Of a DNA stretch of 64,000 nt, positions 1-64,000 are shown in pieces (within the stretch, counting starts at the first letter, position 1; each line of letters opens with the position of its first letter). The notes under the pieces are model-generated. The model was not told the origin of the DNA. It ran no database searches and saw only the letters and a list, made by a program, of their open reading frames with translations. Source of the stretch: Rhodanobacteraceae bacterium ZG21-1 (GTDB lineage: Bacteria; Pseudomonadota; Gammaproteobacteria; Xanthomonadales; Rhodanobacteraceae). The stretch spans positions 1,488,001 through 1,552,000 of the forward strand of contig JAJEJU010000025.1 of assembly GCA_021390615.1 (NCBI GenBank), read 5' to 3'. Made by a program: the position numbers and the translations under genes.

Positions 1-499
1 GATCGAAATGCGCCGCGTCAGCGAACCAGGCCGCGTATACGGACGTCGGCGCCGCCGTGAAGAACTGTGCGGCCCGGCGGAAATCCGCCGCCGCCTCGGG
101 CGGCGCGCAGAACAGCGGGTCGGCCGCGCAGTCGCGACTGGCCAGGGCATAGTTGCGCGCCAGCTGTTGCCACCAACGTTCGCGCAAGCGTTCCACCGCG
201 GCATGATCCACCTGCTTCAGATGCAGGCGGGCGGCCAGCGTGGCGTCGTCCAGATGCTCGCTGTCGAGCAGAGCATGGCCGAAAGACAGCAGCTCCGCGC
301 GCGATGCGCGGTCGAACGCCGCCGGCGTGTCCAGCCGGTCCGGCCACAGGCTGCGATCCGATATCGCCACCTCGCTGGGTCCGGCGGCGAACGCCTTGCC
401 AGCCAGCAGACACGCGCACAGGCCGCACAGCAGGCGCCGGAACCAAGCAGGCGCGAACCAAGCGGGTCGAAACGAAGCAGGCTGGAACGAAACGGGCAT
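1..499 (-). CDS. Exported protein of unknown function, N-terminal part
   Basis: I do not recognise this gene; it runs off the left edge and only the first 166 codons are visible. Translation from the ATG at 499 gives a long, odd N-terminus made of four five-residue units of the type SFRPA, then a hydrophobic stretch (RRLLCGLCACLLAGKAFA) that looks like a signal peptide with an AFA cleavage site, then a charged mature part containing SDRSLWPDRLDTPAAFDRAS and a Trp pair (RERWWQQL). The protein is therefore probably periplasmic or extracellular. The real start could lie downstream of the repeats, because the signal peptide alone would be of normal length. Overlapping frames lack this signal-peptide architecture, so I prefer this one. 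No function is assigned. Confidence 0.6.
   Translation of the reverse strand, partial: MPVSFQPASFRPAWFAPAWFRRLLCGLCACLLAGKAFAAGPSEVAISDRSLWPDRLDTPAAFDRASRAELLSFGHALLDSEHLDDATLAARLHLKQVDHAAVERLRERWWQQLARNYALASRDCAADPLFCAPPEAAADFRRAAQFFTAAPTSVYAAWFADAAHFD
431..490 (-). repeat. Four tandem 15-bp units coding for xF(R/Q/A)PA
   Basis: Four consecutive 15-bp units lie just after the start codon of the exported protein and encode SFQPA, SFRPA, WFAPA and WFRRL. The unit core TTTCGACCCGCT is nearly the same as the core of the two 15-bp units at the start of the cytochrome c4 gene (3387-3416). This looks like slipped-strand expansion. Confidence 0.6.
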
Positions 500-760
500 G
501 AAGGCTCCGGACAGAGGCAAGGCCAAGCACGCGTCGCCCGGCCTCGACGAGGGACGACAACGAAACAGCTTACCCGCAGCGGCCGGGCTCCTAGCGCAGG
601 GCGACTCTGCCCTTCTCCCGCCTCACCTTCCCGAGGCAAGAACGCAGGCTCGCGCGGCATCGCATCGCGCGCACCTCAGGCCAGCGAACTGACCGCGCAC
701 CGGCCTAAGACCGGCCCATCGCGGCCCCAACGAGCGCCGCTCGGCGTCCCTGCGCCGGAT

Positions 761-1111
761 TCAGGCCCCGCGCACGTCGCGCAGCTGCCAGCTGGCGCCG
801 ATCAGCAGGTTCAGGCGATGGCGCAGGATGCGCATCGGCAGACCGGTGGTGACGCTGACCTCCACATGCAGGTCGGCGACGCTGGCCTGGACCTGAGCCT
901 GCGCATCGGTGACGCCCAGGCTCGGATCGACCTCGTCCGGGTCCGGCTGGGCGGCTCGCCAGCGCTCGAACAGCGTCGGGCTGCGCAGCGCCTCCTGCAA
1001 GGCCGCGGCGAAATCGCCGGGTCCGGCGCCGGCATAGCTCAGCGCCGGGTCGGCGCCGCGCGCCTTGGCCAGATCGTCGATCGAGAGGAAATAACGGCTG
1101 CGTGCGCTCAT
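761..1111 (-). CDS. Small conserved-looking protein of unknown function, 116 aa
   Basis: I do not recognise the family. The ATG at 1111 is chosen because AGGAG sits at good spacing before it; the upstream in-frame start candidate at 1162 overlaps nothing useful and lacks a site. The product is soluble, without signal peptide or membrane segment. It begins MSARSRYFLSIDDLAKARG and has a second half rich in Val and Leu (QAQVQASVADLHVEVSVTTG). The gene lies 47 bp downstream of bioD on the same strand and could be cotranscribed with it, but that alone does not give a role in biotin synthesis. Codon use with G/C third positions fits a real gene. Confidence 0.6.
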   Translation of the reverse strand: MSARSRYFLSIDDLAKARGADPALSYAGAGPGDFAAALQEALRSPTLFERWRAAQPDPDEVDPSLGVTDAQAQVQASVADLHVEVSVTTGLPMRILRHRLNLLIGASWQLRDVRGA

Positions 1112-1158
1112 GTCGGCTCCTGCGGCAAAGCGGAAAACTCGAAGGATCAAGCTCGCGG

Positions 1159-1875
1159 TCAAAGCTCCGAAAGTCCAGGTGAACCCGGTGTCGTGAACAG
1201 CGCGGCCAGCGCGGCGAGATCCAGCCGCGCCGCCGCCGCGTCAGGAGCTTCGCCGTGCGCCAGCACGCCCAGGCACGGCGCCGGCAGCAGTTCGCGCAGC
1301 GTGGCCAGGTTTTCCTCGACCGCCTCCATCGCCGGGTCGATGCGATTGCCGATCCAGCCCAGCAGGCGGCAGCCGTCCGCAGCAATCGCGCGTGCGCTCA
1401 GCAAGGCATGGTTGAGGCAGCCCAGGCGCAGGCCCACTACCAGGATCACCGGCAGCTTCCAGGCACGGGCGATCTCGCTGGCCAGCAGGCCGGGCGCCAA
1501 CGGCACCAGCCAGCCGCCCACGCCTTCGACCACCACGAAGCGGCCACCGGCGCGCAGCGCATCGAAGCCGGCGCGCAGCGGCGGCAGCGTAATCGTCACG
1601 CCGGCGTGTGCCGCCGCCAGGTGCGGCGACAGCGGATCGCGCAGCGCCACCGGATTGACCTGCGCATACGGCGGCCGCGGCGGCGAGCTGGCAGCAAGCA
1701 GGGCCAGCGCATCCTCGTTGCGCCAGCCTTCGGCGGTTTCCTGGCAGCCGCTCGCCACCGGCTTCATGCCGCTGGCCGTGTGGCCGGCGGCACGCAAGGC
1801 ATGCAGCAAGGTGCAGGCCGCGTGGGTCTTGCCGATGCCGGTGTCGGTGCCGGCGACGAACACGGCGCCACTCAC
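1159..1875 (-). CDS. bioD: ATP-dependent dethiobiotin synthetase BioD
   Basis: BioD carboxylates 7,8-diaminopelargonate with CO2 and ATP to dethiobiotin, the penultimate step of biotin synthesis in the cytosol. The product is 238 aa, close to the family's usual 220-240. The P-loop is GTDTGIGKT at residues 8-16; MKPVASG and VEGVGGW are the usual substrate and switch motifs, and GNRID is near the nucleotide pocket. I chose the GTG at 1875 because GGAAGG lies nine bases before it and the protein then starts directly with the strand leading into the P-loop. No other bio gene is in the window. A 15-codon ORF with its own ribosome site ends inside this GTG start (GTGA overlap). Confidence 0.93.
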   Translation of the reverse strand: MSGAVFVAGTDTGIGKTHAACTLLHALRAAGHTASGMKPVASGCQETAEGWRNEDALALLAASSPPRPPYAQVNPVALRDPLSPHLAAAHAGVTITLPPLRAGFDALRAGGRFVVVEGVGGWLVPLAPGLLASEIARAWKLPVILVVGLRLGCLNHALLSARAIAADGCRLLGWIGNRIDPAMEAVEENLATLRELLPAPCLGVLAHGEAPDAAAARLDLAALAALFTTPGSPGLSEL

Positions 1876-1919
1876 GCCGGCGACCTTCCGTGATGCTGGC
1901 GAGCTGCGCCTGCGTGCAT
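1872..1919 (-). CDS. Possible 15-codon leader ORF translationally coupled to bioD
   Basis: ATG at 1919 is preceded by GGAAGGAG at about eight bases and opens a 15-codon frame (MHAGAARQHHGRSPA) whose TGA overlaps the GTG start of bioD by four bases. This geometry is typical of translational coupling. It may be chance or simply a remnant of an older start; nothing shows that the peptide matters. Confidence 0.25.
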   Translation of the reverse strand: MHAGAARQHHGRSPA

Positions 1920-2039
1920 GATCTGGCTCCTTCCGCCCGATGACAGCGCGCATAATACGCGTCGATGCATCTTCGATTGATCGCCCTCGCCATGCCGGTC
2001 GCCACCGGCGCGGCGGCATCACCAGCCAGGCTTATTCCG

Positions 2040-2531
2040 ATGTTCGAACTGAGCGCCTCGACCCATTCCAGCAAGCGCGAGCACTACGCCGAGCTCGTCC
2101 AGCAGGCCCGCGGGCTGCTGGAGGGGGAACGCGACCTGATCGCCAACGCGGCCAATTTCAGCGCCCTGCTGTACCACAGCCTGCCCGACCTGAACTGGGC
2201 CGGCTTCTATCTGTACGACGGCCAGGAGCTGGTGGTCGGCCCGTTCCAGGGCAAGCCGGCCTGCGTGCGCATCGCGCTCGGGCGCGGCGTCTGCGGCACC
2301 GCGGCGCAGACCCGGCAAACCCAGCTGGTGCGCGACGTGCACGCCTTCGAAGGGCATATCGCCTGCGACGCCGCCTCCAACTCGGAGGTCGTGGTGCCAC
2401 TGAGCAAGGCCGACGGCAGCCTGCTCGGCGTGTGGGATGTCGACAGCCCCCTGGTCGCGCGCTTCGACGAGGACGACCGCGCCGGCATGGAGGCGCTGTG
2501 CGCGGTGTTCATGGAGACGCTGCGGCGCTGA
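2040..2531 (+). CDS. msrC: Free methionine-(R)-sulfoxide reductase, GAF-domain type
   Basis: A single GAF domain of 163 aa that reduces free L-methionine-(R)-sulfoxide in the cytosol with thioredoxin (fRMsr, the E. coli YebR/MsrC family). The three family cysteines are visible: PACVRIALG, GRGVCGTAA and HIACDAASNSE; the last two form the catalytic/resolving pair in characterised members. NWAGFYLYDG and GVWDVDSP are further family hallmarks. I start at ATG 2040 (MFELSAST) because the longer frame from 1965 adds a low-complexity lead without homology. It is divergent from bioD and convergent with engB. Name msrC is by family; the assignment is firm, the symbol less so. Confidence 0.88.
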   Translation: MFELSASTHSSKREHYAELVQQARGLLEGERDLIANAANFSALLYHSLPDLNWAGFYLYDGQELVVGPFQGKPACVRIALGRGVCGTAAQTRQTQLVRDVHAFEGHIACDAASNSEVVVPLSKADGSLLGVWDVDSPLVARFDEDDRAGMEALCAVFMETLRR

Positions 2532-2622
2532 GCACCAGGGCAAGCCGGACGGGCGACGGGAGAACCACCTCGCGTCGACTCGACGACACCTCGCCATTCC
2601 AGGGACAGGTCGGGCGCGTGCC

Positions 2623-3264
2623 TCAGTCGCGCGGGGTGTGCAGCAGCGCCACCACCGCGTCGCGGGCCGCCTCCACGCCAGTCCCCTCGGTCGAGGAAAA
2701 GATCTGCGCGGTAGCATGCAGGCCTTCTGCCGCGAACTGCCTGCGCAGCGCCGCCAGCGCCTGTGCGGCCTGGTTGCGCGAGAGCTTGTCGGCCTTGGTC
2801 AGCAGCAGGTGGCAGGGCAGATGGGTGGTGAAGCAGAACTCCAGCATCATCCGGTCGAACTCCTTCAACGGATGGCGGATGTCGGCGATCAACACCACGC
2901 CGCGCAGACTGCGGCGCTGGTGCAGATAGGCATCGATTTCCTGCTTCCAGTGCTCGCGCATCTCCAACGGCACCTTGGCATAACCGTAGCCGGGCAGGTC
3001 GACCAGGCGCGGCGGCGACGCCGGAGCCGGAGCGGCCGCGGCGCCCGATGCGGGCAGTTCGAACACCACCATCTGCTGGGTGCGCCCGGGCGTCTTGGAG
3101 GTGCGGGCGAGCCCGCGGTGGCCGGTCAGCGCATTTAAGGCGCTGGACTTGCCGGCGTTGGAGCGACCGGCGAAGGCCACCTCGGCGCCCTGGTCGGCGG
3201 GCAGTTGGCTGATGCGGTGAGCGGCCAGCACGAACTGGGCCCCCTGGAGCGGGTTGTTGGGCAT
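2623..3264 (-). CDS. engB: Ribosome biogenesis GTPase EngB (YihA/YsxC)
   Basis: EngB is an essential GTPase needed for assembly of the large ribosomal subunit. At 213 aa it has normal length. G1 is GRSNAGKSS, G2 is in the TPGRTQQ region, G3 is VDLPGYGYAKV, G4 is LLTKADKL and G5 is around SSTEGTG. An Ala/Pro insertion (GAAAAPAPASPP) sits just before G3, in a loop that is normally short. The start is the ATG at 3264 (MPNNPLQ); a TTG eight codons upstream is also possible. It is divergent from the cytochrome c4 gene, an arrangement common in gammaproteobacteria. Confidence 0.95.
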   Translation of the reverse strand: MPNNPLQGAQFVLAAHRISQLPADQGAEVAFAGRSNAGKSSALNALTGHRGLARTSKTPGRTQQMVVFELPASGAAAAPAPASPPRLVDLPGYGYAKVPLEMREHWKQEIDAYLHQRRSLRGVVLIADIRHPLKEFDRMMLEFCFTTHLPCHLLLTKADKLSRNQAAQALAALRRQFAAEGLHATAQIFSSTEGTGVEAARDAVVALLHTPRD

Positions 3265-3383
3265 GCTGAGGATGGTTTGACCGGTCAAGGTGGCGTGGGG
3301 ATAATCCTGAGGTTTCTGCCAGCCACCGACGCGACGGCCGTCGCGGATGGTGCAGCCAACCCAGTGTCTCTGGAGACAAGTGT

Positions 3384-4190
3384 ATGAGTTTTCGGCCCGC
3401 CGGTTTTCGGCCCGCTGTAGTCAGGCACGTCGCCGTAATCCTCTTCGCGTTGTCCAACGGAACCGTGATGGCCCAGGGCGACAAGCCGGCCACCGCCGCA
3501 CCCGCATCCAGCAGCCATTCGGCCGCGGCTCCGGCTCCGGCCGGCACCGCCGCTGCTGCGCCGGCCGCCGCGCCCGCCGAGGCCAACGCCGCGCTCAAGC
3601 CGGGCGACGCCAGCGCCGGTGCCGGCAAGGCCGCCGCCTGCGGCGCCTGCCACGGCATGGACGGCAACTCCAGCGACGCGCAGTATCCGAAGTTGGCCGG
3701 CCAGCACGAGGACTACATCGTGCTGCAGCTGGAGAGCTTCAAGAACGGCAAGCGCCAGAACCCGATCATGCTCGGCATGGCCACGCCGCTGTCCGAGCAG
3801 GACATGCACGACATCGGCGCCTATTTCGCCAGCAAGGCCTCGCTGCCCGGCGTGGCCGACGACGCCCTGGTCCAGCAGGGCCAGACCCTGTTCCGCGAGG
3901 GCGACCCGACGCGCGACATCCCGGCCTGCATGGCCTGTCACAGCATCGATGGCCGCGGCAACCCGGGCGCGGTCTATCCGCAGCTGACCAGCCAGCATGC
4001 GCAGTACATCGAGGCCACCCTGAAGGCCTGGCAGTCCGGCACCAGCTGGGGCGACGAGCCGCACGCCAAGATCATGCAGAGCATCGCGCAGAAATTGAAC
4101 GCCAAGGACATCAGCGCTGTCTCTAGCTACATCGAAGGCCTGCACGCCGTCGACGGCGGCGCCAAGCCGGCGGCCGCGGCCTCGCCCTGA
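3384..4190 (+). CDS. Diheme cytochrome c4
   Basis: Periplasmic or membrane-attached electron carrier of 268 aa that passes electrons from the bc1 complex to terminal oxidases. Two c-type heme sites are visible, CGACH and CMACH, one in each of two similar halves, with axial Met candidates in IMLGMATPL and KIMQSIAQ. The N-terminus has a signal peptide (VAVILFALSNGTVMA) preceded by two xFRPA repeats, and a long Ala/Pro linker (about residues 38-72) separates it from the first heme domain. The C-terminus is again Ala/Pro rich. The gene starts a codirectional run with a DsbA-like lipoprotein, whose oxidising activity is relevant to heme-binding cysteines. Confidence 0.92.
   Translation: MSFRPAGFRPAVVRHVAVILFALSNGTVMAQGDKPATAAPASSSHSAAAPAPAGTAAAAPAAAPAEANAALKPGDASAGAGKAAACGACHGMDGNSSDAQYPKLAGQHEDYIVLQLESFKNGKRQNPIMLGMATPLSEQDMHDIGAYFASKASLPGVADDALVQQGQTLFREGDPTRDIPACMACHSIDGRGNPGAVYPQLTSQHAQYIEATLKAWQSGTSWGDEPHAKIMQSIAQKLNAKDISAVSSYIEGLHAVDGGAKPAAAASP
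3387..3416 (+). repeat. Two 15-bp tandem units at the start of the cytochrome c4 gene
   Basis: Two 15-bp units differ at only two positions and encode SFRPA and GFRPA directly after the initiator Met. The core TTTTCGGCCCGC matches the unit at 431-490 in another gene. Confidence 0.6.
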
Positions 4191-4255
4191 TCCCCGCGCC
4201 GGCACGACGCCGGCGTTCGCTCCATCGCCACCGTCGCCCCGCCACGAGGTTTGTC

Positions 4256-5152
4256 ATGCTGAAGCGTCTGCCGATCCTGTGTACCGCCCTGCTCGCGCTC
4301 GCCGCCTGCAGCAACAGCAGCGACAACGGCACCACCGCGCCGGCAGCGACACCGTCCGCAGCCGCTACCTCGAATGCGCCGCAGGCCGCCGCCACCGCGG
4401 CCGCACCGGCAGCGGCCAGCACGGCCGCGCCCGCCGCCGCGCAGACCGCGGCTGCCCCCGCCGCTGCAGCCACTGCCGCTGCCGCCGCGCCCGCAGCGCC
4501 GGCGCCGGCCGCCAAGCCCTTCGTGGACAACGGCCAGTGGGTCGAAGGCCGCGACTACACCCTGATCGAACCGGCCCAGCCGAAGTTCACCGACACCGAC
4601 AAGATCGAGGTGGTCGAGGTGTTCTCCTACGGCTGCCCGGCCTGCAACGCCTATCACTCGACCATGAACGAGCTGGCCAAGGAAATGCCCGCCAATGTCA
4701 GCGTGGCCTACCTGCCCGCCTCGTTCATGCCGCAGGAGAACTGGGTCACCCTGCAGCGCGCCTACCTCACCGCCAAGGCGCTCGGCGTGAGCGACAAGGC
4801 CAACGACGCGATGTACGACGCGGTGTGGAAGAGCAAGGAGCTGACCGCCGAGAACGCGGAAGGCAACGGCTTGAAGCCGGCCAACGCGCTGCCCACCATC
4901 GCCGACATCGCCAAGGTCTACGCCAAGTTCGGCGCCGATCCGAAGAACTTCGTCGCGGTGGCCAACTCCTTTAGCATCAACACCCAGATGAAGCGCTGCG
5001 ACGAGCTGATGAAGGGCTACGGCGTCGAAGGCACGCCCACCCTGGTGATCAACGGCAAGTACCGGGTCAGCCCGCTGAAGTTCGGCAGCGACCTCTCCAA
5101 GTCGATCGAGCTGACCAAGTGGCTGGTGGCCAAAGAGGCCGCCGGCAAGTAA
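4256..5152 (+). CDS. dsbA: DsbA-like thiol:disulfide oxidoreductase, lipoprotein with CPAC site
   Basis: Introduces disulfide bonds into exported proteins. The 298-aa product has a lipoprotein signal (LLALAACS, Cys 19) and then about 70 residues of almost pure Ala/Pro/Thr linker that tethers the domain to the membrane. The thioredoxin-fold domain follows, with the active site YGCPACNAY and the cis-Pro loop VEGTPTLVI. The usual DsbA site is CPHC; CPAC is a recognised variant and should shift the redox potential. It lies 65 bp after cytochrome c4 and 22 bp before the glutathione transferase gene, so cotranscription is likely. A second, shorter DsbA follows at 5947. Confidence 0.9.
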   Translation: MLKRLPILCTALLALAACSNSSDNGTTAPAATPSAAATSNAPQAAATAAAPAAASTAAPAAAQTAAAPAAAATAAAAAPAAPAPAAKPFVDNGQWVEGRDYTLIEPAQPKFTDTDKIEVVEVFSYGCPACNAYHSTMNELAKEMPANVSVAYLPASFMPQENWVTLQRAYLTAKALGVSDKANDAMYDAVWKSKELTAENAEGNGLKPANALPTIADIAKVYAKFGADPKNFVAVANSFSINTQMKRCDELMKGYGVEGTPTLVINGKYRVSPLKFGSDLSKSIELTKWLVAKEAAGK

Positions 5153-5174
5153 GCCGCAGACCGGAACGGCCGCC

Positions 5175-5813
5175 ATGCTGACCCTCTGGGGCCGGATCAG
5201 CTCGATCAACGTGCGCAAGGTGGTGTGGTGCGCGCAGGAGCTGGGCCTGCCCTATCAGCGCATCGAGGCCGGCGGCCGCTTCGGCGTGGTGCAGACGCCG
5301 GCCTTTCGCGCGCTGAACCCCAACGCGATGATCCCGGCGATCCGCGACGGCGACGGTGACGGCGCGCCGGTGCTGTGGGAATCCAACGTGATCGTGCGCT
5401 ACCTGTGCGCCCGTTATGCGCCCGGCAGCCTCTACCCGGAGGCGCTGTTCGAGCGCTTCGATGCCGAGCGCTGGATGGACTGGCAGCAGACCGCCTTGAA
5501 CCCGGCCGGCCTGGGCGCCTTCAAGCAGTGGGTCCGCACCCCGCCGGGCGAGCGCGATCCGGCCCTGATCGCGCAGTCGGTGGCGGCGACCGAGCCGCTG
5601 TTCGAGCTGCTCGACCGGCACCTGTCCACGCGCCGCTTCATGCTGGGCGACCGCTTCGGCATGGCCGACATCCCGCTCGGTTGCGAGGCGCACCGCTGGC
5701 TCGGCCTGCCCGCGGAGTACGCGCGGCCGGCCTGGCCTCACCTGGAGCGCTGGTTCGCCGAACTGCAGTCCCGCCCGGCCGCGCAGGGCGTGCTGGATCT
5801 GGTGCTGGAGTAG
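5175..5813 (+). CDS. Glutathione S-transferase family protein
   Basis: Cytosolic 212-aa GST. The N-terminal thioredoxin-like domain begins WGRISSINVRKVVWCAQELG, with the Ser/Asn region that binds glutathione; NPNAMIPAI carries the cis-Pro and ESNVIVRYL the Glu-Ser pair that contacts the gamma-glutamyl group. The C-terminal all-helical domain contains LGDRFGMADIPLG, the conserved N-capping box and Asp. Its substrate cannot be read from sequence. It sits between two DsbA-like genes on the same strand. Confidence 0.9.
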   Translation: MLTLWGRISSINVRKVVWCAQELGLPYQRIEAGGRFGVVQTPAFRALNPNAMIPAIRDGDGDGAPVLWESNVIVRYLCARYAPGSLYPEALFERFDAERWMDWQQTALNPAGLGAFKQWVRTPPGERDPALIAQSVAATEPLFELLDRHLSTRRFMLGDRFGMADIPLGCEAHRWLGLPAEYARPAWPHLERWFAELQSRPAAQGVLDLVLE

Positions 5814-5946
5814 CGCGCGCGGACCGATGGTTCTCGGCGAATGAATCCGCGGCCTGCGCGGCTGCAAGCGACATCGCACTGCCCCTACAATGCGCGCTTC
5901 CCATGAACGCCAGCGGCGGCTGCGCCGCGCCTGTGGAGATCAGCCC

Positions 5947-6627
5947 ATGTTCCAGCGTTTCGCCCGCCTGCGCCTGCTCGCCCTGTTCGGCGGCCTGCTG
6001 CTGACCGCTGCCTGCAGCGCCCAGCAAGATGGCACCGCGGCCGCCAAACCCTCCGCCGAACCGTTCACCGAGGGCCAGCAGTACGTCACCCTCAAGGCGC
6101 CGTACCAGCGCTACAGCGACAGCGGCAAGGTCGAAGTGGTCGAGGTGTTTTCCTATGCCTGCATCCACTGCGCACATTTCGCCCCCATTGCCGAGAAGCT
6201 GCGCGCCCAGTTGCCGCCGGGCGTGGAGTTCAAGCTGATGCCGGCGCCGTTCAACGACGAATGGCTGGTGTTCGCGCGCGGCTACTACGCGGCCAAGCAG
6301 CTGGGCGTGCAGGAGCAGACCCACCTCGCGCTGTTCAAGGCCAAGTTCGAAGACAACTACCCGATCAACACGATGGACGAGCTGGCCGATTTCTACGCGC
6401 GCAACGGCGCGAATCGCGCCGACTTCCTGCGCATCGCCAACTCCGACGAAGTCACCGCGAAGACCAAGAGCGATTTCGACCTGGCCCAGAAGTGGGGCGT
6501 CGAGGGCACCCCGACCCTGGTGGTGGACGGCAAGTACGTCAGCAAGGACCTGGCGAGCTACGACGACATGGTCGCGATGATCGTGTGGCTGGCGAAGCGC
6601 GAACTGGCGGCCAAGCAGGGACACTGA
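5947..6627 (+). CDS. Second DsbA-like lipoprotein, CIHC active site
   Basis: Periplasmic thiol:disulfide oxidoreductase of 226 aa. A lipoprotein signal (LLLTAACS) leads directly into the domain, without the long Ala/Pro linker of its neighbour. The active site is YACIHCAHF and the cis-Pro loop VEGTPTLVV. The start at ATG 5947 gives a normal signal peptide; the ORF is open upstream to 5890 but that stretch is Arg rich and unlikely to be translated. Its CIHC dipeptide differs from the CPAC of the upstream paralogue, which suggests that the two are not redundant. Confidence 0.9.
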   Translation: MFQRFARLRLLALFGGLLLTAACSAQQDGTAAAKPSAEPFTEGQQYVTLKAPYQRYSDSGKVEVVEVFSYACIHCAHFAPIAEKLRAQLPPGVEFKLMPAPFNDEWLVFARGYYAAKQLGVQEQTHLALFKAKFEDNYPINTMDELADFYARNGANRADFLRIANSDEVTAKTKSDFDLAQKWGVEGTPTLVVDGKYVSKDLASYDDMVAMIVWLAKRELAAKQGH

Positions 6628-6710
6628 GCCTCTTGCGTCGATGCGGTGGCGCCGCGTTCACGCCGGCGCGGACACACTCGCCGCCGCATCCCGCTCGCTG
6701 CGAATGACTC

Positions 6711-7520
6711 ATGACACGCGCCGCTCCATCGCCTAGCCTCGTCCAGCCGCAACGCCTGCGGCTGCTCAGCTGCAACATCCTGGCCGGCGCCAGCGTGCAG
6801 CGCTATCACGAGTACGTGACGCGCAGCATCAACGCCGTGCTGCCCGGGCGCAGCAAGCTGGACAACCTCGACCGGCTGGCCCAGGTGATCAGCAGCTTCG
6901 ACGTGGTGGGGCTGCAGGAGGCCGACGCCGGCAGCCTGCGCTCCGGCTTCCTCAACCAGACGCGTTATCTGGCCGAGACCGCGGGCATGCCGTTCTGGAG
7001 CCATCAGCCGAACCGGCCGATGGCCCGGCTGGCGCATTCGGCCAATGGCTTAATCAGCCGGCTCGAGCCGAGCCGCGTGCTGGACTACCCGCTGCCCAGC
7101 CGCATTCCCGGCCGCGGCGCGCTGCTGGCGCGCTTCGGCGAAGGCGAGCAGGAACTGGCGGTGATGATCGCCCATCTGTCGCTGAGCGCGCCGGCGCGCG
7201 CACGCCAGCTGGCCTTCATCGGCGAGATCCTGCAGGACTTCCCGCACGCGGTGCTGATGGGCGACCTCAACACCGACGCCGGCAGCCGCGAGATGAGCCA
7301 TCTGTTCGCCAAGTGCAACCTGCAGCCGCCGAGCCAGCCCACCCTGACCTTCCCCAGCTGGCGGCCGCGCCGCGCGCTGGACCACATCCTCGCCTCGCCG
7401 AGCATCCACATGGAAAAACTCTGGGCGCTGCCGCAAGCGTTCTCCGATCACCTGTCGCTGGCCGCCGAAATCGCCTTGCCGGCGCCGCTGGTGCAGCAGC
7501 TCGCGCCGAGGCGGCGATGA
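6711..7520 (+). CDS. Endonuclease/exonuclease/phosphatase family protein
   Basis: A 269-aa metal-dependent phosphoesterase of the DNase I-like fold. Family motifs appear in order: LLSCNILAG, VVGLQEAD (metal-binding Glu), MIAHLSLS (catalytic His), LMGDLNTDA (Asp/Asn), RALDHILAS and the final SDHLSLAAEI (Asp-His). There is no signal peptide, so it should be cytosolic. Members cut DNA, phosphoinositides or other phosphodiesters, and the sequence does not tell which. Its TGA overlaps the ATG of the next gene by four bases (ATGA), so the two are translationally coupled. Confidence 0.87.
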   Translation: MTRAAPSPSLVQPQRLRLLSCNILAGASVQRYHEYVTRSINAVLPGRSKLDNLDRLAQVISSFDVVGLQEADAGSLRSGFLNQTRYLAETAGMPFWSHQPNRPMARLAHSANGLISRLEPSRVLDYPLPSRIPGRGALLARFGEGEQELAVMIAHLSLSAPARARQLAFIGEILQDFPHAVLMGDLNTDAGSREMSHLFAKCNLQPPSQPTLTFPSWRPRRALDHILASPSIHMEKLWALPQAFSDHLSLAAEIALPAPLVQQLAPRRR

Positions 7521-7927
7521 GCGGGCGCGCGCTGCGTCGCGGGCTGCCCTGGCTGCTGCTGATCGCGGTGGGCGTCGGCGCCTGGCTGCTGCGCTTCGAA
7601 GTGATCGAGTCGAAGCTGGTGCAGTCGCGCTGCGTCGCCGGCGGCGGCTGGTGCGAGCCGGTGCACTGGCTGATCCTGGGCTTCGTCAACGGTGGCTACG
7701 GCTATGCCGCGCTGGCCGCCACCGTGCTCGCGCTGGTGTGGCGGCATCCCTTCAGCGCCTGGCTGGCTGCCGCGCTCGGCCTGTTCGCGCTGCACCTGTA
7801 CTGCTACGAGACCGGCGCGCTGGCCGCGCTGGTCGGCTGCCTACGCCTGCTGCGTCAGCAGGCGACGGCCGCGCCACCAGCCACGTCCCACCGCCAGCCC
7901 CATCGCGAGATTCAGGCCCAGCCATAG
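7517..7927 (+). CDS. Small integral membrane protein of unknown function
   Basis: 136 aa with about three hydrophobic helices: LPWLLLIAVGVGAWLL, WLILGFVNGGYGYAALAATVLALVW and AWLAAALGLFALHLY. A periplasm-sized loop between the first two contains a Cys pair (RCVAGGGWCEPVHW) that could form a disulfide. The start overlaps the stop of the phosphoesterase gene by ATGA. The last 87 bases lie antisense to the end of the convergent GH17 gene and encode a hydrophilic tail. I do not recognise the family. Confidence 0.7.
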   Translation: MSGRALRRGLPWLLLIAVGVGAWLLRFEVIESKLVQSRCVAGGGWCEPVHWLILGFVNGGYGYAALAATVLALVWRHPFSAWLAAALGLFALHLYCYETGALAALVGCLRLLRQQATAAPPATSHRQPHREIQAQP

Positions 7928-9457
7928 CCATGCGCTGGGATTGAGCGCCGCTTCCTGCACCAGCGTGGTTGCGCCGAGCAGCACGCCGACGACGGCCAGG
8001 AAGCGTTCTTCCACGGTCGGGATCGCCGCCGCGGCCCGTCCGCCGAGCCAGCCGAGCAGCAGGTAACCCACGCAGGGCAGCTCGAACAGGCCGAGCGGAA
8101 AATCGCGATAGCGGCCGTCCCACACCATCAGCATGTCGTAGTAGATCAGCGCGAACAGCCAGGCGCTGCGCAGCCATCGCCAGTTCGCCGAGACCGGCGC
8201 GTCACCGGCTTCGCACAGCAGGCCGACCATGCGGCGCGCCAGGCCCAGCGCGGTCAGCAGGGCGCACACGCAGGCGCTGACCGAAACGGTCCACTCCCAC
8301 AGGTTGTCGCAGGCGTAGGCCAGCTGCCGTGCCTGCCACGCCAGCGCGAGGCCGCTGGCGGCACCGGCCAGCAGCAGCGCCAGTGCGGCTCGATGCGGCG
8401 GGCGCTGGCGACGCCAGCCACCCATCAGCAGGAACAGCGCCGCGCCGGCCGCGCCGGCCAGCCAGCCCAGCCACCATTGCGGAATCTCGACGACCGGCCC
8501 CTGCATGGCGAACTTCGGTCGCGCCTGCACGTCGAAGATGCCCCAGTAGCCGCCCACCGTGCCTTCCTGCGCGCGCTTCCACGGCTGGTCGAAGGCCTCG
8601 ATCACGTTGTACGGCATGTCGACCGTGCCGGCGTAGCGCAGGAATTCGCGCAGATAACGCGCCTCGTTGACCAGGGTCGCGCTGGTCGCGTGGCGCGGCC
8701 GTCCGGCACTGGGCCAGCCGGTCTCGCCGATCATCACGCGCATGCCCGGAAAGGCCTGGCGCACGTGCTCGTAGACCGCGGCGACGTGCTCGACGGCGTG
8801 CTCCGGCGGCACCGGATCGTCTTCCCAGTACGGCAAGATGTGGATGGTCAGATAGTCCACCGAGCCGGCCAGCTCGCGGTACTTCAGCCAGTACTCCCAC
8901 ACGTCGGCATAGGTCACCGGCACGCTGACCGCGCCGCGCACCCGGCGGATGTAGGCGGCCAGCGCGTCCGGCCTCAGCTCGCCGCGCAGCAGCACCTCGT
9001 TGCCCACCACGATGCCGCGCAGCGCCTGCGGATGCGCGCGCGCGGTGGCGATGCCGCGGCGCACCTCGTGCTCGTTCGCTACCGGGTCGCTGCTCAGCCA
9101 GATGCCCATGATGACTTTCATGCCGTAGCGCTCGGCGATCGCCGGCACCGCATCCAGGCCATGCGCCTGGGAATAGGTGCGCACGCAATCGAAGCGCTGC
9201 GACAGCGCGCGCAGGTCGGCATCGATGCGCTGCGGATCGACGACCGCCTCGGGGTTGTACGGCGTTTCGCCAGGCATCCGGAACGGCGCGTAGGAGACAC
9301 AGGCGATCCGCGCGGTGGGCGCGTCGGGCAGCGACACCGGGCGGCCGGCGCGCCACCACCAGGCGGCACCGGCCAGCACGGCCAGCGCCAGACACAGCCA
9401 GACGAGGCCGCACGCACGGCGACGGTCGAGGGTCGGATCGCTGGTCGATGCTGGCAT
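7841..9457 (-). CDS. Membrane-anchored glycoside hydrolase family 17-like beta-glucanase
   Basis: 538 aa. One N-terminal membrane segment (GLVWLCLALAVLAGAAWWW) is followed by a TIM-barrel domain of about 310 residues and then by six or so C-terminal membrane helices. Two acidic motifs match GH17: VVGNEVLLR with the proton-donor Glu, and MIGETGWPSAG with the nucleophile Glu. Family members with this layout act on beta-1,3- or beta-1,2-glucans in the periplasm, including cyclic or osmoregulated glucans; which one is inference. The C-terminal coding region overlaps the convergent small membrane-protein gene by 87 bp. Confidence 0.82.
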   Translation of the reverse strand: MPASTSDPTLDRRRACGLVWLCLALAVLAGAAWWWRAGRPVSLPDAPTARIACVSYAPFRMPGETPYNPEAVVDPQRIDADLRALSQRFDCVRTYSQAHGLDAVPAIAERYGMKVIMGIWLSSDPVANEHEVRRGIATARAHPQALRGIVVGNEVLLRGELRPDALAAYIRRVRGAVSVPVTYADVWEYWLKYRELAGSVDYLTIHILPYWEDDPVPPEHAVEHVAAVYEHVRQAFPGMRVMIGETGWPSAGRPRHATSATLVNEARYLREFLRYAGTVDMPYNVIEAFDQPWKRAQEGTVGGYWGIFDVQARPKFAMQGPVVEIPQWWLGWLAGAAGAALFLLMGGWRRQRPPHRAALALLLAGAASGLALAWQARQLAYACDNLWEWTVSVSACVCALLTALGLARRMVGLLCEAGDAPVSANWRWLRSAWLFALIYYDMLMVWDGRYRDFPLGLFELPCVGYLLLGWLGGRAAAAIPTVEERFLAVVGVLLGATTLVQEAALNPSAWLWLGLNLAMGLAVGRGWWRGRRLLTQQA

Positions 9458-9664
9458 GCCGTTCCGTGATCGCTGGCGGGCTGAAAGCGAGCAAGCTTAG
9501 CAGGCGCCCGCATGCGAAGCCTGGGAACGCAGCGATGCAGCCCACCGAGCATCGCCTGGCGACGCAGCCGGGATGGCTCGCCGGTGAACCGCCGGCGGCC
9601 GCGTCGGCAGCCGCGCCACGGGCATGAATTACACTGGGCGGGACTTGCCCGGAGGAATTGCTTC

Positions 9665-11749
9665 ATGGACGCATGCGCGCAGCCGCCACGCCTGTTCCGA
9701 CGCCTGCTCGCGGTGACCGCGGGCTGGCTGCTGGCCGGCACGCTGGTGGCTCAGGCCGCTGCGCCCGGCACGCCGACGCAGCCTGACGAGGCCCAGCGCG
9801 CAGCCTTCCGCCAGGCCTACGCGGCCGCCCAGCAGGGTGGCGACGGCTGGCGCCAGCTCGCCGCCGGGCTGCAGAACTATCCGCTCTATCCCTACCTGGA
9901 AGCCGCCGCGCTGACCCACGACCTGCGCCAGCTCAACCGCGCGCCGGTGCAGGAATATCTGCAGACCTATCCGGACATGATTCCGGCCAACGACCTGCGC
10001 CGCGATTTCCTGCTCGAGCTGGCGCGCCGGCAGGACTGGAACGACTTCCTCGCGCTGTACCGACCCGGCCTGGGCGACGCGCTGAGCTGCGATGCTCTGC
10101 AGGCGCGCCTCAGCCAGGGCGGCAAGCTCGATTTCGACAAGGACCTGGCCGCGCTGTGGAGCAAGCCCAACCTGCCCGACGCCTGCGACGACGTGCTGCA
10201 GGCCGCGCGCAAGCAGGGCCTGCTGACGCCGGCGCGGCTGTGGGCGCGCATCGATCGCGCCACCGAGGCCGGCAAGGGCGGCACCGTCGCCCAGCTCGCC
10301 GGCTGGCTGCCGGCCAGCGATGCGGTGGTTGCGGAGCGCTACGCGCAGGCGCTCCGCGATCCCGCTTCCGCCGTCGCCAGCGCCAGCGCCTGGCCCGACA
10401 CCGCGCGCTCGCGCCAGGCCGCCGCGCTGGCCCTGCAGCGACTGGCGCGCCGCCAGTCCGCCGCCGCCGACAACGCCTGGCAGCAGCTGCAGCATCGGCT
10501 CGCCTTCACCCCGGCGCAGCGCGACGGCATCCTGCAGTCGCTGGCCGTGTTCCACGCCACCGACTTCGATGAAACCTCGCTGGAGCGGCTGATCGCCCTG
10601 CCTGCCTCCGCGCAGAACGACAGCACGCGCGAGTGGCGCGTGCGGGTGGCGCTGGCGCAGCAGGACTGGCATGCCGTGATCGCAGCGATCGCGGCGATGC
10701 CGGCAAGCCAGCAGAACGATGCCGAGTGGCGCTATTTCCGCGCCCGCGCGCAGGGTCAGCTCGGCCACGCCGCCGAGGCGAAGCGGCTGTATGCGACGCT
10801 GGCCGGCGAGCCGGGCTATTTCGGCTTTCTCGCCGCCGACCGGCTCGGCAGCGGCTACGCGATCTGCCCGCTGACCCTGGCCGAGAACCCGCAGCGCGAG
10901 CAGGCCCTGCTGGCGATGCCGGGGCTGCGGCGCGCGTTCGAACTCTATGCAGTAGGTCTGCCCCGGCTGGCCCGGCGCGAATGGGCGCTGGCCCTGGACG
11001 GCGCCGATCCGGAAACCCTGCAGCAGGCCGCCGCGCTGGCCTGGCGCGAGGGCTGGTACGACCGCTCGGTGTTCGCCTTCAACAGCGGCCGCGCGCTGCG
11101 CTACTACGAGCAGCGCTTCCCGCTGCCGACCGAGGACGGCGTCGAGCAGCAGTCGAAGCAGGCCGGCATCGACCCGGCCTGGGCCTACGGCATCCTGCGC
11201 GTCGAGAGCGCCTGGGTCACCGACGCGCGCTCCGGCGCGGACGCCCGCGGCCTGATGCAGCTGCTGCCGGATACCGCCGCGCAGGTGGCGCGCCGCAGCG
11301 GCCTGGGCTGGAGCGGCGGCGACAGCCTGTACGACCCCGCGGTCAACGTCAGCCTGGGCACGCGCTACCTGGCCCAGCTGGCCGAGCGCTTCAACGGTTC
11401 GCCGTGGCTGGCCAGCGCCGCCTACAACGCCGGCCCGGTCAAGGTGGAACAGTGGCTGGATGCGCACGGCTCGCTGCCGCCCGACCTGTTCGTCGCCAGC
11501 ATGCCGTACAAGGAAACCCGCGAATACGTGGCACGCGTGCTGGCCTTCAGCGTGATCTACGACTGGCGCATGCACGGCGACGCCCTGCCGCTGAGCTCGC
11601 GCATGCCGGCGATCGGAACCAGCTATAGCCTTCCAGACGTCCATACGTCCCGACTTGGGGTAACCTGTCCGGCAGGCGAGACGTCGGTCGCGCCGGTTGC
11701 TCCGACCTCCTCGGCCTCCTCGGCGGGTGACGTCGACGTCGCGCACTGA
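9665..11749 (+). CDS. slt: Soluble lytic murein transglycosylase
   Basis: Periplasmic enzyme of 694 aa that cleaves the MurNAc-GlcNAc bond to form 1,6-anhydro ends. A signal peptide (LLAVTAGWLLAGTLVAQA) is followed by an alpha-superhelical ring of about 450 residues and a C-terminal SLT domain. The catalytic Glu is in GILRVESAW, followed by RGLMQLLPDTA, VNVSLGTRYL and SAAYNAGP, all hallmarks of Slt70. The ATG at 9665 has GGAGG just upstream. It is divergent from the GH17 gene, and the NDUFA9-like gene starts 16 bp after it. Confidence 0.95.
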   Translation: MDACAQPPRLFRRLLAVTAGWLLAGTLVAQAAAPGTPTQPDEAQRAAFRQAYAAAQQGGDGWRQLAAGLQNYPLYPYLEAAALTHDLRQLNRAPVQEYLQTYPDMIPANDLRRDFLLELARRQDWNDFLALYRPGLGDALSCDALQARLSQGGKLDFDKDLAALWSKPNLPDACDDVLQAARKQGLLTPARLWARIDRATEAGKGGTVAQLAGWLPASDAVVAERYAQALRDPASAVASASAWPDTARSRQAAALALQRLARRQSAAADNAWQQLQHRLAFTPAQRDGILQSLAVFHATDFDETSLERLIALPASAQNDSTREWRVRVALAQQDWHAVIAAIAAMPASQQNDAEWRYFRARAQGQLGHAAEAKRLYATLAGEPGYFGFLAADRLGSGYAICPLTLAENPQREQALLAMPGLRRAFELYAVGLPRLARREWALALDGADPETLQQAAALAWREGWYDRSVFAFNSGRALRYYEQRFPLPTEDGVEQQSKQAGIDPAWAYGILRVESAWVTDARSGADARGLMQLLPDTAAQVARRSGLGWSGGDSLYDPAVNVSLGTRYLAQLAERFNGSPWLASAAYNAGPVKVEQWLDAHGSLPPDLFVASMPYKETREYVARVLAFSVIYDWRMHGDALPLSSRMPAIGTSYSLPDVHTSRLGVTCPAGETSVAPVAPTSSASSAGDVDVAH

Positions 11750-11765
11750 CTTCCGGAATCCGTCC

Positions 11766-12713
11766 ATGGCCACTCCCCAGCGCCTCGTCATCCTCGGCGG
11801 CACCGGCTTCGTCGGCAGCTGGCTGGTGCCCCGGCTCGCCGCCGACGGCCATCGCATCGTGCTGCTGTCGCGCAACCACACGCAGCGGCGCGCCCTGGCC
11901 GTGCTGCCCAATGTGCGCGTGCGCAGCGCCGACGTGCACGACGACCAGGCCTTGCGCCGCGAGCTCGAAGGCGCCGACGCGGTGATCAACCTGGTCGGCA
12001 TCCTCAATCCGCACGGTCGCCACAGCTTCCAGCGCGTGCACGTGGAACTGGCGCGCCGGCTGATCGAGGCCTGCCGCGCCGCCGGCGTCACCCGCCTGCA
12101 CCAGATGAGCTCGCTGAAGGCCGGCCAGGGACTCTCGCAGTACCTGAAGACGCGCGGCGAGGCGGAGGTGCTGGTCAAGCAGTCCGGGCTGGACTGGACG
12201 ATCTACCAGCCCAGCGTGATCTTCGGCCCGGGCGACGGCCTGGTCGGCCGCTTCGCCGAGCTGATGCGGCGCATGCCGGTGCTGCCGCTGGCGCGCGCCC
12301 GCGCGCGCATGGCGCCCACCTATGTCGGCGACGTCGCCGAGGCGATCGCGCGCTGCGTCGGCGATCCGCGCAGCGGCCAGCAGCGCGTCTACGAGCTGTA
12401 CGGCCCCGAGGTGCTGAGCCTGGGCGAGATCGTGCGCCGGATCCGCGACGTAGCCGGGCTGCGCACACGCATCCTGCCGCTGCCCGACGGCCTCGGCCGG
12501 CTGCAGGCGCAGTTCGCCGAGCTGCTGCCCGGCAAGCCGTTCTCGCTGGACAACTTCCGCTCGCTGCGCACCGATTCGGTCGGCAAGAACGACGGCTACG
12601 CCGCGCTCGGCATCGTGCCGCAGCCGTTCACGCCGTGGCTGCCGGCGCTGCTGCACCCGCCGGCCCGCCAGCGACGGCTGGACCGGGCGCGCGCCGCGCC
12701 GCGCGCCAACTAA
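11766..12713 (+). CDS. NAD(P)-binding oxidoreductase of the complex I NDUFA9-like family
   Basis: 315-aa atypical short-chain dehydrogenase. The Rossmann glycine motif is LGGTGFVGSWL at residues 10-20, with NLVGILN, QMSSLKAG and TIYQPSVIFGPGDG as the later family signatures; the classical YxxxK is replaced, as usual in this group. Homologues are annotated as NAD-dependent epimerases or as relatives of the mitochondrial complex I accessory subunit NDUFA9. The substrate is unknown. The start is ATG 11766, 16 bp after slt. The C-terminus is basic (RQRRLDRARAAPRAN). Confidence 0.85.
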   Translation: MATPQRLVILGGTGFVGSWLVPRLAADGHRIVLLSRNHTQRRALAVLPNVRVRSADVHDDQALRRELEGADAVINLVGILNPHGRHSFQRVHVELARRLIEACRAAGVTRLHQMSSLKAGQGLSQYLKTRGEAEVLVKQSGLDWTIYQPSVIFGPGDGLVGRFAELMRRMPVLPLARARARMAPTYVGDVAEAIARCVGDPRSGQQRVYELYGPEVLSLGEIVRRIRDVAGLRTRILPLPDGLGRLQAQFAELLPGKPFSLDNFRSLRTDSVGKNDGYAALGIVPQPFTPWLPALLHPPARQRRLDRARAAPRAN

Positions 12714-12962
12714 AGTCCGAGCCAACGCCGCCGCGGCTAGCATCGGCATGCTCGACGGGCGGCCGGCCGGCCCGGCGGATTTCTCGCTGCCGCGCGGCAC
12801 GGCAGCGGCGCTTCCCTGCTCTTTGCGAAGCGCATGCTGCGCATCCGCCCGAACATTGCGGAGCCGCCTGCCGGGCGCGGGCCGCTCGATGGCTGTCGAC
12901 GGCACGATCACCAGCAGCATGCGGCATCCCGGCCATCGCGCCGCGCATGGCAGAATCCGCGC

Positions 12963-14192
12963 ATGCGTACTTATCTCGTTGGCGGCGCCGTCCGCGACCA
13001 ACTGCTGGGCCGGCCGGTGGCCGATCGCGACTACGTCGTGGTCGGCGCCACGCCCGAACAACTGCTGGCCCAGGGCTATCGCCCGGTAGGCAAGGATTTC
13101 CCGGTGTTCCTGCACCCAGATAGCGGTGAGGAATATGCGCTGGCGCGCACCGAGCGCAAGAGCGGACGCGGCTACCACGGCTTCGCCTTCCAAACAGATG
13201 CCGAGGTGACCCTGGAACAGGACCTGGCGCGGCGCGACCTCACCATCAACGCGATCGCGATGGACGAGCACGGCGTCCTGGTCGATCCCTACGGCGGCGT
13301 GGTGGATCTCGAGCGGCGCGTGCTGCGCCACGTGTCGCCCGCCTTCGTGGAAGACCCGGTACGCCTGTTGCGGGTGGCGCGCTTCGCCGCGCGCTTCGCG
13401 TCGCTCGGTTTCCAGGTGGCCGAGGAAACCATGGCGCTGATGCGCGAGATGGTGCGCAACGGCGAGGTCGACCACTTGGTGGCCGAACGCGTGTGGGGCG
13501 AGACGCGCAAGGCGCTGACCGAGGCGCGCCCCTCCGCCTTCGTGCGCACGCTGCGCCACTGCGGTGCGTTGGCCGTGCTGTTCCCCGAGCTGGACGCGCT
13601 GTACGGCGTGCCGCAGCGCGCCGAATTCCATCCCGAGATCGACTGCGGCGTGCACCTGGAGATGGTGCTGGACATGGCCGCCCGGCTGGCGCCTGGCGAC
13701 GACCTGGTCGGCTTCTGCGCGCTCTGCCACGACCTCGGCAAGGCGCTCACACCAAAAGACGTGCTGCCCCGCCACATCGGCCACGAACAGGCCGGCGTGG
13801 CGCCGCTGCGCGTGCTGGCGCAGCGCCTGAAGGTGCCGGCCGAGCATGCCGCGCTGGCCGAGGCGGTGTGCCGCGAGCACCTCAACGCGCACCGCGCGTT
13901 CGAGCTGAAGCCGGCCACCGTGCTGAAGCTGCTGAATGCGCTGGATGCTCTGCGCCGGCCGGCGCGGCTGGACACGTTCCTGCTTGCCTGCGAGGCGGAC
14001 AAGCGCGGCCGCCTCGGCCACGAGCAGGACGCCTATCCGCAGGCCGCCTATCTGCGTCAGGCGCGCGACGCGGCGGCCTCGATCAGCGCCGAGGCCTTCC
14101 TGGCCCGCGGCCTGCAGGGGCCGGCGATCGGCCAGGCGATGGAACAGGCGCGCATCCACGCCATCGGCGAAGTGAAACAAAGTAACACTTGA
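12963..14192 (+). CDS. cca: Multifunctional CCA tRNA nucleotidyltransferase with HD domain
   Basis: Adds and repairs the 3'-terminal CCA of tRNAs. The 409-aa protein starts with the class II nucleotidyltransferase core: [19 protein letters not shown] includes the catalytic Dx[14 protein letters not shown] and [16 protein letters not shown] follow, the latter for base selection. The C-terminal HD phosphohydrolase domain is intact (HLEMVLD, then CHDLGKAL), as in bacterial Cca of the E. coli type with phosphatase and phosphodiesterase activity. The start is ATG 12963; 249 bp without a gene separate it from the previous ORF. Confidence 0.96.
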
Positions 14193-14276
14193 GCGGATTC
14201 CGCGTGTAAAGTCTGCGTCATCATTGCCGCGTCCGGCGCCTGCGCCGGTCGGCCCAGCCCCGGAGTCGCCCCGCCC

Positions 14277-16373
14277 GTGTTCGCCACGCTACCTTCTTCG
14301 CCGCCCTCATTGCGTCAGCGTTTCCGTCCGCTCTGGTGGCTGGGCATCCTTTATGTGGTGATCGGCGCGCTGACCCGCATCGTGCTGTGGAAGATGTCCG
14401 GCGCCAATGCGCCGCTCACCATCGGCAACCTGGCGTATGCCTTCGGCATCGGTCTGTGCTACGACCTGATCGCCCTGCTCTATCTGGCCTGGCCGATGCT
14501 GCTCTACCTGTGGCTGGCGCCGCCGCGCTTCTATGCCTCGCGCGCCGGCCAGTGGGTGCTGTACGTGCTGGCCCTGCTGCTGCTGTATGGCCTGCTCTTC
14601 GTCGCCGCGGCCGAGCTGGTGTTCTGGGAAGAATTCAGCGCGCGCTTCAACTTCATCGCGGTGGACTATCTGGTCTACACCACCGAAGTGATCGGCAACA
14701 TCCGCGAGTCGTATCCGATCGGACGCTGGCTGGGTTTCCTGGTGCTGGCCACCCTGCTGATCCTGCTGGTCACCCGGCGCGGGCTGCGTACGCGCGACAG
14801 CGGCACCAAGCTGCGCCGGCGCAGCAAGGTCGTGCTGGTCTGGCTGGTGCTCACCGTGCTCTCGGTGTTCGCGGTGAACGGCTCCGTCAAGGATCAGATG
14901 GCGAATGCCTACGTGAACGAGCTGGCCGGCAACGGCATCTACCAGTTCTTCGCAGCCTTCCGCAGCAACCACCTCGACTACGCGCGCTTCTACAAGAGCC
15001 TGCCGGACGAGCAGGCGTTCAAGCTGGTGCGCGAAGGCCTGCAGACGCCCGACGCCAGCTATGTCGGCACCGATCCGCACGACCTCACCCGCGAGATCCG
15101 CCACAGCGGCCCGGAACAGCACCTCAACGTAGTGCTGATCAGCGTGGAGAGCCTATCGGCGGACTTCCTCAAGACCTTCGGCGCCAGCCACGGCGAGATC
15201 ACCCCGCACCTCGACGCGCTGGTCGGGCAGAGCCTGTTCTTCGACCGCGTCTACGCCAACGGCACCCGCACCGTGCGCGGCCTGGAGGCGCTGTCGCTGT
15301 CGATCCCGCCGACGCCGGGCGACTCGCTGATCAAGGCGCACAACAACGAGAACCTGCTGACCCTGGGCGACATCTTCAACGACCACGGCTACCAGTCGGA
15401 TTTCGTCTACGGCGGCTACGGCTACTTCGACAACATGAATGCGTTCTTCAGCCACAACGGCTATCGCACGGTGGACCGCAGCGACATCCCGAAGAGCGCG
15501 ACCATCCACAGCGCCAACGTGTGGGGTGTGGCCGACGAGGATCTGTACACCCTCGCGCTGGGGCAGATGGACGAGATCCACCAGCAGGGCAAGCCGTTCT
15601 TCCTGCACATCATGACCACCAGCAACCATCGGCCGTTCACCTTCCCGGCCAACCGCGTGCCGCAGAAGAACGGCTCGCGCGAGGGCGCGGTGGCGTATAC
15701 CGACTGGTCGATCGCCGACTTCATCGAACGCGCGCGCGCCAAGCCGTATTTCGACGACACCGTGTTCGTGATCACCGCCGACCACGACGCCTCCAGCGCC
15801 GGCCGCAGCAGCGTGCCGATCAACCGCTACCACATCCCGCTGTGGATCTATGCGCCGAAGCACTTCCCGCCGCAGCGGATCAACCGGCTGATGAGCCAGA
15901 TGGACATCGCGCCGACCCTGCTCGGCCTGCTCAACTTCAACTACCGCAGCCGCTTCTTCGGCTACGACGTGCTGCGCGTCGAGCCCGGGCGCGAACGTGC
16001 CTTCCCCGCCACCTACGAGAAGCTCGGCTACCTGCATGGTGATCTGCTGAGCATCCTGGAACCGAAGCAGCGGGTGGAGCAGGTGCATCCCGACTTCGAC
16101 AGCGGCGACGCCACTCCGAACGTGCCGATCGACCAGTCGCAGGTCGATCAGGCGGTGGCGTACTACCAGGTGGCCGCTTATCTGTTCAAGCACGGCCTGC
16201 TGGTGCGCAAGCCGGCCGACAGCACCACGGTGACGCCGTTGACGCCCGCGGCCGCGGCCAGCTCGAGCACACCGGCAGCAAGTTCGAGTGCGCCGGCACC
16301 GAACGGCTCGAGCGCGGCGCCCGCCGGCACGGCGCCGGCACCGGCCAGCGCCTCGACCGCCGCCACGCCGTAA
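14277..16373 (+). CDS. LTA synthase/phosphoglycerol transferase-like membrane sulfatase-fold enzyme
   Basis: 698 aa. Five membrane helices in the first 200 residues are followed by a periplasmic alkaline-phosphatase-fold domain. The metal and nucleophile motifs of the LtaS/MdoB family are present: SVESLSADF (Glu), ANGTRTVRG (Thr nucleophile), and TADHDAS (Asp-His). In Gram-negative bacteria relatives transfer phosphoglycerol or phosphoethanolamine to glucans or envelope lipids; the acceptor here is not known. The start is GTG 14277. The last 45 residues are Ala/Ser/Pro-only low complexity, which is unusual for the family and may be a flexible periplasmic tail. Confidence 0.87.
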   Translation: MFATLPSSPPSLRQRFRPLWWLGILYVVIGALTRIVLWKMSGANAPLTIGNLAYAFGIGLCYDLIALLYLAWPMLLYLWLAPPRFYASRAGQWVLYVLALLLLYGLLFVAAAELVFWEEFSARFNFIAVDYLVYTTEVIGNIRESYPIGRWLGFLVLATLLILLVTRRGLRTRDSGTKLRRRSKVVLVWLVLTVLSVFAVNGSVKDQMANAYVNELAGNGIYQFFAAFRSNHLDYARFYKSLPDEQAFKLVREGLQTPDASYVGTDPHDLTREIRHSGPEQHLNVVLISVESLSADFLKTFGASHGEITPHLDALVGQSLFFDRVYANGTRTVRGLEALSLSIPPTPGDSLIKAHNNENLLTLGDIFNDHGYQSDFVYGGYGYFDNMNAFFSHNGYRTVDRSDIPKSATIHSANVWGVADEDLYTLALGQMDEIHQQGKPFFLHIMTTSNHRPFTFPANRVPQKNGSREGAVAYTDWSIADFIERARAKPYFDDTVFVITADHDASSAGRSSVPINRYHIPLWIYAPKHFPPQRINRLMSQMDIAPTLLGLLNFNYRSRFFGYDVLRVEPGRERAFPATYEKLGYLHGDLLSILEPKQRVEQVHPDFDSGDATPNVPIDQSQVDQAVAYYQVAAYLFKHGLLVRKPADSTTVTPLTPAAAASSSTPAASSSAPAPNGSSAAPAGTAPAPASASTAATP

Positions 16374-16381
16374 GCGAGATC

Positions 16382-16420
16382 GCCGATGCCTGCCGCGCTG
16401 AAGCGCAGGCAGGCATCGGC
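16382..16420. terminator. Strong hairpin after the LTA-synthase-like gene
   Basis: A 13-bp perfect inverted repeat (GCCGATGCCTGCC with its complement) encloses an inner GCGC-TGAA-GCGC hairpin, so 39 bases fold almost completely. It starts nine bases after the stop codon. No T-run follows on either strand, so it is either a Rho-assisted terminator or an RNA-stabilising 3' structure shared by the two convergent genes. Confidence 0.55.
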
Positions 16421-16630
16421 AGCTCGGCGGAGAGCGGCGCCTCACACCAGCTCGCTCAGCGACTCGGGCACGCCGGCATCAGCAAGGCCGGCGCTCGGGA
16501 TCGAGGCAGCCTGCGACGACAAGGCTTGTCGGCGCCTCACTCAGCTCGAAGGGCTGCGCCGATCGATGCCTTCGCAGCAAAGTCGTTTCCTTGAATGCCA
16601 CTTCACGCGCATGGCGAGCAGCCTGCGCCG

Positions 16631-17527
16631 CTAGGCTTGCGCGCAGACCTCGTGCACGCAGCCGCGCAGCCAGCGATGCGCCGGATCGGCATGCAGGCGT
16701 GGGTGCCACAGCATCGAGACGGTGATCTCGGGCACCGGCACCGGCAGCACGAAGCTGTGCAGGCCGGCGCGCAGATGACCGGTGTGCCGCTCCGGCACGC
16801 TGGCCACCAGCTCGGAGTTGCGCACCAGGGCCAGCGCCGTCGAGAAGCCGCCGACGATCGCGACCACGTTCCGCTCCAGGCCCAGCGGCTCCAGCACATG
16901 GTCGATCGGCCCCTTGGTCTCCGGCCCGCGCCGCGATACCAGCACGTGGCCGGCGGCGGCGTAGCGCGCCGCGCTCAGCTTGCCCCGGCTCAGCGCATGG
17001 CCGGCGCGCACCACGCCGATGAAGTGGTCGCGGAACAGCGCCTGGGCATGCAGCTCCGGCCCGGTCGAGGTGCCCACCACGCCGGTGTCCAGGTCGACGC
17101 CGCCATCGCGCAGCGGGGTATTGTCCTTGTCCGGTTTCGGCATGAAGCGCAGCCGCACGCCGGGCGCGTCGCGGGCCACCCGCGCCATCAGCGCGGCGCC
17201 GAAATTCTCCACGAAGCCGTCGCTGGTGCGCAGGGTGAAGCTGCGCACCAGCTGCCCGAGATCGAGCGTCTGGAGCGGACGCAGCGCCGCTTCCGCGCGC
17301 TCCACCAGGCCGGCGATCTGGGTGCGCAGCTCGAGCGCGCGCGGGGTCGGCACCAGGCCGCGGCCGGCCCGCACCAGCAGCGGATCGCCGGTGGCCGCAC
17401 GCAGCCGCGCCAGCGCGCGGCTCATCGCCGAGGGGCTGAGCTGCAGGCGCCGCGCCGCGCGTGCCACGTGCCCCTCGGCCAGCAGCACGTCGAGAGTGAC
17501 CAGCAGGTTCAGGTCGGGCCGGGACAT
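16631..17527 (-). CDS. LysR-family transcriptional regulator
   Basis: 298 aa. The N-terminal winged helix-turn-helix is typical: NLLVTLDVLLAEGHVARAARRLQLSPSAMSRALARLR is the recognition segment (residues 7-43), followed by the linker helix and a periplasmic-binding-protein-like effector domain. It is divergent from the MFS transporter at 17669, with 141 bp between the two starts, so it most likely controls that transporter and itself. The ligand cannot be told from sequence. Confidence 0.9.
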   Translation of the reverse strand: MSRPDLNLLVTLDVLLAEGHVARAARRLQLSPSAMSRALARLRAATGDPLLVRAGRGLVPTPRALELRTQIAGLVERAEAALRPLQTLDLGQLVRSFTLRTSDGFVENFGAALMARVARDAPGVRLRFMPKPDKDNTPLRDGGVDLDTGVVGTSTGPELHAQALFRDHFIGVVRAGHALSRGKLSAARYAAAGHVLVSRRGPETKGPIDHVLEPLGLERNVVAIVGGFSTALALVRNSELVASVPERHTGHLRAGLHSFVLPVPVPEITVSMLWHPRLHADPAHRWLRGCVHEVCAQA

Positions 17528-17668
17528 GCGCCGAAGCTAGCACAGCCGATGCGCAGGCATGGCGTTTCGCGCACGTATGGAATGCAGACGCCGCGCCTTC
17601 CGCCATGCCAAGCCGGGCACTACGTTTCCGGCATCGTTCCCCACGCGGGAAGCCCGAGTCGTCACGCC

Positions 17669-19111
17669 ATGTCCAAACCCGTCTCCGAAGAAACCGCAAC
17701 CACACTCTCCTCGTCCGCCCGCTGGGCGCTCGCCAGCCTGTCGCTGTCGATGCTGATGCCTTCACTGGACACCAGCATCGCCAACACCAACCTGCCGGCC
17801 CTGGCGCGTGCATTCGGCGCCTCCTTCCAGGCCGCGCAATGGATCGTGCTGGCCTATCTGCTGGCGATCACCGCGCTGATCGTCAGCGTGGGCCGGCTCG
17901 GCGACCTGATCGGACGCCGCCGCCTGTTGCTGGCCGGCATCGCGCTGTTCACCGGCGCCTCGCTGTTGTGCGGCGCGGCGCCGACATTCTGGTTGCTGCT
18001 GGCCGCGCGCGCGGTGCAGGGCCTCGGTGCAGCGGTGATGATGGCGCTCACCGTGGCCATCGTCGGCGAAACCGTGCCCAAGGCGCGCGTGGGCAGCGTG
18101 ATGGGGCTGCTCGGCACCTTGTCCGCCGTGGGCACCGCCTTCGGCCCTACGCTGGGCGGCTTTCTCACCAGCGGCTTCGGCTGGCGCAGCATCTTCCTGG
18201 TCAACCTGCCGCTGGGTCTGCTGAACTTCCTGCTAGCCCGGCGCTACCTGCCCGTGGATCGCGTGGCGGCACCGCCGAACCGCAGCCGCTTCGACGGAAT
18301 GGGCACCCTGCTGCTGGGCGCGACCCTGGTCGCCTATGCGCTGGCCATGACCAGCGGCCATGGCCGCATCGACCGGGCCGGCCTGGGGCTGCTGCTCGCC
18401 GCCGGCGTGGGCGCTGGCCTGTTCGTGCTGGCCGAAACCCGCGCCGCCTCGCCGCTGCTGCGGCCGGCGCTGCTGCGCACGCCACGGCTCGGCGCCGGGC
18501 TCGCGGCGAACGCACTGGTCGCCACGGTGATGATGACGACCCTGGTGGTGGGGCCGTTCTACCTGGCGCGCGGGCTGGGCCTGGATGCCTCGCACGCCGG
18601 CCTGGTCATGTCGGTCGGCCCGGCAATCTCAGTGTTGAGCGGCGTCATTGCGGGCCGCCTGGTCGACCGCTTCGGCCCCGCGCCGATCGTCGTCACCGGG
18701 CTGGTGCAGATGCTGCTGGGCGCGCTGGCGCTGTGCCGCCTGCCGGCGATGTTCGGGGTCGTCGGCTATCTCGCCTCGATCGCCGTGCTGACGCCCGGCT
18801 ACCAGCTGTTCCAGGCGGCCAACAACACCGCCGTGATGACCGGCGTGCGCAGCGAGGAACGCGGCGTGGTCTCCGGCATGCTCAGCCTGGCGCGCAATCT
18901 CGGCCTGATCACCGGCGCCTCGGCGATGGGCGCGGTGTTCGCCTGGGCCTCGGCCGCGCCCGATGTCGCCACGGCGACGCCGATGGCCGCGCTCGCCGGC
19001 CTGCGCGGCAGCTTCGGCGTGGCGGCCGGCTTGATCGGCCTGGCCCTGCTGATGACCGCGGCCAGCCTGCGCTCCGCGGCGAAGCTCGCGGCGTCTGCAG
19101 TGACGCTGTGA
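17669..19111 (+). CDS. MFS drug:H+ antiporter, DHA2-like (14-helix type)
   Basis: Inner-membrane exporter of 480 aa. Hydrophobic segments fit 14 helices. Family motifs are visible: LDTSIANTNLPALA (motif D1 region), GRLGDLIGRRRLL (motif A) and GPTLGGFLTSGFGWRSIFLVN (motif C, the antiporter signature). The start is ATG 17669. It is divergent from a LysR regulator, which suggests inducible export of a toxic compound or drug. No fusion-protein partner (EmrA type) is adjacent. Confidence 0.88.
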   Translation: MSKPVSEETATTLSSSARWALASLSLSMLMPSLDTSIANTNLPALARAFGASFQAAQWIVLAYLLAITALIVSVGRLGDLIGRRRLLLAGIALFTGASLLCGAAPTFWLLLAARAVQGLGAAVMMALTVAIVGETVPKARVGSVMGLLGTLSAVGTAFGPTLGGFLTSGFGWRSIFLVNLPLGLLNFLLARRYLPVDRVAAPPNRSRFDGMGTLLLGATLVAYALAMTSGHGRIDRAGLGLLLAAGVGAGLFVLAETRAASPLLRPALLRTPRLGAGLAANALVATVMMTTLVVGPFYLARGLGLDASHAGLVMSVGPAISVLSGVIAGRLVDRFGPAPIVVTGLVQMLLGALALCRLPAMFGVVGYLASIAVLTPGYQLFQAANNTAVMTGVRSEERGVVSGMLSLARNLGLITGASAMGAVFAWASAAPDVATATPMAALAGLRGSFGVAAGLIGLALLMTAASLRSAAKLAASAVTL

Positions 19112-19136
19112 TTCGCGGCTTTGCCGGCCGCGGCGT

Positions 19137-19731
19137 AGATCGCCCGACACGGCAAGGTTGCGGCAAAGCCGATCGACCTTCGTGACTCATCAACGCAAGC
19201 CGCATGCACCTGGCCATGCGGCTGGCCCGATCCACGGCGCACGCTGATTCACCGCAACACCATATCAGGCGCGGATCGCCTGGACGCTGCCGCGTTGCGA
19301 TGAAGTCGACCGGCCTCGCGCTGCCCATCACGCGAACAGCCTGCGCTGCGCGACGCGGCTTGCTTCATCTATCACGCACGAGGCTCTACGGCAGCGCCAG
19401 ATCGGGTGTGTGTCGCCTGGATGCTGCCACGAAGTTGATCTGCCTTGTGTCGATCGTCCCTTCGAGCAGCCAGCATTTTGCAACACGGCTTGCTTCGTCT
19501 TCGGCAACGCGATGACTCACGGATAGCGTTGCGTCAGGCGCGCATCGCCTTGATCTTGATGTTGCCGTGACGTGGCGAAGTCGACTGGCCTCATGCCGAT
19601 GTTCAGCGCGGGCACTCAACGCTTCGCATCGCGATGCACTTCATCCGCCGCGATGCGCGAATCCGCAACACCAGCATGTCAGAAACGCATCATCTCCACA
19701 CTGCCGCGTCATGGCGAAGCGCTGGCGCTCA
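19137..19731. repeat. Degenerate tandem repeat, about 137 bp period, five units
   Basis: The 617 bp between the MFS gene and the methyltransferase gene contain no convincing gene, but the sequence repeats itself loosely. The word ATCGCC or a close variant recurs at about 19139, 19275, 19412, 19544 and 19689. It is followed 8-20 bases later by GCTGCC or CTGCCGCG, then by GAAGT(C/T)GA(C/T), and in several units by CGGCTTGCTTC. The junctions also match: CCGCAACACCATATCAGG near 19253 and CCGCAACACCAGCATGTCAG near 19664. The last unit ends at the stop codon of the methyltransferase gene. Short ORFs here are low-complexity shadows. Confidence 0.55.
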
Positions 19732-20922
19732 CAGCCGATCGCGCTGGTCCACCGCAGCCAGCCCCCGCGGCAGCGGCAAGGGGTCCAGGCCACGCGCGAA
19801 CAGCATGGCCTGAAAACGCTCGCCCATCTGTTCCGGCATGGTGAGCCGGCGCACCTGCTGCGCCAGTCGATGGCGCGCGGCCTCGTCGGGCGCATCGGCG
19901 AATGCCTGCTCGAAGGCCGGCTGCAGGCCGCCGGCGAGCAGGAACTGCGCCTGCGACGCATACAGCGCAAGCTCGAAGCCCGCCGCCGCGCCGGCCTGGG
20001 CCAGGGCGCTGAAGTCGACCGAGGCGGTGAGATCGTTGAGGCCGGGCAGATACAGCGGGTCGTGGTGGGCGCGATGACGGTAGTGCGCCATCAAGGTGCC
20101 GTCGCGCCGTTCCGGCAGATAGAACTCGCGACGCACATAGCCATAGTCGACGAACAACATCAGGCCCGCCTGCAGGCTGTCGCCCACCGCCTGGATCCAG
20201 TACGGCAACTGCGGCAGCAGCTCGGAGCGATAGCCCTCGTCGAAGGGCCGGCCCAGCGCGCGCTCCAGCTGCCGCACCGCGTCGCTGGTCACGGCATCGG
20301 CGGGACGATCTATCCGTCGCAACTGGCCGGCGTCGTCGAGCCCAACGTACTCTTCGCAGACGCTGCCGTCGCGCACGCTGAAGCGCGTGGCCGGCAAGGC
20401 ATCGATCACCTCGTTGGCGAACAGCACGCCGCGCCAGGCGTTTTCCGGCGGCGTGTCCAGCCAGTGCACGCGCGCGCTCAGCGCCGGCGGCAGGCTGGCG
20501 GCCAGGCGTTCGCGCTGACGCTCGCGCAGGTCGGCGCTGGGCTCGAGGATCAGATAGCGGCGCGGCAGTGCGCCGGCCGCTGCCAGCGCCGGCAGCGCGA
20601 CTTCGGCAAAGGCGCCGCTGCCGCCGCCCAGCTCCAGGAAATCCGCTTCGTCACCAAGCTGGGCGAGCGCCGGGGCCAGCATGCCGGCAATGCTCTTGGC
20701 GAACAGCTCGCCCAGTTCCGGTGCGGTGATGAAATCGCCGGCCGCGCCGAACTTGGTCTTGCCGGCGCTGTAGTAGCCCAGGCCCGGCTCGTACAGGCAG
20801 CGATGCATATAGGCCGCGAACGGCATCGGCCCGCTGGCCTCGATCTCCGCACGCAGGCGCTGTTGCAGGCGCTCGGAATGCGCGCGCTCGTCGGCGTCGG
20901 GCTCGGGAAGTCGGTTGTGCAT
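19729..20922 (-). CDS. SAM-dependent methyltransferase of the MidA/NDUFAF7 family
   Basis: 397 aa. Class I methyltransferase fold with the SAM-binding loop LELGGGSGAFA and the family segment SGPMPFAAYMHRCLYEPGLGYY near the N-terminus, which is diagnostic of the DUF185/COG1565 group. FANEVIDALP and FVDYGY are further hallmarks. The mitochondrial relative NDUFAF7 methylates an Arg in complex I; the bacterial role is not settled. I start at ATG 20922 (MHNRLPEPD); an upstream ATG at 20955 is possible and neither has a strong ribosome site. Its 3' end abuts the degenerate repeat region. Confidence 0.85.
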   Translation of the reverse strand: MHNRLPEPDADERAHSERLQQRLRAEIEASGPMPFAAYMHRCLYEPGLGYYSAGKTKFGAAGDFITAPELGELFAKSIAGMLAPALAQLGDEADFLELGGGSGAFAEVALPALAAAGALPRRYLILEPSADLRERQRERLAASLPPALSARVHWLDTPPENAWRGVLFANEVIDALPATRFSVRDGSVCEEYVGLDDAGQLRRIDRPADAVTSDAVRQLERALGRPFDEGYRSELLPQLPYWIQAVGDSLQAGLMLFVDYGYVRREFYLPERRDGTLMAHYRHRAHHDPLYLPGLNDLTASVDFSALAQAGAAAGFELALYASQAQFLLAGGLQPAFEQAFADAPDEAARHRLAQQVRRLTMPEQMGERFQAMLFARGLDPLPLPRGLAAVDQRDRL

Positions 20923-21063
20923 GGGAAGCTGGATCGCGATGGAGCGTCCAAGCATAACCGAACGCCTGCAACGGCCCGTCGCGCCTCGGTGTGCGGCACG
21001 TGCAGGCGACTTGCCGCTTGCCGTGCAGCCCGACTAGGCTTGGCCTCCGCCAACGGAAACGGC

Positions 21064-21726
21064 ATGGGAGTGGACATGGACGCACTGCGGCAACACGGCG
21101 AGCTGGTCAGGTTCAAAGCACTGCGCGAGCGCCTGCTGGCTTCGATCGAGCAGCGCCTGGCTCAACTCGAGCCGAGCTGGCGCCTGGAGTTTTCCAGCTA
21201 TCTTTGCGGATTGCTGGACCATCGCGGCGATGGCCAGGCCCTGCTGCTGCCGAGCTGCGCCGTCACCGGCGAGCTGTCGCTGGATTTCAACGGGCCGCTG
21301 GCGGACGTGGTGGCGGTGTGCGTGTTCGGGGATCTGCAGCTGCACGGCCCGCTGATCAATGCCGACCTCAACGACGGCATCGCGCTGTTCGTGGAAGGCA
21401 GTCTGAGCGTCGATGCGCTGTTCAAGGGCGGCAGCATCATCACCGTGCTCGGCGACCTGCAGGCGCGCGACATCGTGCTATGCGACTACAACGACGGCCT
21501 GATGCGCGTCGGCGGCGCGCTGTCGGCCGAGGCGCTGATCCGGCTCGACCACGACGTCTGGGTGGTCGGCGAAACCAGCGGCAGACAGCTGGACTACGAA
21601 AGCGCGGAGACCTTCGTACCCGAACTGACCGCTGGCAAGTATCTCAACGGCGAACGCATCTGGCAGCGCTATCGCGAAGGGCTGCCGCTGTTCCGGTCGC
21701 CGGCCAGGCCACACGAAACGGACTGA
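21064..21726 (+). CDS. Protein of unknown function with beta-helix-like repeats
   Basis: 220 aa, no signal peptide or membrane helix. The first 55 residues are helical and charged. Residues 60-175 are a run of short strands with recurring small/hydrophobic alternation (VTGELSLDFNGPL, VCVFGDLQLHGPL, LFVEGSLSVDALF, ITVLGDLQARDIV, MRVGGALSAEALI), about 20-23 residues per turn, which resembles a right-handed beta-helix such as that in bactofilins. I do not recognise the family by name. The start is the ATG at 21064; MDALRQ at 21076 is an alternative. It is divergent from the methyltransferase and convergent with the TonB receptor. Confidence 0.65.
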   Translation: MGVDMDALRQHGELVRFKALRERLLASIEQRLAQLEPSWRLEFSSYLCGLLDHRGDGQALLLPSCAVTGELSLDFNGPLADVVAVCVFGDLQLHGPLINADLNDGIALFVEGSLSVDALFKGGSIITVLGDLQARDIVLCDYNDGLMRVGGALSAEALIRLDHDVWVVGETSGRQLDYESAETFVPELTAGKYLNGERIWQRYREGLPLFRSPARPHETD

Positions 21727-21735
21727 AGGCGGCCT

Positions 21736-21761
21736 CCCGCTCCACGCCTGCGCGGAGCGGG
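21736..21761. terminator. Inverted repeat between convergent genes
   Basis: CCCGCTCC and GGAGCGGG form an 8-bp perfect stem with a 10-base loop, ten bases after one stop codon and 36 before the other. No T-run is present, so termination strength is uncertain; position suggests a bidirectional role. Confidence 0.4.
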
Positions 21762-21796
21762 AAACCGCCGGTGTCTGCTGCGTCGATGCCGGCCGT

Positions 21797-23965
21797 TTAG
21801 AAGTCCTTCTGCAGGCTCAGGTAGAAGCCGCGACGCGGGCCGTACTGCGGCGCGCCGACGCCGACGCCGGTGCCGCTGCGCAGCTCGTAGGTGCGGTCCA
21901 GCGCGTTGATCAGGGCCAGCTGGGTGTGCAGGCCGCCGAAGCCGTCGAAGTTGAAGTCGTGCGAGACGCTGGCGTTGAGCTGGAAGTAGTACGGCAGCGA
22001 CAAGCCGTTCGGCACGTTGCCGTCCTCGCGCAGGCCGCTGCCGAACAGGAAGTCGGCGCCGATCTTGGTGTTGTCGCTGATCGCGTAGCTGACGCCGCCG
22101 GACGAGGTCAGCTTCTGGTCGTGGTCGAGATGGATGTAGTTGTCGGCGATGTAGGCCAGCTCGTCCGGCCCGAAGTTGTACTGGCTGGTGATCACGTCCT
22201 TGCCCATCGCCCGGTTGTAGGCGAAGTTGAAATAGGCGGACAGCGGGCCGTCGTTGTAGCTGAGGCTGAACTCGGCGCCGCGCACGCGGCCGTACTTGTA
22301 GTTGAAGGTGGAATACACCAGCGCCGCGCCGAACTGGCCTTCGTCCTGCAGGCGGCTGACCTTGCGGTAGTAGGCGTCCAGACCCACCGTCCAGGCCGAG
22401 CCCAGGGTCTGCGACACGCCCAGGTCGAAGTAGTTGGAGCGCTCGGCCAGCGGCGTGTTGTTGCCGTAGTTCTGCACCGCATTGGTGGTGCCGTTGAACA
22501 GCGCGATGTCCTTGGTGCTGATCAGCTCGGTCGCCGGCGGCGTGAAGTAGCGCGAGTAGCCCGCGTGCACGGTGGTGCTCGGGCTGGCCTGCCAGACCAC
22601 GCCCAGGCGCGGGCTGAGCTGGCTCTCGCTGGTGCCGAAGGCCTCGTACTTGTCGCCGCGCAGACCGTAGTTCACCGTCCAGTTCTGGCCGATGCTCCAT
22701 TCATCCTGCACGTAGGCAGCCCAGGTGCGCGCGGTGATGCTGTCGCCGGTGAAGATGTTGAACGGCACCGTGCTGGCCTGGCTGCCGTCCGGGTTGGCCG
22801 CGAACACCAGCGAATTGGTGTTGGTGGTGGCCTGGTCGAAGTCGCCGTACAGGCCGTAGCGCAGGGTGTGGTTGTCGCCCAGCGGCGTGGCGAAGTCGGC
22901 CTGCAGCGTGCTCGCGCGGTCGCTCTGGTTGATGTTGGCCGCTACGCCGTTGAACATCAGGTCGCCGACGTCGTCAGGCAGGTACTGCAGGCCGCTGTAG
23001 CGCTGGCCCAGCGAGACCTGGTAATCGGTGTTGCCGAACTTGCCCTGCAGGGCGAGGATGCCGAAGCGGGTCTGCTCGTTCTGCCGCTCGTTGAGATCGG
23101 CCGAGTTGAAGTTGGTGACGTCGAGATAGCCGAACTGCGGCTGCAGGCCCGGGTTGTTGGGGATCTGGAAGCGGTTGTTGGACGCGCCGAACATGAAGGT
23201 CAGGCGCGTGTCGCTGTTGATCAGGTAGCTGATGTCGCCGAACGCCTTCACCTGGTTGGTGTGGTCGTGCACCGGCGTGCGGCTGGAGGTGGGGTTCTCG
23301 ATGCCGACGTCGTTTTTGAGATAGTTGGCGGTGAGGAAGTAGCTCCAGTTGCCGCTGTCGCCCCAGAACGACACGTTCGGGTTGTAGGTGCCGAAGGAAC
23401 CGCCGGTGATGCCGACGCTGCCGCCATTGCCGAGCTGGCTGCCGCTCTTGGTGGTGATGTCGACCACCGCCGCGGTGCGGTCGCCGTACTGGGCCGGCAG
23501 CGCGCCGTCGAGCAGCTTCACGCTCTGGATGGTGCGCGCGTCCAGGCTCTGGCCGAAGCCGGAGATCGATTCCGGCAGCAGCACGCCGTTGATGCGGTAC
23601 TGCAGGTTGGCGTGGTCGCCGCGCACGTGCAGCTGGCCGTAGGAATCCTGCACCACGCCGGGGGCCTGCAGCAGCACCTGGTTCACCGGGGTGGAGTCGC
23701 CCAGCGGCAGCGCCTTGATCGCCTTCTGGTCGATCACGTACTGGCTGCTGCCGGTGTCCGGCGACAGCGCGTTGCGGGCGGCATCCAGCTTGGCGGTGAC
23801 GTCGATGGTGCCGAGCTGCTTGACGTTGTTCGGCGACGTGCCGCCGCCGTCCACGGGATCCGCCGCAGGAGCGGGCGTGGCGTCGGCAGGCGCCTGATCC
23901 GTGGCCAGGGCCGGCGCGGCGTTCAGGGCGAGGGCTAGGCTCAGGGCAAGCAGCGAGCGGTTCAT
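21797..23965 (-). CDS. TonB-dependent outer-membrane receptor
   Basis: 722 aa. A signal peptide (LALSLALALNAAPALA) is followed by a TonB-box-like segment (GTIDVTAKL), the plug domain with VNQVLLQAPGV, LHVRGDHANLQYRINGVLLP and AQYGDRTAAVVDITTKSG, and a 22-strand barrel ending in the canonical C-terminal Phe. This is slightly shorter than most siderophore receptors. The substrate is not evident: there is no His-rich loop and no neighbouring periplasmic or inner-membrane transporter. The promoter candidate is the AT-rich patch around GTTATAAC at 24006-24013. Confidence 0.92.
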   Translation of the reverse strand: MNRSLLALSLALALNAAPALATDQAPADATPAPAADPVDGGGTSPNNVKQLGTIDVTAKLDAARNALSPDTGSSQYVIDQKAIKALPLGDSTPVNQVLLQAPGVVQDSYGQLHVRGDHANLQYRINGVLLPESISGFGQSLDARTIQSVKLLDGALPAQYGDRTAAVVDITTKSGSQLGNGGSVGITGGSFGTYNPNVSFWGDSGNWSYFLTANYLKNDVGIENPTSSRTPVHDHTNQVKAFGDISYLINSDTRLTFMFGASNNRFQIPNNPGLQPQFGYLDVTNFNSADLNERQNEQTRFGILALQGKFGNTDYQVSLGQRYSGLQYLPDDVGDLMFNGVAANINQSDRASTLQADFATPLGDNHTLRYGLYGDFDQATTNTNSLVFAANPDGSQASTVPFNIFTGDSITARTWAAYVQDEWSIGQNWTVNYGLRGDKYEAFGTSESQLSPRLGVVWQASPSTTVHAGYSRYFTPPATELISTKDIALFNGTTNAVQNYGNNTPLAERSNYFDLGVSQTLGSAWTVGLDAYYRKVSRLQDEGQFGAALVYSTFNYKYGRVRGAEFSLSYNDGPLSAYFNFAYNRAMGKDVITSQYNFGPDELAYIADNYIHLDHDQKLTSSGGVSYAISDNTKIGADFLFGSGLREDGNVPNGLSLPYYFQLNASVSHDFNFDGFGGLHTQLALINALDRTYELRSGTGVGVGAPQYGPRRGFYLSLQKDF

Positions 23966-24005
23966 GCGGTTTCCAGAGGCAAGAGTGTGAGGGCAAAGTC
24001 GATAC

Positions 24006-24033
24006 GTTATAACATTGCCATTAAATCGTCACC
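24006..24033 (-). promoter_or_regulatory. Candidate promoter of the TonB receptor gene
   Basis: On the minus strand TATAAC serves as -10 and GGTGAC as a weak -35, 16 bases apart, about 40 bases before the receptor ATG. The -10 lies inside the perfect palindrome GTTATAAC. A half-site resembling a Zur box (AATGTTATA) overlaps it, but the second half does not match well. Confidence 0.35.
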
Positions 24034-24153
24034 CGTGGATGCCCCAGAAGTCATGGGCGCGCTAGTCATGGGCGCACCAGCCACGATCGCGCCGCGCATG
24101 GCCGCTCCCGTCATGCGCATGCCAGTCATGCCTGGACCCGTCATGCCCGCGCG
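24034..24153. repeat. 15-bp tandem repeat, seven to eight units
   Basis: Units of 15 bp with consensus (A/C)GTCATGGGCGCNCC run without gaps: 24049, 24064, 24079, 24094, 24109, 24124 and 24139, with a weaker first unit at 24034. In one frame they encode VMGAP-type pentapeptides within a short ORF that opens at 23987, but that ORF has no ribosome site and I do not call it a gene. The array lies between the receptor promoter and the next gene. Confidence 0.7.
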
Positions 24154-24249
24154 GCATCGGCCTCCCCCGGCGTATGCCGGAGCTTCACGCCCGCCCGCTA
24201 GACTGGTCCGCGGCCGATGCCGACCGCACGGTCATTCATGGAGCAAGAC

Positions 24250-25047
24250 ATGAGCGAACCCAGCAAGCAGGTGCCGGTGGAGGTGGTCGAACCCGCCGCG
24301 GCCGGCCGCATGACCCAGGCGATCCTGGATTTCGTCAGCCGCATCCCCGGCAGCCGGGTCGATCCCAGCAGCGATCCGGAAGCGGCCGCGCGCCAGCTGG
24401 CCCAGCGCGCCGCCCAGCGTGCGGCGCTGGCCTCCGGTTCGCTGGCGCTGCCGCCCGGACCGCTGGGCTGGCTGACCCTGCTGCCCGAGCTGGCGGCGAT
24501 CTGGCGCATCCAGGCGCAGATGGTCAGCGACATCGCGGCCAGCTACGGCAAGCATGCCGAGCTCGGCCGCGAACAGATGATGTGGTGCCTGTTCCGGCAC
24601 ACCGCAGCGCAGGCGTTCCGCGACCTGGTGGTGCAGATGGGCGACCGCCTGCTGTTCCGTCGCATGTCGTGGCGGGTGGCCGAGCGGGTGGCCAAGCAGG
24701 TCGGCGTGAAGATCGGCCAGCGCACGCTGAGCAAGGGCTTCTCGCGCTGGCTGCCCCTGGTCGGCGCGCTCGGCGTGGGCGCCTACGCCTACTACGACAC
24801 CGGACAAGTGGCCGCCACCGCGATCGAGCTGTTCGGCGGCGGCATCGAGATCGAACCGGACGCCGACGCGGAACCGGGCGCGGCCGCCACGCCGAAGGCC
24901 ACCGCCAAGGCCGCGACGGCGAAGCGCCCGATCGCGCGCAAGACCGCCGCCGCGGTCGGCAAGGGCCTGGAGCAAGCCGGCAAGGCCGTGCGCAAGGCCG
25001 CCGGCGCCGCGCGCAAGGCGGCACGCAAGCCGCCGACCAAGCCATAG
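24250..25047 (+). CDS. EcsC-like protein with Lys/Ala-rich tail
   Basis: 265 aa. Residues 1-190 resemble the EcsC family: a Pro/Gly amphipathic stretch (ALPPGPLGWLTLLPELAAIW) followed by QAQMVSDIAASYGKHAELG and a membrane-prone helix (WLPLVGALGVGAYAYY). The last 70 residues are acidic then strongly basic, with AAGAARKAARKPPTKP-type Ala/Lys/Pro repeats like histone H1 or the AlgP family. I start at ATG 24250, which has GGAG eight bases upstream. Function is not known; the tail suggests binding to nucleic acid or another polyanion, which is inference. Confidence 0.6.
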   Translation: MSEPSKQVPVEVVEPAAAGRMTQAILDFVSRIPGSRVDPSSDPEAAARQLAQRAAQRAALASGSLALPPGPLGWLTLLPELAAIWRIQAQMVSDIAASYGKHAELGREQMMWCLFRHTAAQAFRDLVVQMGDRLLFRRMSWRVAERVAKQVGVKIGQRTLSKGFSRWLPLVGALGVGAYAYYDTGQVAATAIELFGGGIEIEPDADAEPGAAATPKATAKAATAKRPIARKTAAAVGKGLEQAGKAVRKAAGAARKAARKPPTKP

Positions 25048-25116
25048 CCGCCGGGTGACGCCGCGCACGCTTTTGCGGCAAGCTCCCGTTCGAACGCCAC
25101 CGCCCGGAGTCAACGC

Positions 25117-25863
25117 ATGAGCCCACGCCACGAGTCGCCGGTCGCCCTGATCACCGGCGCCGGGCGACGCGTCGGTGCGGTGATCGCGTGGCGGCTGCAT
25201 GCCGCGGGCTATTCGCTGGTGCTGCACTATCGCCGCTCCGCCGCGGAGGCCACGGCGCTGGCCGAGGCGCTGGAGCATGTGCGCCCCGGCAGCACCCTGC
25301 TGCTGGCGGCCGACCTCGCCGACGCCGACGCGCCGAAACGCCTGGTCGACGGCGTGCTGGCGCACTACGGCCGCCTCGACGCCCTGGTCAACAACGCCTC
25401 GGCCTTCTTTCCCACGCCGACCGCCAGCGCCACGCGCGCGCAGTGGGACGAGCTGTTCGCCTCCAACGCGCAGGCGCCGTTCTTCCTGGCCCAGGCCGCC
25501 CTGCCCGCCCTGCGCGAGGCGCAGGGCGCGATCGTGAATCTGGTCGACATCTATGCCGAGCGGCCGTTGGCGGAGCACCCGATCTATTGCATGGCCAAGG
25601 CCGCGCTGGCCGCGATGACCCGCTCGCTGGCGCTGGATCTGGCGCCGCAGGTGCGGGTCAACGGGGTGGCGCCGGGTGCGGTGCTGTGGCCCAGCGACGG
25701 CAAGGGCTACGACGACCAGCAGGCATTGCTGGCGCGCACCCCGCTGCAGCGCGCCGGCACGCCCGAAGACGTGGCCGGCGCGGTGCTGTGGCTGCTGCGC
25801 GACGCGCCGTTCGTCACCGGCCAGATCCTGCGCATCGACGGCGGCCGCACGCTGTCGGTCTAG
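25117..25863 (+). CDS. Pteridine reductase, short-chain dehydrogenase family
   Basis: 248-aa cytosolic SDR that reduces dihydrobiopterin or dihydrofolate-type pterins with NADPH. The cofactor motif is TGAGRRVGAVIA, in which the Arg-Arg in place of the usual Gly pattern is diagnostic of PTR1/FolM-like enzymes. NNASAFFPTP follows, then catalytic Asp/Tyr/Lys in VDIYAERPL and YCMAKAAL, and a C-terminal IDGGRTLSV. Folate genes folK and folB lie 4 kb away on the other strand. The start is ATG 25117, with CCGGAG upstream. Confidence 0.87.
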   Translation: MSPRHESPVALITGAGRRVGAVIAWRLHAAGYSLVLHYRRSAAEATALAEALEHVRPGSTLLLAADLADADAPKRLVDGVLAHYGRLDALVNNASAFFPTPTASATRAQWDELFASNAQAPFFLAQAALPALREAQGAIVNLVDIYAERPLAEHPIYCMAKAALAAMTRSLALDLAPQVRVNGVAPGAVLWPSDGKGYDDQQALLARTPLQRAGTPEDVAGAVLWLLRDAPFVTGQILRIDGGRTLSV

Positions 25864-25981
25864 GCCGCGCGCGCTCCGTGGCCATCCAGCCGTCCAAACG
25901 CCGCCGCAAGCCCGCGCCTCGACTGGCCCGGCCCGGCCGTGCGCCCTACAATGGCGCCAAATCCCCCGCCGAGTACGCCCC

Positions 25982-26812
25982 ATGACCTACTGCGTCGGAA
26001 TCCAGGTCGAAGAAGGCCTGGTTTTCGCCTCAGACACGCGCACCAGTGCGTCGTTCGACGACGTGCGCGTGTACACCAAGATGCATGTGTTCGACTTTCC
26101 GGGCGAACGCAGCTTCGTGATCATGTCGGCCGGCAACCTGGGCACCACCCAGGCAGTGATCGCGCGCCTGCAACGCGATCTCAGCGACGGCGCCGGCACC
26201 ACCCTGCGCACGCCGCGCCATCTGTTCGAGGTGGCCGAGTACGTCGGCCAGGCGCTGGTCGCGGCGCAGGCGCAGACCGCCGGCAGCCAACAGCAGAACA
26301 CCGGCATCAGCGTGGAGTCGACCTTGCTGCTGGGCGGCCAGATCGCCGGCGAGCCGCCCGGGCTGTTCCTGGTCTACCCGCTCGGCAACTGCATCGCCGC
26401 GTCGCCGGAAACGCCTTACCTGCAGATCGGCGAGTCGAAGTACGGCAAGCCGATCCTGGATCGCATCATCCGCCACGACACCATGCTGGAGGACGCCGCG
26501 CGCTGCGCCCTGGTGTCGCTGGATTCGACCATCCGCTCCAATGTCTCGGTGGGCCTGCCGGTCGACCTGGCGCTGATGCGCGACGGCGATCTGCAGCTGA
26601 GCGAGCGCATCCGGCTGGATGCCGATACGCCGCTGTACCAGGACATCCGCGAGAACTGGTCGCGCAAGCTGGAAGCCGCCGTGCGCAGCCTGCCGCGCTT
26701 TCCGTGGGAGCACGAGGAGAGCGCCAAGGTGGCGCCGCCGGTACAGGCGCAGCGCACGGTGGTGCAGGACGACGTCGCCGCCAGCCAGGCCGCGCAGCAG
26801 CAGCAGCAGTAG
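25982..26812 (+). CDS. Anbu (proteasome-related beta-subunit-like peptidase)
   Basis: 276-aa Ntn-hydrolase of the Anbu family, an ancestral relative of proteasome beta subunits and HslV. The Met is expected to be removed to expose Thr1 (MTYCVGI). Counting from Thr1, Asp17 (FASDTRT) and Lys32 (YTKMHVF) complete the usual active site, and ISVESTLLLGG is typical. The protein ends in an Ala/Gln tail (QAAQQQQQ). Known Anbu proteins form open helical rings and their substrate is unknown. The family's regular partners, an alpha-E protein and an ATP-grasp enzyme, are encoded just downstream on the opposite strand; the usual transglutaminase-like partner is missing here. Confidence 0.92.
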   Translation: MTYCVGIQVEEGLVFASDTRTSASFDDVRVYTKMHVFDFPGERSFVIMSAGNLGTTQAVIARLQRDLSDGAGTTLRTPRHLFEVAEYVGQALVAAQAQTAGSQQQNTGISVESTLLLGGQIAGEPPGLFLVYPLGNCIAASPETPYLQIGESKYGKPILDRIIRHDTMLEDAARCALVSLDSTIRSNVSVGLPVDLALMRDGDLQLSERIRLDADTPLYQDIRENWSRKLEAAVRSLPRFPWEHEESAKVAPPVQAQRTVVQDDVAASQAAQQQQQ

Positions 26813-26885
26813 CCGCCGTCGCTTCGGCGGCAAGCCGTAGTCGCATTCTCGAATCGACGGGCCGCACAAGCTTGAGGGGAAGCAC

Positions 26886-27155
26886 ATGCTGGCAGACTAC
26901 AAGCGCAGGACCAATATCGGGGTCGGCATCGGCCTCATCGGCGAAATCCTGGGGCATTCACTGTTTGACTCCGGCAACCTGGGGTTGGCCATGCTGGTCG
27001 CGCTGTTCGGTGCTGCGTTCTTCATCTGGGGCTGCGCGCAATACGCCCAGGCCAAGGGCCATTCGGCCTGGCTTGGCGTGCTCGGCCTGCTGAGCCTGCT
27101 CGGGCTGATCGTGCTGTTTTTCCTGCCGGACCGGCACAAGGAAGCGCGCCCCTGA
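26886..27155 (+). CDS. Small membrane protein, 89 aa
   Basis: Three hydrophobic segments (IGVGIGLIGEILG, LAMLVALFGAAFFIWGCAQYA, LGVLGLLSLLGLIVLFFLP) and a basic C-terminus (DRHKEARP) indicate a small inner-membrane protein. A strong ribosome site (GAGGGGA) precedes the ATG. It follows anbu by 73 bp on the same strand. I do not recognise the family and see no link to Anbu beyond position. Confidence 0.65.
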   Translation: MLADYKRRTNIGVGIGLIGEILGHSLFDSGNLGLAMLVALFGAAFFIWGCAQYAQAKGHSAWLGVLGLLSLLGLIVLFFLPDRHKEARP

Positions 27156-27202
27156 GCATCCGCGTGGCGGATTGAGCGGGGAGCTAGCGGCGTCGATCGC
27201 GG

Positions 27203-28144
27203 CTACACCGCGAAATAGGACTCCTGCACGGCGTCGTGCAGGCCGGCCAGCTGCACCTGCACGCGATCCATGAAGTCGCAGATGCCGCCGTCGCTGAGCC
27301 GGCGCGGATCGGCGTCGAACACCAGTCCCAGCGTGCGCTTCAGCGACTGCTGCACCGGCTTGCGCGCCGGCATCAGCGGCAGCACGCCCTGGATGCGCGC
27401 CAGGCAGAACAGCACGCTGCGCGGAAACTCGCGATCCTTGAGCAGGAACTGCAGCGCCAGTTCGACGCTGACCCGCTGACGCAGCTGGCGGCGATACATC
27501 TGGTACGCCGCCAGCGCGTGCAGCAGGCTCATCCACTGCATGGCGCGGAACGCCTCCGCGTCGTCCTCGTTGCGCGGCACCACCAGCCCGCCCGCCGCGG
27601 CGTCGATGATGCGCGTGGTCATGTCGGCCTGTTCGATCGCCGTGCCCAGGCGCAGGAACTGGAAGCCGATGTCGCGGCTGACGTTGGCGGTGAGCAGGGC
27701 CGACACGCGCAGGCAGCCGTCGATCACGTGGTCGAGCAGTTCCTGGCGCGCCCGACGCTGCAGCACGCGCTCGGCATTCGCCTCGATGTGCAGGTGCAGG
27801 TGATTGATGGTCACCCAGCATTCCTGCGGCAGGGTTTCGCGCACCGTGCGCAGGATCTCCCGCGCATGGCCCACCACCGCGCGCAACGACAGCGGATGTT
27901 CCGGCTCGACCAGCAGGAAGCGCACCACGCTCGCCTCGTCCGGCGCCTCGCCCTGCTCGCCGTGCAGGCGGTCGAAGGCCGCCGCCGCGCCCAGGGTCTC
28001 GACCAGCGGCCGCCAGGCGAAGCGCACCGCACGCGGCAGGTCGAGCTGCAGCTGGCTGCTCACGTTGAGCAGCCGCGCCATGTTCTCCGCACGCCGCAGG
28101 TAGCGGCTGAACCAATAGAGATTGCCGGCCACCCGCGACAGCAT
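27203..28144 (-). CDS. Alpha-E domain protein (DUF403), Anbu partner
   Basis: 313-aa all-helical protein of the alpha-E family (COG2307). It begins MLSRVAGNLYWFSRYLRRAENMARLL, the family signature, and also shows QECWVTINHLHLHIEAN and SRDIGFQFLRLGTAIEQADM. Its ATG shares a base with the stop of the ATP-grasp gene (TGATG), so the two are translationally coupled. Comparative genomics places this pair with Anbu and a transglutaminase in a predicted peptide synthesis and modification system; biochemical proof is lacking. It converges on anbu and the 89-aa membrane-protein gene. Confidence 0.9.
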   Translation of the reverse strand: MLSRVAGNLYWFSRYLRRAENMARLLNVSSQLQLDLPRAVRFAWRPLVETLGAAAAFDRLHGEQGEAPDEASVVRFLLVEPEHPLSLRAVVGHAREILRTVRETLPQECWVTINHLHLHIEANAERVLQRRARQELLDHVIDGCLRVSALLTANVSRDIGFQFLRLGTAIEQADMTTRIIDAAAGGLVVPRNEDDAEAFRAMQWMSLLHALAAYQMYRRQLRQRVSVELALQFLLKDREFPRSVLFCLARIQGVLPLMPARKPVQQSLKRTLGLVFDADPRRLSDGGICDFMDRVQVQLAGLHDAVQESYFAV

Positions 28145-29589
28145 CAGCCCGCCTCCTCGGTATCGACCACCCAGGTGTCCTTGGCGCCGCCGCCCTGGGA
28201 AGAGTTCACCACCAGCGAATGCCGCTTCATCGCCACCCGGGTCAGACCGCCGGTGGTGACGTAGATGTCTTCGCGCGACAGCACGAACGGGCGCAGATCC
28301 AGGTGCCGCGGCTCCGGCCGGCGCTCGCCGAGAATCGGCGCGGTGGACAGCGACAACGTGGGCTGGGCCATGTAGTTGCGCGGATTCGCCTCGATCAGCG
28401 CGCGGAACTGCTCGCGCTGGCGCTTGCTCGAGCGCGGGCCGATCAGCATGCCGTAGCCGCCGGATTCGTTGGCCGGCTTCACCACCAGCTTGTCGAGGTT
28501 GGCCAGCACGTAGGCGCGCTCGCGCGGATCGTGGCAAAGAAAACTCGGCACGTTCGGCAGGATCGGCTCCTCGCCGAGGTAGTACTTGATCATCTTCGGC
28601 ACGAAGGCGAACACCACCTTGTCGTCCGCCACGCCCGCGCCCGGCGCATTGGCCAGCGCGACCTTGCCGGCGCGCCAGCTGCGGATCAGCCCGCGCACGC
28701 CGAGCACCGATTCGGGATGGAACACTTCCGGGTCGATGAACATGTCGTCGACCCGCCGGTAGATCACGTCGACCCGGCGCGGCCCATACACCGTGCGCAT
28801 GTAGCAGACGTCGTCGTCGCCCACGAACAGGTCGCCGCCCTCGACCAGCTCCACGCCCATGCTCTGCGCGAGATAGGCATGCTCGAAATAGGCGCTGTTG
28901 TAGATGCCCGGGGTCAGCACGGCGATCACCGGCGTATCGCCGGGGCGCGGACTGAGCGCGGCCAGGGTGTCGTAAAGCTGCGCCGGGTAGTCGTCCACCG
29001 GCAGGATCGCGCTGGTCTCGAACAGCTCGGGAAACACCCGCTTGGCGACCATGCGGTTTTCGATCATGTACGACACGCCGCTGGGAATGCGCAGGTTGTC
29101 CTCCAGCGCGTACAGCGTGCCGTCGCCGTCGCGCACCAGGTCGGAACCGCACACATGCGCCCAGATCGACAGCGGCGGCTCGACGCCCACGCACTGCGGA
29201 CGGAAATTCACCGAGTCCTTCAGCAGCGCGCGCGGGAACACCTTGGCCTTGACGATCTTCTGCGCGCCATAGACGTCGCCGATGAACAGGTTGAGCGCCC
29301 GGATGCGCTGGCGCAGGCCGGCGGCGGTGCGCTCCCATTCGCGGCGCGGAATCACCCGCGGGATCAGGTCGAACGGCAGGGTGCGGTCGACGTTGCGGCC
29401 TTCGCTGTAGACGGTGAAAGTCACGCCCATCACGCGAGCGGTGACGTCGGCGGCGAGCTGCCGCTCGGCCAGTTCGCGCCGGCTGAAGCCGGACAGGTAG
29501 TCGAGCAGCGGACGGGCCGCTTCGCGCGGGCGCCCTTCGGCGTCGATCAATTCGTCCCAGCTGGTCGAACGGTAGCCCGTCCAGTCCAT
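28144..29589 (-). CDS. Circularly permuted ATP-grasp type 2 enzyme (DUF404/DUF407)
   Basis: 481-aa COG2308 protein, predicted to form amide bonds as an ATP-grasp ligase. Family segments include GVTFTVYSEGRNVDRTLPFD, RALNLFIGDVYG, VCGSDLVRDGDG, LEDNLRIPSGVSYMIENR and the nucleotide/metal segment VKPANESGGYGMLIG. The start at ATG 29589 has GGAG at good distance; an upstream TTG is unlikely. Together with the alpha-E protein and Anbu it forms the conserved core of a putative peptide-tagging system. Substrates are unknown. Confidence 0.9.
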   Translation of the reverse strand: MDWTGYRSTSWDELIDAEGRPREAARPLLDYLSGFSRRELAERQLAADVTARVMGVTFTVYSEGRNVDRTLPFDLIPRVIPRREWERTAAGLRQRIRALNLFIGDVYGAQKIVKAKVFPRALLKDSVNFRPQCVGVEPPLSIWAHVCGSDLVRDGDGTLYALEDNLRIPSGVSYMIENRMVAKRVFPELFETSAILPVDDYPAQLYDTLAALSPRPGDTPVIAVLTPGIYNSAYFEHAYLAQSMGVELVEGGDLFVGDDDVCYMRTVYGPRRVDVIYRRVDDMFIDPEVFHPESVLGVRGLIRSWRAGKVALANAPGAGVADDKVVFAFVPKMIKYYLGEEPILPNVPSFLCHDPRERAYVLANLDKLVVKPANESGGYGMLIGPRSSKRQREQFRALIEANPRNYMAQPTLSLSTAPILGERRPEPRHLDLRPFVLSREDIYVTTGGLTRVAMKRHSLVVNSSQGGGAKDTWVVDTEEAG

Positions 29590-29749
29590 GCGCGCGCTCC
29601 TCCCCGGCAACGGAAGGCTCGGGCGAGCGGACGGCCGAACGCCATCCCGTTGCTATGCAACATGCCCATATCGGCCGGAAGCGTCAAGCGGATTCTGCTT
29701 TCGGACGTCCAGACGTCCGCATCGTCGCGACCTCGCGATCGATTCGCGG

Positions 29750-30256
29750 CTACAGCGGCACCGGCTCCAGCGGCTCGCTGGCCGCCGGGAAGGCCGCCCA
29801 CAGTTCGGCCATGCTCTGCCCGCCGACCGGATGGCGCAGGCCCGGCGCGATATCGGCGATCGGCTTCAGCACGAAGGCGTGGCGCAGCTCCTTGCGCGGG
29901 ATGTCCAGGTGTCCCGGCCCCTGCGTGACCAGGTCGTCGTACAGCACGATGTCCACGTCCAGCGTGCGGTCCGAGAAGCGCGGCACGTCGCGCCGGCGGC
30001 CGTGGCGGTCTTCCAGCGCGTGCAGCCAGTCGTTCAGCGCCTGCGGCGGCAGCTCGGTCTCAAGCCCCACCGCCAGATTGACGAAGTCCGCCCCGTCGAA
30101 GCCCACCGAGCGGCTGCGATAGGCCGGCGAAACCTGCAGCTCGCCGAAGCGCGCGCGCAGTTCGTCGAGCGCGGCGCGCAGGTAGCGCTCCGGCTCGAGA
30201 TTGGAACCCAGGCTGAGATAGACGCGCGCCATGCGTGCAGGTTTCGGCTCGGGCAT
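29750..30256 (-). CDS. folK: 2-amino-4-hydroxy-6-hydroxymethyldihydropteridine pyrophosphokinase
   Basis: HPPK transfers pyrophosphate from ATP to 6-hydroxymethyl-7,8-dihydropterin in folate synthesis. 168 aa from the ATG at 30256, or 160 aa from ATG 30232 (MARVYLSLGSN), which fits the family start better. Hallmarks are LSLGSNLEPERYL, GFDGADFVNLAVGLE and the signature RFSDRTLDVDIVLYDD with the two Mg-binding Asp residues. It follows folB after only four bases, so the two form an operon for consecutive steps. Confidence 0.93.
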   Translation of the reverse strand: MPEPKPARMARVYLSLGSNLEPERYLRAALDELRARFGELQVSPAYRSRSVGFDGADFVNLAVGLETELPPQALNDWLHALEDRHGRRRDVPRFSDRTLDVDIVLYDDLVTQGPGHLDIPRKELRHAFVLKPIADIAPGLRHPVGGQSMAELWAAFPAASEPLEPVPL

Positions 30257-30260
30257 CGGA

Positions 30261-30620
30261 TCAGCGCGGCGGCGTGCCGCGCTCGATGCGCACGCCGACC
30301 GCCTTCGCGCCGCGCACGGCGCCCGGCTTGGACAGCTTCAGGCGCACCCAGCTCACTCCGAATTCCTCGCGGATGATCGCCGCGCAGCGCTCGGCCAGCG
30401 TCTCCACCAGGCCGAAGCTCGACTCGCCGACGTAGGCGATCAGGCGCTTGGACACGTCCTTGTAGTTGAGCGTGTCGGCGATGTCGTCGGTGGCGGCCGG
30501 CCGGGTATTGTCGAACGCCATCTCGATATCCAGCGAGAGGGTCTGGCGCACGCGCCGCTCCCAGTCGTAGATGCCGATCACGGCGTCGATGCGCAGGTCT
30601 TCGATGAAAACGATATCCAT
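30261..30620 (-). CDS. folB: Dihydroneopterin aldolase
   Basis: FolB cleaves 7,8-dihydroneopterin to 6-hydroxymethyl-dihydropterin and glycolaldehyde, the substrate step before FolK. 119 aa, normal length, acting as an octamer in the cytosol. It begins MDIVFIEDLRIDAVIGIYDWER; the catalytic Lys is in KLSKPGAVRGAKAVGV and the conserved Glu in GLVETLAERCA. I choose ATG 30620 over an upstream TTG. Overlapping spacing with folK supports cotranscription. Confidence 0.93.
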   Translation of the reverse strand: MDIVFIEDLRIDAVIGIYDWERRVRQTLSLDIEMAFDNTRPAATDDIADTLNYKDVSKRLIAYVGESSFGLVETLAERCAAIIREEFGVSWVRLKLSKPGAVRGAKAVGVRIERGTPPR

Positions 30621-30693
30621 GGTCGGGGCATGCAACCGGTGAGAGGAACAGGCGGTAACCAGGCCGCCCGGCGGCGGCCATCCCGCTATGTTC

Positions 30694-31767
30694 TCATTCC
30701 TGCCCGGCCAATGCCTGCGGCGCCGGCGGCAGACCCGACAGGTCCCAGCGCGGATGCACGTCGACGCTCTCGCCCTGCTGCTGGCCGGCGGCCAGGCGGA
30801 TCGCGCCGGCCAGGGCGATCATCGCGCCGTTGTCGGTGCAGAACGCCGGGCGCGGGAAATAGGTGCGGAAGCCGTCCTGCTCGCCGGCCGCCGCCAGCTC
30901 GGCGCGCAGCCGTCGGTTGGCACCCACCCCGCCGGCGATCACCAGCCGCTTGGCGCCGGTCGCCTGCAACGCTCGCCGGCACTTGATCAGCAAGGTGTCG
31001 ACGATGGCCTCCTCGAAGGCGCGGGCGATGTCGGCGCGGGTCTGCTCGCTGCGGTCGGATTTCTGCCAGGCCAGCAGCACCTGGGTCTTCAGGCCGGAAA
31101 AGCTGAAGTCCAGCCCGGGCCGGTCGGTCATCGGCCGCGGGAAGCGGAACATGCCGGGGCGCCCCTGCCCGGCCAGGCGGGCCAGTTCCGGGCCGCCCGG
31201 ATAAGGCAGGCCCATCAGCTTGGCGGTCTTGTCGAAGGCCTCGCCGGCGGCGTCGTCCAGGGTGTCGCCCAGGATGCGGTACTCGCCGATGCCCTTCACC
31301 TCGACCAGCAGGGAATGGCCGCCGGACACCAGCAGGGCCACGAACGGCGGCCGCGGCGGGTCCTCCTCCAGCAGCGGCGCCAGCAGGTGGCCCTCCATGT
31401 GGTGCACGCCGATCGCCGGCACTCCCAGCGCCCAGGCCATCGCCCTCCCGGCGGCGGCGCCGACCAGCAGGGCGCCGACCAGGCCGGGCCCGGCGGTGTA
31501 GGCCACCCCGCCCAGGTCCTGCGGGGTCAGGCCGGCCTCGGCCAAGGCCTGGCGCACCAGCGGCAGCAGCTTGCGCACGTGATCGCGGCTGGCCAGTTCC
31601 GGCACCACCCCGCCGTACTCGGCGTGCAGCCGGATCTGACTGTACAAGGCGTGCGCCAGCAGGCCGCGGCCGGGCTGCGCCGGCTCCCAGCGCAGCAGGG
31701 CCACCCCGGTTTCGTCGCAGGAGGTCTCGATGCCCAAGACGGGCTTTGAAAATTCTGTACTGTCCAC
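30694..31767 (-). CDS. tsaD: tRNA threonylcarbamoyladenosine synthase subunit TsaD
   Basis: TsaD transfers the threonylcarbamoyl group to A37 of ANN-decoding tRNAs, with TsaB, TsaE and the TsaC product. 357 aa. Hallmarks are [13 protein letters not shown], the metal-binding [28 protein letters not shown] and [10 protein letters not shown]. The start appears to be GTG 31767, giving [16 protein letters not shown]. The -10 of the rpsU promoter lies just upstream of this start, so the divergent genes share a tight control region. folB and folK follow on the same strand, 73 bp downstream. Confidence 0.96.
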
Positions 31768-31775
31768 GCTATACT
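31746..31775 (+). promoter_or_regulatory. Sigma70-type promoter of rpsU
   Basis: TTGAAA and TATACT, separated by 18 bases, match the sigma70 consensus well. They lie about 63 bp upstream of the rpsU ATG; the -35 box is inside the first codons of divergent tsaD. Confidence 0.75.
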
Positions 31776-31837
31776 TCGCGGCTCGCCCTATTTCACTGAC
31801 CCGTCATCAGGCGGGCAGATTACCACTCGGAGTTTCC

Positions 31838-32053
31838 ATGCCCAACGTCAAAGTTCGCGAAAACGAGCCGTTCGAGCTTGCTCTGCGCCGTTTCAAGCGT
31901 ACCTGCGAGAAGGCCGGCGTGCTCGCCGAAACGCGCAAGCGCGAGTTCTACGAAAAGCCGACCCAGGAGCGCAAGCGCAAGCGCGCTGCCGCGGTGAAGC
32001 GTCACCTGCGCCGCCTGTCGCGCGACGTTTCGCGCAAGACCCGGCTGTACTGA
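31838..32053 (+). CDS. rpsU: 30S ribosomal protein S21
   Basis: 71-aa basic protein of the small subunit, needed for base-pairing of mRNA with the 16S 3' end. The sequence [20 protein letters not shown] and [15 protein letters not shown]-type segments are canonical. It has its own sigma70 promoter and begins the rpsU-yqeY stretch of the classic macromolecular synthesis locus. Two strong hairpins follow it before yqeY. CGGAG precedes the ATG. Confidence 0.97.
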
Positions 32054-32061
32054 GGCCTGCC

Positions 32062-32081
32062 CCGTCCGCTCGCGCGGACGG
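32062..32081 (+). terminator. Hairpin directly after rpsU
   Basis: CCGTCCGC and GCGGACGG form an 8-bp perfect stem with a TCGC loop, eight bases after the rpsU stop. There is no T-run, so it more likely stabilises or is a processing site of the rpsU transcript. Confidence 0.5.
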
Positions 32082-32170
32082 TCGCCGCGCGCCAACCCAG
32101 GCGCGTAGCCCAGGGGTTGCCGACGGCTGGCGCGATCGATCCGCCGCCGCAGTCCCATCGATCCTGCACC

Positions 32171-32210
32171 GGCCGGTGTCGCCTCCAGGCGACGCCGGCC
32201 TTGTGCGTTT
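32171..32210 (+). terminator. Attenuator-like terminator between rpsU and yqeY
   Basis: GGCCGGTGTCGCC pairs with GGCGACGCCGGCC over 13 bp (one G-T pair) around a TCCA loop and is followed by TTGTGCGTTT. It ends 14 to 24 bases before yqeY, so it should allow only part of the rpsU transcripts to continue, as the rpsU-dnaG terminator does in E. coli. Confidence 0.65.
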
Positions 32211-32223
32211 CCGGAGAACCAAG

Positions 32224-32670
32224 ATGACGCTCAAGCAGCAGATCACCGAGGACATGAAGACCGCCATGCGCGGCGGCGACAAGGCCCGCCTGGGCGTGAT
32301 CCGGCTGATCCTGGCCGCGATCAAGCAGCGCGAGGTGGACGAGCGCATCGAGCTGGACGACGTGCAGACCCTGTCCGTGCTGGAGAAGATGGTCAAGCAG
32401 CGCAAGGATTCGGTGAGCCAGTACGTGGCCGCCAGCCGCGAGGACCTGGCCGACGTCGAGCGCGCCGAGATGACCGTGATCGAAGCCTACCTGCCGAGCA
32501 AGCTCGGCGAGGCCGAGGTCGACGCGCTGATCGAGGCCGCCATCGCCGAGACCGGCGCCAGCTCGCCGCGCGACATGGGCAAGGTGGTGGCCGCGGTGAA
32601 GGAAAAGGCCGCCGGCCGCGCCGACATGGGCGCAGTGTCCGCCCGCATCAAGGCGCGCCTGGCCGGCTGA
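32224..32670 (+). CDS. yqeY: GatB/YqeY domain protein
   Basis: 148 aa, all helical, homologous to the C-terminal tRNA-binding domain of GatB, the amidotransferase subunit. It begins MTLKQQITEDMKTAMRGGDK; further hallmarks are RLILAAIKQREVD, YLPSKLGEAEVDALI and DMGKVVAAVKEKAAGRADMG. It is found next to rpsU and dnaG in many proteobacteria; its exact role is not known. GGAG precedes the ATG by eight bases. In this window dnaG is separated from it by an S41 peptidase gene on the other strand. Confidence 0.93.
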   Translation: MTLKQQITEDMKTAMRGGDKARLGVIRLILAAIKQREVDERIELDDVQTLSVLEKMVKQRKDSVSQYVAASREDLADVERAEMTVIEAYLPSKLGEAEVDALIEAAIAETGASSPRDMGKVVAAVKEKAAGRADMGAVSARIKARLAG

Positions 32671-33022
32671 GCCGGCACCGCATACCGCCACGTCACGGCC
32701 CGAGGCAGCTGCCTCGAGTCGGTTCATGCGCTCCGTGCCATGCGTCCCGTGCGCCGCGCGCTACCGTGGCTCGGCCGTCAGCCGGCAGTCGTTCGTGGCG
32801 CTGGCCTGACAGGCGGTCAAACCAAGCCGCGTGGGCGCGGTGGCCATCCGAGGGTGGGCCGCGGGCCCCGGGCCAATGCCCGCATACCGGCGTCATCGAG
32901 CCGCGCGAACCGACGCCCGCATCCTTCGCTCCTGCTCGGCCTACCCCGCGCTGGTTCGGCCTGCGCGCAAGCCTTCCACGACGCGCAGCGCCGGAGCGCG
33001 CGGCTCTTACGGACTCCGGCCC
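32671..33022. other. 352-bp gap with one perfect palindrome
   Basis: No gene is visible here. The only structure I see is the perfect 16-bp palindrome CGAGGCAGCTGCCTCG at 32701-32716, 31 bases after yqeY, which could be an operator or fold as a tight hairpin. The rest is unstructured GC-rich sequence downstream of two convergent genes. Confidence 0.5.
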
Positions 33023-34741
33023 TTACAGACTCTTGAGCAGCTCGTGCCGCGCCCGTTCCAGCACCGGGTCGCGGCCGGCGCGCAGGTCGGCCACGCTGGG
33101 CGCCAGCTCGATGCCCGGCTTGATGCCGGTGCCGACGAAGTCGCGGCCGTCCGGGTAGCGGTCCCATTTCACGCAGATCCGCGCGAAGCCGCCGCCAGGC
33201 AGCGCGAACGACATCGGCATGCCGGTGCTGCCGCCGGTGGTCTGGCCGATCACCGGGCCGCGCTTCAGGCTGTCGAAGATCATCACGAAGTCCTCGCCGG
33301 CCGAGAAGGTCGCAGCGCTGGTCAGCACGGCCACCGGGCCGCGGAAGATCGGCGTGGTCTGGTGCGGATAGCTCGCGCCGCTGCCGTCCGCCGGCTGCCA
33401 TTCCAGGCTCAGCTCGTCATTGGCGCGCGCCACCGGGCTCACCGCCAGTTCGCTGGAGCGCGGCCCCGGGATCGGCGCCTCGGTGAGGTGGGTGAGGATG
33501 TTGAAGGCGTTGCTGTCGGAACCACCGCTGTTGTGGCGCAGGTCGAGCACCAGCGCCTTGGCCTGCATGATCTGCGGCAGATGTTGCTCGAACGCCTTGC
33601 TGGAGGTGTCGGCCTCGAAATCGTCGATCGACAGATAGGCCACGCCGCCGGGCAGCGTGCGGAACTCGAACTTGGCGGGCTCGCGCCGATCCGGATAGTC
33701 GCCGCGCGACACCGTCACGCTGCGGCGATGGCCATGGCCGTCGTCGAGGCTCAGGCCGACCGGCGTGTCCTGATCGCCGGCGAGCAGGCCGTCGCCGTAG
33801 GCGCGCGTCAGCAGATCCTGCGGCGTGGAGCTGCTCTGATACGGCTCCACGCGTTCGTGCGCGTAGCGCTTGATCTCGATGCCGTCGATGGCGGTGATTT
33901 CGTCGCCGGCGTGGATGCCCTGCTTTTCCAGGCTGTCGCTGCCGACGAAGGTCACCAGCACCTTGTCGCCGACCAGGGCGGTGCGCAACGGCGGGCGCGC
34001 GTAGAAATGCTTGCGCAGCGCCTTCGGCGGATAGATGTTGGTGTGTCCGTCGTGCAGCAGCGGCGCGAAGCGCATCATCACTTCGTAGTAGGCGCGGGTA
34101 TCGGACGCGGCCATTACCTGCGGCAGGAAATCCAGATAAGCCTGGTCCCAGTCGAGCTGGGGCACGTGGCTGAAGTGCGCGAAGCCGTGCTTCGCCTCCG
34201 ACCAGAACAGCGAAAGCCCGGCGACGCGATCGGCCGCGCTCAGCTGGGCGACATACGGCGTCGCGAACGCCTTGTCGTGCCACAGGCGATCCATCGCGGC
34301 GGTACCCGCCAGCATCGCCTGATAGCGCGGCTCGTCGTGCAGCAGCGCCTGCGCCTGCTTGCTGCGGTAGACGGTATCGGCCGGCGCGGCGTCCTGCGCG
34401 AGGTTGGCCGCCATCATGTCCAACGCCTTCGCTTTGTCGCCCTCGTCGACGTACAGCCGGAAAAGATCGCTGCGCAGATCGTAGGCGCGATAGCGCAGCG
34501 GCTTGCTGCCGTCGGCCAGCGCCTGCACCGGCGCCGAGCGCGCGTCGTCCAACGCCTTCAGCAGAATGGTTTCGGCCTGGCTGCGCGCCTGCGGCGAATC
34601 GCTGCTCTTGCGCACCGCTGCTGCCTGGTCATGGGCCGCCGAGAGCCGCTCGTAGGCCTGCGCGGCAGGGCTTTCCTGCGCCTGCAACGCGGTGGCTTCC
34701 AGCCAGGCCATCCCGATCGCCGTCCATATCGCTCGCCGCAT
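33023..34741 (-). CDS. Exported S41-family peptidase (tricorn/C-terminal processing type)
   Basis: 572 aa. A signal peptide (MRRAIWTAIGMAWLEATALQA) is followed by a helical N-terminal region of about 220 residues, a PDZ-like segment (GIHAGDEITAIDGIEIKRYA) and the S41 catalytic core: LPGGVAYLSIDDFEAD, ALVLDLRHNSGG, and TSAATFSAGEDFVMI with the nucleophile Ser. GQTTGGSTG follows, the oxyanion/glycine loop. It is expected to act in the periplasm. The start is ATG 34741, with a G-rich ribosome site. Position between yqeY and dnaG, on the opposite strand, is unusual and suggests insertion into that locus. Confidence 0.88.
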   Translation of the reverse strand: MRRAIWTAIGMAWLEATALQAQESPAAQAYERLSAAHDQAAAVRKSSDSPQARSQAETILLKALDDARSAPVQALADGSKPLRYRAYDLRSDLFRLYVDEGDKAKALDMMAANLAQDAAPADTVYRSKQAQALLHDEPRYQAMLAGTAAMDRLWHDKAFATPYVAQLSAADRVAGLSLFWSEAKHGFAHFSHVPQLDWDQAYLDFLPQVMAASDTRAYYEVMMRFAPLLHDGHTNIYPPKALRKHFYARPPLRTALVGDKVLVTFVGSDSLEKQGIHAGDEITAIDGIEIKRYAHERVEPYQSSSTPQDLLTRAYGDGLLAGDQDTPVGLSLDDGHGHRRSVTVSRGDYPDRREPAKFEFRTLPGGVAYLSIDDFEADTSSKAFEQHLPQIMQAKALVLDLRHNSGGSDSNAFNILTHLTEAPIPGPRSSELAVSPVARANDELSLEWQPADGSGASYPHQTTPIFRGPVAVLTSAATFSAGEDFVMIFDSLKRGPVIGQTTGGSTGMPMSFALPGGGFARICVKWDRYPDGRDFVGTGIKPGIELAPSVADLRAGRDPVLERARHELLKSL

Positions 34742-34819
34742 GGTGTCCCCCCAGGTGAACGCGCAGCTTACCCCGCGCCATGCGTGGAAAAACCGCCTCA
34801 TCGACTAAACTAACGACCT

Positions 34820-36553
34820 ATGCGCGGCCGCATCCCCGACAGTTTCATCGACGAACTGCTCGCCCGCGTCGACATCGTCGACGTGATCGAGCGGCGCGTG
34901 CCGATGAAGAAGGCCGGGCGCGAATGGACCGCCTGCTGCCCGTTCCACAACGAGCGCACGCCATCGTTCTACGTCAGCCCGGCCAAGCAGTTCTTCCATT
35001 GCTTCGGCTGCGGCGCGCACGGCAGCGCGATCAAGTTCCTGATGGATTACGAGCGGCTGGAATTCCCCGACGCGGTGGAGGAACTGGCGCAGTCGGTCGG
35101 CCTGAAAGTGCCCTACGAGGGCGGCCGCGACGAACGTCCGCGCGAAGACAAGACCGATCTGTACGCCCTGCTCGACGCCAGCGCCGGCTGGTACGCCGGC
35201 GAGCTGCCGAAGAGCGCCGAGGCGCAGGCCTACTGCCGCAAGCGCGGCCTGGATGCCGACACCATCGCGCGCTTCCGCCTGGGCTGGGCGCCGGCCGGCT
35301 ACGACGGCGTGATCAAGGCGCTGGGCAGCAGCGAGCGGCGCATGCAGCTACTCAACGAGGCCGGCATGGTCGCCACCGGCGAGCGCGGCCACAAATACGA
35401 CCGCTTCCGCGAGCGGCTGATGTTCCCGATCCTGGATCGCCGCGGCCGCGTGATCGCCTTCGGCGGCCGGGTGCTGTCGGCGGAACAGTCGCCGAAATAC
35501 CTCAATTCACCCGAGACGCCACTGTTCCACAAAGGCCGCGAACTGTTCGCGCTGTGGCAGGTGAAGCAGGCCAACGCCAGCCTGCAGCGCATCGTGGTGG
35601 TGGAAGGCTATATGGACGTGATCGCGCTGCATCAGGCCGGCCTGCCGATCGCGGTGGCCACCCTGGGCACCGCGACCACCCCCGACCACACCGAGATCCT
35701 GTTCCGCGCCGCGCCCGACGTGGTGTTCTGCTTCGACGGCGACCGCGCCGGCCGCAGCGCCGCGTGGAAGGCGCTGGAGTCGGCGCTGCCGCGCCTGCGC
35801 GACGGCCGCCAGGCCTATTTCCTGTTCCTGCCCGACGGCGAGGACCCTGACAGCCTGGTGCGCAAGGAAGGCAAGACGGGCTTCGAGCAGCGCCTGAAGC
35901 AGGCCACCCCGCTGTCCGACTACTTCTTCGGCGAACTGGCGCAGGACGTCGACATGGCCAGCCTGGACGGCCGCGCGCGGCTGGCCGAACGCGCGCGCCC
36001 GCTGATCGCCAAGCTGCCGGACGGCGCCTTCCGCGACCTGATGGCCGACGAACTGGAAAAGCGCAGCGGCGCACGTGCCCTGCTGCAGCCCGATCCGTCC
36101 GCGCACCGTGCGGTGCAGCGCCCGGTGGCGGTGCAGCGCAGCCTGGTGCGCAGTGCGGTGGCCCTGCTGCTGGCCCAGCCGGGCCTGGCCGACCTGGTCG
36201 AGAAGCCCTACCGCTTCCTGCACCTGGACAAGCCAGGCGTGGGCCTGCTGGCCGAATTGCTGGACATTGCGCGCAGCCGCCCGGGTATCCATCCGGCCAC
36301 GCTGGTGGAGCAGTTCGCCGAGCGCGAGGAATATGCCTCGCTGCAGAAACTGATGGCGGCGATGGTGGTGGGCGAGGCCGAACAGCAGCGGCGCGAGTTC
36401 CTCGACGCGCTGGCCCGGCTGGAGCACCAGGCCAACCTGCAGCGCAAGCACGAGCTGGAGGGACGGCTGGGCCGCCTCAGCGCCGAGGAAAAGGACGAAC
36501 TGCGCCGCCTCTTGCCGATCCGCGAGCAATTCAGCGTCGATCCGCAGCACTGA
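34820..36553 (+). CDS. dnaG: DNA primase
   Basis: Synthesises RNA primers at the replication fork with DnaB. 577 aa. The zinc ribbon has Cys40, His43, Cys61 and Cys64 (CPFHNERTPSF, then FHCFGCG). The Toprim core has VVEGYMDVIALHQAG with the catalytic Glu and FCFDGDRAGRSA with the DxD. The C-terminal part from about residue 430 is the helicase-binding domain. The start is ATG 34820, 78 bp from the divergent S41 gene. The usual yqeY-dnaG adjacency is broken here, so dnaG must have its own promoter or a rearranged one. Confidence 0.97.
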   Translation: MRGRIPDSFIDELLARVDIVDVIERRVPMKKAGREWTACCPFHNERTPSFYVSPAKQFFHCFGCGAHGSAIKFLMDYERLEFPDAVEELAQSVGLKVPYEGGRDERPREDKTDLYALLDASAGWYAGELPKSAEAQAYCRKRGLDADTIARFRLGWAPAGYDGVIKALGSSERRMQLLNEAGMVATGERGHKYDRFRERLMFPILDRRGRVIAFGGRVLSAEQSPKYLNSPETPLFHKGRELFALWQVKQANASLQRIVVVEGYMDVIALHQAGLPIAVATLGTATTPDHTEILFRAAPDVVFCFDGDRAGRSAAWKALESALPRLRDGRQAYFLFLPDGEDPDSLVRKEGKTGFEQRLKQATPLSDYFFGELAQDVDMASLDGRARLAERARPLIAKLPDGAFRDLMADELEKRSGARALLQPDPSAHRAVQRPVAVQRSLVRSAVALLLAQPGLADLVEKPYRFLHLDKPGVGLLAELLDIARSRPGIHPATLVEQFAEREEYASLQKLMAAMVVGEAEQQRREFLDALARLEHQANLQRKHELEGRLGRLSAEEKDELRRLLPIREQFSVDPQH

Positions 36554-37148
36554 TCGCTGTTCGATACCTTCGTGCCTGCCGTTAATCCGGCGGTTGTCGT
36601 CGACAGGCGGGCCGTAGCGACGACAGGGTCGTGCCATCGAAAGCTGCGCCACCACCAAACGCCAACGCATACGATCGCCGACGAGTCGCGCTTTCAGACC
36701 AGGGCGTGTAGTCGCTTGTCGTCTAGGCTTCCGCGTGGGGCGGCTCGACATGCGCGACCGTCATGATCTCCATCAGGTCTTCAGCCGATCACGTGGCGCA
36801 TCGACTCTCGCGGCTGCGCGGGGTACGCGCAAAGGGCTCGCGATAAGCGCAAGCCATCGCTTCCCGGAACGCGAGTCAGCGGGGGTACGAAGCAGCTCCA
36901 GGGACGCTGCCGAGGTTCGACCCCGGCTCGTCAGTTGCGGACGGCCGTCGTGCTCATGAGCGCGTTCAGGCTTTCAACCTGTCACCTTGCGCACCGGCCT
37001 CCGCAGGTCTCGCGACTCACGCACGAAACGCTCCCGCCGATCGCAACGATCCCTTCCAGGAAGGCGGATCAGCGGGAAGCATCAACAAGCCACGCCGCCG
37101 CAGACGCTCGACTCGAGTTAGCTCGCGCCGGCGATGGCCGCGGCTGCC
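36554..37148. other. 595-bp gap without a recognisable gene
   Basis: Short ORFs here are compositionally biased shadows with no ribosome site. A tRNA-like T-arm (GAGGTTCGACCCC at about 36915) has no matching acceptor or anticodon arm. I see no terminator with a T-run after dnaG. The stretch may be degraded former coding DNA. Confidence 0.5.
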
Positions 37149-37724
37149 TCAGGCTGCCAGCTTCGCCGCAAACTCCGCCACGCGCCGGCCGAGCAGACGC
37201 GCGGTCTCCAGGTCGCCGGAACGCGGCGCTTCTTCCGGCGTGGCGTCCGACGGCGACACCGCCAGCGCACCGGCGAAACCGGCCGTCCAGTTCACGTCGG
37301 ACGGGCCGTGCTGCTTCTGGTTCGCCGGCTGCAGGCCGGTGCCGATCCACAGCTGGCCATGCTGCTGCGACAAGGTGAGGAAATAGCTGATGGTGGAGAA
37401 CTTGTCGCCGTTGATCGAGGCGGAATTGGTGAAGCCGGCGGCGAGCTTGTCCTTCCACGCCGAGACGAACCAGGGCTTGGAGCTGGTGTCGGCGAATTTC
37501 TTGAACTGCCAGGCCGGCCCGCCCATGTAGGTGGGGCTGCCGTAGACGATCGCGTCGTGTGCGCCCAGCGCTTCCCACGCCGTGTCCGGCAGATTGCCGT
37601 CCTGGTCGATGCGGAACACGTTGACTTCGGCGCCGGCGACGCCGGCCGCGCCCTGCTGCACGGCCTCGGCCTGCTTGGCGGTGTGGCCGTAGCCGCTGAA
37701 ATAGACGATCGCGATCTTTGCCAT
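37149..37724 (-). CDS. WrbA-like NAD(P)H:quinone oxidoreductase / flavodoxin-family protein
   Basis: 191-aa FMN-binding flavodoxin-fold protein, cytosolic, that probably reduces quinones by two electrons. The phosphate loop is YFSGYGHTAKQAEAV near the N-terminus and the isoalloxazine loop is YGSPTYMGGPAWQFKKFAD; FTNSAS is the third FMN contact. This places it in the WrbA/NAD(P)H:quinone group; its paralogues are many, so I do not give a symbol. ATG 37724 has AGGAG upstream. It is divergent from the DedA gene. Confidence 0.85.
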   Translation of the reverse strand: MAKIAIVYFSGYGHTAKQAEAVQQGAAGVAGAEVNVFRIDQDGNLPDTAWEALGAHDAIVYGSPTYMGGPAWQFKKFADTSSKPWFVSAWKDKLAAGFTNSASINGDKFSTISYFLTLSQQHGQLWIGTGLQPANQKQHGPSDVNWTAGFAGALAVSPSDATPEEAPRSGDLETARLLGRRVAEFAAKLAA

Positions 37725-37897
37725 GGGAGGCTCCTGAAGAATTGGGCGCAGCGGATTGCGCATGTGTCCAGGCTACCGTTACGCCGCGCCGTCATCAGCC
37801 CCCTGCGCCGGGACACACTGTTGCCGCCCGGGCAACGATGGGCCGCGTATGGGATGATGGAAGCCTGTTGCCACGTATCGGCTGCTGACCGGCAAGC

Positions 37898-38557
37898 ATG
37901 GACCTGCTCGAACGACTGATCACGATATTCGCCGAGAACGGCTACTGCGCGGTGTTCATCGCCCTGCTGCTGTGCGGCGCCGGCGCGCCGCTGCCGGAAG
38001 ACATCACCCTGGTCGCCGGCGGCGTGATCACCGGGCTGGGCTACGGCAACGTGCACGTGATGTTCGCCGTCTCGATGGTCGGCGTGCTGGTCGGCGATGC
38101 CGGCATGTTCCTGCTCGGCCGCCACTACGGCGCGCACATTCTGCAGTGGCGGCTGGTGGCGCGCGTGCTCACCCCGCAGCGCTACGCGCGCGTGCAGGAA
38201 AAGTTCGAACGCTACGGCAACCGCCTGATGTTCTTCGCGCGCTTCCTGCCGGGCATGCGCACGGCGGTGTTCATCACCGCCGGCACCACTCAGCGTGTCT
38301 CGCTGTCGCGTTTCCTGTTGCTGGACGGCTCGGCGGCGATGATCAGCGTGCCGTTCTGGGTCTACCTCGGCTACTTCGGCGCGAACGAGCACGACTGGCT
38401 GGTGACCTGGATCCGTCGCGGCCAGAGCAGCCTGTGGGTGCTCGGCGGGCTGATCGTGCTGGCCGTGCTGGTGCTGTGGTGGCGGCATCGCCGCCGCGCA
38501 CGCAGCCGTGCCGACGCGCCGGGCCAGGCGCAGGAAGCTTCCGAGGAGCGCCGCTAG
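37898..38557 (+). CDS. DedA-family membrane protein (VTT domain)
   Basis: 219 aa. Inner-membrane protein of the DedA/SNARE-associated family, whose members flip undecaprenyl phosphate or phospholipids. Family motifs are CGAGAPLPEDITLVAGG near the N-terminus, GDAGMFLLGRHYG, and the diagnostic FFARFLPGMRTAVFITAG with the essential Arg residues. Two or three further helices follow and a basic cytosolic tail. An excellent intrinsic terminator follows after nine bases. Confidence 0.92.
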   Translation: MDLLERLITIFAENGYCAVFIALLLCGAGAPLPEDITLVAGGVITGLGYGNVHVMFAVSMVGVLVGDAGMFLLGRHYGAHILQWRLVARVLTPQRYARVQEKFERYGNRLMFFARFLPGMRTAVFITAGTTQRVSLSRFLLLDGSAAMISVPFWVYLGYFGANEHDWLVTWIRRGQSSLWVLGGLIVLAVLVLWWRHRRRARSRADAPGQAQEASEERR

Positions 38558-38566
38558 GCCAACTTG

Positions 38567-38593
38567 AAGGCCCCCGCAAGGGGGCCTTTTTTT
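38567..38593 (+). terminator. Rho-independent terminator after the DedA gene
   Basis: AAGGCCCCC and GGGGGCCTT form a 9-bp stem with a GCAA tetraloop and run into seven Ts. It also marks the left border of the lower-GC island. Confidence 0.95.
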
Positions 38594-38651
38594 GTGGCCC
38601 GCCCCACGCGTCATGTGATATGACGGGGGCGAACAAATGGGAGGGTTGTCC

Positions 38652-39143
38652 ATGAAATTCTTTGTATTGACCATCACTTTTTGTGTGACTGCCTCCATAT
38701 TCGCATGCCATGCAAGCGGCGCAGGCAGGGGGGGCGGCCTTGTTGACAGCTCGAACGTCGATGATTCGGGAAGTAACTCACCAGACATTCGTAAAGACGC
38801 CCCCAAGGGCGTTTCCGAGGCATTTTATACGTGCATCGACAAGGCAGGCCAAAACCTCACCATCGCAGGATTTTGCATAACCAAGGAAAAGAAAGCGCAG
38901 GACGCGCGATTGAACAAGGTATATAAGGAATTGATAGCCGCTCTAAAACCAAATTCAAAGGACAGCCTCATAGCTGCCGAGAGGGCGTGGCTAGACTCCA
39001 CGAACAAAGACGGAACGTTCGAGGCGACCATCTATAGCAGTGAGCAAGTGGATGATCTGGAGCAAAGTCAAAATGACATGTTCCGCCTTTGTGAAAGAGC
39101 GAACTTGTTAGAAAAATATCTCAAACTCGCCAAAGGCAATTAA
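38652..39143 (+). CDS. Secreted DUF1311/LprI-like protein, probable immunity protein
   Basis: 163 aa from ATG 38652, with GGAGGG upstream. The signal peptide MKFFVLTITFCVTASIFAC ends in a possible lipobox (IFAC). The mature part has the DUF1311 pattern: a Cys-centred helix (FYTCIDKAGQNL), FCITKEKKAQDARLNKVYKEL and LIAAERAWLDSTNK, with three Cys residues available for disulfides. The DUF1311 domain occurs in lysozyme-inhibitor proteins such as LprI. The gene sits 46 bp upstream of an XVIPCD effector with a peptidoglycan-binding domain, the usual place for an X-T4SS immunity gene. Base composition is much lower in GC than the surroundings. The immunity role is inference. Confidence 0.75.
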   Translation: MKFFVLTITFCVTASIFACHASGAGRGGGLVDSSNVDDSGSNSPDIRKDAPKGVSEAFYTCIDKAGQNLTIAGFCITKEKKAQDARLNKVYKELIAALKPNSKDSLIAAERAWLDSTNKDGTFEATIYSSEQVDDLEQSQNDMFRLCERANLLEKYLKLAKGN

Positions 39144-39189
39144 TTCACGATAAACCACACCAGGGACAAACCATGCCAAGGAGCAGATC

Positions 39190-40608
39190 ATGTCAGGCAT
39201 TGATATTAACGACAAGAATTTACCGGGCGCTGTATATTTCGTTGTAGGACGAGGCACTGAAGGCGGCCCGGCCTCCTATCATTTGTCCATCACTGGAATT
39301 ACGGTAGGCACGTCCGATCCCTATTGGGGTGACATAAAAAGTGTCGCCCAAAGTAGCGGCCATACGCTCGGAACAATCCAAGTCGATCTGGGACAACGCG
39401 GAGATTGGCCCCTCGGCGCGACCGAAAAACGACCGCTAGCAACGGGAGAACAATCCTACGTCAACGCCATTGTCGAGCAATCATCGAACTATGCAAAAGC
39501 AAACAATCTTAAATTCACCAATGATCCGGATGGTCTTCAAACCGATCTTTTATCACACGGCGACGGCAGGAAGGGCAGGCCAGAAATAACTTTTATTGAT
39601 AAAGATACGCGAGACAGCATTAATGCTTGGGCATCATCTGACGCAGGCAAGCAATGGATCCACGCAAACATGGATTACGCCCAAGTAAAGAACGCCACGG
39701 ACACCGCCGTTTCAATGGTGAACACTTACGGCAAAAACATTCCCGAAGAACACCGGTTTGAAACGGTATGCATCCTCGCAAAAACTGCCAACCAGATGCC
39801 AGGCATGCTTGATAACTACAAAAAGGTAATGAGTGACGGCGGCAACTATGATGACCTTCTAAAGGAAGCAAAAAGCATCAAGGCAACGCATCACTACTAC
39901 GGCGGATCATTCGCCTTAAGTGTCGCCGATAGATATCAAAATGAATATGCGGACCCCACAAAACAACCAGCCCTGGACAGGGCAAATGCGAAAGTTAGCG
40001 ACCCCAACTATGATCCCTCGAAAGAAAGCAGCGACCCGGACGTCAAAGCTGCTTTAGGCGCCATCGGTCAATCAACCCACGTTCGTGCACCAGCCCAGCA
40101 TGCTGCGGAACTCCTGCAGCGTGGAGACAAAGGTGATGCTGTCGGCGAGATTCAGTCTGAACTCCGAGACCTTGGCTATAAAGATCACAAAGGCAACCCG
40201 ATCACAGCCGACCGATCCTACGGCAACGACACCAAGGCCGCAGTTGAAGCATTTCAAAAGGATCACGGCCTAGGTATCGATGGGGTGGCTGGACCCACCA
40301 CCCAGAAAACCCTGAAGGAACAGGTGCAGGCTCAGACGGATGCGCAGAGTATGCATCCCGATCTGGCCAAGTCGTACTTGCTCAGTGACCCAGCCCACCC
40401 AGCCAACGGTCTATACAGTCAGGTCTACGGCAAGCTCTCCGAACTTGATGCATCGCTGGGCCGCACGCCCGACCAGCGAACCGCGAATCTCGCCGGCTCG
40501 CTGACCGTTGCCGCCCAAGCGCAAGGCATCACTCGTGCTGACTATCTCTTACCCGATATCAAGGAAGGCTCTTTGATGTTCGTCGCCCAAAACACCTCCC
40601 CACTCTAG
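39190..40608 (+). CDS. Type IV secretion antibacterial effector (X-Tfe) with PG-binding and XVIPCD domains, ends at an amber codon
   Basis: 472 aa to the TAG at 40606. Residues 1-290 are a domain I cannot name with certainty; SSGHTLGTIQVDLGQRGDWP and HHYYGGSFALSVADRYQ suggest a lysozyme-like peptidoglycan hydrolase. Residues 307-375 form a PG_binding_1 domain (LLQRGDKGDAVGEIQSEL, FQKDHGLGIDGVAGPTTQ). Residues 396-472 match the XVIPCD secretion signal: LLSDPAHPANGLYSQV, GRTPDQRTANLAGSLTVAAQ, GITRADYLL. In this family a Gln-rich tail follows; here it is separated by an in-frame stop. The likely immunity gene lies upstream. Low GC marks it as acquired. No secretion apparatus genes are in the window. 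Confidence 0.85.
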   Translation: MSGIDINDKNLPGAVYFVVGRGTEGGPASYHLSITGITVGTSDPYWGDIKSVAQSSGHTLGTIQVDLGQRGDWPLGATEKRPLATGEQSYVNAIVEQSSNYAKANNLKFTNDPDGLQTDLLSHGDGRKGRPEITFIDKDTRDSINAWASSDAGKQWIHANMDYAQVKNATDTAVSMVNTYGKNIPEEHRFETVCILAKTANQMPGMLDNYKKVMSDGGNYDDLLKEAKSIKATHHYYGGSFALSVADRYQNEYADPTKQPALDRANAKVSDPNYDPSKESSDPDVKAALGAIGQSTHVRAPAQHAAELLQRGDKGDAVGEIQSELRDLGYKDHKGNPITADRSYGNDTKAAVEAFQKDHGLGIDGVAGPTTQKTLKEQVQAQTDAQSMHPDLAKSYLLSDPAHPANGLYSQVYGKLSELDASLGRTPDQRTANLAGSLTVAAQAQGITRADYLLPDIKEGSLMFVAQNTSPL

Positions 40609-40782
40609 ACCGTGGCCGAGGTGCAGATCGTCCAGGCGATGAATACTCCGCTCGAACAAAGCAGCGCGCAGTCTCAGCAGATAGTCCAGCAACAAGCCCA
40701 ACAGGCGCCGACCCAGGCGCAAACGCAGCAACAAGCCCAGCCGACACAGCAGGCGCCACAAGGCCCAGCGCTCACCCGCTGA
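40609..40782 (+). pseudogene. In-frame continuation of the effector: Gln-rich XVIPCD tail
   Basis: Directly after the TAG the same frame stays open for 57 codons to a TGA at 40780. It reads TVAEVQIVQAMNTPLEQSSA and continues with a Gln-rich stretch (20 of 57 residues are Gln), which is exactly how XVIPCDs end. One change, for example CAG to TAG, would explain the break and restore a 530-aa effector. It could also be a sequencing error or be read by amber suppression. Confidence 0.8.
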
Positions 40783-40889
40783 CCGTCGAGTGGGCAAAGG
40801 CGGAGATACTCCCTCAACTTTTTTGGCACGCGGCAACAGGGGCAGGTTGGCATGCTGCCTCCTGAATTACTCAAGGGTTCGTAGAGGCG

Positions 40890-41468
40890 ATGAAATGCCG
40901 GCAACTTCTGGCTCTAGCCACTGGGATGGACTTATGAAATGTGCAATCTCTCGCTCTGGTGGGCGTCGTTCTTACTGCTTCGCCAGATGCGCATGCCATT
41001 GGCACCGCGTCAACGGAACATAGCCGGGAAAGCGACATTAGCCGCACGAACTCACCGAGCGAGCGCGTAGCCACCTATCTCGACACGCCAGTACGGCATA
41101 CCGACCAAGGCGACCGGTACGCCATCCATGCCGTGTATGGCCATTTGTCGGGACGCGCTCGCGCACCATGCAGTCAATCCGACGTACCGAATGCAAGGGT
41201 TGGCGCCGTAGCGACGGACCAGGCCACGGTTGAGTCCAAGTTTTCAAATCCCGATGCGAAAAGCACCTGACTGCAGATTCAAGGCGGCTGCGGGACTTAA
41301 GCTTATTTCTGGACAGACGCGACAGGCGTGCTCAGCACTTCGGGCGCACCTTCGGACGGCGGTGACGGTAACGATGGCAATAGCATCAACCCAGACGATC
41401 CGTGCGACCTCGACTCCAGCGGCGCTCCGATCACCCATCAGGACGGATATCGCCGCTATAGCCTGTAA
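40890..41468 (+). pseudogene. Decayed gene for a secreted protein
   Basis: One frame, 192 codons long, is interrupted by TGA at 40935, TGA at 41268 and TAA at 41298. AGAGG precedes the ATG. The first part contains a signal-peptide-like segment (QSLALVGVVLTASPDAHA), and the last part a coherent acidic C-terminus (SINPDDPCDLDSSG, then THQDGYRRYSL). A GTG at 40941 would give a 109-aa product if used. I take it for a relic, possibly of a second immunity protein or exported domain. The flanks 40783-40889 and 41469-41482 hold nothing more. Confidence 0.45.
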
Positions 41469-41482
41469 AAAAACCGGGCCAG

Positions 41483-42427
41483 CTAACGCGCGAAGCAGGC
41501 AATCAGCACGGCTTCGGTGAACAGGCCGAGCACGGTGCCGAGCAGGATGGTCGCGGTGGCATCGGCCATGTAGGTGCGGCTGCGCAGCGCGAACATCGCC
41601 GCTGCGGTGGCGGTGGGCACGGCGCCGGTCATGATCGCCTGATGCGCGGGCGCGCCGGCGACGCCGAACAGCAAGGCGCCCAGCAGCATCAGCACCGGCT
41701 GCAGGAAATTCTTCACGCCCAGGTTGGCCAGCACGTTGGCGTTGATGCGGAAGCGCTCGCCGTACAGCATCAGGCCCAGCGCGAACAGCGAGGCGCCGCC
41801 AGCCGAGCCCGCCACCAGGCCCACCGAGATCGCCACCGGCTTGGGCAGCTTCACGTGGGCGAAGCTCAGCAGCATGCCCAGCACCGGCAGCCACACGATC
41901 GGGTTCAGCAGCGCCTGCCCCAGGCTGCGCAGGAACACGCGCCAGGCCTGCTCGCGCTTCGCGCCGGCATCGGGCTCGGTGAGCTGCAGCAGCACCATGG
42001 TCAGCGGCAGCATGAAGATGCTGGTGATCAGGTTGCCCACCAGCACCGCCAGAAAACCCTCCGGTCCGAACACCGCGGCCAGCACCGGCGCGCCGAAATA
42101 CGCCATGTCGGGAAACGCGCAGACCAGGGCCTGCACGGTGGACGTGCGCAGGTCGTGGCGGAACAGATAGCGGCCCATCGCCAGCGCTACCAGATAACTG
42201 CCCATCAGGCCGAACAGCAGGCAGCCGGCGAAGCCGAGGTGGCCCAGCTTCTCCGGCGCGGTGCCGATGGCGCCCTCGAACAGCGCGAACGGCAGGGCGA
42301 AACGGATCACCAGCACCGCCAGCACGCCGGCGTCGGCCGACTTCAGCAGGCCGAGCCGGCCCGACAGCCAGCCCAGCATGACCACGAAGGCGATCGGCAG
42401 CAGACCGTCGAGGATGGTTTCCAGCAC
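41483..42427 (-). CDS. AEC-family transporter (malate/malonate-type carrier)
   Basis: 314-aa inner-membrane carrier with ten hydrophobic segments. It begins MLETILDGLLPIAFVVMLGW; two pseudo-repeats contain the half-helix motifs ALPFALFEGAIG and GASLFALGLMLYGERF that are typical of the AEC fold. Bacterial members move malonate, malate or other organic acids. It is 21 bp downstream of malic enzyme and is the last gene of a four-gene run, so import of a C3-C4 acid for the enzyme is a reasonable guess. Confidence 0.88.
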   Translation of the reverse strand: MLETILDGLLPIAFVVMLGWLSGRLGLLKSADAGVLAVLVIRFALPFALFEGAIGTAPEKLGHLGFAGCLLFGLMGSYLVALAMGRYLFRHDLRTSTVQALVCAFPDMAYFGAPVLAAVFGPEGFLAVLVGNLITSIFMLPLTMVLLQLTEPDAGAKREQAWRVFLRSLGQALLNPIVWLPVLGMLLSFAHVKLPKPVAISVGLVAGSAGGASLFALGLMLYGERFRINANVLANLGVKNFLQPVLMLLGALLFGVAGAPAHQAIMTGAVPTATAAAMFALRSRTYMADATATILLGTVLGLFTEAVLIACFAR

Positions 42428-42448
42428 GCGGCGGCTTCCTGTGTGGGC

Positions 42449-44158
42449 TCAGTCCGCGCCGAGGCGCCGGTACGGCACGTAGTGCGGCGTCCACATCCTG
42501 GCGCGGATCAGGCCTTCGATCTGGTCGGTGTCGACGCCTTCGGTCAGGCCCTCGCGATGCGCCTGCAGCGCCACGTCCAGCGCCACCGCGGCGGCCACCT
42601 CACGCAGTGCGGTCACCGGCGGCAGCAGGTTGCGGCGCGGATCGTCGCGTGCCGGCGAGGCCGCGGCCAGCGCCTTCGCCGCAGCCATGAACATGGTGTC
42701 GGTGACGCGGCGCGCGCGCACCGCGATGGCGCCCAGGCCCACGCCGGGGAAGATGTAGGAGTTGTTGGTCTGGTCGACGCTGAACTTGGCGCCGTCGCGC
42801 TGCAGCGGCGGGAACGGGCTGCCGGTGCCGATCACCGCGCGGCCCTCGCTCCACTGCTCCAGATCCTGCGGTGTCGCCTCGGCGCGCGAGGTGGGGTTGG
42901 ACAGCGGGAAGATCACCGGGCGCGGATTGTGCTCGGCCATCGCGCGCACCACCGCTTCGGTGAACGCGCCGGCCTGGCCGGACACGCCGATCAGCGCGGT
43001 CGGCTTCGCGTTGCGCACCACGTCGAGCAGGGCGATCCGGTCCGGGTGGTCGAGTTTCCATGCGGACGCCACCGCCGGGTCCTGCAGGAACGGCTGCTGG
43101 AACGGCGCGATGTCGCTCATGCCCTGCACCAGCAGGCCATCGCGGTCGACCATGAAGAAGCGCCGCGACGCCTCGGCTTCGGGCAGGCCGGCATCGATCA
43201 TCGCGCGGCGGATCAGGCTGGCGATGCCGCAGCCGGCCGAGCCCGCGCCCAGCACGGCGATGCGCTGCTCGGTCAGCGGCACGCCGGTGACCTTGATCGC
43301 CGCCAACAAGGTGCCGGTGGCCACCGCGGCGGTGCCCTGCACGTCGTCGTTGAAGGTGCACAGGCGATCGCGATAGCGCTCGAGCAGGCGCGTGGCGTTG
43401 TTCTTGGCGAAGTCCTCCCACTGCAGCAGCACGTGCGGCCAGCGCTTGGTCACCGCGCTGACGAAGGCCTCGATGAAATCGTCGTAGGCCTGGCCGCGCA
43501 CGCGCTCGTGGCGCCAGCCCACGTACAGCGGATCGCGCAGGCAGTCGGGATTGTCGGTGCCCACGTCCAGCATGATCGGCAAGGTGGTGGCTGGGTCCAG
43601 GCCGCCGCAGCCGGTGTACAGCGCGAGCTTGCCGATCGGGATGCCCATGCCGCCGGCGCCCTGGTCGCCCAGGCCGAGGATGCGCTCGCCGTCGGTCACC
43701 ACGATCGCCTCGACGTGGTCGAAGCGCGGATTGGCCAGGATGGTCTCGATGCGGTGCTGGTGCGGCAGGCTCAGGAATAGGCCGCGCGGCTTGCGGTAGA
43801 GCCGGCTGAAATGCTGGCAGCCGGCGCCGACGGTAGGCGTGTAGACCACCGGCAGCAGTTCCTCCAGATGCTGGGTCAGCACGGCGAAGAACAGCGTCTC
43901 GTTGGTGTCCTGCAGCTCGCGCAGGAAGGCGTAGCGCTCCAGGTCGGTGCTGAAGTTGCGCAGCACCTGCAGGCGTCGCGACACCTGCTCTTCCAGCGTG
44001 CCGATGTTCGGCGGCAGCAGGCCGTGCAGGTCGAACAGGTCGCGCTCGGCCTCGCTGAAGGCCATGCCCTTGTTGAGCAGGGGCGAGGCGAGCAGTTCGT
44101 AGCCGGACAGCGCGGTGGCGCGTTCGTCGGTTGCCTTGGAGTCGATGGAGCCGGACAT
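42449..44158 (-). CDS. maeA: NAD-dependent malic enzyme
   Basis: Converts malate to pyruvate and CO2 with reduction of NAD+. 569 aa, the length of the SfcA/MaeA type and not the shorter or fused MaeB type. Motifs: FLRELQDTNETLFF, VYTPTVGAGCQHFS with the catalytic Tyr, VVTDGERILGLGDQG, LQWEDFAKNNA with metal ligands, FNDDVQGTAAVATGTL, and the Rossmann LGAGSAGCGIASL. It lies between the AEC carrier and the porin gene. The start at ATG 44158 matches the family N-terminus. Confidence 0.94.
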   Translation of the reverse strand: MSGSIDSKATDERATALSGYELLASPLLNKGMAFSEAERDLFDLHGLLPPNIGTLEEQVSRRLQVLRNFSTDLERYAFLRELQDTNETLFFAVLTQHLEELLPVVYTPTVGAGCQHFSRLYRKPRGLFLSLPHQHRIETILANPRFDHVEAIVVTDGERILGLGDQGAGGMGIPIGKLALYTGCGGLDPATTLPIMLDVGTDNPDCLRDPLYVGWRHERVRGQAYDDFIEAFVSAVTKRWPHVLLQWEDFAKNNATRLLERYRDRLCTFNDDVQGTAAVATGTLLAAIKVTGVPLTEQRIAVLGAGSAGCGIASLIRRAMIDAGLPEAEASRRFFMVDRDGLLVQGMSDIAPFQQPFLQDPAVASAWKLDHPDRIALLDVVRNAKPTALIGVSGQAGAFTEAVVRAMAEHNPRPVIFPLSNPTSRAEATPQDLEQWSEGRAVIGTGSPFPPLQRDGAKFSVDQTNNSYIFPGVGLGAIAVRARRVTDTMFMAAAKALAAASPARDDPRRNLLPPVTALREVAAAVALDVALQAHREGLTEGVDTDQIEGLIRARMWTPHYVPYRRLGAD

Positions 44159-44205
44159 GGGGGTGGCCTTGTGGACAGTGCGGGGAGAGCTCCCGGACCG
44201 CAACG

Positions 44206-45834
44206 CTAGAACACCACCTGGGCGCGCATGCCGAACGAGTTGCCCCAGTCCGGGCCGCGGTAGTTGCCCACCTGGTTGTCGGTATACCAGCGGATGTAGT
44301 TGAACATCAGCCGCGACCAGTCGTTGAGGTACCAGTTGAGTCCCGCAGTGTAGCTGAGCCCCTTGCCGCCGCGCGGCGCGCCGGTGAAGTCGTAGTGGTC
44401 CACCCGCGCCGCCAGCTCGAACGCGCCCCAGCCGCCGGAGGTCACCGGATCGTTCACGCGGATGCCGTTCCAGTCGCCGGTGCGGCTGGAGAAGCCGGGC
44501 TTTTCGCCGGTCAGCAGCCAGCCGGCGGCCAGCGAGGAACCGTGCCGCGATACCGAGTCGCCGCTGCCGCTGTCGATCACCCGACGCGCGTACTCGCTCA
44601 TCACCCAGAAGCTGCGGTAGACGCCACCCAGTTCGTAGCCCGAGGCATGATCGCGGGTGGGATCGGCGATCGAGCTGGCCGACACGGCCAGGTTGGCGTT
44701 GTAGTCCAGCGCGATCGCCGGCGTGTTGTTGATGCTGGTGACGCCGCTGCTGATCTGCTCGTCGTAGTACCACGCGCCCACGTGCAGGAAGCCGTCGTCG
44801 CCCTTCAGCGGATTCCAGTGCGCGCGGGTCACGTAGGCCACCGAGTCCGAGCTGCTGCCGGTGATCGAGCTGGACGGCGCGTTGCCGCTCACCGACAGGC
44901 TGTAGTGCCAGTTCTCGCCGAAGATCTTCCACTGCCCGCCCAACCCGAAATAGCTGTTGACCGGCTCGCCCACGGTGACCGCGGCGTTGCGCAGCATGAA
45001 GGGCGTGCGCGCCTGCTCGGTGCCGCCTTCGGTGCCGAGGTCCTTGAGGAAGTTGCCGAGGTAGAACTTGCTGCTCTCGCCGAAAATCGTGGTGGTGTAG
45101 GTGAGGTAGGCCTGGCGCAGCGAGACCTTGTTGCCGGCGAAGTCCGCTTCCACGTGATAGCCGAGCGGGCCGATGCTGCCCTCGCCGCCCAGGCGCGCCT
45201 GGTCGATCTGCGAGCCGTTGATGTTGCGCGTAGGGTAGGCGGAGCCGCGGGTGCCGGTGAAATCGACCAGCAGGCGGCCATCCGGCTTGAAGGTGAAAAA
45301 GCCGTCGTCGCTGCTGAATACCGGCCCGGCCTCGCCGCCTTTACCCCAGCTGGCGCCGCTGCCGCCGCCGGTGCGCGCCTGCGCCAGCGCCAGCTCGTCG
45401 CTGCGATAGGCGGCGATGGCCGACTGCACCTGGGCCTGGGTGTCCACCGGCGGTGCCGGCGGCGCGGCGGCAGCGACGGCCGACGCCGGCGCCACCGGTG
45501 CGGCGGCAGGAGCCGACTGCTCATGCGCCTCGACCGCCGCCAGGCGTCGTTTCAGCGCCTGGATTTCCACCGCCTGCTGCTTCACCAGGCGCAGCAGTTC
45601 CTCGTTGCTGACCTGCTCGGCGGCCTGCGCCGGCGACGACACCGCACAGCACAGCGCGGCGACTCCGGCCAGCGTCGCCAGGGCCGGCGTGCCTGCTCCG
45701 GACGATCCGCGTCGCGCGTCGCTTGATCGACCGCGCCGATACGGCTCAGAGACGCCTGTCCGCACGACATCGGACGATGGCGTCGACGCAGGGACAGCAC
45801 GCCCCTGCCCGCTGGGCTGCAAAAAATCTCTCAT
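44206..45834 (-). CDS. OprO/OprP-type outer-membrane porin
   Basis: 542 aa, phosphate/pyrophosphate-selective porin family. The first 50 residues are long and Arg/Ser rich; the hydrophobic part (LATLAGVAALCCAVSSPAQA) is the signal. A short coiled coil (NEELLRLVKQQAVEIQALKRRL) follows, then the Ala/Pro linker and a 16-strand barrel ending in a C-terminal Phe (GMRAQVVF). DGFFTFKPDGRLLVDFTGTR is the family start of the barrel. The substrate need not be phosphate: the gene lies with a secreted esterase, malic enzyme and an AEC carrier. The start is ATG 45834 with AGGAG upstream. Confidence 0.88.
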   Translation of the reverse strand: MRDFLQPSGQGRAVPASTPSSDVVRTGVSEPYRRGRSSDARRGSSGAGTPALATLAGVAALCCAVSSPAQAAEQVSNEELLRLVKQQAVEIQALKRRLAAVEAHEQSAPAAAPVAPASAVAAAAPPAPPVDTQAQVQSAIAAYRSDELALAQARTGGGSGASWGKGGEAGPVFSSDDGFFTFKPDGRLLVDFTGTRGSAYPTRNINGSQIDQARLGGEGSIGPLGYHVEADFAGNKVSLRQAYLTYTTTIFGESSKFYLGNFLKDLGTEGGTEQARTPFMLRNAAVTVGEPVNSYFGLGGQWKIFGENWHYSLSVSGNAPSSSITGSSSDSVAYVTRAHWNPLKGDDGFLHVGAWYYDEQISSGVTSINNTPAIALDYNANLAVSASSIADPTRDHASGYELGGVYRSFWVMSEYARRVIDSGSGDSVSRHGSSLAAGWLLTGEKPGFSSRTGDWNGIRVNDPVTSGGWGAFELAARVDHYDFTGAPRGGKGLSYTAGLNWYLNDWSRLMFNYIRWYTDNQVGNYRGPDWGNSFGMRAQVVF

Positions 45835-45879
45835 GCGAATGCACTCCTCGTTCGAAGGGACGGGACGCAGATAGAAGGC

Positions 45880-46884
45880 TCAGTCACCGTCAGGCAGCGC
45901 ATCGCTGCGGGCGCGTTGCGCCGGCGCGAGGCCGTTGGCGAACGGGCTGGCGTCGGCGGCCGGCAGGAAACCGTGCGAACGCGCCCAGGTGGCGAACAGC
46001 AGCGGCCAGGACGCCACCAGGGTGCCCGGATTGCCCAGGCCCCAGCCATGTCCACCGCGTTCGAACACGTGCAGCTCGGCCGGCACGCTCTGTTTGTGCA
46101 GGGCGTCGAACATCACCAGGCTGTTGCCGATGTTGGCGATCGGATCGTCCGCCGCCTGGGCCAGGAAGGTCGGCGGCGTGGCATGGCTGACATGCAGTTC
46201 CACCGAATAGGCCTGCACGGCGTCGGGCTGGGCCGACAGCTCGCGGCTGGAACGGGTAGTGTCGAACGGCGGCTGCAGCGAGATCACCGGATAGATCAGG
46301 CCGGCGAAATCAGGCCGCGAAGACTGCTGGTCGGCGCCGTCCTGCGCGGGATAGAAGCTGTCTGCGAAGCGCGTGGCGGTGATCCCGGCCAGATTGCCGC
46401 CGGCCGAGAAACCGAGCACGCCGATACGCTGCGGGTCGATGCCGAGTTCGTGCGCATGCGCACGCAGCAGGCGCATGGCGCGCTGGGCGTCCTGGAACGG
46501 CGCGACCGGCGCCCAGCCATCGGCGGGCAGACGGTAGTAGAGGATCGCCGGCGTCACGCCCAGCGCGGCCAGCCACTGCGCCGCCGGCCAGGACTCGTGG
46601 CCGATGCCGATGTGGTAGTAGCCGCCGCCACCGACGATCAGCACGGCGGTGCCGTTCGGCCGCGCCGGCCGGTAGATCTCCAGGCGCGGCTGCACCACGT
46701 TGGACACCTCGCCGTTGCGGCCGACGCGCTCGTGGCCGTGCGTAGCCTTGCCGTCGCCGGGCGGCGTGCCGGACCACAGCGCGATGGTCTGCGCCGGCGG
46801 CGCGGCCGGCGCCTGCTGGGCGGAAACGGCCTGCCCCATCAACAGGCCGGCCAGGGCGAACGCCCACGCGCAAAGCAGCTTCAT
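45880..46884 (-). CDS. Secreted alpha/beta-hydrolase, esterase type
   Basis: 334 aa. A signal peptide (LLCAWAFALAGLLMGQAVSA) is followed by an alpha/beta-hydrolase of the BD-FAE/acetylxylan-esterase-like group. The oxyanion segment is VGGGGYYHIGIGHES, the nucleophile elbow GFSAGGNLAG, the acid Asp in AADDPIAN, and the catalytic His in RGGHGWGLG. It acts outside the cytosol on an ester. It is the first gene of the run hydrolase-porin-malic enzyme-AEC carrier, read away from a LysR gene that starts 151 bp away. Confidence 0.87.
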   Translation of the reverse strand: MKLLCAWAFALAGLLMGQAVSAQQAPAAPPAQTIALWSGTPPGDGKATHGHERVGRNGEVSNVVQPRLEIYRPARPNGTAVLIVGGGGYYHIGIGHESWPAAQWLAALGVTPAILYYRLPADGWAPVAPFQDAQRAMRLLRAHAHELGIDPQRIGVLGFSAGGNLAGITATRFADSFYPAQDGADQQSSRPDFAGLIYPVISLQPPFDTTRSSRELSAQPDAVQAYSVELHVSHATPPTFLAQAADDPIANIGNSLVMFDALHKQSVPAELHVFERGGHGWGLGNPGTLVASWPLLFATWARSHGFLPAADASPFANGLAPAQRARSDALPDGD

Positions 46885-47008
46885 GCCTCGTCTCCCATCA
46901 CGAATATTCCCCGCCTGCGGCAGCGATCGCCGCAGAGTGCAGGCCGCCCCGCGGCCTGCGGCCAGGAGGCCATTTAATGAGGCCTCGAGGCATATGTAAA
47001 ATATATAT

Positions 47009-47029
47009 ATCGTACGCAAGGCATACGAT
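47009..47029. promoter_or_regulatory. Likely LysR operator between the esterase operon and lysR
   Basis: ATCGTA-N9-TACGAT is a perfect inverted repeat with a T-N11-A core. It lies six bases before the LysR ATG, right after an AT-rich tract (ATATATATAT), so binding would block the regulator's own translation start region or promoter. Confidence 0.6.
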
Positions 47030-47035
47030 TCGACT

Positions 47036-47968
47036 ATGGCTAGACCGATCGACCTGCGCCTGCTGCACTACTTCGTCACGGTGGCCGAAGAGCGCAACAT
47101 CACCCGCGCCGCGCAGCGCCTGAGCATGGCGCAGCCGCCGCTGAGCCAGCAGATGCGCCTGCTCGAGCAGCGCCTCGGAGTGGAACTGTTCGAGCGGCAG
47201 CCCTCCGGCATCGCGCTGACCCGCGCCGGCGAAGCCCTGCTGGTGCGGGCGCGCGAAGTGCTGGCCGGCGCCGACGGCCTGGTGCCCTATGTGCGGCAGG
47301 CGGCACGCGGCCGCTATCGCCTGCTGAAGATCGGCCTGACCACCTCGGCCTCGCTGCACGCCACCACCTCGGAACTGCTGCGCCGCTGCGCGGCGCGCCA
47401 CGAGGAGCTGTCGATCGAGCTGCACGACGGCAACGCGCAGAACCTCACCGGACGGCTGGTCGACGGCGAGCTGGACCTGGTGCTGCTGCGCGCGCCGGTG
47501 CTGCGGCCCGATTCGCTGGAGTACAAGATCATCGACCACGAGCCGCTGCTGCTGGCCTTGCCGGCCGCGCACCCGCTCGCAGGCGCGAGGCGCAAACGGA
47601 TCGCGCTGGGCGGGCTGGCGCAGGAGGCCTTCATCCTGGTGCGCGAGCCCGGCCAGCCCGGCATCTACCAGCAGCTGCTGCAGGCCTGCTCGGCCGCCGG
47701 CTTCGAGCCGCACATCGCCGCCGAGGTGCCGCGCATGCTGGCCTGCCTGAACCTGGTCGCGGCCGGCATCGGTATTTCCGTGGTGCCGGCCTCGATGCAG
47801 TCGGTGATGACGGCGCACGTGCGCTGCCTGCCGTGCGTGGGACTGGAAGCGCTGCATGCGCCGCTGACCCTGCTGGTGCGCAAGCAGGAACGGCGGCCGC
47901 TGGTGCATGCGGTGGTCGAGGAAGCGGCGCGGCTGACCTCGCACCGGCCGCGCGCTAAGCGCGGCTAG
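47036..47968 (+). CDS. LysR-family regulator of the esterase/malic enzyme gene cluster
   Basis: 310 aa. The DNA-binding region is RLLHYFVTVAEERNITRAAQ, then RLSMAQPPLSQQMRLLEQRLGVELFER; the substrate domain shows the CbnR/CatM-like pattern (GEALLVRAREVL, GISVVPAS). It is divergent from the esterase-porin-malic enzyme-AEC cluster and most likely senses an organic or aromatic acid. The last four bases overlap the convergent antiporter gene, both genes ending within one CTAG. Confidence 0.92.
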   Translation: MARPIDLRLLHYFVTVAEERNITRAAQRLSMAQPPLSQQMRLLEQRLGVELFERQPSGIALTRAGEALLVRAREVLAGADGLVPYVRQAARGRYRLLKIGLTTSASLHATTSELLRRCAARHEELSIELHDGNAQNLTGRLVDGELDLVLLRAPVLRPDSLEYKIIDHEPLLLALPAAHPLAGARRKRIALGGLAQEAFILVREPGQPGIYQQLLQACSAAGFEPHIAAEVPRMLACLNLVAAGIGISVVPASMQSVMTAHVRCLPCVGLEALHAPLTLLVRKQERRPLVHAVVEEAARLTSHRPRAKRG

Positions 47969-49635
47969 CCTGCCGGCGCGGCCTGCCGGGTCAAGGCGAT
48001 CTCGGCCAGGTCCAGCTCGCGCGTCATGGTGTGCAGGACCGCGTCGTCGACCCGCTGGGTGCGGCGCAGGCGCTGCAGTTCCTCGCGCTCGGCGCGCAGC
48101 GCGGCCAGACGCAGCTCGCGCTCGATGCCGGCCAGCCGCCGCGCCTGCTGCGGCCCTTCGCCGTCGTCCTCGCCGGCCGCCTCGATGCGCTGCTGGTAGT
48201 CGGCGCTGACCCGCGCGCCGACCTCGGCGACCTGGGCCACCACGCTCGCACCGGCGCCCTCGCCGAGTTCCTCCACACGCCGGTCGACCGCCTGCAGCGC
48301 GGCCTGCGCGGTGCGCGCGCGGGCCATGCGCTCCTCGCGCACGTGCGCGGTCTCGGCCGGCAGCTGCAGGCCGCGAATCAGCAGCGGCAGGCCGACGCTG
48401 CCGGCCAGCAAAGTAGTCAGGATCACCCCAGTGGCCAGGAAGATCAGCAGGTCGCGCGCGGGAAAGCCGCTGCCGTCGTGCAGCAGCGGCGGCAGCGACA
48501 GCACGCCGGCCAGGGTGATCGCGCCGCGCACGCCGGACAACGCGGTGACCCAGATCAGCCGCACGCCCGCGCGCGGGCGCTCGCGGCGATGCAGGCGTGC
48601 CCACAGGTAGGACAGCCGCAGCGACACCCACACCCACACGAAGCGCAGCAGGATCAGGCCGAGGGTGATCGCCAGCACGTACAGCGGCAGCTGCCACAGC
48701 GCGCTGCCGCCGGCCTGCTGCAGATCGGTGCGCGCGCCGCCGAGGATCGAGGGCAGCTGCTGACCGAGCAGCAGGAAGATGATGCCGTTGAAGACGAACT
48801 CGACCATGTTCCACACGCTGCCGGCCTGCATGCGCGTGGCCACCGGGCTGCCTTTGCGGATGTCGACGTAGTTCATGGTCATGCCGGCCGCCACCGCGGC
48901 CAGGATGCCCGACACGTGCAGGTGCTCGGCCAGCAGGTAGGCGGCGAACGGCAACAGCAGCAGCAACGCCACCGGAGCCGCCGGGTTGGCGTCGCCGTTC
49001 CAGCGCAGCAGGCGCCGCCACAGCCGCGCGAACAGCCAGGCCGAAGCGAAGCCCACGAACAGTCCGCCCAGCGCCACCAGCACGAAACTTACGGCCGCCT
49101 CGCCCGGCGAGAAGCGCGCGGTCAGCACGGCCTGTACGGCGAACTGCAGGGCGACCAGGCCGGAGGCGTCGTTCATCAGCGCCTCGCCTTCCAGCACGTG
49201 CTGCAGGCGCTGCGGCAGGCGCGAGCTGCCGGTGATCGAACTCACCGCCACCGCGTCGGTGGGCGACAGCACCGAGGCCAGCGCGAACGCTGCCGCCAGC
49301 GGCACCGCCGGAATCATCCAGTGCACGAAGTAGCCGATGCCGAACACGGTGAACAGCACCAGCCCGAAGGCCAGGGTGACGATCGGCCGGCGCAGCAGGA
49401 AGAACTCGCGCTTGGGAATGCGCCAGCCGTCGGCGAACAGCAGCGGCGGAATGAACAGCAGGAAGAACAGCTGGTGGTCGAACTGCACATGCAGGCCGAA
49501 CGCCGGCAGCGCCAGCAGCGCGCCCAGGCCGATCTGCATCAGCGGCAGCGGCAGCGCGAACGGCAGCAGCCGCAGCAGCGCGCCGGACAGCGCCACCACC
49601 AGCAGCAGGATCAGCACGGTGTAGACGATGGTCAT
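47965..49635 (-). CDS. CPA1-family Na+/H+ antiporter
   Basis: 556 aa. Twelve or so inner-membrane helices with family motifs FIPPLLFADGW, ASVLSPTDAVAVSS with the ion-binding Asp, LEGEALMNDASGLVALQF (the ND motif) and SGVRGAITLA with the essential Arg. A cytosolic C-terminal domain of about 120 residues is largely helical coiled coil (ALRAEREELQRLRRTQRVDD). It exchanges Na+ or K+ for H+. The start is ATG 49635. Confidence 0.9.
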   Translation of the reverse strand: MTIVYTVLILLLVVALSGALLRLLPFALPLPLMQIGLGALLALPAFGLHVQFDHQLFFLLFIPPLLFADGWRIPKREFFLLRRPIVTLAFGLVLFTVFGIGYFVHWMIPAVPLAAAFALASVLSPTDAVAVSSITGSSRLPQRLQHVLEGEALMNDASGLVALQFAVQAVLTARFSPGEAAVSFVLVALGGLFVGFASAWLFARLWRRLLRWNGDANPAAPVALLLLLPFAAYLLAEHLHVSGILAAVAAGMTMNYVDIRKGSPVATRMQAGSVWNMVEFVFNGIIFLLLGQQLPSILGGARTDLQQAGGSALWQLPLYVLAITLGLILLRFVWVWVSLRLSYLWARLHRRERPRAGVRLIWVTALSGVRGAITLAGVLSLPPLLHDGSGFPARDLLIFLATGVILTTLLAGSVGLPLLIRGLQLPAETAHVREERMARARTAQAALQAVDRRVEELGEGAGASVVAQVAEVGARVSADYQQRIEAAGEDDGEGPQQARRLAGIERELRLAALRAEREELQRLRRTQRVDDAVLHTMTRELDLAEIALTRQAAPAG

Positions 49636-49716
49636 GCACGCCCACGCTTGTTGCGGAGACTCGGAAAATAACCGCGCCCCGTCCGCGCTGTCGAGCTTGC
49701 CGGTGTGGCGCCCGGG

Positions 49717-50532
49717 TCAGTCGCGCAGGTCGATATGCAGCCACACCGTGGGCGCCGGCTTGCGCCGGCGCTGCAGCCGCGCCCACCAGCCGTGCTTGTG
49801 GGTGCGCTGGTACAGCGGCTGGTGCATGCGCACCCGCTCCAGCAGATCGTCGTCGCCGTCGTCGGAGCCCCGCGCCAGCTGTTCGGGCTCCATCAGCAGC
49901 TGGCCGGGCAGCAGCAGATGGGCCTGCTCCCTGACGCGCTCCTGATGCTGCTCGGCGGCCGCTTCGTCGAACAGCACGCATACGCTGGGCCGGCCCTTGC
50001 TGCCCAGACTCACCAGGGCCAGCCAGGCCTCGCCGATGTCGGGCTGGCTGCGGCAATAAGCGTAGAGCCAGGCCGCGAAGGCCTTCGGATACGCCTTGCG
50101 CGCCTCGGCCGGATCGTGCTCGGCCTCGCCGTCGCCATTCAGCACGGCGGCGCCTTGCGCCATCACCAGCAGCCGCTCGTACTCGAAAAGCTCGCTGTCC
50201 TCGCCTTCGTGGATGACCAGGGCGAAACGCTGGTTGCGCGCCAGCGCGAGCATCAGCACGCCGTTGACCTCCATGATCCGTTCGGCGCCGAGCCCGAACA
50301 TCTGCTGCGCGACGGCCTGCTCCAGCGCCGCCGCAATCACCGGCACGCCGGGCAGCGCGTCCAGCTCGGTGAAGCCGATGCCGACCTTGCCTTCGGGCAG
50401 GGTGCCGGGATCGGCGGTGGGTACGTACAGCGGCTGCTCGCCGAAGCGCTGCAGAAACGGCTCGAGTCCGTCGGGATCGTTCTGCAGCTCGGCCAGGGAG
50501 GCACGGACGTAATCGAGAAATGCAGCGGGCAT
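49717..50532 (-). CDS. SseB-like protein
   Basis: 271-aa soluble protein. The N-terminal FLQRFGEQPLYVPTADPGTL and the later GVPVIAAAL resemble the SseB family (PF07179), whose E. coli member affects serine sensitivity through cysteine metabolism. The C-terminal half contains EAWLALVSLGSKGRPSVCVLF, then a basic end (WWARLQRRRKPAPTVW). The match is by pattern and is not certain. It is separate from the RND operon, 78 bp away on the same strand. Confidence 0.55.
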   Translation of the reverse strand: MPAAFLDYVRASLAELQNDPDGLEPFLQRFGEQPLYVPTADPGTLPEGKVGIGFTELDALPGVPVIAAALEQAVAQQMFGLGAERIMEVNGVLMLALARNQRFALVIHEGEDSELFEYERLLVMAQGAAVLNGDGEAEHDPAEARKAYPKAFAAWLYAYCRSQPDIGEAWLALVSLGSKGRPSVCVLFDEAAAEQHQERVREQAHLLLPGQLLMEPEQLARGSDDGDDDLLERVRMHQPLYQRTHKHGWWARLQRRRKPAPTVWLHIDLRD

Positions 50533-50610
50533 GCCAGGCTCCCTAGCGGTGGTTCGGAGTTCGAACGACGGCGGACGATCGCTCCGGATCGCCGCCGTCG
50601 CCGCAGCGGA

Positions 50611-52101
50611 TTATCCTCCGGACGCCACGTCGTGGCGATTCCACCAGCCGCCGCCCAGCGCCTGGAACAAGGCCACGCTGTCGGCATAGCGGCCCGCCTG
50701 CGCCTGCGCCAGCGCGATCGCCGCCTGCAGCCGGGCCTGCTCGGCGGTGAGCAGGGCCAGCTCGCTGAGGTCGCCCAGCGCGAACTGGCGCTTGGCGATC
50801 TCCAGGCTGCGCGCCGCCGCCTGGTCGGCGCTCGCCGCCGCGGCCAGCGTCTGCGCATCGGACTGCACCGCATGCAAGGTGTCCGCCACGTTCTGCAGCG
50901 CGTCGATCACCGTGCTGCGGTACTGCGCGGCGCTCTGCCGCAGGGTCGCTTCGGCCGCCTTCTGCTTGTGCTTCAGGGTGCCGCCGTCGAACAGCGGTGC
51001 GGTGATGTTGGCGCCCAGGTTCCAGAAGCCGGTGCCGTGCCCGAACAGGTCGCTGTGGTCGTCGGCCGCGCTGCCCCAGTTCCCGGTGATCTGGATGTTC
51101 GGCAGGCGGCTGGCGATCGCCACGCCGACCTGGGCGCTGGCCGCATGCAGCTGCTCGTCGGCCATGCGCACGTCGGGACGCTGCTCGACCAGGCGCGCCG
51201 GCAGGTTCAGCGGCAACTGCGCGGGCAGCTGCAAGTCGTCCAGGTGGAAGCTCGCGTCGATCGTCTGGTCGGGCGTGCGCCCGCTCAGCGCGGCCAGCAG
51301 GTCGCGCTGCTGGGCCAGCTGCTTTTCCAGCGGCGGCAGGGTGGCGCGGCTTTGCGCCAGCGCGGTGCGCTGCGCCGCCACTGCGGCTTCGGAAACGTCG
51401 CCGAGCGTCTGCTGGCGCAGCATAGTGTCGAGCATGCGCTGCTGGTCGTCGACGATGCGCCGGGTGGCCTCCAGCTGCGCGCGCAGGGAGGCTTCCTGGA
51501 TCGCCGCATTGACCAGGTTGGTGGTCAGGGTGAGGTAGGTCGCCTCGAGCTGGAAGCGCTGCGCGTTGGCCTGCGCCACCAGCGATTCCAGCTGCCGCCG
51601 GTTGCCGCCCCACAGGTCGGGCGCGTAGGACACGCTGACCTGGGCGGTGGTGAGGTTGTACAGCGTGCTGTTCGAGGCCACCCCGCTGGACAGCACCGTG
51701 CCGGTCTTGCTGCGAGTCGGATCGATGCTGGCGTTGAGGCTGGGGAAAAACGCGCCGCGTTGCGCGCGTGCGTTCTCCCAGGCCGCCTGCAGCGCGCCCT
51801 GCGCGGCCTCGACGTCGGCGTTGTGCTTCAGCGCGTCGTCGATCAGCGCGTTGAGCGGCTGCGAGTGGAACAGCGTCCACCACTGCCCGGGGATGTCCAT
51901 GTCGCGCACGAACTGCTGCGCGCCGCCGGCGGTGCCTGCGGCCGAGACCGTGCTCGACGGCTGCGGCGTCGGCGCATAGCCGGTCGTCGCCGGCGCCGCG
52001 GGACGCCGGTAGTCCGGCCCCACCGCGCAGGCGGCCAGCGCCAGCGCGACGGCGGAAGCGAGCAGGGCTTGTCTGATGTGCTTTTTGTGGATGGCGCGCA
52101 T
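50611..52101 (-). CDS. RND efflux outer-membrane factor, NodT family lipoprotein
   Basis: 496-aa TolC-like channel lipoprotein. Lipobox LALAACAVG with Cys 25 is followed by GPDYRRPAAP, the family start, and WWTLFHSQPLNALIDDALKH. Two pseudo-repeats of helix and strand carry LSVSYAPDLWG-type and LFDGGTLKHKQKAAEA segments. It completes a tripartite pump with the two genes upstream; its ATG is two bases after the stop of the pump gene, so all three are one operon. Confidence 0.93.
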   Translation of the reverse strand: MRAIHKKHIRQALLASAVALALAACAVGPDYRRPAAPATTGYAPTPQPSSTVSAAGTAGGAQQFVRDMDIPGQWWTLFHSQPLNALIDDALKHNADVEAAQGALQAAWENARAQRGAFFPSLNASIDPTRSKTGTVLSSGVASNSTLYNLTTAQVSVSYAPDLWGGNRRQLESLVAQANAQRFQLEATYLTLTTNLVNAAIQEASLRAQLEATRRIVDDQQRMLDTMLRQQTLGDVSEAAVAAQRTALAQSRATLPPLEKQLAQQRDLLAALSGRTPDQTIDASFHLDDLQLPAQLPLNLPARLVEQRPDVRMADEQLHAASAQVGVAIASRLPNIQITGNWGSAADDHSDLFGHGTGFWNLGANITAPLFDGGTLKHKQKAAEATLRQSAAQYRSTVIDALQNVADTLHAVQSDAQTLAAAASADQAAARSLEIAKRQFALGDLSELALLTAEQARLQAAIALAQAQAGRYADSVALFQALGGGWWNRHDVASGG

Positions 52102-52103
52102 GT

Positions 52104-55100
52104 TCAGATCTCCCTGCCGGTCGGCGCATGGCCGCGGTGCCGCTCGATGAAGCGCTCGATCGCGAAATAGCTGCCGGGCAGGATGTACAGGGTGAGCAAG
52201 GTGGCGATCGGCAGACCGCCGACCACTACGGTGGCGAGGCCTCGCTGCACGTCGGTGCCGATGCCGGTGGCCAGGGCCGCCGGCAGCATGCCGACGCTGG
52301 CCACGGTGGCGGTCATCAGTACCGGGCGGAAGCGTTCGCTGGCGCCGGCCAGCACCGCTTCGGCCAGGGACAGCCCTTCGCGGCGCACTCGGTTGATGTT
52401 GGACACCATGATGATGCCGTTCTGCACGGCCACGCCGAACAGCGCGATGAAACCGACCGCGGTGGCGATGTTCAGCGTCTCGCCGCGCACGTGCAGCGAG
52501 ATCAGCCCGCCCACCGTGGCCAGCGGCACCACCGCCAGCACCAGGAAGGCCTGATGCAGCTTGCCGAACTCGGCGAACAGCAGCACCGCCATGATCGCCA
52601 TCACCATGGCCATCACCACCATCAGCCGCGCCTGCGCGCGCTGCGCGTTCTCGAAGCTGCCGGCCCATTCGAGCTGGTAGCCCTGCTTGTCGAAATGCAC
52701 CTTGGCGTCGATCTGCGCCTGCGCGTCGGCCAGGTACTCCGACAGCGCGCGGTCGCGGTTGTCGATGCGGATGGTCAGCTGGCGCTTGCCGTGCTCGTGC
52801 GCGATGGTGCTCTCGCCGGTGGCCAGACGGATGTCGGCCACCTGCTTCAGCGGCACCTGCGCGCCGCCGGTCGAGCTCAGCGGCAGCTCGCCGATCGCCT
52901 CCACGTTGTTGGCCAGCGCATTCGGCACGCGCGCGGTGACGTTGTACACGCGATCGCCCACGTAGACCTGGGTGATCGGCGCGCCGCCGAGGGCGGTCTG
53001 GATCAGGCCGCTGATGTCGGTCACGTTGATGCCGTAGCGCGCCGCCGCCGAACGGTCGGCGGTGATCAGCAGCTGCGGGATCGGCGGCTCCTGGAAGATC
53101 GAGGCGTCGGCGGTGCCGCGCACGCCCTGCAGCACGTCGACGATCTGCCCGCCGATGCGGCGCAGCTCCTTGAAGTCGTCGCCGTAGATGCGCAGCACCA
53201 GCGGGCTGTGCGCGCCGCCGACCATGTCGTTCTCGCCGTCCACGATCGGCTGGCTGACGCCTACGCTGATGCCGGGGATCTGCTGCATGCGCGCGTTGAA
53301 CTTGCGCAGGAACTCCGCCTTGGTCTCGCCGTGGGCCCAGCTGTCGTAGGGCTTGAGGCCGACCGCCGACTCGACGTGCGACGGCGTCCACGGGTCGGTG
53401 CCGCTGTCGTTGCGGCCGAGCTGGGTCACCACGTAGGAGACTTCCGGGAATTCCCGCACGGCGCGTCGCAGCTGCGCGGTCATCTCGCTGGCCTTGTCCA
53501 GCGACAGGCCGGTGGGCATCTGCACCTGCAGCCACAGCGAGCCTTCGTCCAGTTCGGGCAGGAACTCGCGGCCGATGGTCGCGCCCAGCAACAGCACGCC
53601 GCACAGCGCCACGGCCGCGGTGAGGTAGACCACCGGCAGCCGATGCAGCAGGCGGCCGAGGCTGTTGTTGTAGCCGGATTGCAGGCGTTCCAGCAGCTTG
53701 TTGTGGAACAGCTTGCGCGGCTTGCGCAGGGCCAGGTAGGCCAGGCCCGGGGTCAGCGTCACCGTGCACAGCAGCGCAGCCAGCAGGGCGTAGCCCACGG
53801 TGAAGGCCATCGGCCGGAACAGCTTGCCTTCGGCATGCTCGAAGGCGAACAGCGGCAGGTAGGCGGTGATGATGATGAGGGTGGCGAAGAAGATCGAGCG
53901 GCCGACGTGGCCGGTCACCGTCATCACATCGTCCTCGGTGAGCACCTCGTTGGGCTTTTCTTCGCGCCGACGCAGGATCGCCTCGGTCACCACGATGGTG
54001 CCGTCGACGATCACGCCGAAGTCGATCGCGCCCAGCGAGAACAGGTTTGCCGGCATGTGGGTGAACTGCATCAGGATGAACACGGTGACCAGCGACATCG
54101 GAATCGCCACCGCCGCCACCAGGGCCGAGCGCGGGCTGCCCAGGAACAGGATCAGCACGATGCACACCAGGCCGACGCCTTCCATCACGGTGTGGAAGAC
54201 TTTTTCCTTGGTGGCGTCGACCAGATCGTCGCGGTCGATGTACGGCACGATGCGCACGTCCTGCGCGGCCAGCTGCTTGTTGAGCTCGGCGACCTTGGCA
54301 TGGATGCCTTCCAGCACGCGCGAGGGGTTCTCGTACTTGAGCAGGTCGACGATGCCTTCGATGGTGTCCGGGTTGCTGTCCTTGCCGAGGATGCCCTGGC
54401 GCACCTGGTGGCCGTACTGCAGCTTGCCCAGGTTGCGCACCAGCACCGGCACGCCGTTGCTCTGGGTCACCACGATGTCGCCCAGGTCCTTCAGCGTGTG
54501 CACCATGCCGATGCCGCGCACGATGTAGGACTGCTCGCCGCGGCTGATGCGGCCGCCGCCGGCATTGGCGGTGTTGGCCGAGATCGCGCTGCTGACCTGG
54601 CTCACGCTGACCCCGTAGTGGGCCAGCTGAGCCGGATCGAGTTCGAGCTGGAATTCCTTGGTGAAGCCGCCGAACACGTCCACGTTGGCGACGCCGGGAA
54701 TCTGCTGCAGCGCCGGCACGATGGTCCAGTTCTGCAGTTCGGACAGCTGCATCAGGTTCTTGCTGTTCGACTCCAGCGTGTAGCGGTAGATCTCGCCGGC
54801 CGGGCCGGACACCGGGTCCAGCCCGGGCGTCACGCCCGGCGGCAAGGTGACCTGAGCGATGCGCTCGGCCACGCGCTGGCGTTCCCAGTAGTCCTCTGCG
54901 CCGTCCTTGAACACCATGGTGATCAGCGACAGGCCGAAGGTGCTGCTCGAGCGCATGCTGATCAGGCCGGGCGTGCCGGCCAGGCCACGCTCCAGCGGCG
55001 TGGTGACCTGCTGTTCGATCTCTTCGGCGGCCAGCCCCGGCACCTGGGTGGTGACCTGGGCGGTGACGTCGCTGAGCTCCGGGTACGCCTCGATCGCCAG

Positions 55101-55199
55101 CTGGGTCCAGGAGTAATAGCCGAAGCAGGCGACCAGCAGGGTCACCACGATGAACAGCACGCGCTTCTGGAAGCAGAAGTGGAAGATCGCGTTAATCAT
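52104..55199 (-). CDS. Heavy-metal RND efflux pump, CzcA/CusA family
   Basis: 1031-aa proton-driven inner-membrane pump with 12 helices and two large periplasmic loops. The HME-RND signature AYPELSDVTAQVTTQVPGLA is near the N-terminus. In helix 4, Asp393, Asp399 and Glu406 (AIDFGVIVDGTIVVTEA) match the proton relay triad of Zn/Co/Cd-type CzcA (Asp402, Asp408, Glu415), and not that of Cu/Ag CusA. This suggests divalent metal export, but similar pumps of unknown substrate exist. The start overlaps the fusion-protein stop by eight bases. Confidence 0.92.
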   Translation of the reverse strand: MINAIFHFCFQKRVLFIVVTLLVACFGYYSWTQLAIEAYPELSDVTAQVTTQVPGLAAEEIEQQVTTPLERGLAGTPGLISMRSSSTFGLSLITMVFKDGAEDYWERQRVAERIAQVTLPPGVTPGLDPVSGPAGEIYRYTLESNSKNLMQLSELQNWTIVPALQQIPGVANVDVFGGFTKEFQLELDPAQLAHYGVSVSQVSSAISANTANAGGGRISRGEQSYIVRGIGMVHTLKDLGDIVVTQSNGVPVLVRNLGKLQYGHQVRQGILGKDSNPDTIEGIVDLLKYENPSRVLEGIHAKVAELNKQLAAQDVRIVPYIDRDDLVDATKEKVFHTVMEGVGLVCIVLILFLGSPRSALVAAVAIPMSLVTVFILMQFTHMPANLFSLGAIDFGVIVDGTIVVTEAILRRREEKPNEVLTEDDVMTVTGHVGRSIFFATLIIITAYLPLFAFEHAEGKLFRPMAFTVGYALLAALLCTVTLTPGLAYLALRKPRKLFHNKLLERLQSGYNNSLGRLLHRLPVVYLTAAVALCGVLLLGATIGREFLPELDEGSLWLQVQMPTGLSLDKASEMTAQLRRAVREFPEVSYVVTQLGRNDSGTDPWTPSHVESAVGLKPYDSWAHGETKAEFLRKFNARMQQIPGISVGVSQPIVDGENDMVGGAHSPLVLRIYGDDFKELRRIGGQIVDVLQGVRGTADASIFQEPPIPQLLITADRSAAARYGINVTDISGLIQTALGGAPITQVYVGDRVYNVTARVPNALANNVEAIGELPLSSTGGAQVPLKQVADIRLATGESTIAHEHGKRQLTIRIDNRDRALSEYLADAQAQIDAKVHFDKQGYQLEWAGSFENAQRAQARLMVVMAMVMAIMAVLLFAEFGKLHQAFLVLAVVPLATVGGLISLHVRGETLNIATAVGFIALFGVAVQNGIIMVSNINRVRREGLSLAEAVLAGASERFRPVLMTATVASVGMLPAALATGIGTDVQRGLATVVVGGLPIATLLTLYILPGSYFAIERFIERHRGHAPTGREI

Positions 55200-56325
55200 T
55201 GAGCAGCACTCCGCCCTTCACGATCACCCGGTCGCCCGCCTTCAGGCCCTTCACCACGCGCGCGCCGGCGGTCTCGTCGTAGCTCAGCTCGACGGTGCGG
55301 CGCTCGAAGGTCCACGGCGCGGTCTCGACGAACACGCTGATGTTGTCGTTGTTCATCAGCAGCGCCGAATCCGGCACGAACACCTGCGGCGGCTGCGGCA
55401 CGTCGATGCTGGCGTTGGCGAACATGTTCGGCTTCAGCTGGCCGTCCGGATTGGCGAAGCTGGCGCGCACCAGGTCGCGCCGCGTATCCGCCTGCAGCAG
55501 CGGACTGACGAAGCTCACGCTGCCGCGGAACTGTTTGCCCGGATAGGCCGACAGCACGGCGTCGACCGCCTGCCCCTTGGCGACCTGGCCGGCGTCGCTC
55601 TCCGGCACGTTGGCGGTGATCCACACCGTGTCCAGGTTGGCCACGGTCATCATCGACGCGGTGGCGTCGTTGACGTAGGCGCCCGGCGACACGGTCAGCG
55701 CGGTGACGTAGCCGCTCAGCGGCGCGGTCACCTGCATGGTGCGCAGCGCGTGCTGGCCGGAAGCGCCGCCCATCGCGGTGAGCCGCGTCTGCGCGCGATC
55801 GAATTCGGCCTGCGCCTGGTGATAGGCGCTCTGCGCGGCTTCCAGGTCCTTGGCGGCGTTGCCGCCGGCCTGCTGCACGCCGCGCGCGCGCTCCAGCGCC
55901 TTGCGCGCCAGCTCGAGCGCGTCGCGCGCCTTGTCCACGTCGGTGGCCGCCTGCGCGAAGTCGCCCGAGGCGATCACCGCCAGCAGCTGGCCGCGCTCCA
56001 CCCGATCGCCCAGGCCTACCTTCAGCGCGACCACCTTGCCGGTCAACGGCGGCAGGATATTGGTGGTGTGCGCCGGATCGGCCTCGACATTGGCCGGGAA
56101 AACCAGCGCATGCGGCGCCTGCCGCAGCTCCACCGGCTGCACCACCAGCTCGCTGCGCAGCGGGGATTTTTCAGGAACCCGCAACAGGCCGTGCTCGCTG
56201 ATCAGGCTCGGCGGCGGCGCCTCTTCCGGCGCGTGCGAACAGGCCGCGAGCGACAGGGAAAGCGACACGGCCGCGGCCACGGCGGCGCGGCGGCGGAAAG
56301 AATGTTTGATCGACTGGAACCCCAT
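55192..56325 (-). CDS. RND periplasmic adaptor, lipoprotein
   Basis: 377-aa membrane fusion protein (HlyD/CusB type). Lipobox LSLAACS, then the barrel-sandwich hybrid (LTGKVVALKVGLGDRVERGQLLAVI), a short helical hairpin (ARDALELARKALERA) and a beta-barrel/membrane-proximal domain ending ALLMNNDNISVFVET and GLKAGDRVIVKGGVLLND. There is no His/Cys-rich metal-binding N-terminus as seen in some CzcB. Start ATG 56325 has AAGGGAAAG upstream. First gene of the operon; no two-component or MerR regulator is adjacent. Confidence 0.92.
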   Translation of the reverse strand: MGFQSIKHSFRRRAAVAAAVSLSLSLAACSHAPEEAPPPSLISEHGLLRVPEKSPLRSELVVQPVELRQAPHALVFPANVEADPAHTTNILPPLTGKVVALKVGLGDRVERGQLLAVIASGDFAQAATDVDKARDALELARKALERARGVQQAGGNAAKDLEAAQSAYHQAQAEFDRAQTRLTAMGGASGQHALRTMQVTAPLSGYVTALTVSPGAYVNDATASMMTVANLDTVWITANVPESDAGQVAKGQAVDAVLSAYPGKQFRGSVSFVSPLLQADTRRDLVRASFANPDGQLKPNMFANASIDVPQPPQVFVPDSALLMNNDNISVFVETAPWTFERRTVELSYDETAGARVVKGLKAGDRVIVKGGVLLND

Positions 56326-56471
56326 GGGCTTTCCCTTCGGCAGGTGCTCATACGCCCCCTGCGCCACGCGGGGCCAGGGAGCAAGTCAAGCGGCGGGAAG
56401 CTCATGTGCGCTCGATTCGCCGAGCGCCTCCCGGACCGCGGATCAGGCCAGTACTGACCGCCGCGGCCGGA

Positions 56472-56489
56472 GCGTTCCCGAGGGAACGC
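56472..56489. other. Perfect inverted repeat upstream of the RND operon
   Basis: GCGTTCCC-GA-GGGAACGC is a perfect 8-bp dyad about 150 bp upstream of the RND operon start and 82 bp after the Na/Pi gene end. It may be an operator for the efflux operon or a terminator relic; a T-run (TTTTTT) stands 23 bases further right. Confidence 0.4.
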
Positions 56490-56570
56490 GCGGCGACGGC
56501 GTCAGTGCGGCGTTTTTTGCTGGATGGTCGAGGTATGACTAGGGTCAATATCCAAGGTCGGCGTTCTCCT

Positions 56571-58238
56571 CTAACCGTGGGCGCCGAACGGCGTCGGGCT
56601 GGCTTCGCGGACCAGGCGGTCCTGAAGCAGGCCGGCGCGCTCGAGCACCGGGTAGGCCAACGCGGCCAGATGCGAGTGGATCCGCTTCAGGTCGCGCAGG
56701 ATGCGCAGATAGACATCGCCCGCGCCGCCCTCGTCGCGCCGTTCGCGCAGGGCGCGGATATGGCGCTCGGAAATCTCGTACTCCAGCCGCCACAGGGCTT
56801 CCTTGCGGCCGACCAGCTGCTGTGCCGCACGCACGTCGCTGCGCAGGAACACCGCCATCCCCAGCCGCAGGCTCTCCATCACCTGGCCGTGCATCTGCGC
56901 CAGATCCTGGATGTCGTCCGCGGAGAAATCCTGGCCGCGTTCGGCCTTCTTGGCCGCGAACTCCATCAGATTGTTGGCGGTGATATCACCGATATGCTCG
57001 ATATTGATGACAAAGGCCAGGATTTCCTGACTGCGCGCGCCGTCCTCCTCGTTCAGCGCCTCGGCGCCCAACTCGGCCAGGTATTCGCGGATGGCCAGAC
57101 CCAGCCGGTCGAGCACCGAATCCATGCGGCTGATCGCGCCGGCGCGCTGGCGATCGTCCTTGCCGAAGATCTCGACCAGGCCTTTCAGCATGCTTTCGAC
57201 CATGTCGGCCATGCGCATCGATTCGCGCGCGGCATTGGCCAGCGCGACGTTGGCGCTGTCCAGCGCAGACTCCTCGAGATACTGCGGCACGCCGGCGTCG
57301 GCCGGCCGCGGCGGCTCGGGCAGCAGGCGCACCAGCAGGCGCGCTAGGCTCTCCACCGGCACGATGAACAGCAGCGCCAGCGCCGCGTTGAAGATGGTGT
57401 GGAAGTTCACCGCGACGCGCGCCGGCGTGGCGCCTAGCGGGGCCAGCCAGCCGGCCAGCGGGTGCAGCAGCGGCAGGCACACCAGGCAGCCGAACGCGCG
57501 CACCAGCAGGTTGCCCAGCGGCAAGCGGCGGGCCACCGGGGTGTGTGCGTCGAGCAGGGCCGGCAGCGTGCCGCCCAGGTTGGCGCCCAGCACCAGGGCC
57601 AGCGCGCCCTGCGCATCGACCACTCCGGCATTGGCCAGCGAAACGATCAGCAGCACCACCGCCACGCTGGAATGGCAGGCCCAGGTCAACAGCGCCGCCA
57701 CCAGCACCGCCAGTACCGGCTCGTCGGACAGGCTCTGCAGCACGGCATGCAGCACCGCCGCGTTCTCCACCGGCGCCAGCGACTGCACCAGCAGATGCAG
57801 GGACAGCAGCATCAGGCCCAGGCCGATGGCGACGCGGCCGAGATTCTCGTAGCGCGCGTCGTCGCTGCGCCGGTGCACCACGAAGCCGATCAGCACCAGC
57901 ACCGGCGCGATCAGCGAGATGTCGAACGACAGCAGCTGCACCACCAGGGTGCTGCCGACATTGGCGCCCAGCATCACCGCCAGGCCCGGGGCGAGGCCGA
58001 GAAAGCCGCCGGCGGCGAACGAGGTGGCCATCATGCCGGTGGCGGTACTGCTCTGCAGCAGCGCGGTGACGCCCATGCCGAAGCAGAACGCAGCGGGGCG
58101 GTGGCTGAGATAACGGCCCAGCCAGCGGCGCAGCGCGCTGCCGTAGCCGCGCAGCACGCCGCTGGTGACCATGTGCGTGCCCCACAGCAACAGGGACACG
58201 TAGCCGGCGATGTCCAACAGGACGAAGGTTCCCTTCAT
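56571..58238 (-). CDS. Na+/phosphate cotransporter family protein with PhoU-like tail
   Basis: 555 aa. The first 310 residues are two inverted membrane repeats each with the family motif: LLQSSTATGMMATSF and CHSSVAVVLLIVSLA, with GANVGST and GANLGGT. The C-terminal 230 residues are PhoU-like helical bundles (ESMRMADMVESMLKGLVEIF, INIEHIGDITANNLMEF). It moves phosphate with Na+; family members in bacteria often act in Pi homeostasis. It follows the Mg2+ ATPase gene at 89 bp on the same strand. Confidence 0.9.
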   Translation of the reverse strand: MKGTFVLLDIAGYVSLLLWGTHMVTSGVLRGYGSALRRWLGRYLSHRPAAFCFGMGVTALLQSSTATGMMATSFAAGGFLGLAPGLAVMLGANVGSTLVVQLLSFDISLIAPVLVLIGFVVHRRSDDARYENLGRVAIGLGLMLLSLHLLVQSLAPVENAAVLHAVLQSLSDEPVLAVLVAALLTWACHSSVAVVLLIVSLANAGVVDAQGALALVLGANLGGTLPALLDAHTPVARRLPLGNLLVRAFGCLVCLPLLHPLAGWLAPLGATPARVAVNFHTIFNAALALLFIVPVESLARLLVRLLPEPPRPADAGVPQYLEESALDSANVALANAARESMRMADMVESMLKGLVEIFGKDDRQRAGAISRMDSVLDRLGLAIREYLAELGAEALNEEDGARSQEILAFVINIEHIGDITANNLMEFAAKKAERGQDFSADDIQDLAQMHGQVMESLRLGMAVFLRSDVRAAQQLVGRKEALWRLEYEISERHIRALRERRDEGGAGDVYLRILRDLKRIHSHLAALAYPVLERAGLLQDRLVREASPTPFGAHG

Positions 58239-58327
58239 GGCAGCGGCCTCCTTGGATCGGTAGCGCCTACGGGTGCGCAGGCACCCGCCGCGCCAGCCGG
58301 CGGATGCTGCATCAGAGATTCAAAGTT

Positions 58328-60979
58328 TTACAGCCAGTGTCCATAGCGGCGGATATAGAAGCGCTTCATGATTTGAGTGAGCACGCAGTAGGCCAGCACG
58401 GTCACCGCCAGCCAGCCGAAGTAGGCCTGCGGCAGTTCCATCATCTTCAGCTTGATGCCGAGGCCGGTGAACGGGATGGCCAGGCCGATCGCGATGATCG
58501 CGGTGGTCAGCCCCAGCACCGGCGCCGTGGCCATGCTTTGCACGAACGGGATGCGGCGCGTGCGGATCATGTGCACCACCAGGGTCTGCGTGAGCAGGCT
58601 CTCGATGAACCAGCCCGACTGGAACAGCGTCTGGTGCGCCTCGCTGTTGGCGCCGAACACGAACCACAGCAGGGCGAAGGTGGTGATGTCGAACACCGAG
58701 CTGGTCGGCCCGATCCAGAACATGAAACGGCCGATGTCGCTGGCGTTCCACTTGCGCGGCTTGCGCAGGTATTCGTCGTCCATGCGGTCGAACGGGATCG
58801 ACAGCTGCGAGATGTCGTACAGCAGGTTCAGCACCAGCACCTGCAGCGGCAGCATCGGCAGGAACGGCAGGAAGAAGCTGGCCACCACCATGCTCAGCAC
58901 GTTGCCGAAGTTGGAGCTGGCGGTCATCTTGATGTACTTGATGATATTGCCGAAGGTGACGCGCCCCTCGAGCACGCCCTCCTCCAGCACCATCAGGTTC
59001 TTTTCCAGCAGGATGATGTCGGCCGACTCCTTCGCGATGTCCGTGGCGGTGTCCACCGAGATGCCCACGTCCGCCTCGCGCAGCGCCGGCGCATCGTTGA
59101 TGCCGTCGCCGAGGAAGCCGACCGTGTGGCCCTGGCGCTGCAGCGACTTCACCACGCGCGCCTTCTGCAGCGGCGACATCTTGGCGAACACGGTGGTGCG
59201 CTTGACCAGCTCGTCCAGCGCCGCATCGTCCAGCGGCTCGATGTGCTTGCCCTGCGCGGAGTGCTCGACGTTGAGCCCGACCTCGCGGCAGATCTTGCGC
59301 GTCACCGCCTCATTGTCGCCGGTGATCACCTTCACCTCGACGCCGTGGTGATGCAGCGCGGCGATGGCGGTGGCGGCCGAGTCCTTCGGCGGATCGAGGA
59401 AGGCCAGACAGCCGACTGCGATCAGTTCCTGCTCGTCCTTCACGCCGTAGGTGCCGCCGTGCGGCGCGGCCTGCTTGATCGCCACCACCAGCACGCGCAG
59501 GCCGTCCTCGTTGAGCTCGCGCGTCATCGCCTTGATCTCGCGGCGACGCTCCTCGGTCATCGGCACGATCTCGTCGCCGCGGCGTTCCTGGGTGGAGATC
59601 GCCAGCATTTCTTCCACCGCGCCCTTGCAGATCAGCAGGTGCCGGCCGTCGCCGCCGTCCAGCACCACCGACATGCGCCGGCGCTGGAAGTCGAACGGGA
59701 TCTCGTCGACCACGCGGAAGCGCGCCACCGTGCCTTCCAGGTCGCGATGCGCCAGCACCGCCTTGTCCATCAGGTTCTTCAGGCCGGTCTGGAAGTGGCT
59801 GTTGAGGTAGCCGTACTCCAGCGCGTCCTCCGACTCCTCGCCGTCCAGGTCGAGGTGGCGCTCCAGCACGATCTTGTCCAGCGTCAGCGTGCCGGTCTTG
59901 TCGGTGCACAGCACGTCCATCGCGCCGAAGTTCTGGATCGCGTTGAGCCGCTTCACCACCACCTTGCGCTTGGACATGGCGATCGCGCCCTTGCCCAGGT
60001 TGGCGGTGACGATCAGCGGCAGCATCTCCGGGGTCAGGCCCACCGCCACCGACAGCGCGAACAGCAGCGCGTCGAAGAAGCCCTGCTTGTACCACTGGAT
60101 CGCCAGCACGATCGGCACCATCACCAGCATGAAGCGGATCAGCAGCCAGCTGACGCTCTTCACGCCGCGGTCGAAGCTGGTCTGCACGCGCTCGCCGACG
60201 ATGCTGCGCGCCAGCGAACCCAGGTAGGTGCGCGCGCCGGTCGCCACCACCACCGCGCTGGCCGAGCCGCTGACCACGTTGGTGCCCATGTAGCAGACCG
60301 TGCCCAGGTCCAGCGGATTGTCCGGTGCCGTGGCGTGCTCGCCGGCCTCGATCTGCGCCAGCGTGGGCGGCGCCTTCTCCACCGGCAGCGACTCGCCGGT
60401 GAGGATGGCCTGGCTGATGAACAGGTCCTTGGCGGCCAGCAGGCGCAGGTCGGCGGGCACCATGTCGCCCGCGCCCAGATGCACGATGTCGCCGGCGACC
60501 AGCTCGTTGACCGGCACCTCGATCCGCTCGCTGTGGCCGTCCGAGGCGCGCCGGGTCACCGTGGCGGTGTTGTGCACCATCGCCTTGAGCTTCTCGGCCG
60601 CCTTCGAGGAGCGGTACTCCTGGGTGAAGCTGAGCAGCACGCTGATGCCCACCATCACCCCGATGATGATCGGACCCGACAGGTCGTCGGGGGTCACGAA
60701 CACCTGCACCACCGCCAGGATCAGCAGCACCACGATGAACGGGTTCATGAAGGCGCGCAGCAGCTGGCGCGACCAGTGCGGCGGCTTCTCGTGCGACACC
60801 TCGTTGACGCCGTCGCGATCCAGCCGCTCGTCGATCTGTTCCTCGTTGAGGCCGGCGGCGCTGGTCTCCAGCGAGGCCAGCAGCGCGTCGCGCTCGCGGA
60901 ACGCCTCCTGCGCCACGGCAACCCGCACGGCGGCTGACCCGCTCTTGCCCGCAGCGGACGGGATCACTTGCTTGATCAT
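58328..60979 (-). CDS. mgtA: Mg2+-importing P-type ATPase
   Basis: 883-aa P3B ATPase of the MgtA/MgtB family, which imports Mg2+ when it is scarce. Motifs in order: NPFIVVLLILAVVQVF (first helices), ILTGESLPVEK (actuator TGES), ALSVAVGLTPEMLPLIVTANL (helix 4, with the family's TPEMLP), DKTGTLTLDK with the phosphorylated Asp360, and GDGINDAPALREADVGISVD (hinge). The start is ATG 60979 with GGATAA upstream. It is preceded by a 150-base hairpin-rich spacer and a small ORF, a leader layout like that of regulated mgt genes elsewhere. Confidence 0.93.
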   Translation of the reverse strand: MIKQVIPSAAGKSGSAAVRVAVAQEAFRERDALLASLETSAAGLNEEQIDERLDRDGVNEVSHEKPPHWSRQLLRAFMNPFIVVLLILAVVQVFVTPDDLSGPIIIGVMVGISVLLSFTQEYRSSKAAEKLKAMVHNTATVTRRASDGHSERIEVPVNELVAGDIVHLGAGDMVPADLRLLAAKDLFISQAILTGESLPVEKAPPTLAQIEAGEHATAPDNPLDLGTVCYMGTNVVSGSASAVVVATGARTYLGSLARSIVGERVQTSFDRGVKSVSWLLIRFMLVMVPIVLAIQWYKQGFFDALLFALSVAVGLTPEMLPLIVTANLGKGAIAMSKRKVVVKRLNAIQNFGAMDVLCTDKTGTLTLDKIVLERHLDLDGEESEDALEYGYLNSHFQTGLKNLMDKAVLAHRDLEGTVARFRVVDEIPFDFQRRRMSVVLDGGDGRHLLICKGAVEEMLAISTQERRGDEIVPMTEERRREIKAMTRELNEDGLRVLVVAIKQAAPHGGTYGVKDEQELIAVGCLAFLDPPKDSAATAIAALHHHGVEVKVITGDNEAVTRKICREVGLNVEHSAQGKHIEPLDDAALDELVKRTTVFAKMSPLQKARVVKSLQRQGHTVGFLGDGINDAPALREADVGISVDTATDIAKESADIILLEKNLMVLEEGVLEGRVTFGNIIKYIKMTASSNFGNVLSMVVASFFLPFLPMLPLQVLVLNLLYDISQLSIPFDRMDDEYLRKPRKWNASDIGRFMFWIGPTSSVFDITTFALLWFVFGANSEAHQTLFQSGWFIESLLTQTLVVHMIRTRRIPFVQSMATAPVLGLTTAIIAIGLAIPFTGLGIKLKMMELPQAYFGWLAVTVLAYCVLTQIMKRFYIRRYGHWL

Positions 60980-61129
60980 GGTGTTATCCGGGGATTTCGG
61001 TGGAGCCCGCCGCCGCGGGCAGCGGCGGGGCGAGACCGTGCGCGAGGCACGCGGCGTACGGCGATCGTCAGTGCGATCGCGACCGCTCCGTCAGCGACGG
61101 AGGCCAGGTCTTGCGAAGGGCATGCAGCT
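60980..61129 (-). promoter_or_regulatory. Structured spacer between leader ORF and mgtA
   Basis: Three perfect 7-bp hairpins stand in this 150-base stretch: 61086-61102 (CTCCGTC/GACGGAG), 61061-61080 (GCGATCG/CGATCGC) and 61007-61028 (CCGCCGC/GCGGCGG). None is followed by a T-run. Such structures could control Rho access or ribosome entry of mgtA in response to Mg2+; this is inference by analogy with enterobacterial mgtA leaders. Confidence 0.5.
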
Positions 61130-61384
61130 TCATGCCTGCCTGGATAACAGAACTTTGTTGCTGCGAGTTTGCAGCGAACGCTGGGCGGCGGCGCGGGCCG
61201 CGGCGGCGGCGCGGGCGGCAGCCAGATCGGCGGCCGGGCGCGGCAGCTCGATCACGGCCGCTTCGGCCGCTGGGGACAGCGGCGCGGGAACCGTGATGGA
61301 ACGGGGAAGCCGTGCCTTCTGGCGGCTGGACGGCAGCAGGCCGCGCAGGCTACGCAGAAAACCGAGATCGCGAAGGAGTTTCAT
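61130..61384 (-). CDS. Small Ala/Arg-rich ORF in the mgtA leader
   Basis: 84 aa. ATG 61384 is preceded by GAGGAG at eight bases. The product starts MKLLRDLGFLRSLRGLLPSS, with a Pro-containing middle (LPRSITVPAPLSP) and an Ala/Arg repeat (LAAARAAAAARAAAQR) near the end. I do not recognise it. Its position, with a strong ribosome site and hairpins on both sides, makes a leader or regulatory peptide possible; a small membrane-associated partner is the alternative. Coding status is uncertain. Confidence 0.5.
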   Translation of the reverse strand: MKLLRDLGFLRSLRGLLPSSRQKARLPRSITVPAPLSPAAEAAVIELPRPAADLAAARAAAAARAAAQRSLQTRSNKVLLSRQA

Positions 61385-61400
61385 GGCCCATCTCCTCGTT

Positions 61401-61458
61401 ACGGCGCTACGGCGCCGTCGAGGGGGCCGGATTTCCCTAGTCTAGGAAAACGCCGGCC
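61401..61458 (-). promoter_or_regulatory. Two stem-loops before the mgtA leader ORF
   Basis: 61401-61418 is ACGGCG/CGCCGT with a six-base loop, directly before the ribosome site of the small ORF. 61425-61458 is GGCCGG/CCGGCC enclosing a second dyad around TTTCCCTAG and CTAGGAAA. Together they form the 5' part of the likely mgtA leader RNA. Confidence 0.45.
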
Positions 61459-61652
61459 GACCGCAGGCGGTCGCCGCAGAGAACCAGCTTGTGATGCAGT
61501 GTCGACATCCGATGCTCGCGGATGACGACCTTGCGACTAGGGTAAACGTCCATATGCCTTGGTTTGGTAGGACAGGGAGCCGACCGCACGTGATGCGCGG
61601 AAGGCGCGCGTATTGTCTTGCCGCAATGCGGCAGTGTCAACCCGCCACGGAA

Positions 61653-61686
61653 CAAAAAATCGCTGCCGCGTGCAGGGCCTGCAGCG
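61653..61686 (-). terminator. Intrinsic terminator after ctaB
   Basis: On the minus strand CGCTGC and GCAGCG pair around an inner TGCAGG/CCTGCA stem and run into ATTTTTTG. It lies 38 bases after the ctaB stop and separates the heme A genes from the mgtA leader. Confidence 0.7.
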
Positions 61687-61724
61687 AATCGTCGATCGGC
61701 CTCGCGCCGGACGGGCGGCGTCGC

Positions 61725-62630
61725 TCAAACCACCCGCTGCAGCAGCATGCCGGTCGGGTGCAGCGGCCCGAGGATCCAGTGGTCCGCCAGCAACAGGGCG
61801 AACAGCACCATTAGGTAGAGGATCGAGTAGTTGAACACGCGCATCGCGAAGAACTCGTCCGGCGGATGCAGCAGGCGCACGGCGTAGTAGAGGAAGCCCA
61901 GGCCGAGCACCGCCGCGCCGCCCAGGTAGAGCAGGCCGCTGTAGCCCATGATGGTCGGCAGCAGGGTCACCAGCAGCAGCAGCACGGTGTAGAACAACAC
62001 CTGCCAGCGCGTGTACGTCACGCCGTGGGTCACCGGCAGCATCGGCACGCCGGCGCGCGCGTAGTCGTCGCGGCGGAAGATCGCCAGCGCCCAGAAATGC
62101 GGCGGCGTCCACACGAAGATGATCAGGCACAGCTGCAGCGCGAACGGATGCAGCGCACCGGTCACCGCGGTCCAGCCCAGCACCGGCGGAATCGCGCCGG
62201 CCAGGCCGCCGATCACGATGTTCTGCGGCGTGGCGCGCTTGAGGTAGGCGGTATACACCAGCGCATAGCCGATCAGGCCGGCGAAGGTGAGCAGCGCGGT
62301 CAGTGCGTTGACCAGCAGCACCAGCACCAGCATCGAGACGATGCCCAGCGCGACGGCGAACAGCAGCACCTGGCGCGCGGTGAGCTGGCCGGTCGCCAGC
62401 GGGCGGCGGGCGGTGCGCGCCATCAGCTTGTCGATGCGCTCGTCGATCAGGTGATTGAAGGCCGCCGCCGACGCGGAGGCCAGCCAGATGCCCAGCGTGC
62501 CGAACACCAGGGCGCGCCATGGCGGAATGCCCGGCACCGCGAGGAACATGCCGATCACCGCGCAGAACACCAGCAGCGCGACCACGCGCGGCTTGGTCAG
62601 CTCCAGGTATTGGCGGACGTGGCCACTCAT
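61725..62630 (-). CDS. ctaB: Protoheme IX farnesyltransferase (heme O synthase)
   Basis: 301-aa inner-membrane UbiA-type prenyltransferase that attaches farnesyl to heme b to give heme O. Motifs: [10 protein letters not shown] at the N-terminus, [20 protein letters not shown] with the first Asp-rich site, and [24 protein letters not shown], the family signature, followed by [14 protein letters not shown]. Nine helices. Its ATG shares a base with the stop of ctaA (TGATG), so the two steps to heme A are translationally coupled. No sco1 gene follows, which is a difference from some relatives. Confidence 0.95.
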
Positions 62631-63808
62631 CAGACAGCCTCCATGCGATGGGAGATCGGCAGCGGCATGCGCGGCTGGGTCCGCGCGAGCGTCGCCAGCA
62701 GGGTGAACAGCAGCAGTTCGGCGACGCCGTTGTGCAAGGTGGCCACCGCCAGCGGCAGGCCGAAGTGCACATTGCTGATGCCGAGCAGCACCTGGGTCAG
62801 CAGCACCGCGGCCACCGCCGCGGCGAAGCCGCGCAGGCCCTGCCGGGCGAGTCGCCAGGCCAGCCAGGACAGATAGCAGAACACCACCAGCGCGCCGCCG
62901 CGATGGGCAAGCTGGATCGCGCTGCGCGCCGCCATGTCGAGCACGCCGCCCTCGTAGTTCACGCCGATCCCGCGCCACAGCACGAAGCCCTGCTGGAAAT
63001 CGGTCGGCGGCAGCCACTGGCCCAGGCAGGTCGGGAAGTCGGTGCCGCAGGCCAGCGCCGCATAGTTGGAGGAAGTCCAGCCGCCCAGCGCGATCTGCGC
63101 CAGCAGCAGCACGATGCCCAGCACCACCCAGCCGCGCACGCGCGCCAGGCGCTGGTCCTCGGCGCCCACTCCGGCATAGCGCAGCGCCGCCCAGGCCAGC
63201 AGGGCGAAGGTGGTGATGCCGCCCAGCAGATGGCCGAGCACCACGACGGGCTTGAGCAGCAGGGTCACCGTCCACATGCCGAGCATGGCCTGGAAGATCA
63301 CCACGGCGAAGGCCAGCACGCTGATCCGCCAGGCGCCATGGCGCTGCAGCCGGATCGCCGCGAACAGCGGCAAGGCGATCGCCAGCGCCGCCAGCAGGGA
63401 CGAGAACACGCGTTCGCCATGCAGGTACAGACCGAGTCCGATCGCCGCGAACACCGCCGCCCCGATCAGGGTGAAGCGCACCCAGGCAGGCCGCCAGCCG
63501 GCAATCAGGGCCAGCGCGAAGACCAGGGTGCCGAGGGTGCCGGCCAGCATGCGGTGCACCTGCTCGCGCCAGGTCTTGTCGTTCTCCACCGGGCGGCCGG
63601 GAAAGGCCTGGTTCGCGCTGGCGATCTCGTGCGCATGCTCCGGCCAGGTGGCGCGACCGTAGCAGGTCGGCCAGTCCGGGCAGGACAGGCCCGCGTTGGA
63701 GAGGCGCACGAAGGCGCCGAACATCACCAGGCCGAACGCGAACAGGGCGGCGAGCAGGGTCAGGCCGCGCAGGACTTTCACGGCGGAGACGGAGGTCGGC
63801 GGCAGCAT
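62630..63808 (-). CDS. ctaA: Heme A synthase
   Basis: 392-aa inner-membrane COX15/CtaA protein that oxidises the C8 methyl of heme O to heme A for cytochrome oxidase. Eight helices in two four-helix bundles; the His ligands are in [31 protein letters not shown] and [10 protein letters not shown]. The Cys pair CPDWPTC in the first loop and CGTDFPTC in the second are typical. The start is ATG 63808, whose base is shared with the stop of the gene upstream (TGATG). Confidence 0.95.
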
Positions 63809-64000
63809 CAACGGATCACCTTCTGCAGATCCTTGCGCAGCCCGGAAGGATCGAAGCCGGCAGGATAGCGCGACAGCGCGGTGCCGTCGGATTCCACCAG
63901 CAACGCGCTGACGCTGTCCGCGTCGCTCGGGCGATAGGCCGCCAGCTTGCCGTCGACGTCGTTGCCGATCTGCCAGTAGTTCCGCATGCCGTCGCGACTG
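63808..64000 (-). CDS. C-terminal part of a small cytochrome-oxidase-cluster protein
   Basis: Only the last 63 codons are visible; the gene continues past the right edge. The end reads [20 protein letters not shown], then [20 protein letters not shown] and [10 protein letters not shown]. It looks like a thioredoxin-like or membrane-anchored protein found before ctaA in Xanthomonadales, where it stands among cytochrome oxidase assembly genes. Its TGA overlaps the ctaA ATG, so it is cotranscribed. Function is unknown. Confidence 0.65.

Follow-up and report, generated by a model that had tools for sequence, protein, structure and literature searches.

Organization of the mgtA locus

The 64,000-nt stretch of Rhodanobacteraceae bacterium ZG21-1 DNA analyzed here (the window) carries on its reverse strand a co-directional run of genes headed by mgtA and continued by a Na/Pi cotransporter gene with a PhoU domain, a CzcB-like adaptor, a CusA/CzcA-type permease and a NodT-type protein (Table 1). 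The nearest named MgtA loci are those of Dyella, Rhodanobacter, Frateuria, Luteibacter and Dokdonella. The initial annotation of this region had called attention to a small open reading frame with a strong ribosome site, set among hairpins upstream of mgtA. That observation holds: the 84-codon frame (61130-61384, here termed ORF2) is preceded by the ribosome site GAGGAGATGGGCCATG, and the leader strand between 60977 and 61606 folds at -296 kcal/mol, as compared with -264 +/- 7 kcal/mol for 20 dinucleotide shuffles (z = -4.7), none of which was equally stable. ORF2 and its hairpins are, however, the middle of a larger leader in which one promoter is followed by three small ORFs; ORF1, ORF3, the promoter upstream of both and the copies of the leader that precede other genes had been overlooked.

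Table 1. Features of the mgtA leader and of the genes behind it (window coordinates)
Feature	Position	Strand	Remarks
Promoter TTGACA-N17-GACAAT	61612-61640	-	-35 at 61640; near-consensus sigma-70 pattern match
ORF1, 38 codons, MDVYPSRKVVIREHRMSTLHHKLVLCGDRLRSAGVFLD	61437-61553	-	frame kept, little peptide constraint
Long-range helix P0	61435-61542	-	CCCTAGTC (61535-61542) with GACTAGGG (61435-61442)
Hairpin P1, CATCCG/CGGATG, in ORF1	61506-61524	-	91% of cells paired, two-sided changes at three pairs
Hairpin P2, GACCG/CGGTC, in ORF1	61459-61472	-	91% of cells paired, two-sided changes at three pairs
Hairpin P3 around ORF1 stop codon	61425-61458	-	87% of cells paired, two-sided changes at four pairs
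Hairpin P4 over ORF2 ribosome site	61385-61428	-	GGCCC/GGGCC base, inner GACGGCGCC hairpin
ORF2, 84 codons, core ITVPAPL	61130-61384	-	150 nt upstream of mgtA
ORF3, 21 codons, MKLHALRKTWPPSLTERSRSH	61068-61133	-	ATGA overlap with ORF2 stop
Hairpin GCGATCG/CGATCGC	61061-61080	-	ORF3 stop codon in loop; window sequence and fold
mgtA, Mg2+-translocating P-type ATPase	58328-60979	-	TIGR01524 equivalog, 1270 bits (cut-off 611)
Na/Pi cotransporter with PhoU domain	56571-58238	-	direction as mgtA
RND periplasmic adaptor, CzcB-like	55192-56367	-	
RND permease, CusA/CzcA family	52104-55199	-	TIGR00914, 901 bits
NodT-type outer-membrane efflux protein	50611-52100	-	start not fixed
Na+/H+ exchanger	47965-49635	-	farther down the mgtA strand in the window

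The site at 61640-61612, a pattern match rather than a mapped start, is the only promoter-like site between 60950 and 61760 (shuffled sequences have a mean of 0.1) and, hence, transcription of the mgtA leader probably begins near 61605, 5' of all the features noted at first. The initial annotation presupposed that mgtA transcription does not start downstream of 61130, and the predicted promoter agrees with it. A -35/-10 pair was likewise found in 90 of the 91 leader rows that remained from 113 after removal of identical cores, with the -35 element beginning 80-102 nt 5' of ORF1, and the sole row without it is a fragment comprising only ORF1 (its removal leaves the 90 leaders used below). No terminator-like site was found on the leader strand between 60950 and 61760 in a search for intrinsic terminators. 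The leader lies directly upstream of mgtA and, judging from its position and promoter pattern, is predicted to be part of the same transcript. Conservation among relatives, for which the initial annotation had called, was apparent for the promoter, for ORF2 and for the stems.

Small open reading frames of the leader

Conservation within the leader is highest in ORF1, located between the promoter and ORF2, with its alternative RNA helices, described below. Almost every close locus fetched by MgtA has ORF1 upstream of mgtA. Its start is recognizable in 43 of 45 close MgtA-anchored loci (the other two being L063, cut by its contig, and L079, devoid of a leader), and ORF1 was not seen in 35 more distant MgtA loci (L105, L107-L140). 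The distance from its ATG to its TAG is 111, 114 or 117 nt, always a multiple of three, in 42 of the 43 MgtA-anchored leaders, the exception being the frameshifted L086, and the ORF1 of L074 has 38 codons once its anchor is corrected by hand from an upstream CTAGG (automatic count, 41). The flanks, on the other hand, vary by single bases, from 55 to 65 nt between -10 and ATG and from 54 to 63 nt between TAG and the ORF2 start. In 57 rows of 38 codons the substitutions are spread across the three codon positions (.36/.33/.30) and synonymous changes are as frequent as in column-permuted data, with no third-position excess; such permutations preserve the make-up of each column and are hence a weak control. 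Amino-acid changes in the same rows are milder in frame than out of frame (mean BLOSUM.32 versus -.37 and -.15), a trend that is not repeated in the 23 rows of 37 codons. Residues M1, D2, P5 and S6 are invariant in all 31 aligned rows, which may reflect a constraint on either the RNA or the peptide. Given the multiple-of-three length and the even distribution of changes among codon positions, the ORF1 frame appears to be under selection and its peptide, at most, weakly so. A strongly conserved ORF1 peptide was considered and set aside on account of the even codon positions, in spite of the invariant residues and of the milder in-frame changes of the 38-codon rows. In two leaders (L086 and L157) ORF1 is frameshifted to 27 codons and the flanking hairpins are retained, a natural test of the requirement for the usual stop.

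ORF2 is present in 88 of the 91 leader rows, starting 47-60 nt past the ORF1 stop (84-85 nt in two rows), and ranges from 13 to 116 codons. Many of its relatives share a core of the form R(R)...TVTVPAPL; across 15 conserved columns of 87 ORF2s, 55% of the substitutions fall on the third codon position, and the codon test (.199) lies just above its permuted range (.181-.189). Of the peptide features singled out by the initial annotation, the proline-containing middle is kept in relatives, whereas the terminal Ala/Arg run is confined to the ORF2 of the window. With the 84-aa query alone, matches at E<=1 occur in 57 of 61 genomes; most of them look like chance matches in GC-rich sequence, and only a few of the rows adjoin ORF1. 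Neither ORF1 nor ORF2 has a match in Pfam. A second ORF2 motif (WxxDxxxGRPVAxWH / WxRNxxTGALECRW), identified by eye in L052, L153, L202 and others, recurs in leaders of the mgtA, NRAMP and AdoMet-decarboxylase types. ORF2 may make a functional small protein.

ORF3 with a WPP motif follows in 38 of the 87 leaders that have an ORF2, its ATG overlapping the ORF2 stop in 32 of them (offset -1 or -4) and lying 7-14 nt behind it in the other six. The window version reads RKTWPP, with only WPP, and many relatives carry RKGWPPP. In the conserved columns of this core, 70% of the substitutions fall on the third position (the rows having been selected for WPP), and over all columns the codon test gives.230, which is not above the permuted.232-.250; we place more weight on codon-position shares in conserved columns than on permutations. 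Elsewhere, the ORF behind ORF2 reads, by eye, RGLRPPP, MNSDID (in Luteibacter) or MPxDSRPP (in RND and porin leaders), so that acidic or proline-rich starts recur despite differing sequence. A hairpin (P5; GACTCGC/GCGAGTC and variants, 5' arm at -39 to -49) covers the mgtA ribosome site in 19 of 43 leaders (p<=0.05 against 200 simple shuffles per leader). A universal role for P5 was discarded, since it is restricted to those 19 and missing in the window; the alignment there is too poor for pair counts.

Alternative RNA structures

Helix P0 pairs ORF1 codons 4-7 with its last codon, its stop and the bases that follow, and both of its strands belong to the best-conserved DNA in the leader. Pair counts come from the 45 stretches that were aligned out of 49 prepared, the four left out being divergent RND- or porin-type leaders. 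P0 is paired in 90.5% of cells, with C-G replaced by A-U in 3 of the 45 rows at one pair (12 rows being unpaired there) and in one row at another, while the P4 base changes from C-G to U-A at one pair in 9 of the 45 rows and the inner P4 hairpin shows 10 and 15 compensatory cells at two pairs. Two sets of helices, drawn by eye from the very sequences tested and hence favored by the count, were evaluated as a whole: the first, made up of P1, P2, P3, inner P4 and a 5' hairpin (itself 76% paired), has 86.8% of its cells in standard pairs, and its alternative, made up of P0, P1, P2 and P4, has 90.0%. For both sets, the covariation score and the number of paired cells are higher than in any of 500 shuffles or any slid version; further pair types were unremarkable, with 31 and 38 of the 500 shuffles equally high. 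P3 shares strands with both P0 and the P4 base and, therefore, the two states would be mutually exclusive; the pair counts support the presence of such alternative structures in the leader.

Predicted foldings, which cover 82 of the 90 leaders, favor P0 at equilibrium, with a pair probability above 0.5 for P0 in 77 of the 82 and for P3 in two. When a ribosome is placed in silico on ORF1 codons 1-10, P3 gains more than 0.1 in 75-78 of the 82 leaders, mean P0 drops from.88 to.00-.01, mean P3 climbs from.09 to.81-.85, and the P4 base loses more than 0.1 in 32-45 of the leaders. The predicted opening of the ORF2 ribosome site depends on the set-up: with the mask at ORF1 codon 5 it rises in 41 leaders and falls in 14 under one set-up (n = 90), and rises in 19 and falls in 40 under the other (n = 82). 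With the mask at the ORF1 stop it rises in 60 and falls in 18, and rises in 41 and falls in 24, respectively; in the leader of the window the same mask reduces the opening from.37 to.19 and from.40 to.23.

Distribution of the leader and linkage to mgtA

A covariance model built from 30 leaders (R1) locates the leader once in the genome of the window, together with two chance-level matches, and finds it in 123 of 197 genomes of the same family (E<=0.001). An earlier count based on ORF1 had yielded 121 of the 197 (E<=0.1), some of the weak matches probably being due to chance, and the covariance-model figure is preferred to it. Among 369 genomes sampled across the class, under stricter filters, R1 matches one, that of the window itself, and an ORF1 profile matches 62 of 299 genomes of the order, all within the family except for one weak partial match.

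In the 197 family genomes, the leader lies 320-714 nt upstream of 118 of the 120 best-scoring MgtA matches (joined by coordinates; copies of the leader from related genomes do not count as independent observations). One of the two remaining matches (G110) lies on a contig that begins 5 bases before it, and an orphan leader ends another contig of that genome; the other (G173) is a true exception, for its contig extends 28 kb farther, no leader occurs in the genome and the MgtA is only 46% identical over the stretch compared. Among the leader matches listed, none precedes the next 30 MgtA matches (the best 150 being listed), and the only genome in this set with unlisted leader matches, G031, carries them elsewhere; the unlisted matches of G006 and G036 were looked up as well. 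The two MgtA groups are defined by score, the second one comprising ranks 121-150 (e.g. G016:C2:1984064-1986652), without a leader among the listed matches. Two more MgtA genes, in L079 and G173:C45, have no leader. A contig filed as Candidatus Eremiobacteraeota (L063, CAJCJD010000234.1) encodes an MgtA 86% identical to that of the window behind the 3' part of a leader, on which grounds it is probably mis-binned.

Genes downstream of other leader copies

Of 30 leader copies examined for their targets, one precedes mgtA (L211) and one ends with its contig (L156). Among the 28 others, CzcB-CzcA genes follow the leader in 10, an NRAMP gene plus an OprB-type porin in eight, a porin alone in three (L151, L174, L180) and a Na/Pi gene in two (L148; L158, where CzcBA come next), the ORF2 of these last two having just 13 and 27 codons. 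The remaining group of five (L197, L200, L202, L204, L206) has an AdoMet-decarboxylase-like gene in first place in all but L200. This assignment is a weak one, with Pfam scores above the cut-off in L197 and L204, just below it in L206 and a resemblance by eye only in L202. In a Pfam scan that covered L197, L200 and L206 but not the large ORFs of L202 and L204, TonB-receptor domains scored above the cut-off in L200 and L206 and slightly below it in L197. The L197 locus also has mig-14, some 3.6 kb past the leader. Of three weaker leaders, L215 (E 9e-13) precedes the same NRAMP gene, L217 (E 9e-4) a Na/Pi gene and L216 (E 2e-12) a Na+/H+ exchanger.

The NRAMP target is nearest to the Mg2+ transporter EleNRMT (7qia, E 1.4e-54), the next chain scoring 1.2e-20 and MntH chains 1.4e-13 or weaker. 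Of the NRMT signature described in PMC8806188 (TxxA in helix 6, DxxG in helix 1), it displays by eye the helix-6 TxxA and, in helix 1, DxxA instead of DxxG; according to the same source, NRMT proteins carry Mn2+ too. The OprB-family porin, either alone or behind the NRMT-like gene in the eight NRAMP loci, may provide an outer-membrane route for Mg2+. The Na+/H+ exchanger of the window is 70% identical to the one directly after the divergent leader copy L216 in G006 (L216:1-1239, reverse strand). The mgtA operon of the window may extend as far as its exchanger gene.

A proposed translation-sensing leader and its alternatives

Sequence comparison thus shows one promoter, three ORFs, alternative helices and, throughout the family, an association with a single group of mgtA genes. 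We consider it probable that this ~630-nt region is a cis-acting mRNA leader that couples the translation of short ORFs to the expression of mgtA and the genes behind it, and that it has been reused as a module in front of targets suited to low Mg2+. The signal would be low cytoplasmic Mg2+, as we infer from the target genes, and the sensor, ribosomes slowed or lost on the M-D-x-x-P start of ORF1 and/or at the WPPP of ORF3. The ribosome on ORF1 would choose between P0 plus P4 and P3, thereby gating ORF2, which would in turn pass ribosomes to ORF3 through the stop-start overlap; ORF3 would then gate mgtA by opening its ribosome site (held by P5 in many relatives) and/or by blocking Rho. Several observations were counted against this mechanism: the ORF3 of the window has only WPP and its mgtA site lacks P5, ORF3 with WPP is limited to under half of the leaders with ORF2, and neither CzcBA-type pumps nor OprB porins are classic Mg2+ genes. 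The predicted effect of an ORF1 ribosome on the ORF2 ribosome site also weighs against it, since at codon 5 its sign differs between the two set-ups and at the ORF1 stop the window departs from most leaders. The Mn2+ transport of NRMT proteins and the weak AdoMet-decarboxylase assignment were counted against the low-Mg2+ reading.

The export of phosphate helps under low Mg2+. The Na/Pi cotransporter YjbB can export it, as stated in PMC11389368. Salmonella responds to low Mg2+ by inducing MgtA and polyamine synthesis (PMC12421838) as well as PhoP-dependent mig-14 (PMC3335776). Slow translation of an upstream ORF can switch on mgtA or corA, as mgtL and corL show (PMC11552253 and PMC11282234). 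It is on these precedents that we read the leader as a translation-sensing, low-Mg2+ module.

The even distribution of ORF1 substitutions over codon positions and a synonymous fraction no different from permuted data would also be expected if the ORF1 region were the aptamer of a true riboswitch, sensing Mg2+ or another ligand directly, with ORF1 itself incidental. The near-invariant nucleotide runs at both of its ends (ATGGAC and ACCCTAGTCG) and the P0 helix fit such an aptamer, but the distance between ATG and TAG remains a multiple of three while the flanks shift by single bases, and in-frame changes are milder in the 38-codon rows, if not in the 37-codon ones; we therefore deem a riboswitch unlikely. 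An equally doubtful proposal retains the mechanism and replaces the signal by another divalent metal, the proline/EF-P state or general translation stress. After mgtA, the leader most often precedes CusA/CzcA-type pumps (10 loci plus L158), the WPPP motifs suggest polyproline stalling and NRMT-type transporters also carry Mn2+, all of which would suit it; the main target, however, is a Mg2+ ATPase at the equivalog level, the NRAMP target has a Mg2+ transporter as its nearest match, and the polyamine-type targets and mig-14 fit low Mg2+.

It is less likely still that ORF2 encodes an ordinary small operon protein, the sole object of leader control, with mgtA merely downstream. The third-position excess of its conserved core, its recurrent second motif and the position of P4 over its ribosome site would agree with this, and are countered by the wide range of ORF2 lengths, at its lowest before the Na/Pi genes of L148 and L158, and by the ORF3 with WPP that follows it in many leaders. 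Finally, most of the weak matches to the 84-aa query have the random, GC-rich look expected if the ORFs and stems were chance features of a GC-rich intergenic region; the conservation and kept frame of ORF1, the promoter, the pair counts, the third-position excess and the linkage to mgtA contradict this so thoroughly that we regard it as ruled out for practical purposes.

Returning to the translated low-Mg2+ leader as our preferred reading, its broadest version is a low-Mg2+ regulon of the Rhodanobacteraceae run by copies of one leader, in which a three-ORF relay has its ribosome speed read by an RNA switch and which covers mgtA, the NRMT-like importer, RND pumps, Na/Pi and Na+/H+ transporters, porins and polyamine-type genes. 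On this joint claim we find the case evenly balanced. If true, translation-based Mg2+ sensing in mgtA leaders would have arisen at least twice, with differing architectures, and the leader would represent a new RNA family, a copyable module with which to build a multi-gene regulon from RNA and an independent system in which to ask how far ribosome behavior itself senses Mg2+. It would also mean that, in soil bacteria, Mg2+ uptake is tied to the transport of Na/Pi, to polyamine-type genes and to the efflux of metals.

Comparison with known leaders

No Rfam family reaches its gathering score anywhere in the window, and a relaxed scan of the leader returned only sub-threshold matches, the best of them to the speF leader (RF00518). 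We found no publication on such a leader in the open-licence literature, and a report elsewhere is possible. The speF leader also holds an ORF within a structured leader; its match is to the 5' part of the present leader, at 14.6 bits against a cut-off of 37, and its target gene differs. The M-box (ykoK) is a Mg2+ leader that serves as a module for more than one gene, and it resembles the present leader in this reuse, with no match at the gathering score in the window.

The closest parallels are mgtL and corL of Salmonella and E. coli. Like the present leader, corL places an upstream ORF inside alternative stems before a Mg2+ transporter gene, but the target is corA, the ORF is single and no Rfam family is shared. 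The mgtL leader, compared here through leader descriptions and Rfam models, is a long mgtA leader with a short ORF that contains proline and acidic residues and with mutually exclusive RNA structures. Short ORFs with such residues near their start are found here in ORF3 (WPP) and in ORF1 (MD..P in every aligned row); in contrast to the single ORF of mgtL, the present leader has three, ORF1 and ORF2 lack a named counterpart and copies precede other genes. In the best reading, then, the leader works like mgtL and corL and stands outside any catalogued family. The initial annotation had proposed an independent solution to the problem that mgtA leaders solve in enterobacteria, and this remains the best account, with the amendment that the MgtL-like proline peptide would be ORF3, through its WPP or WPPP, rather than the 84-codon ORF.
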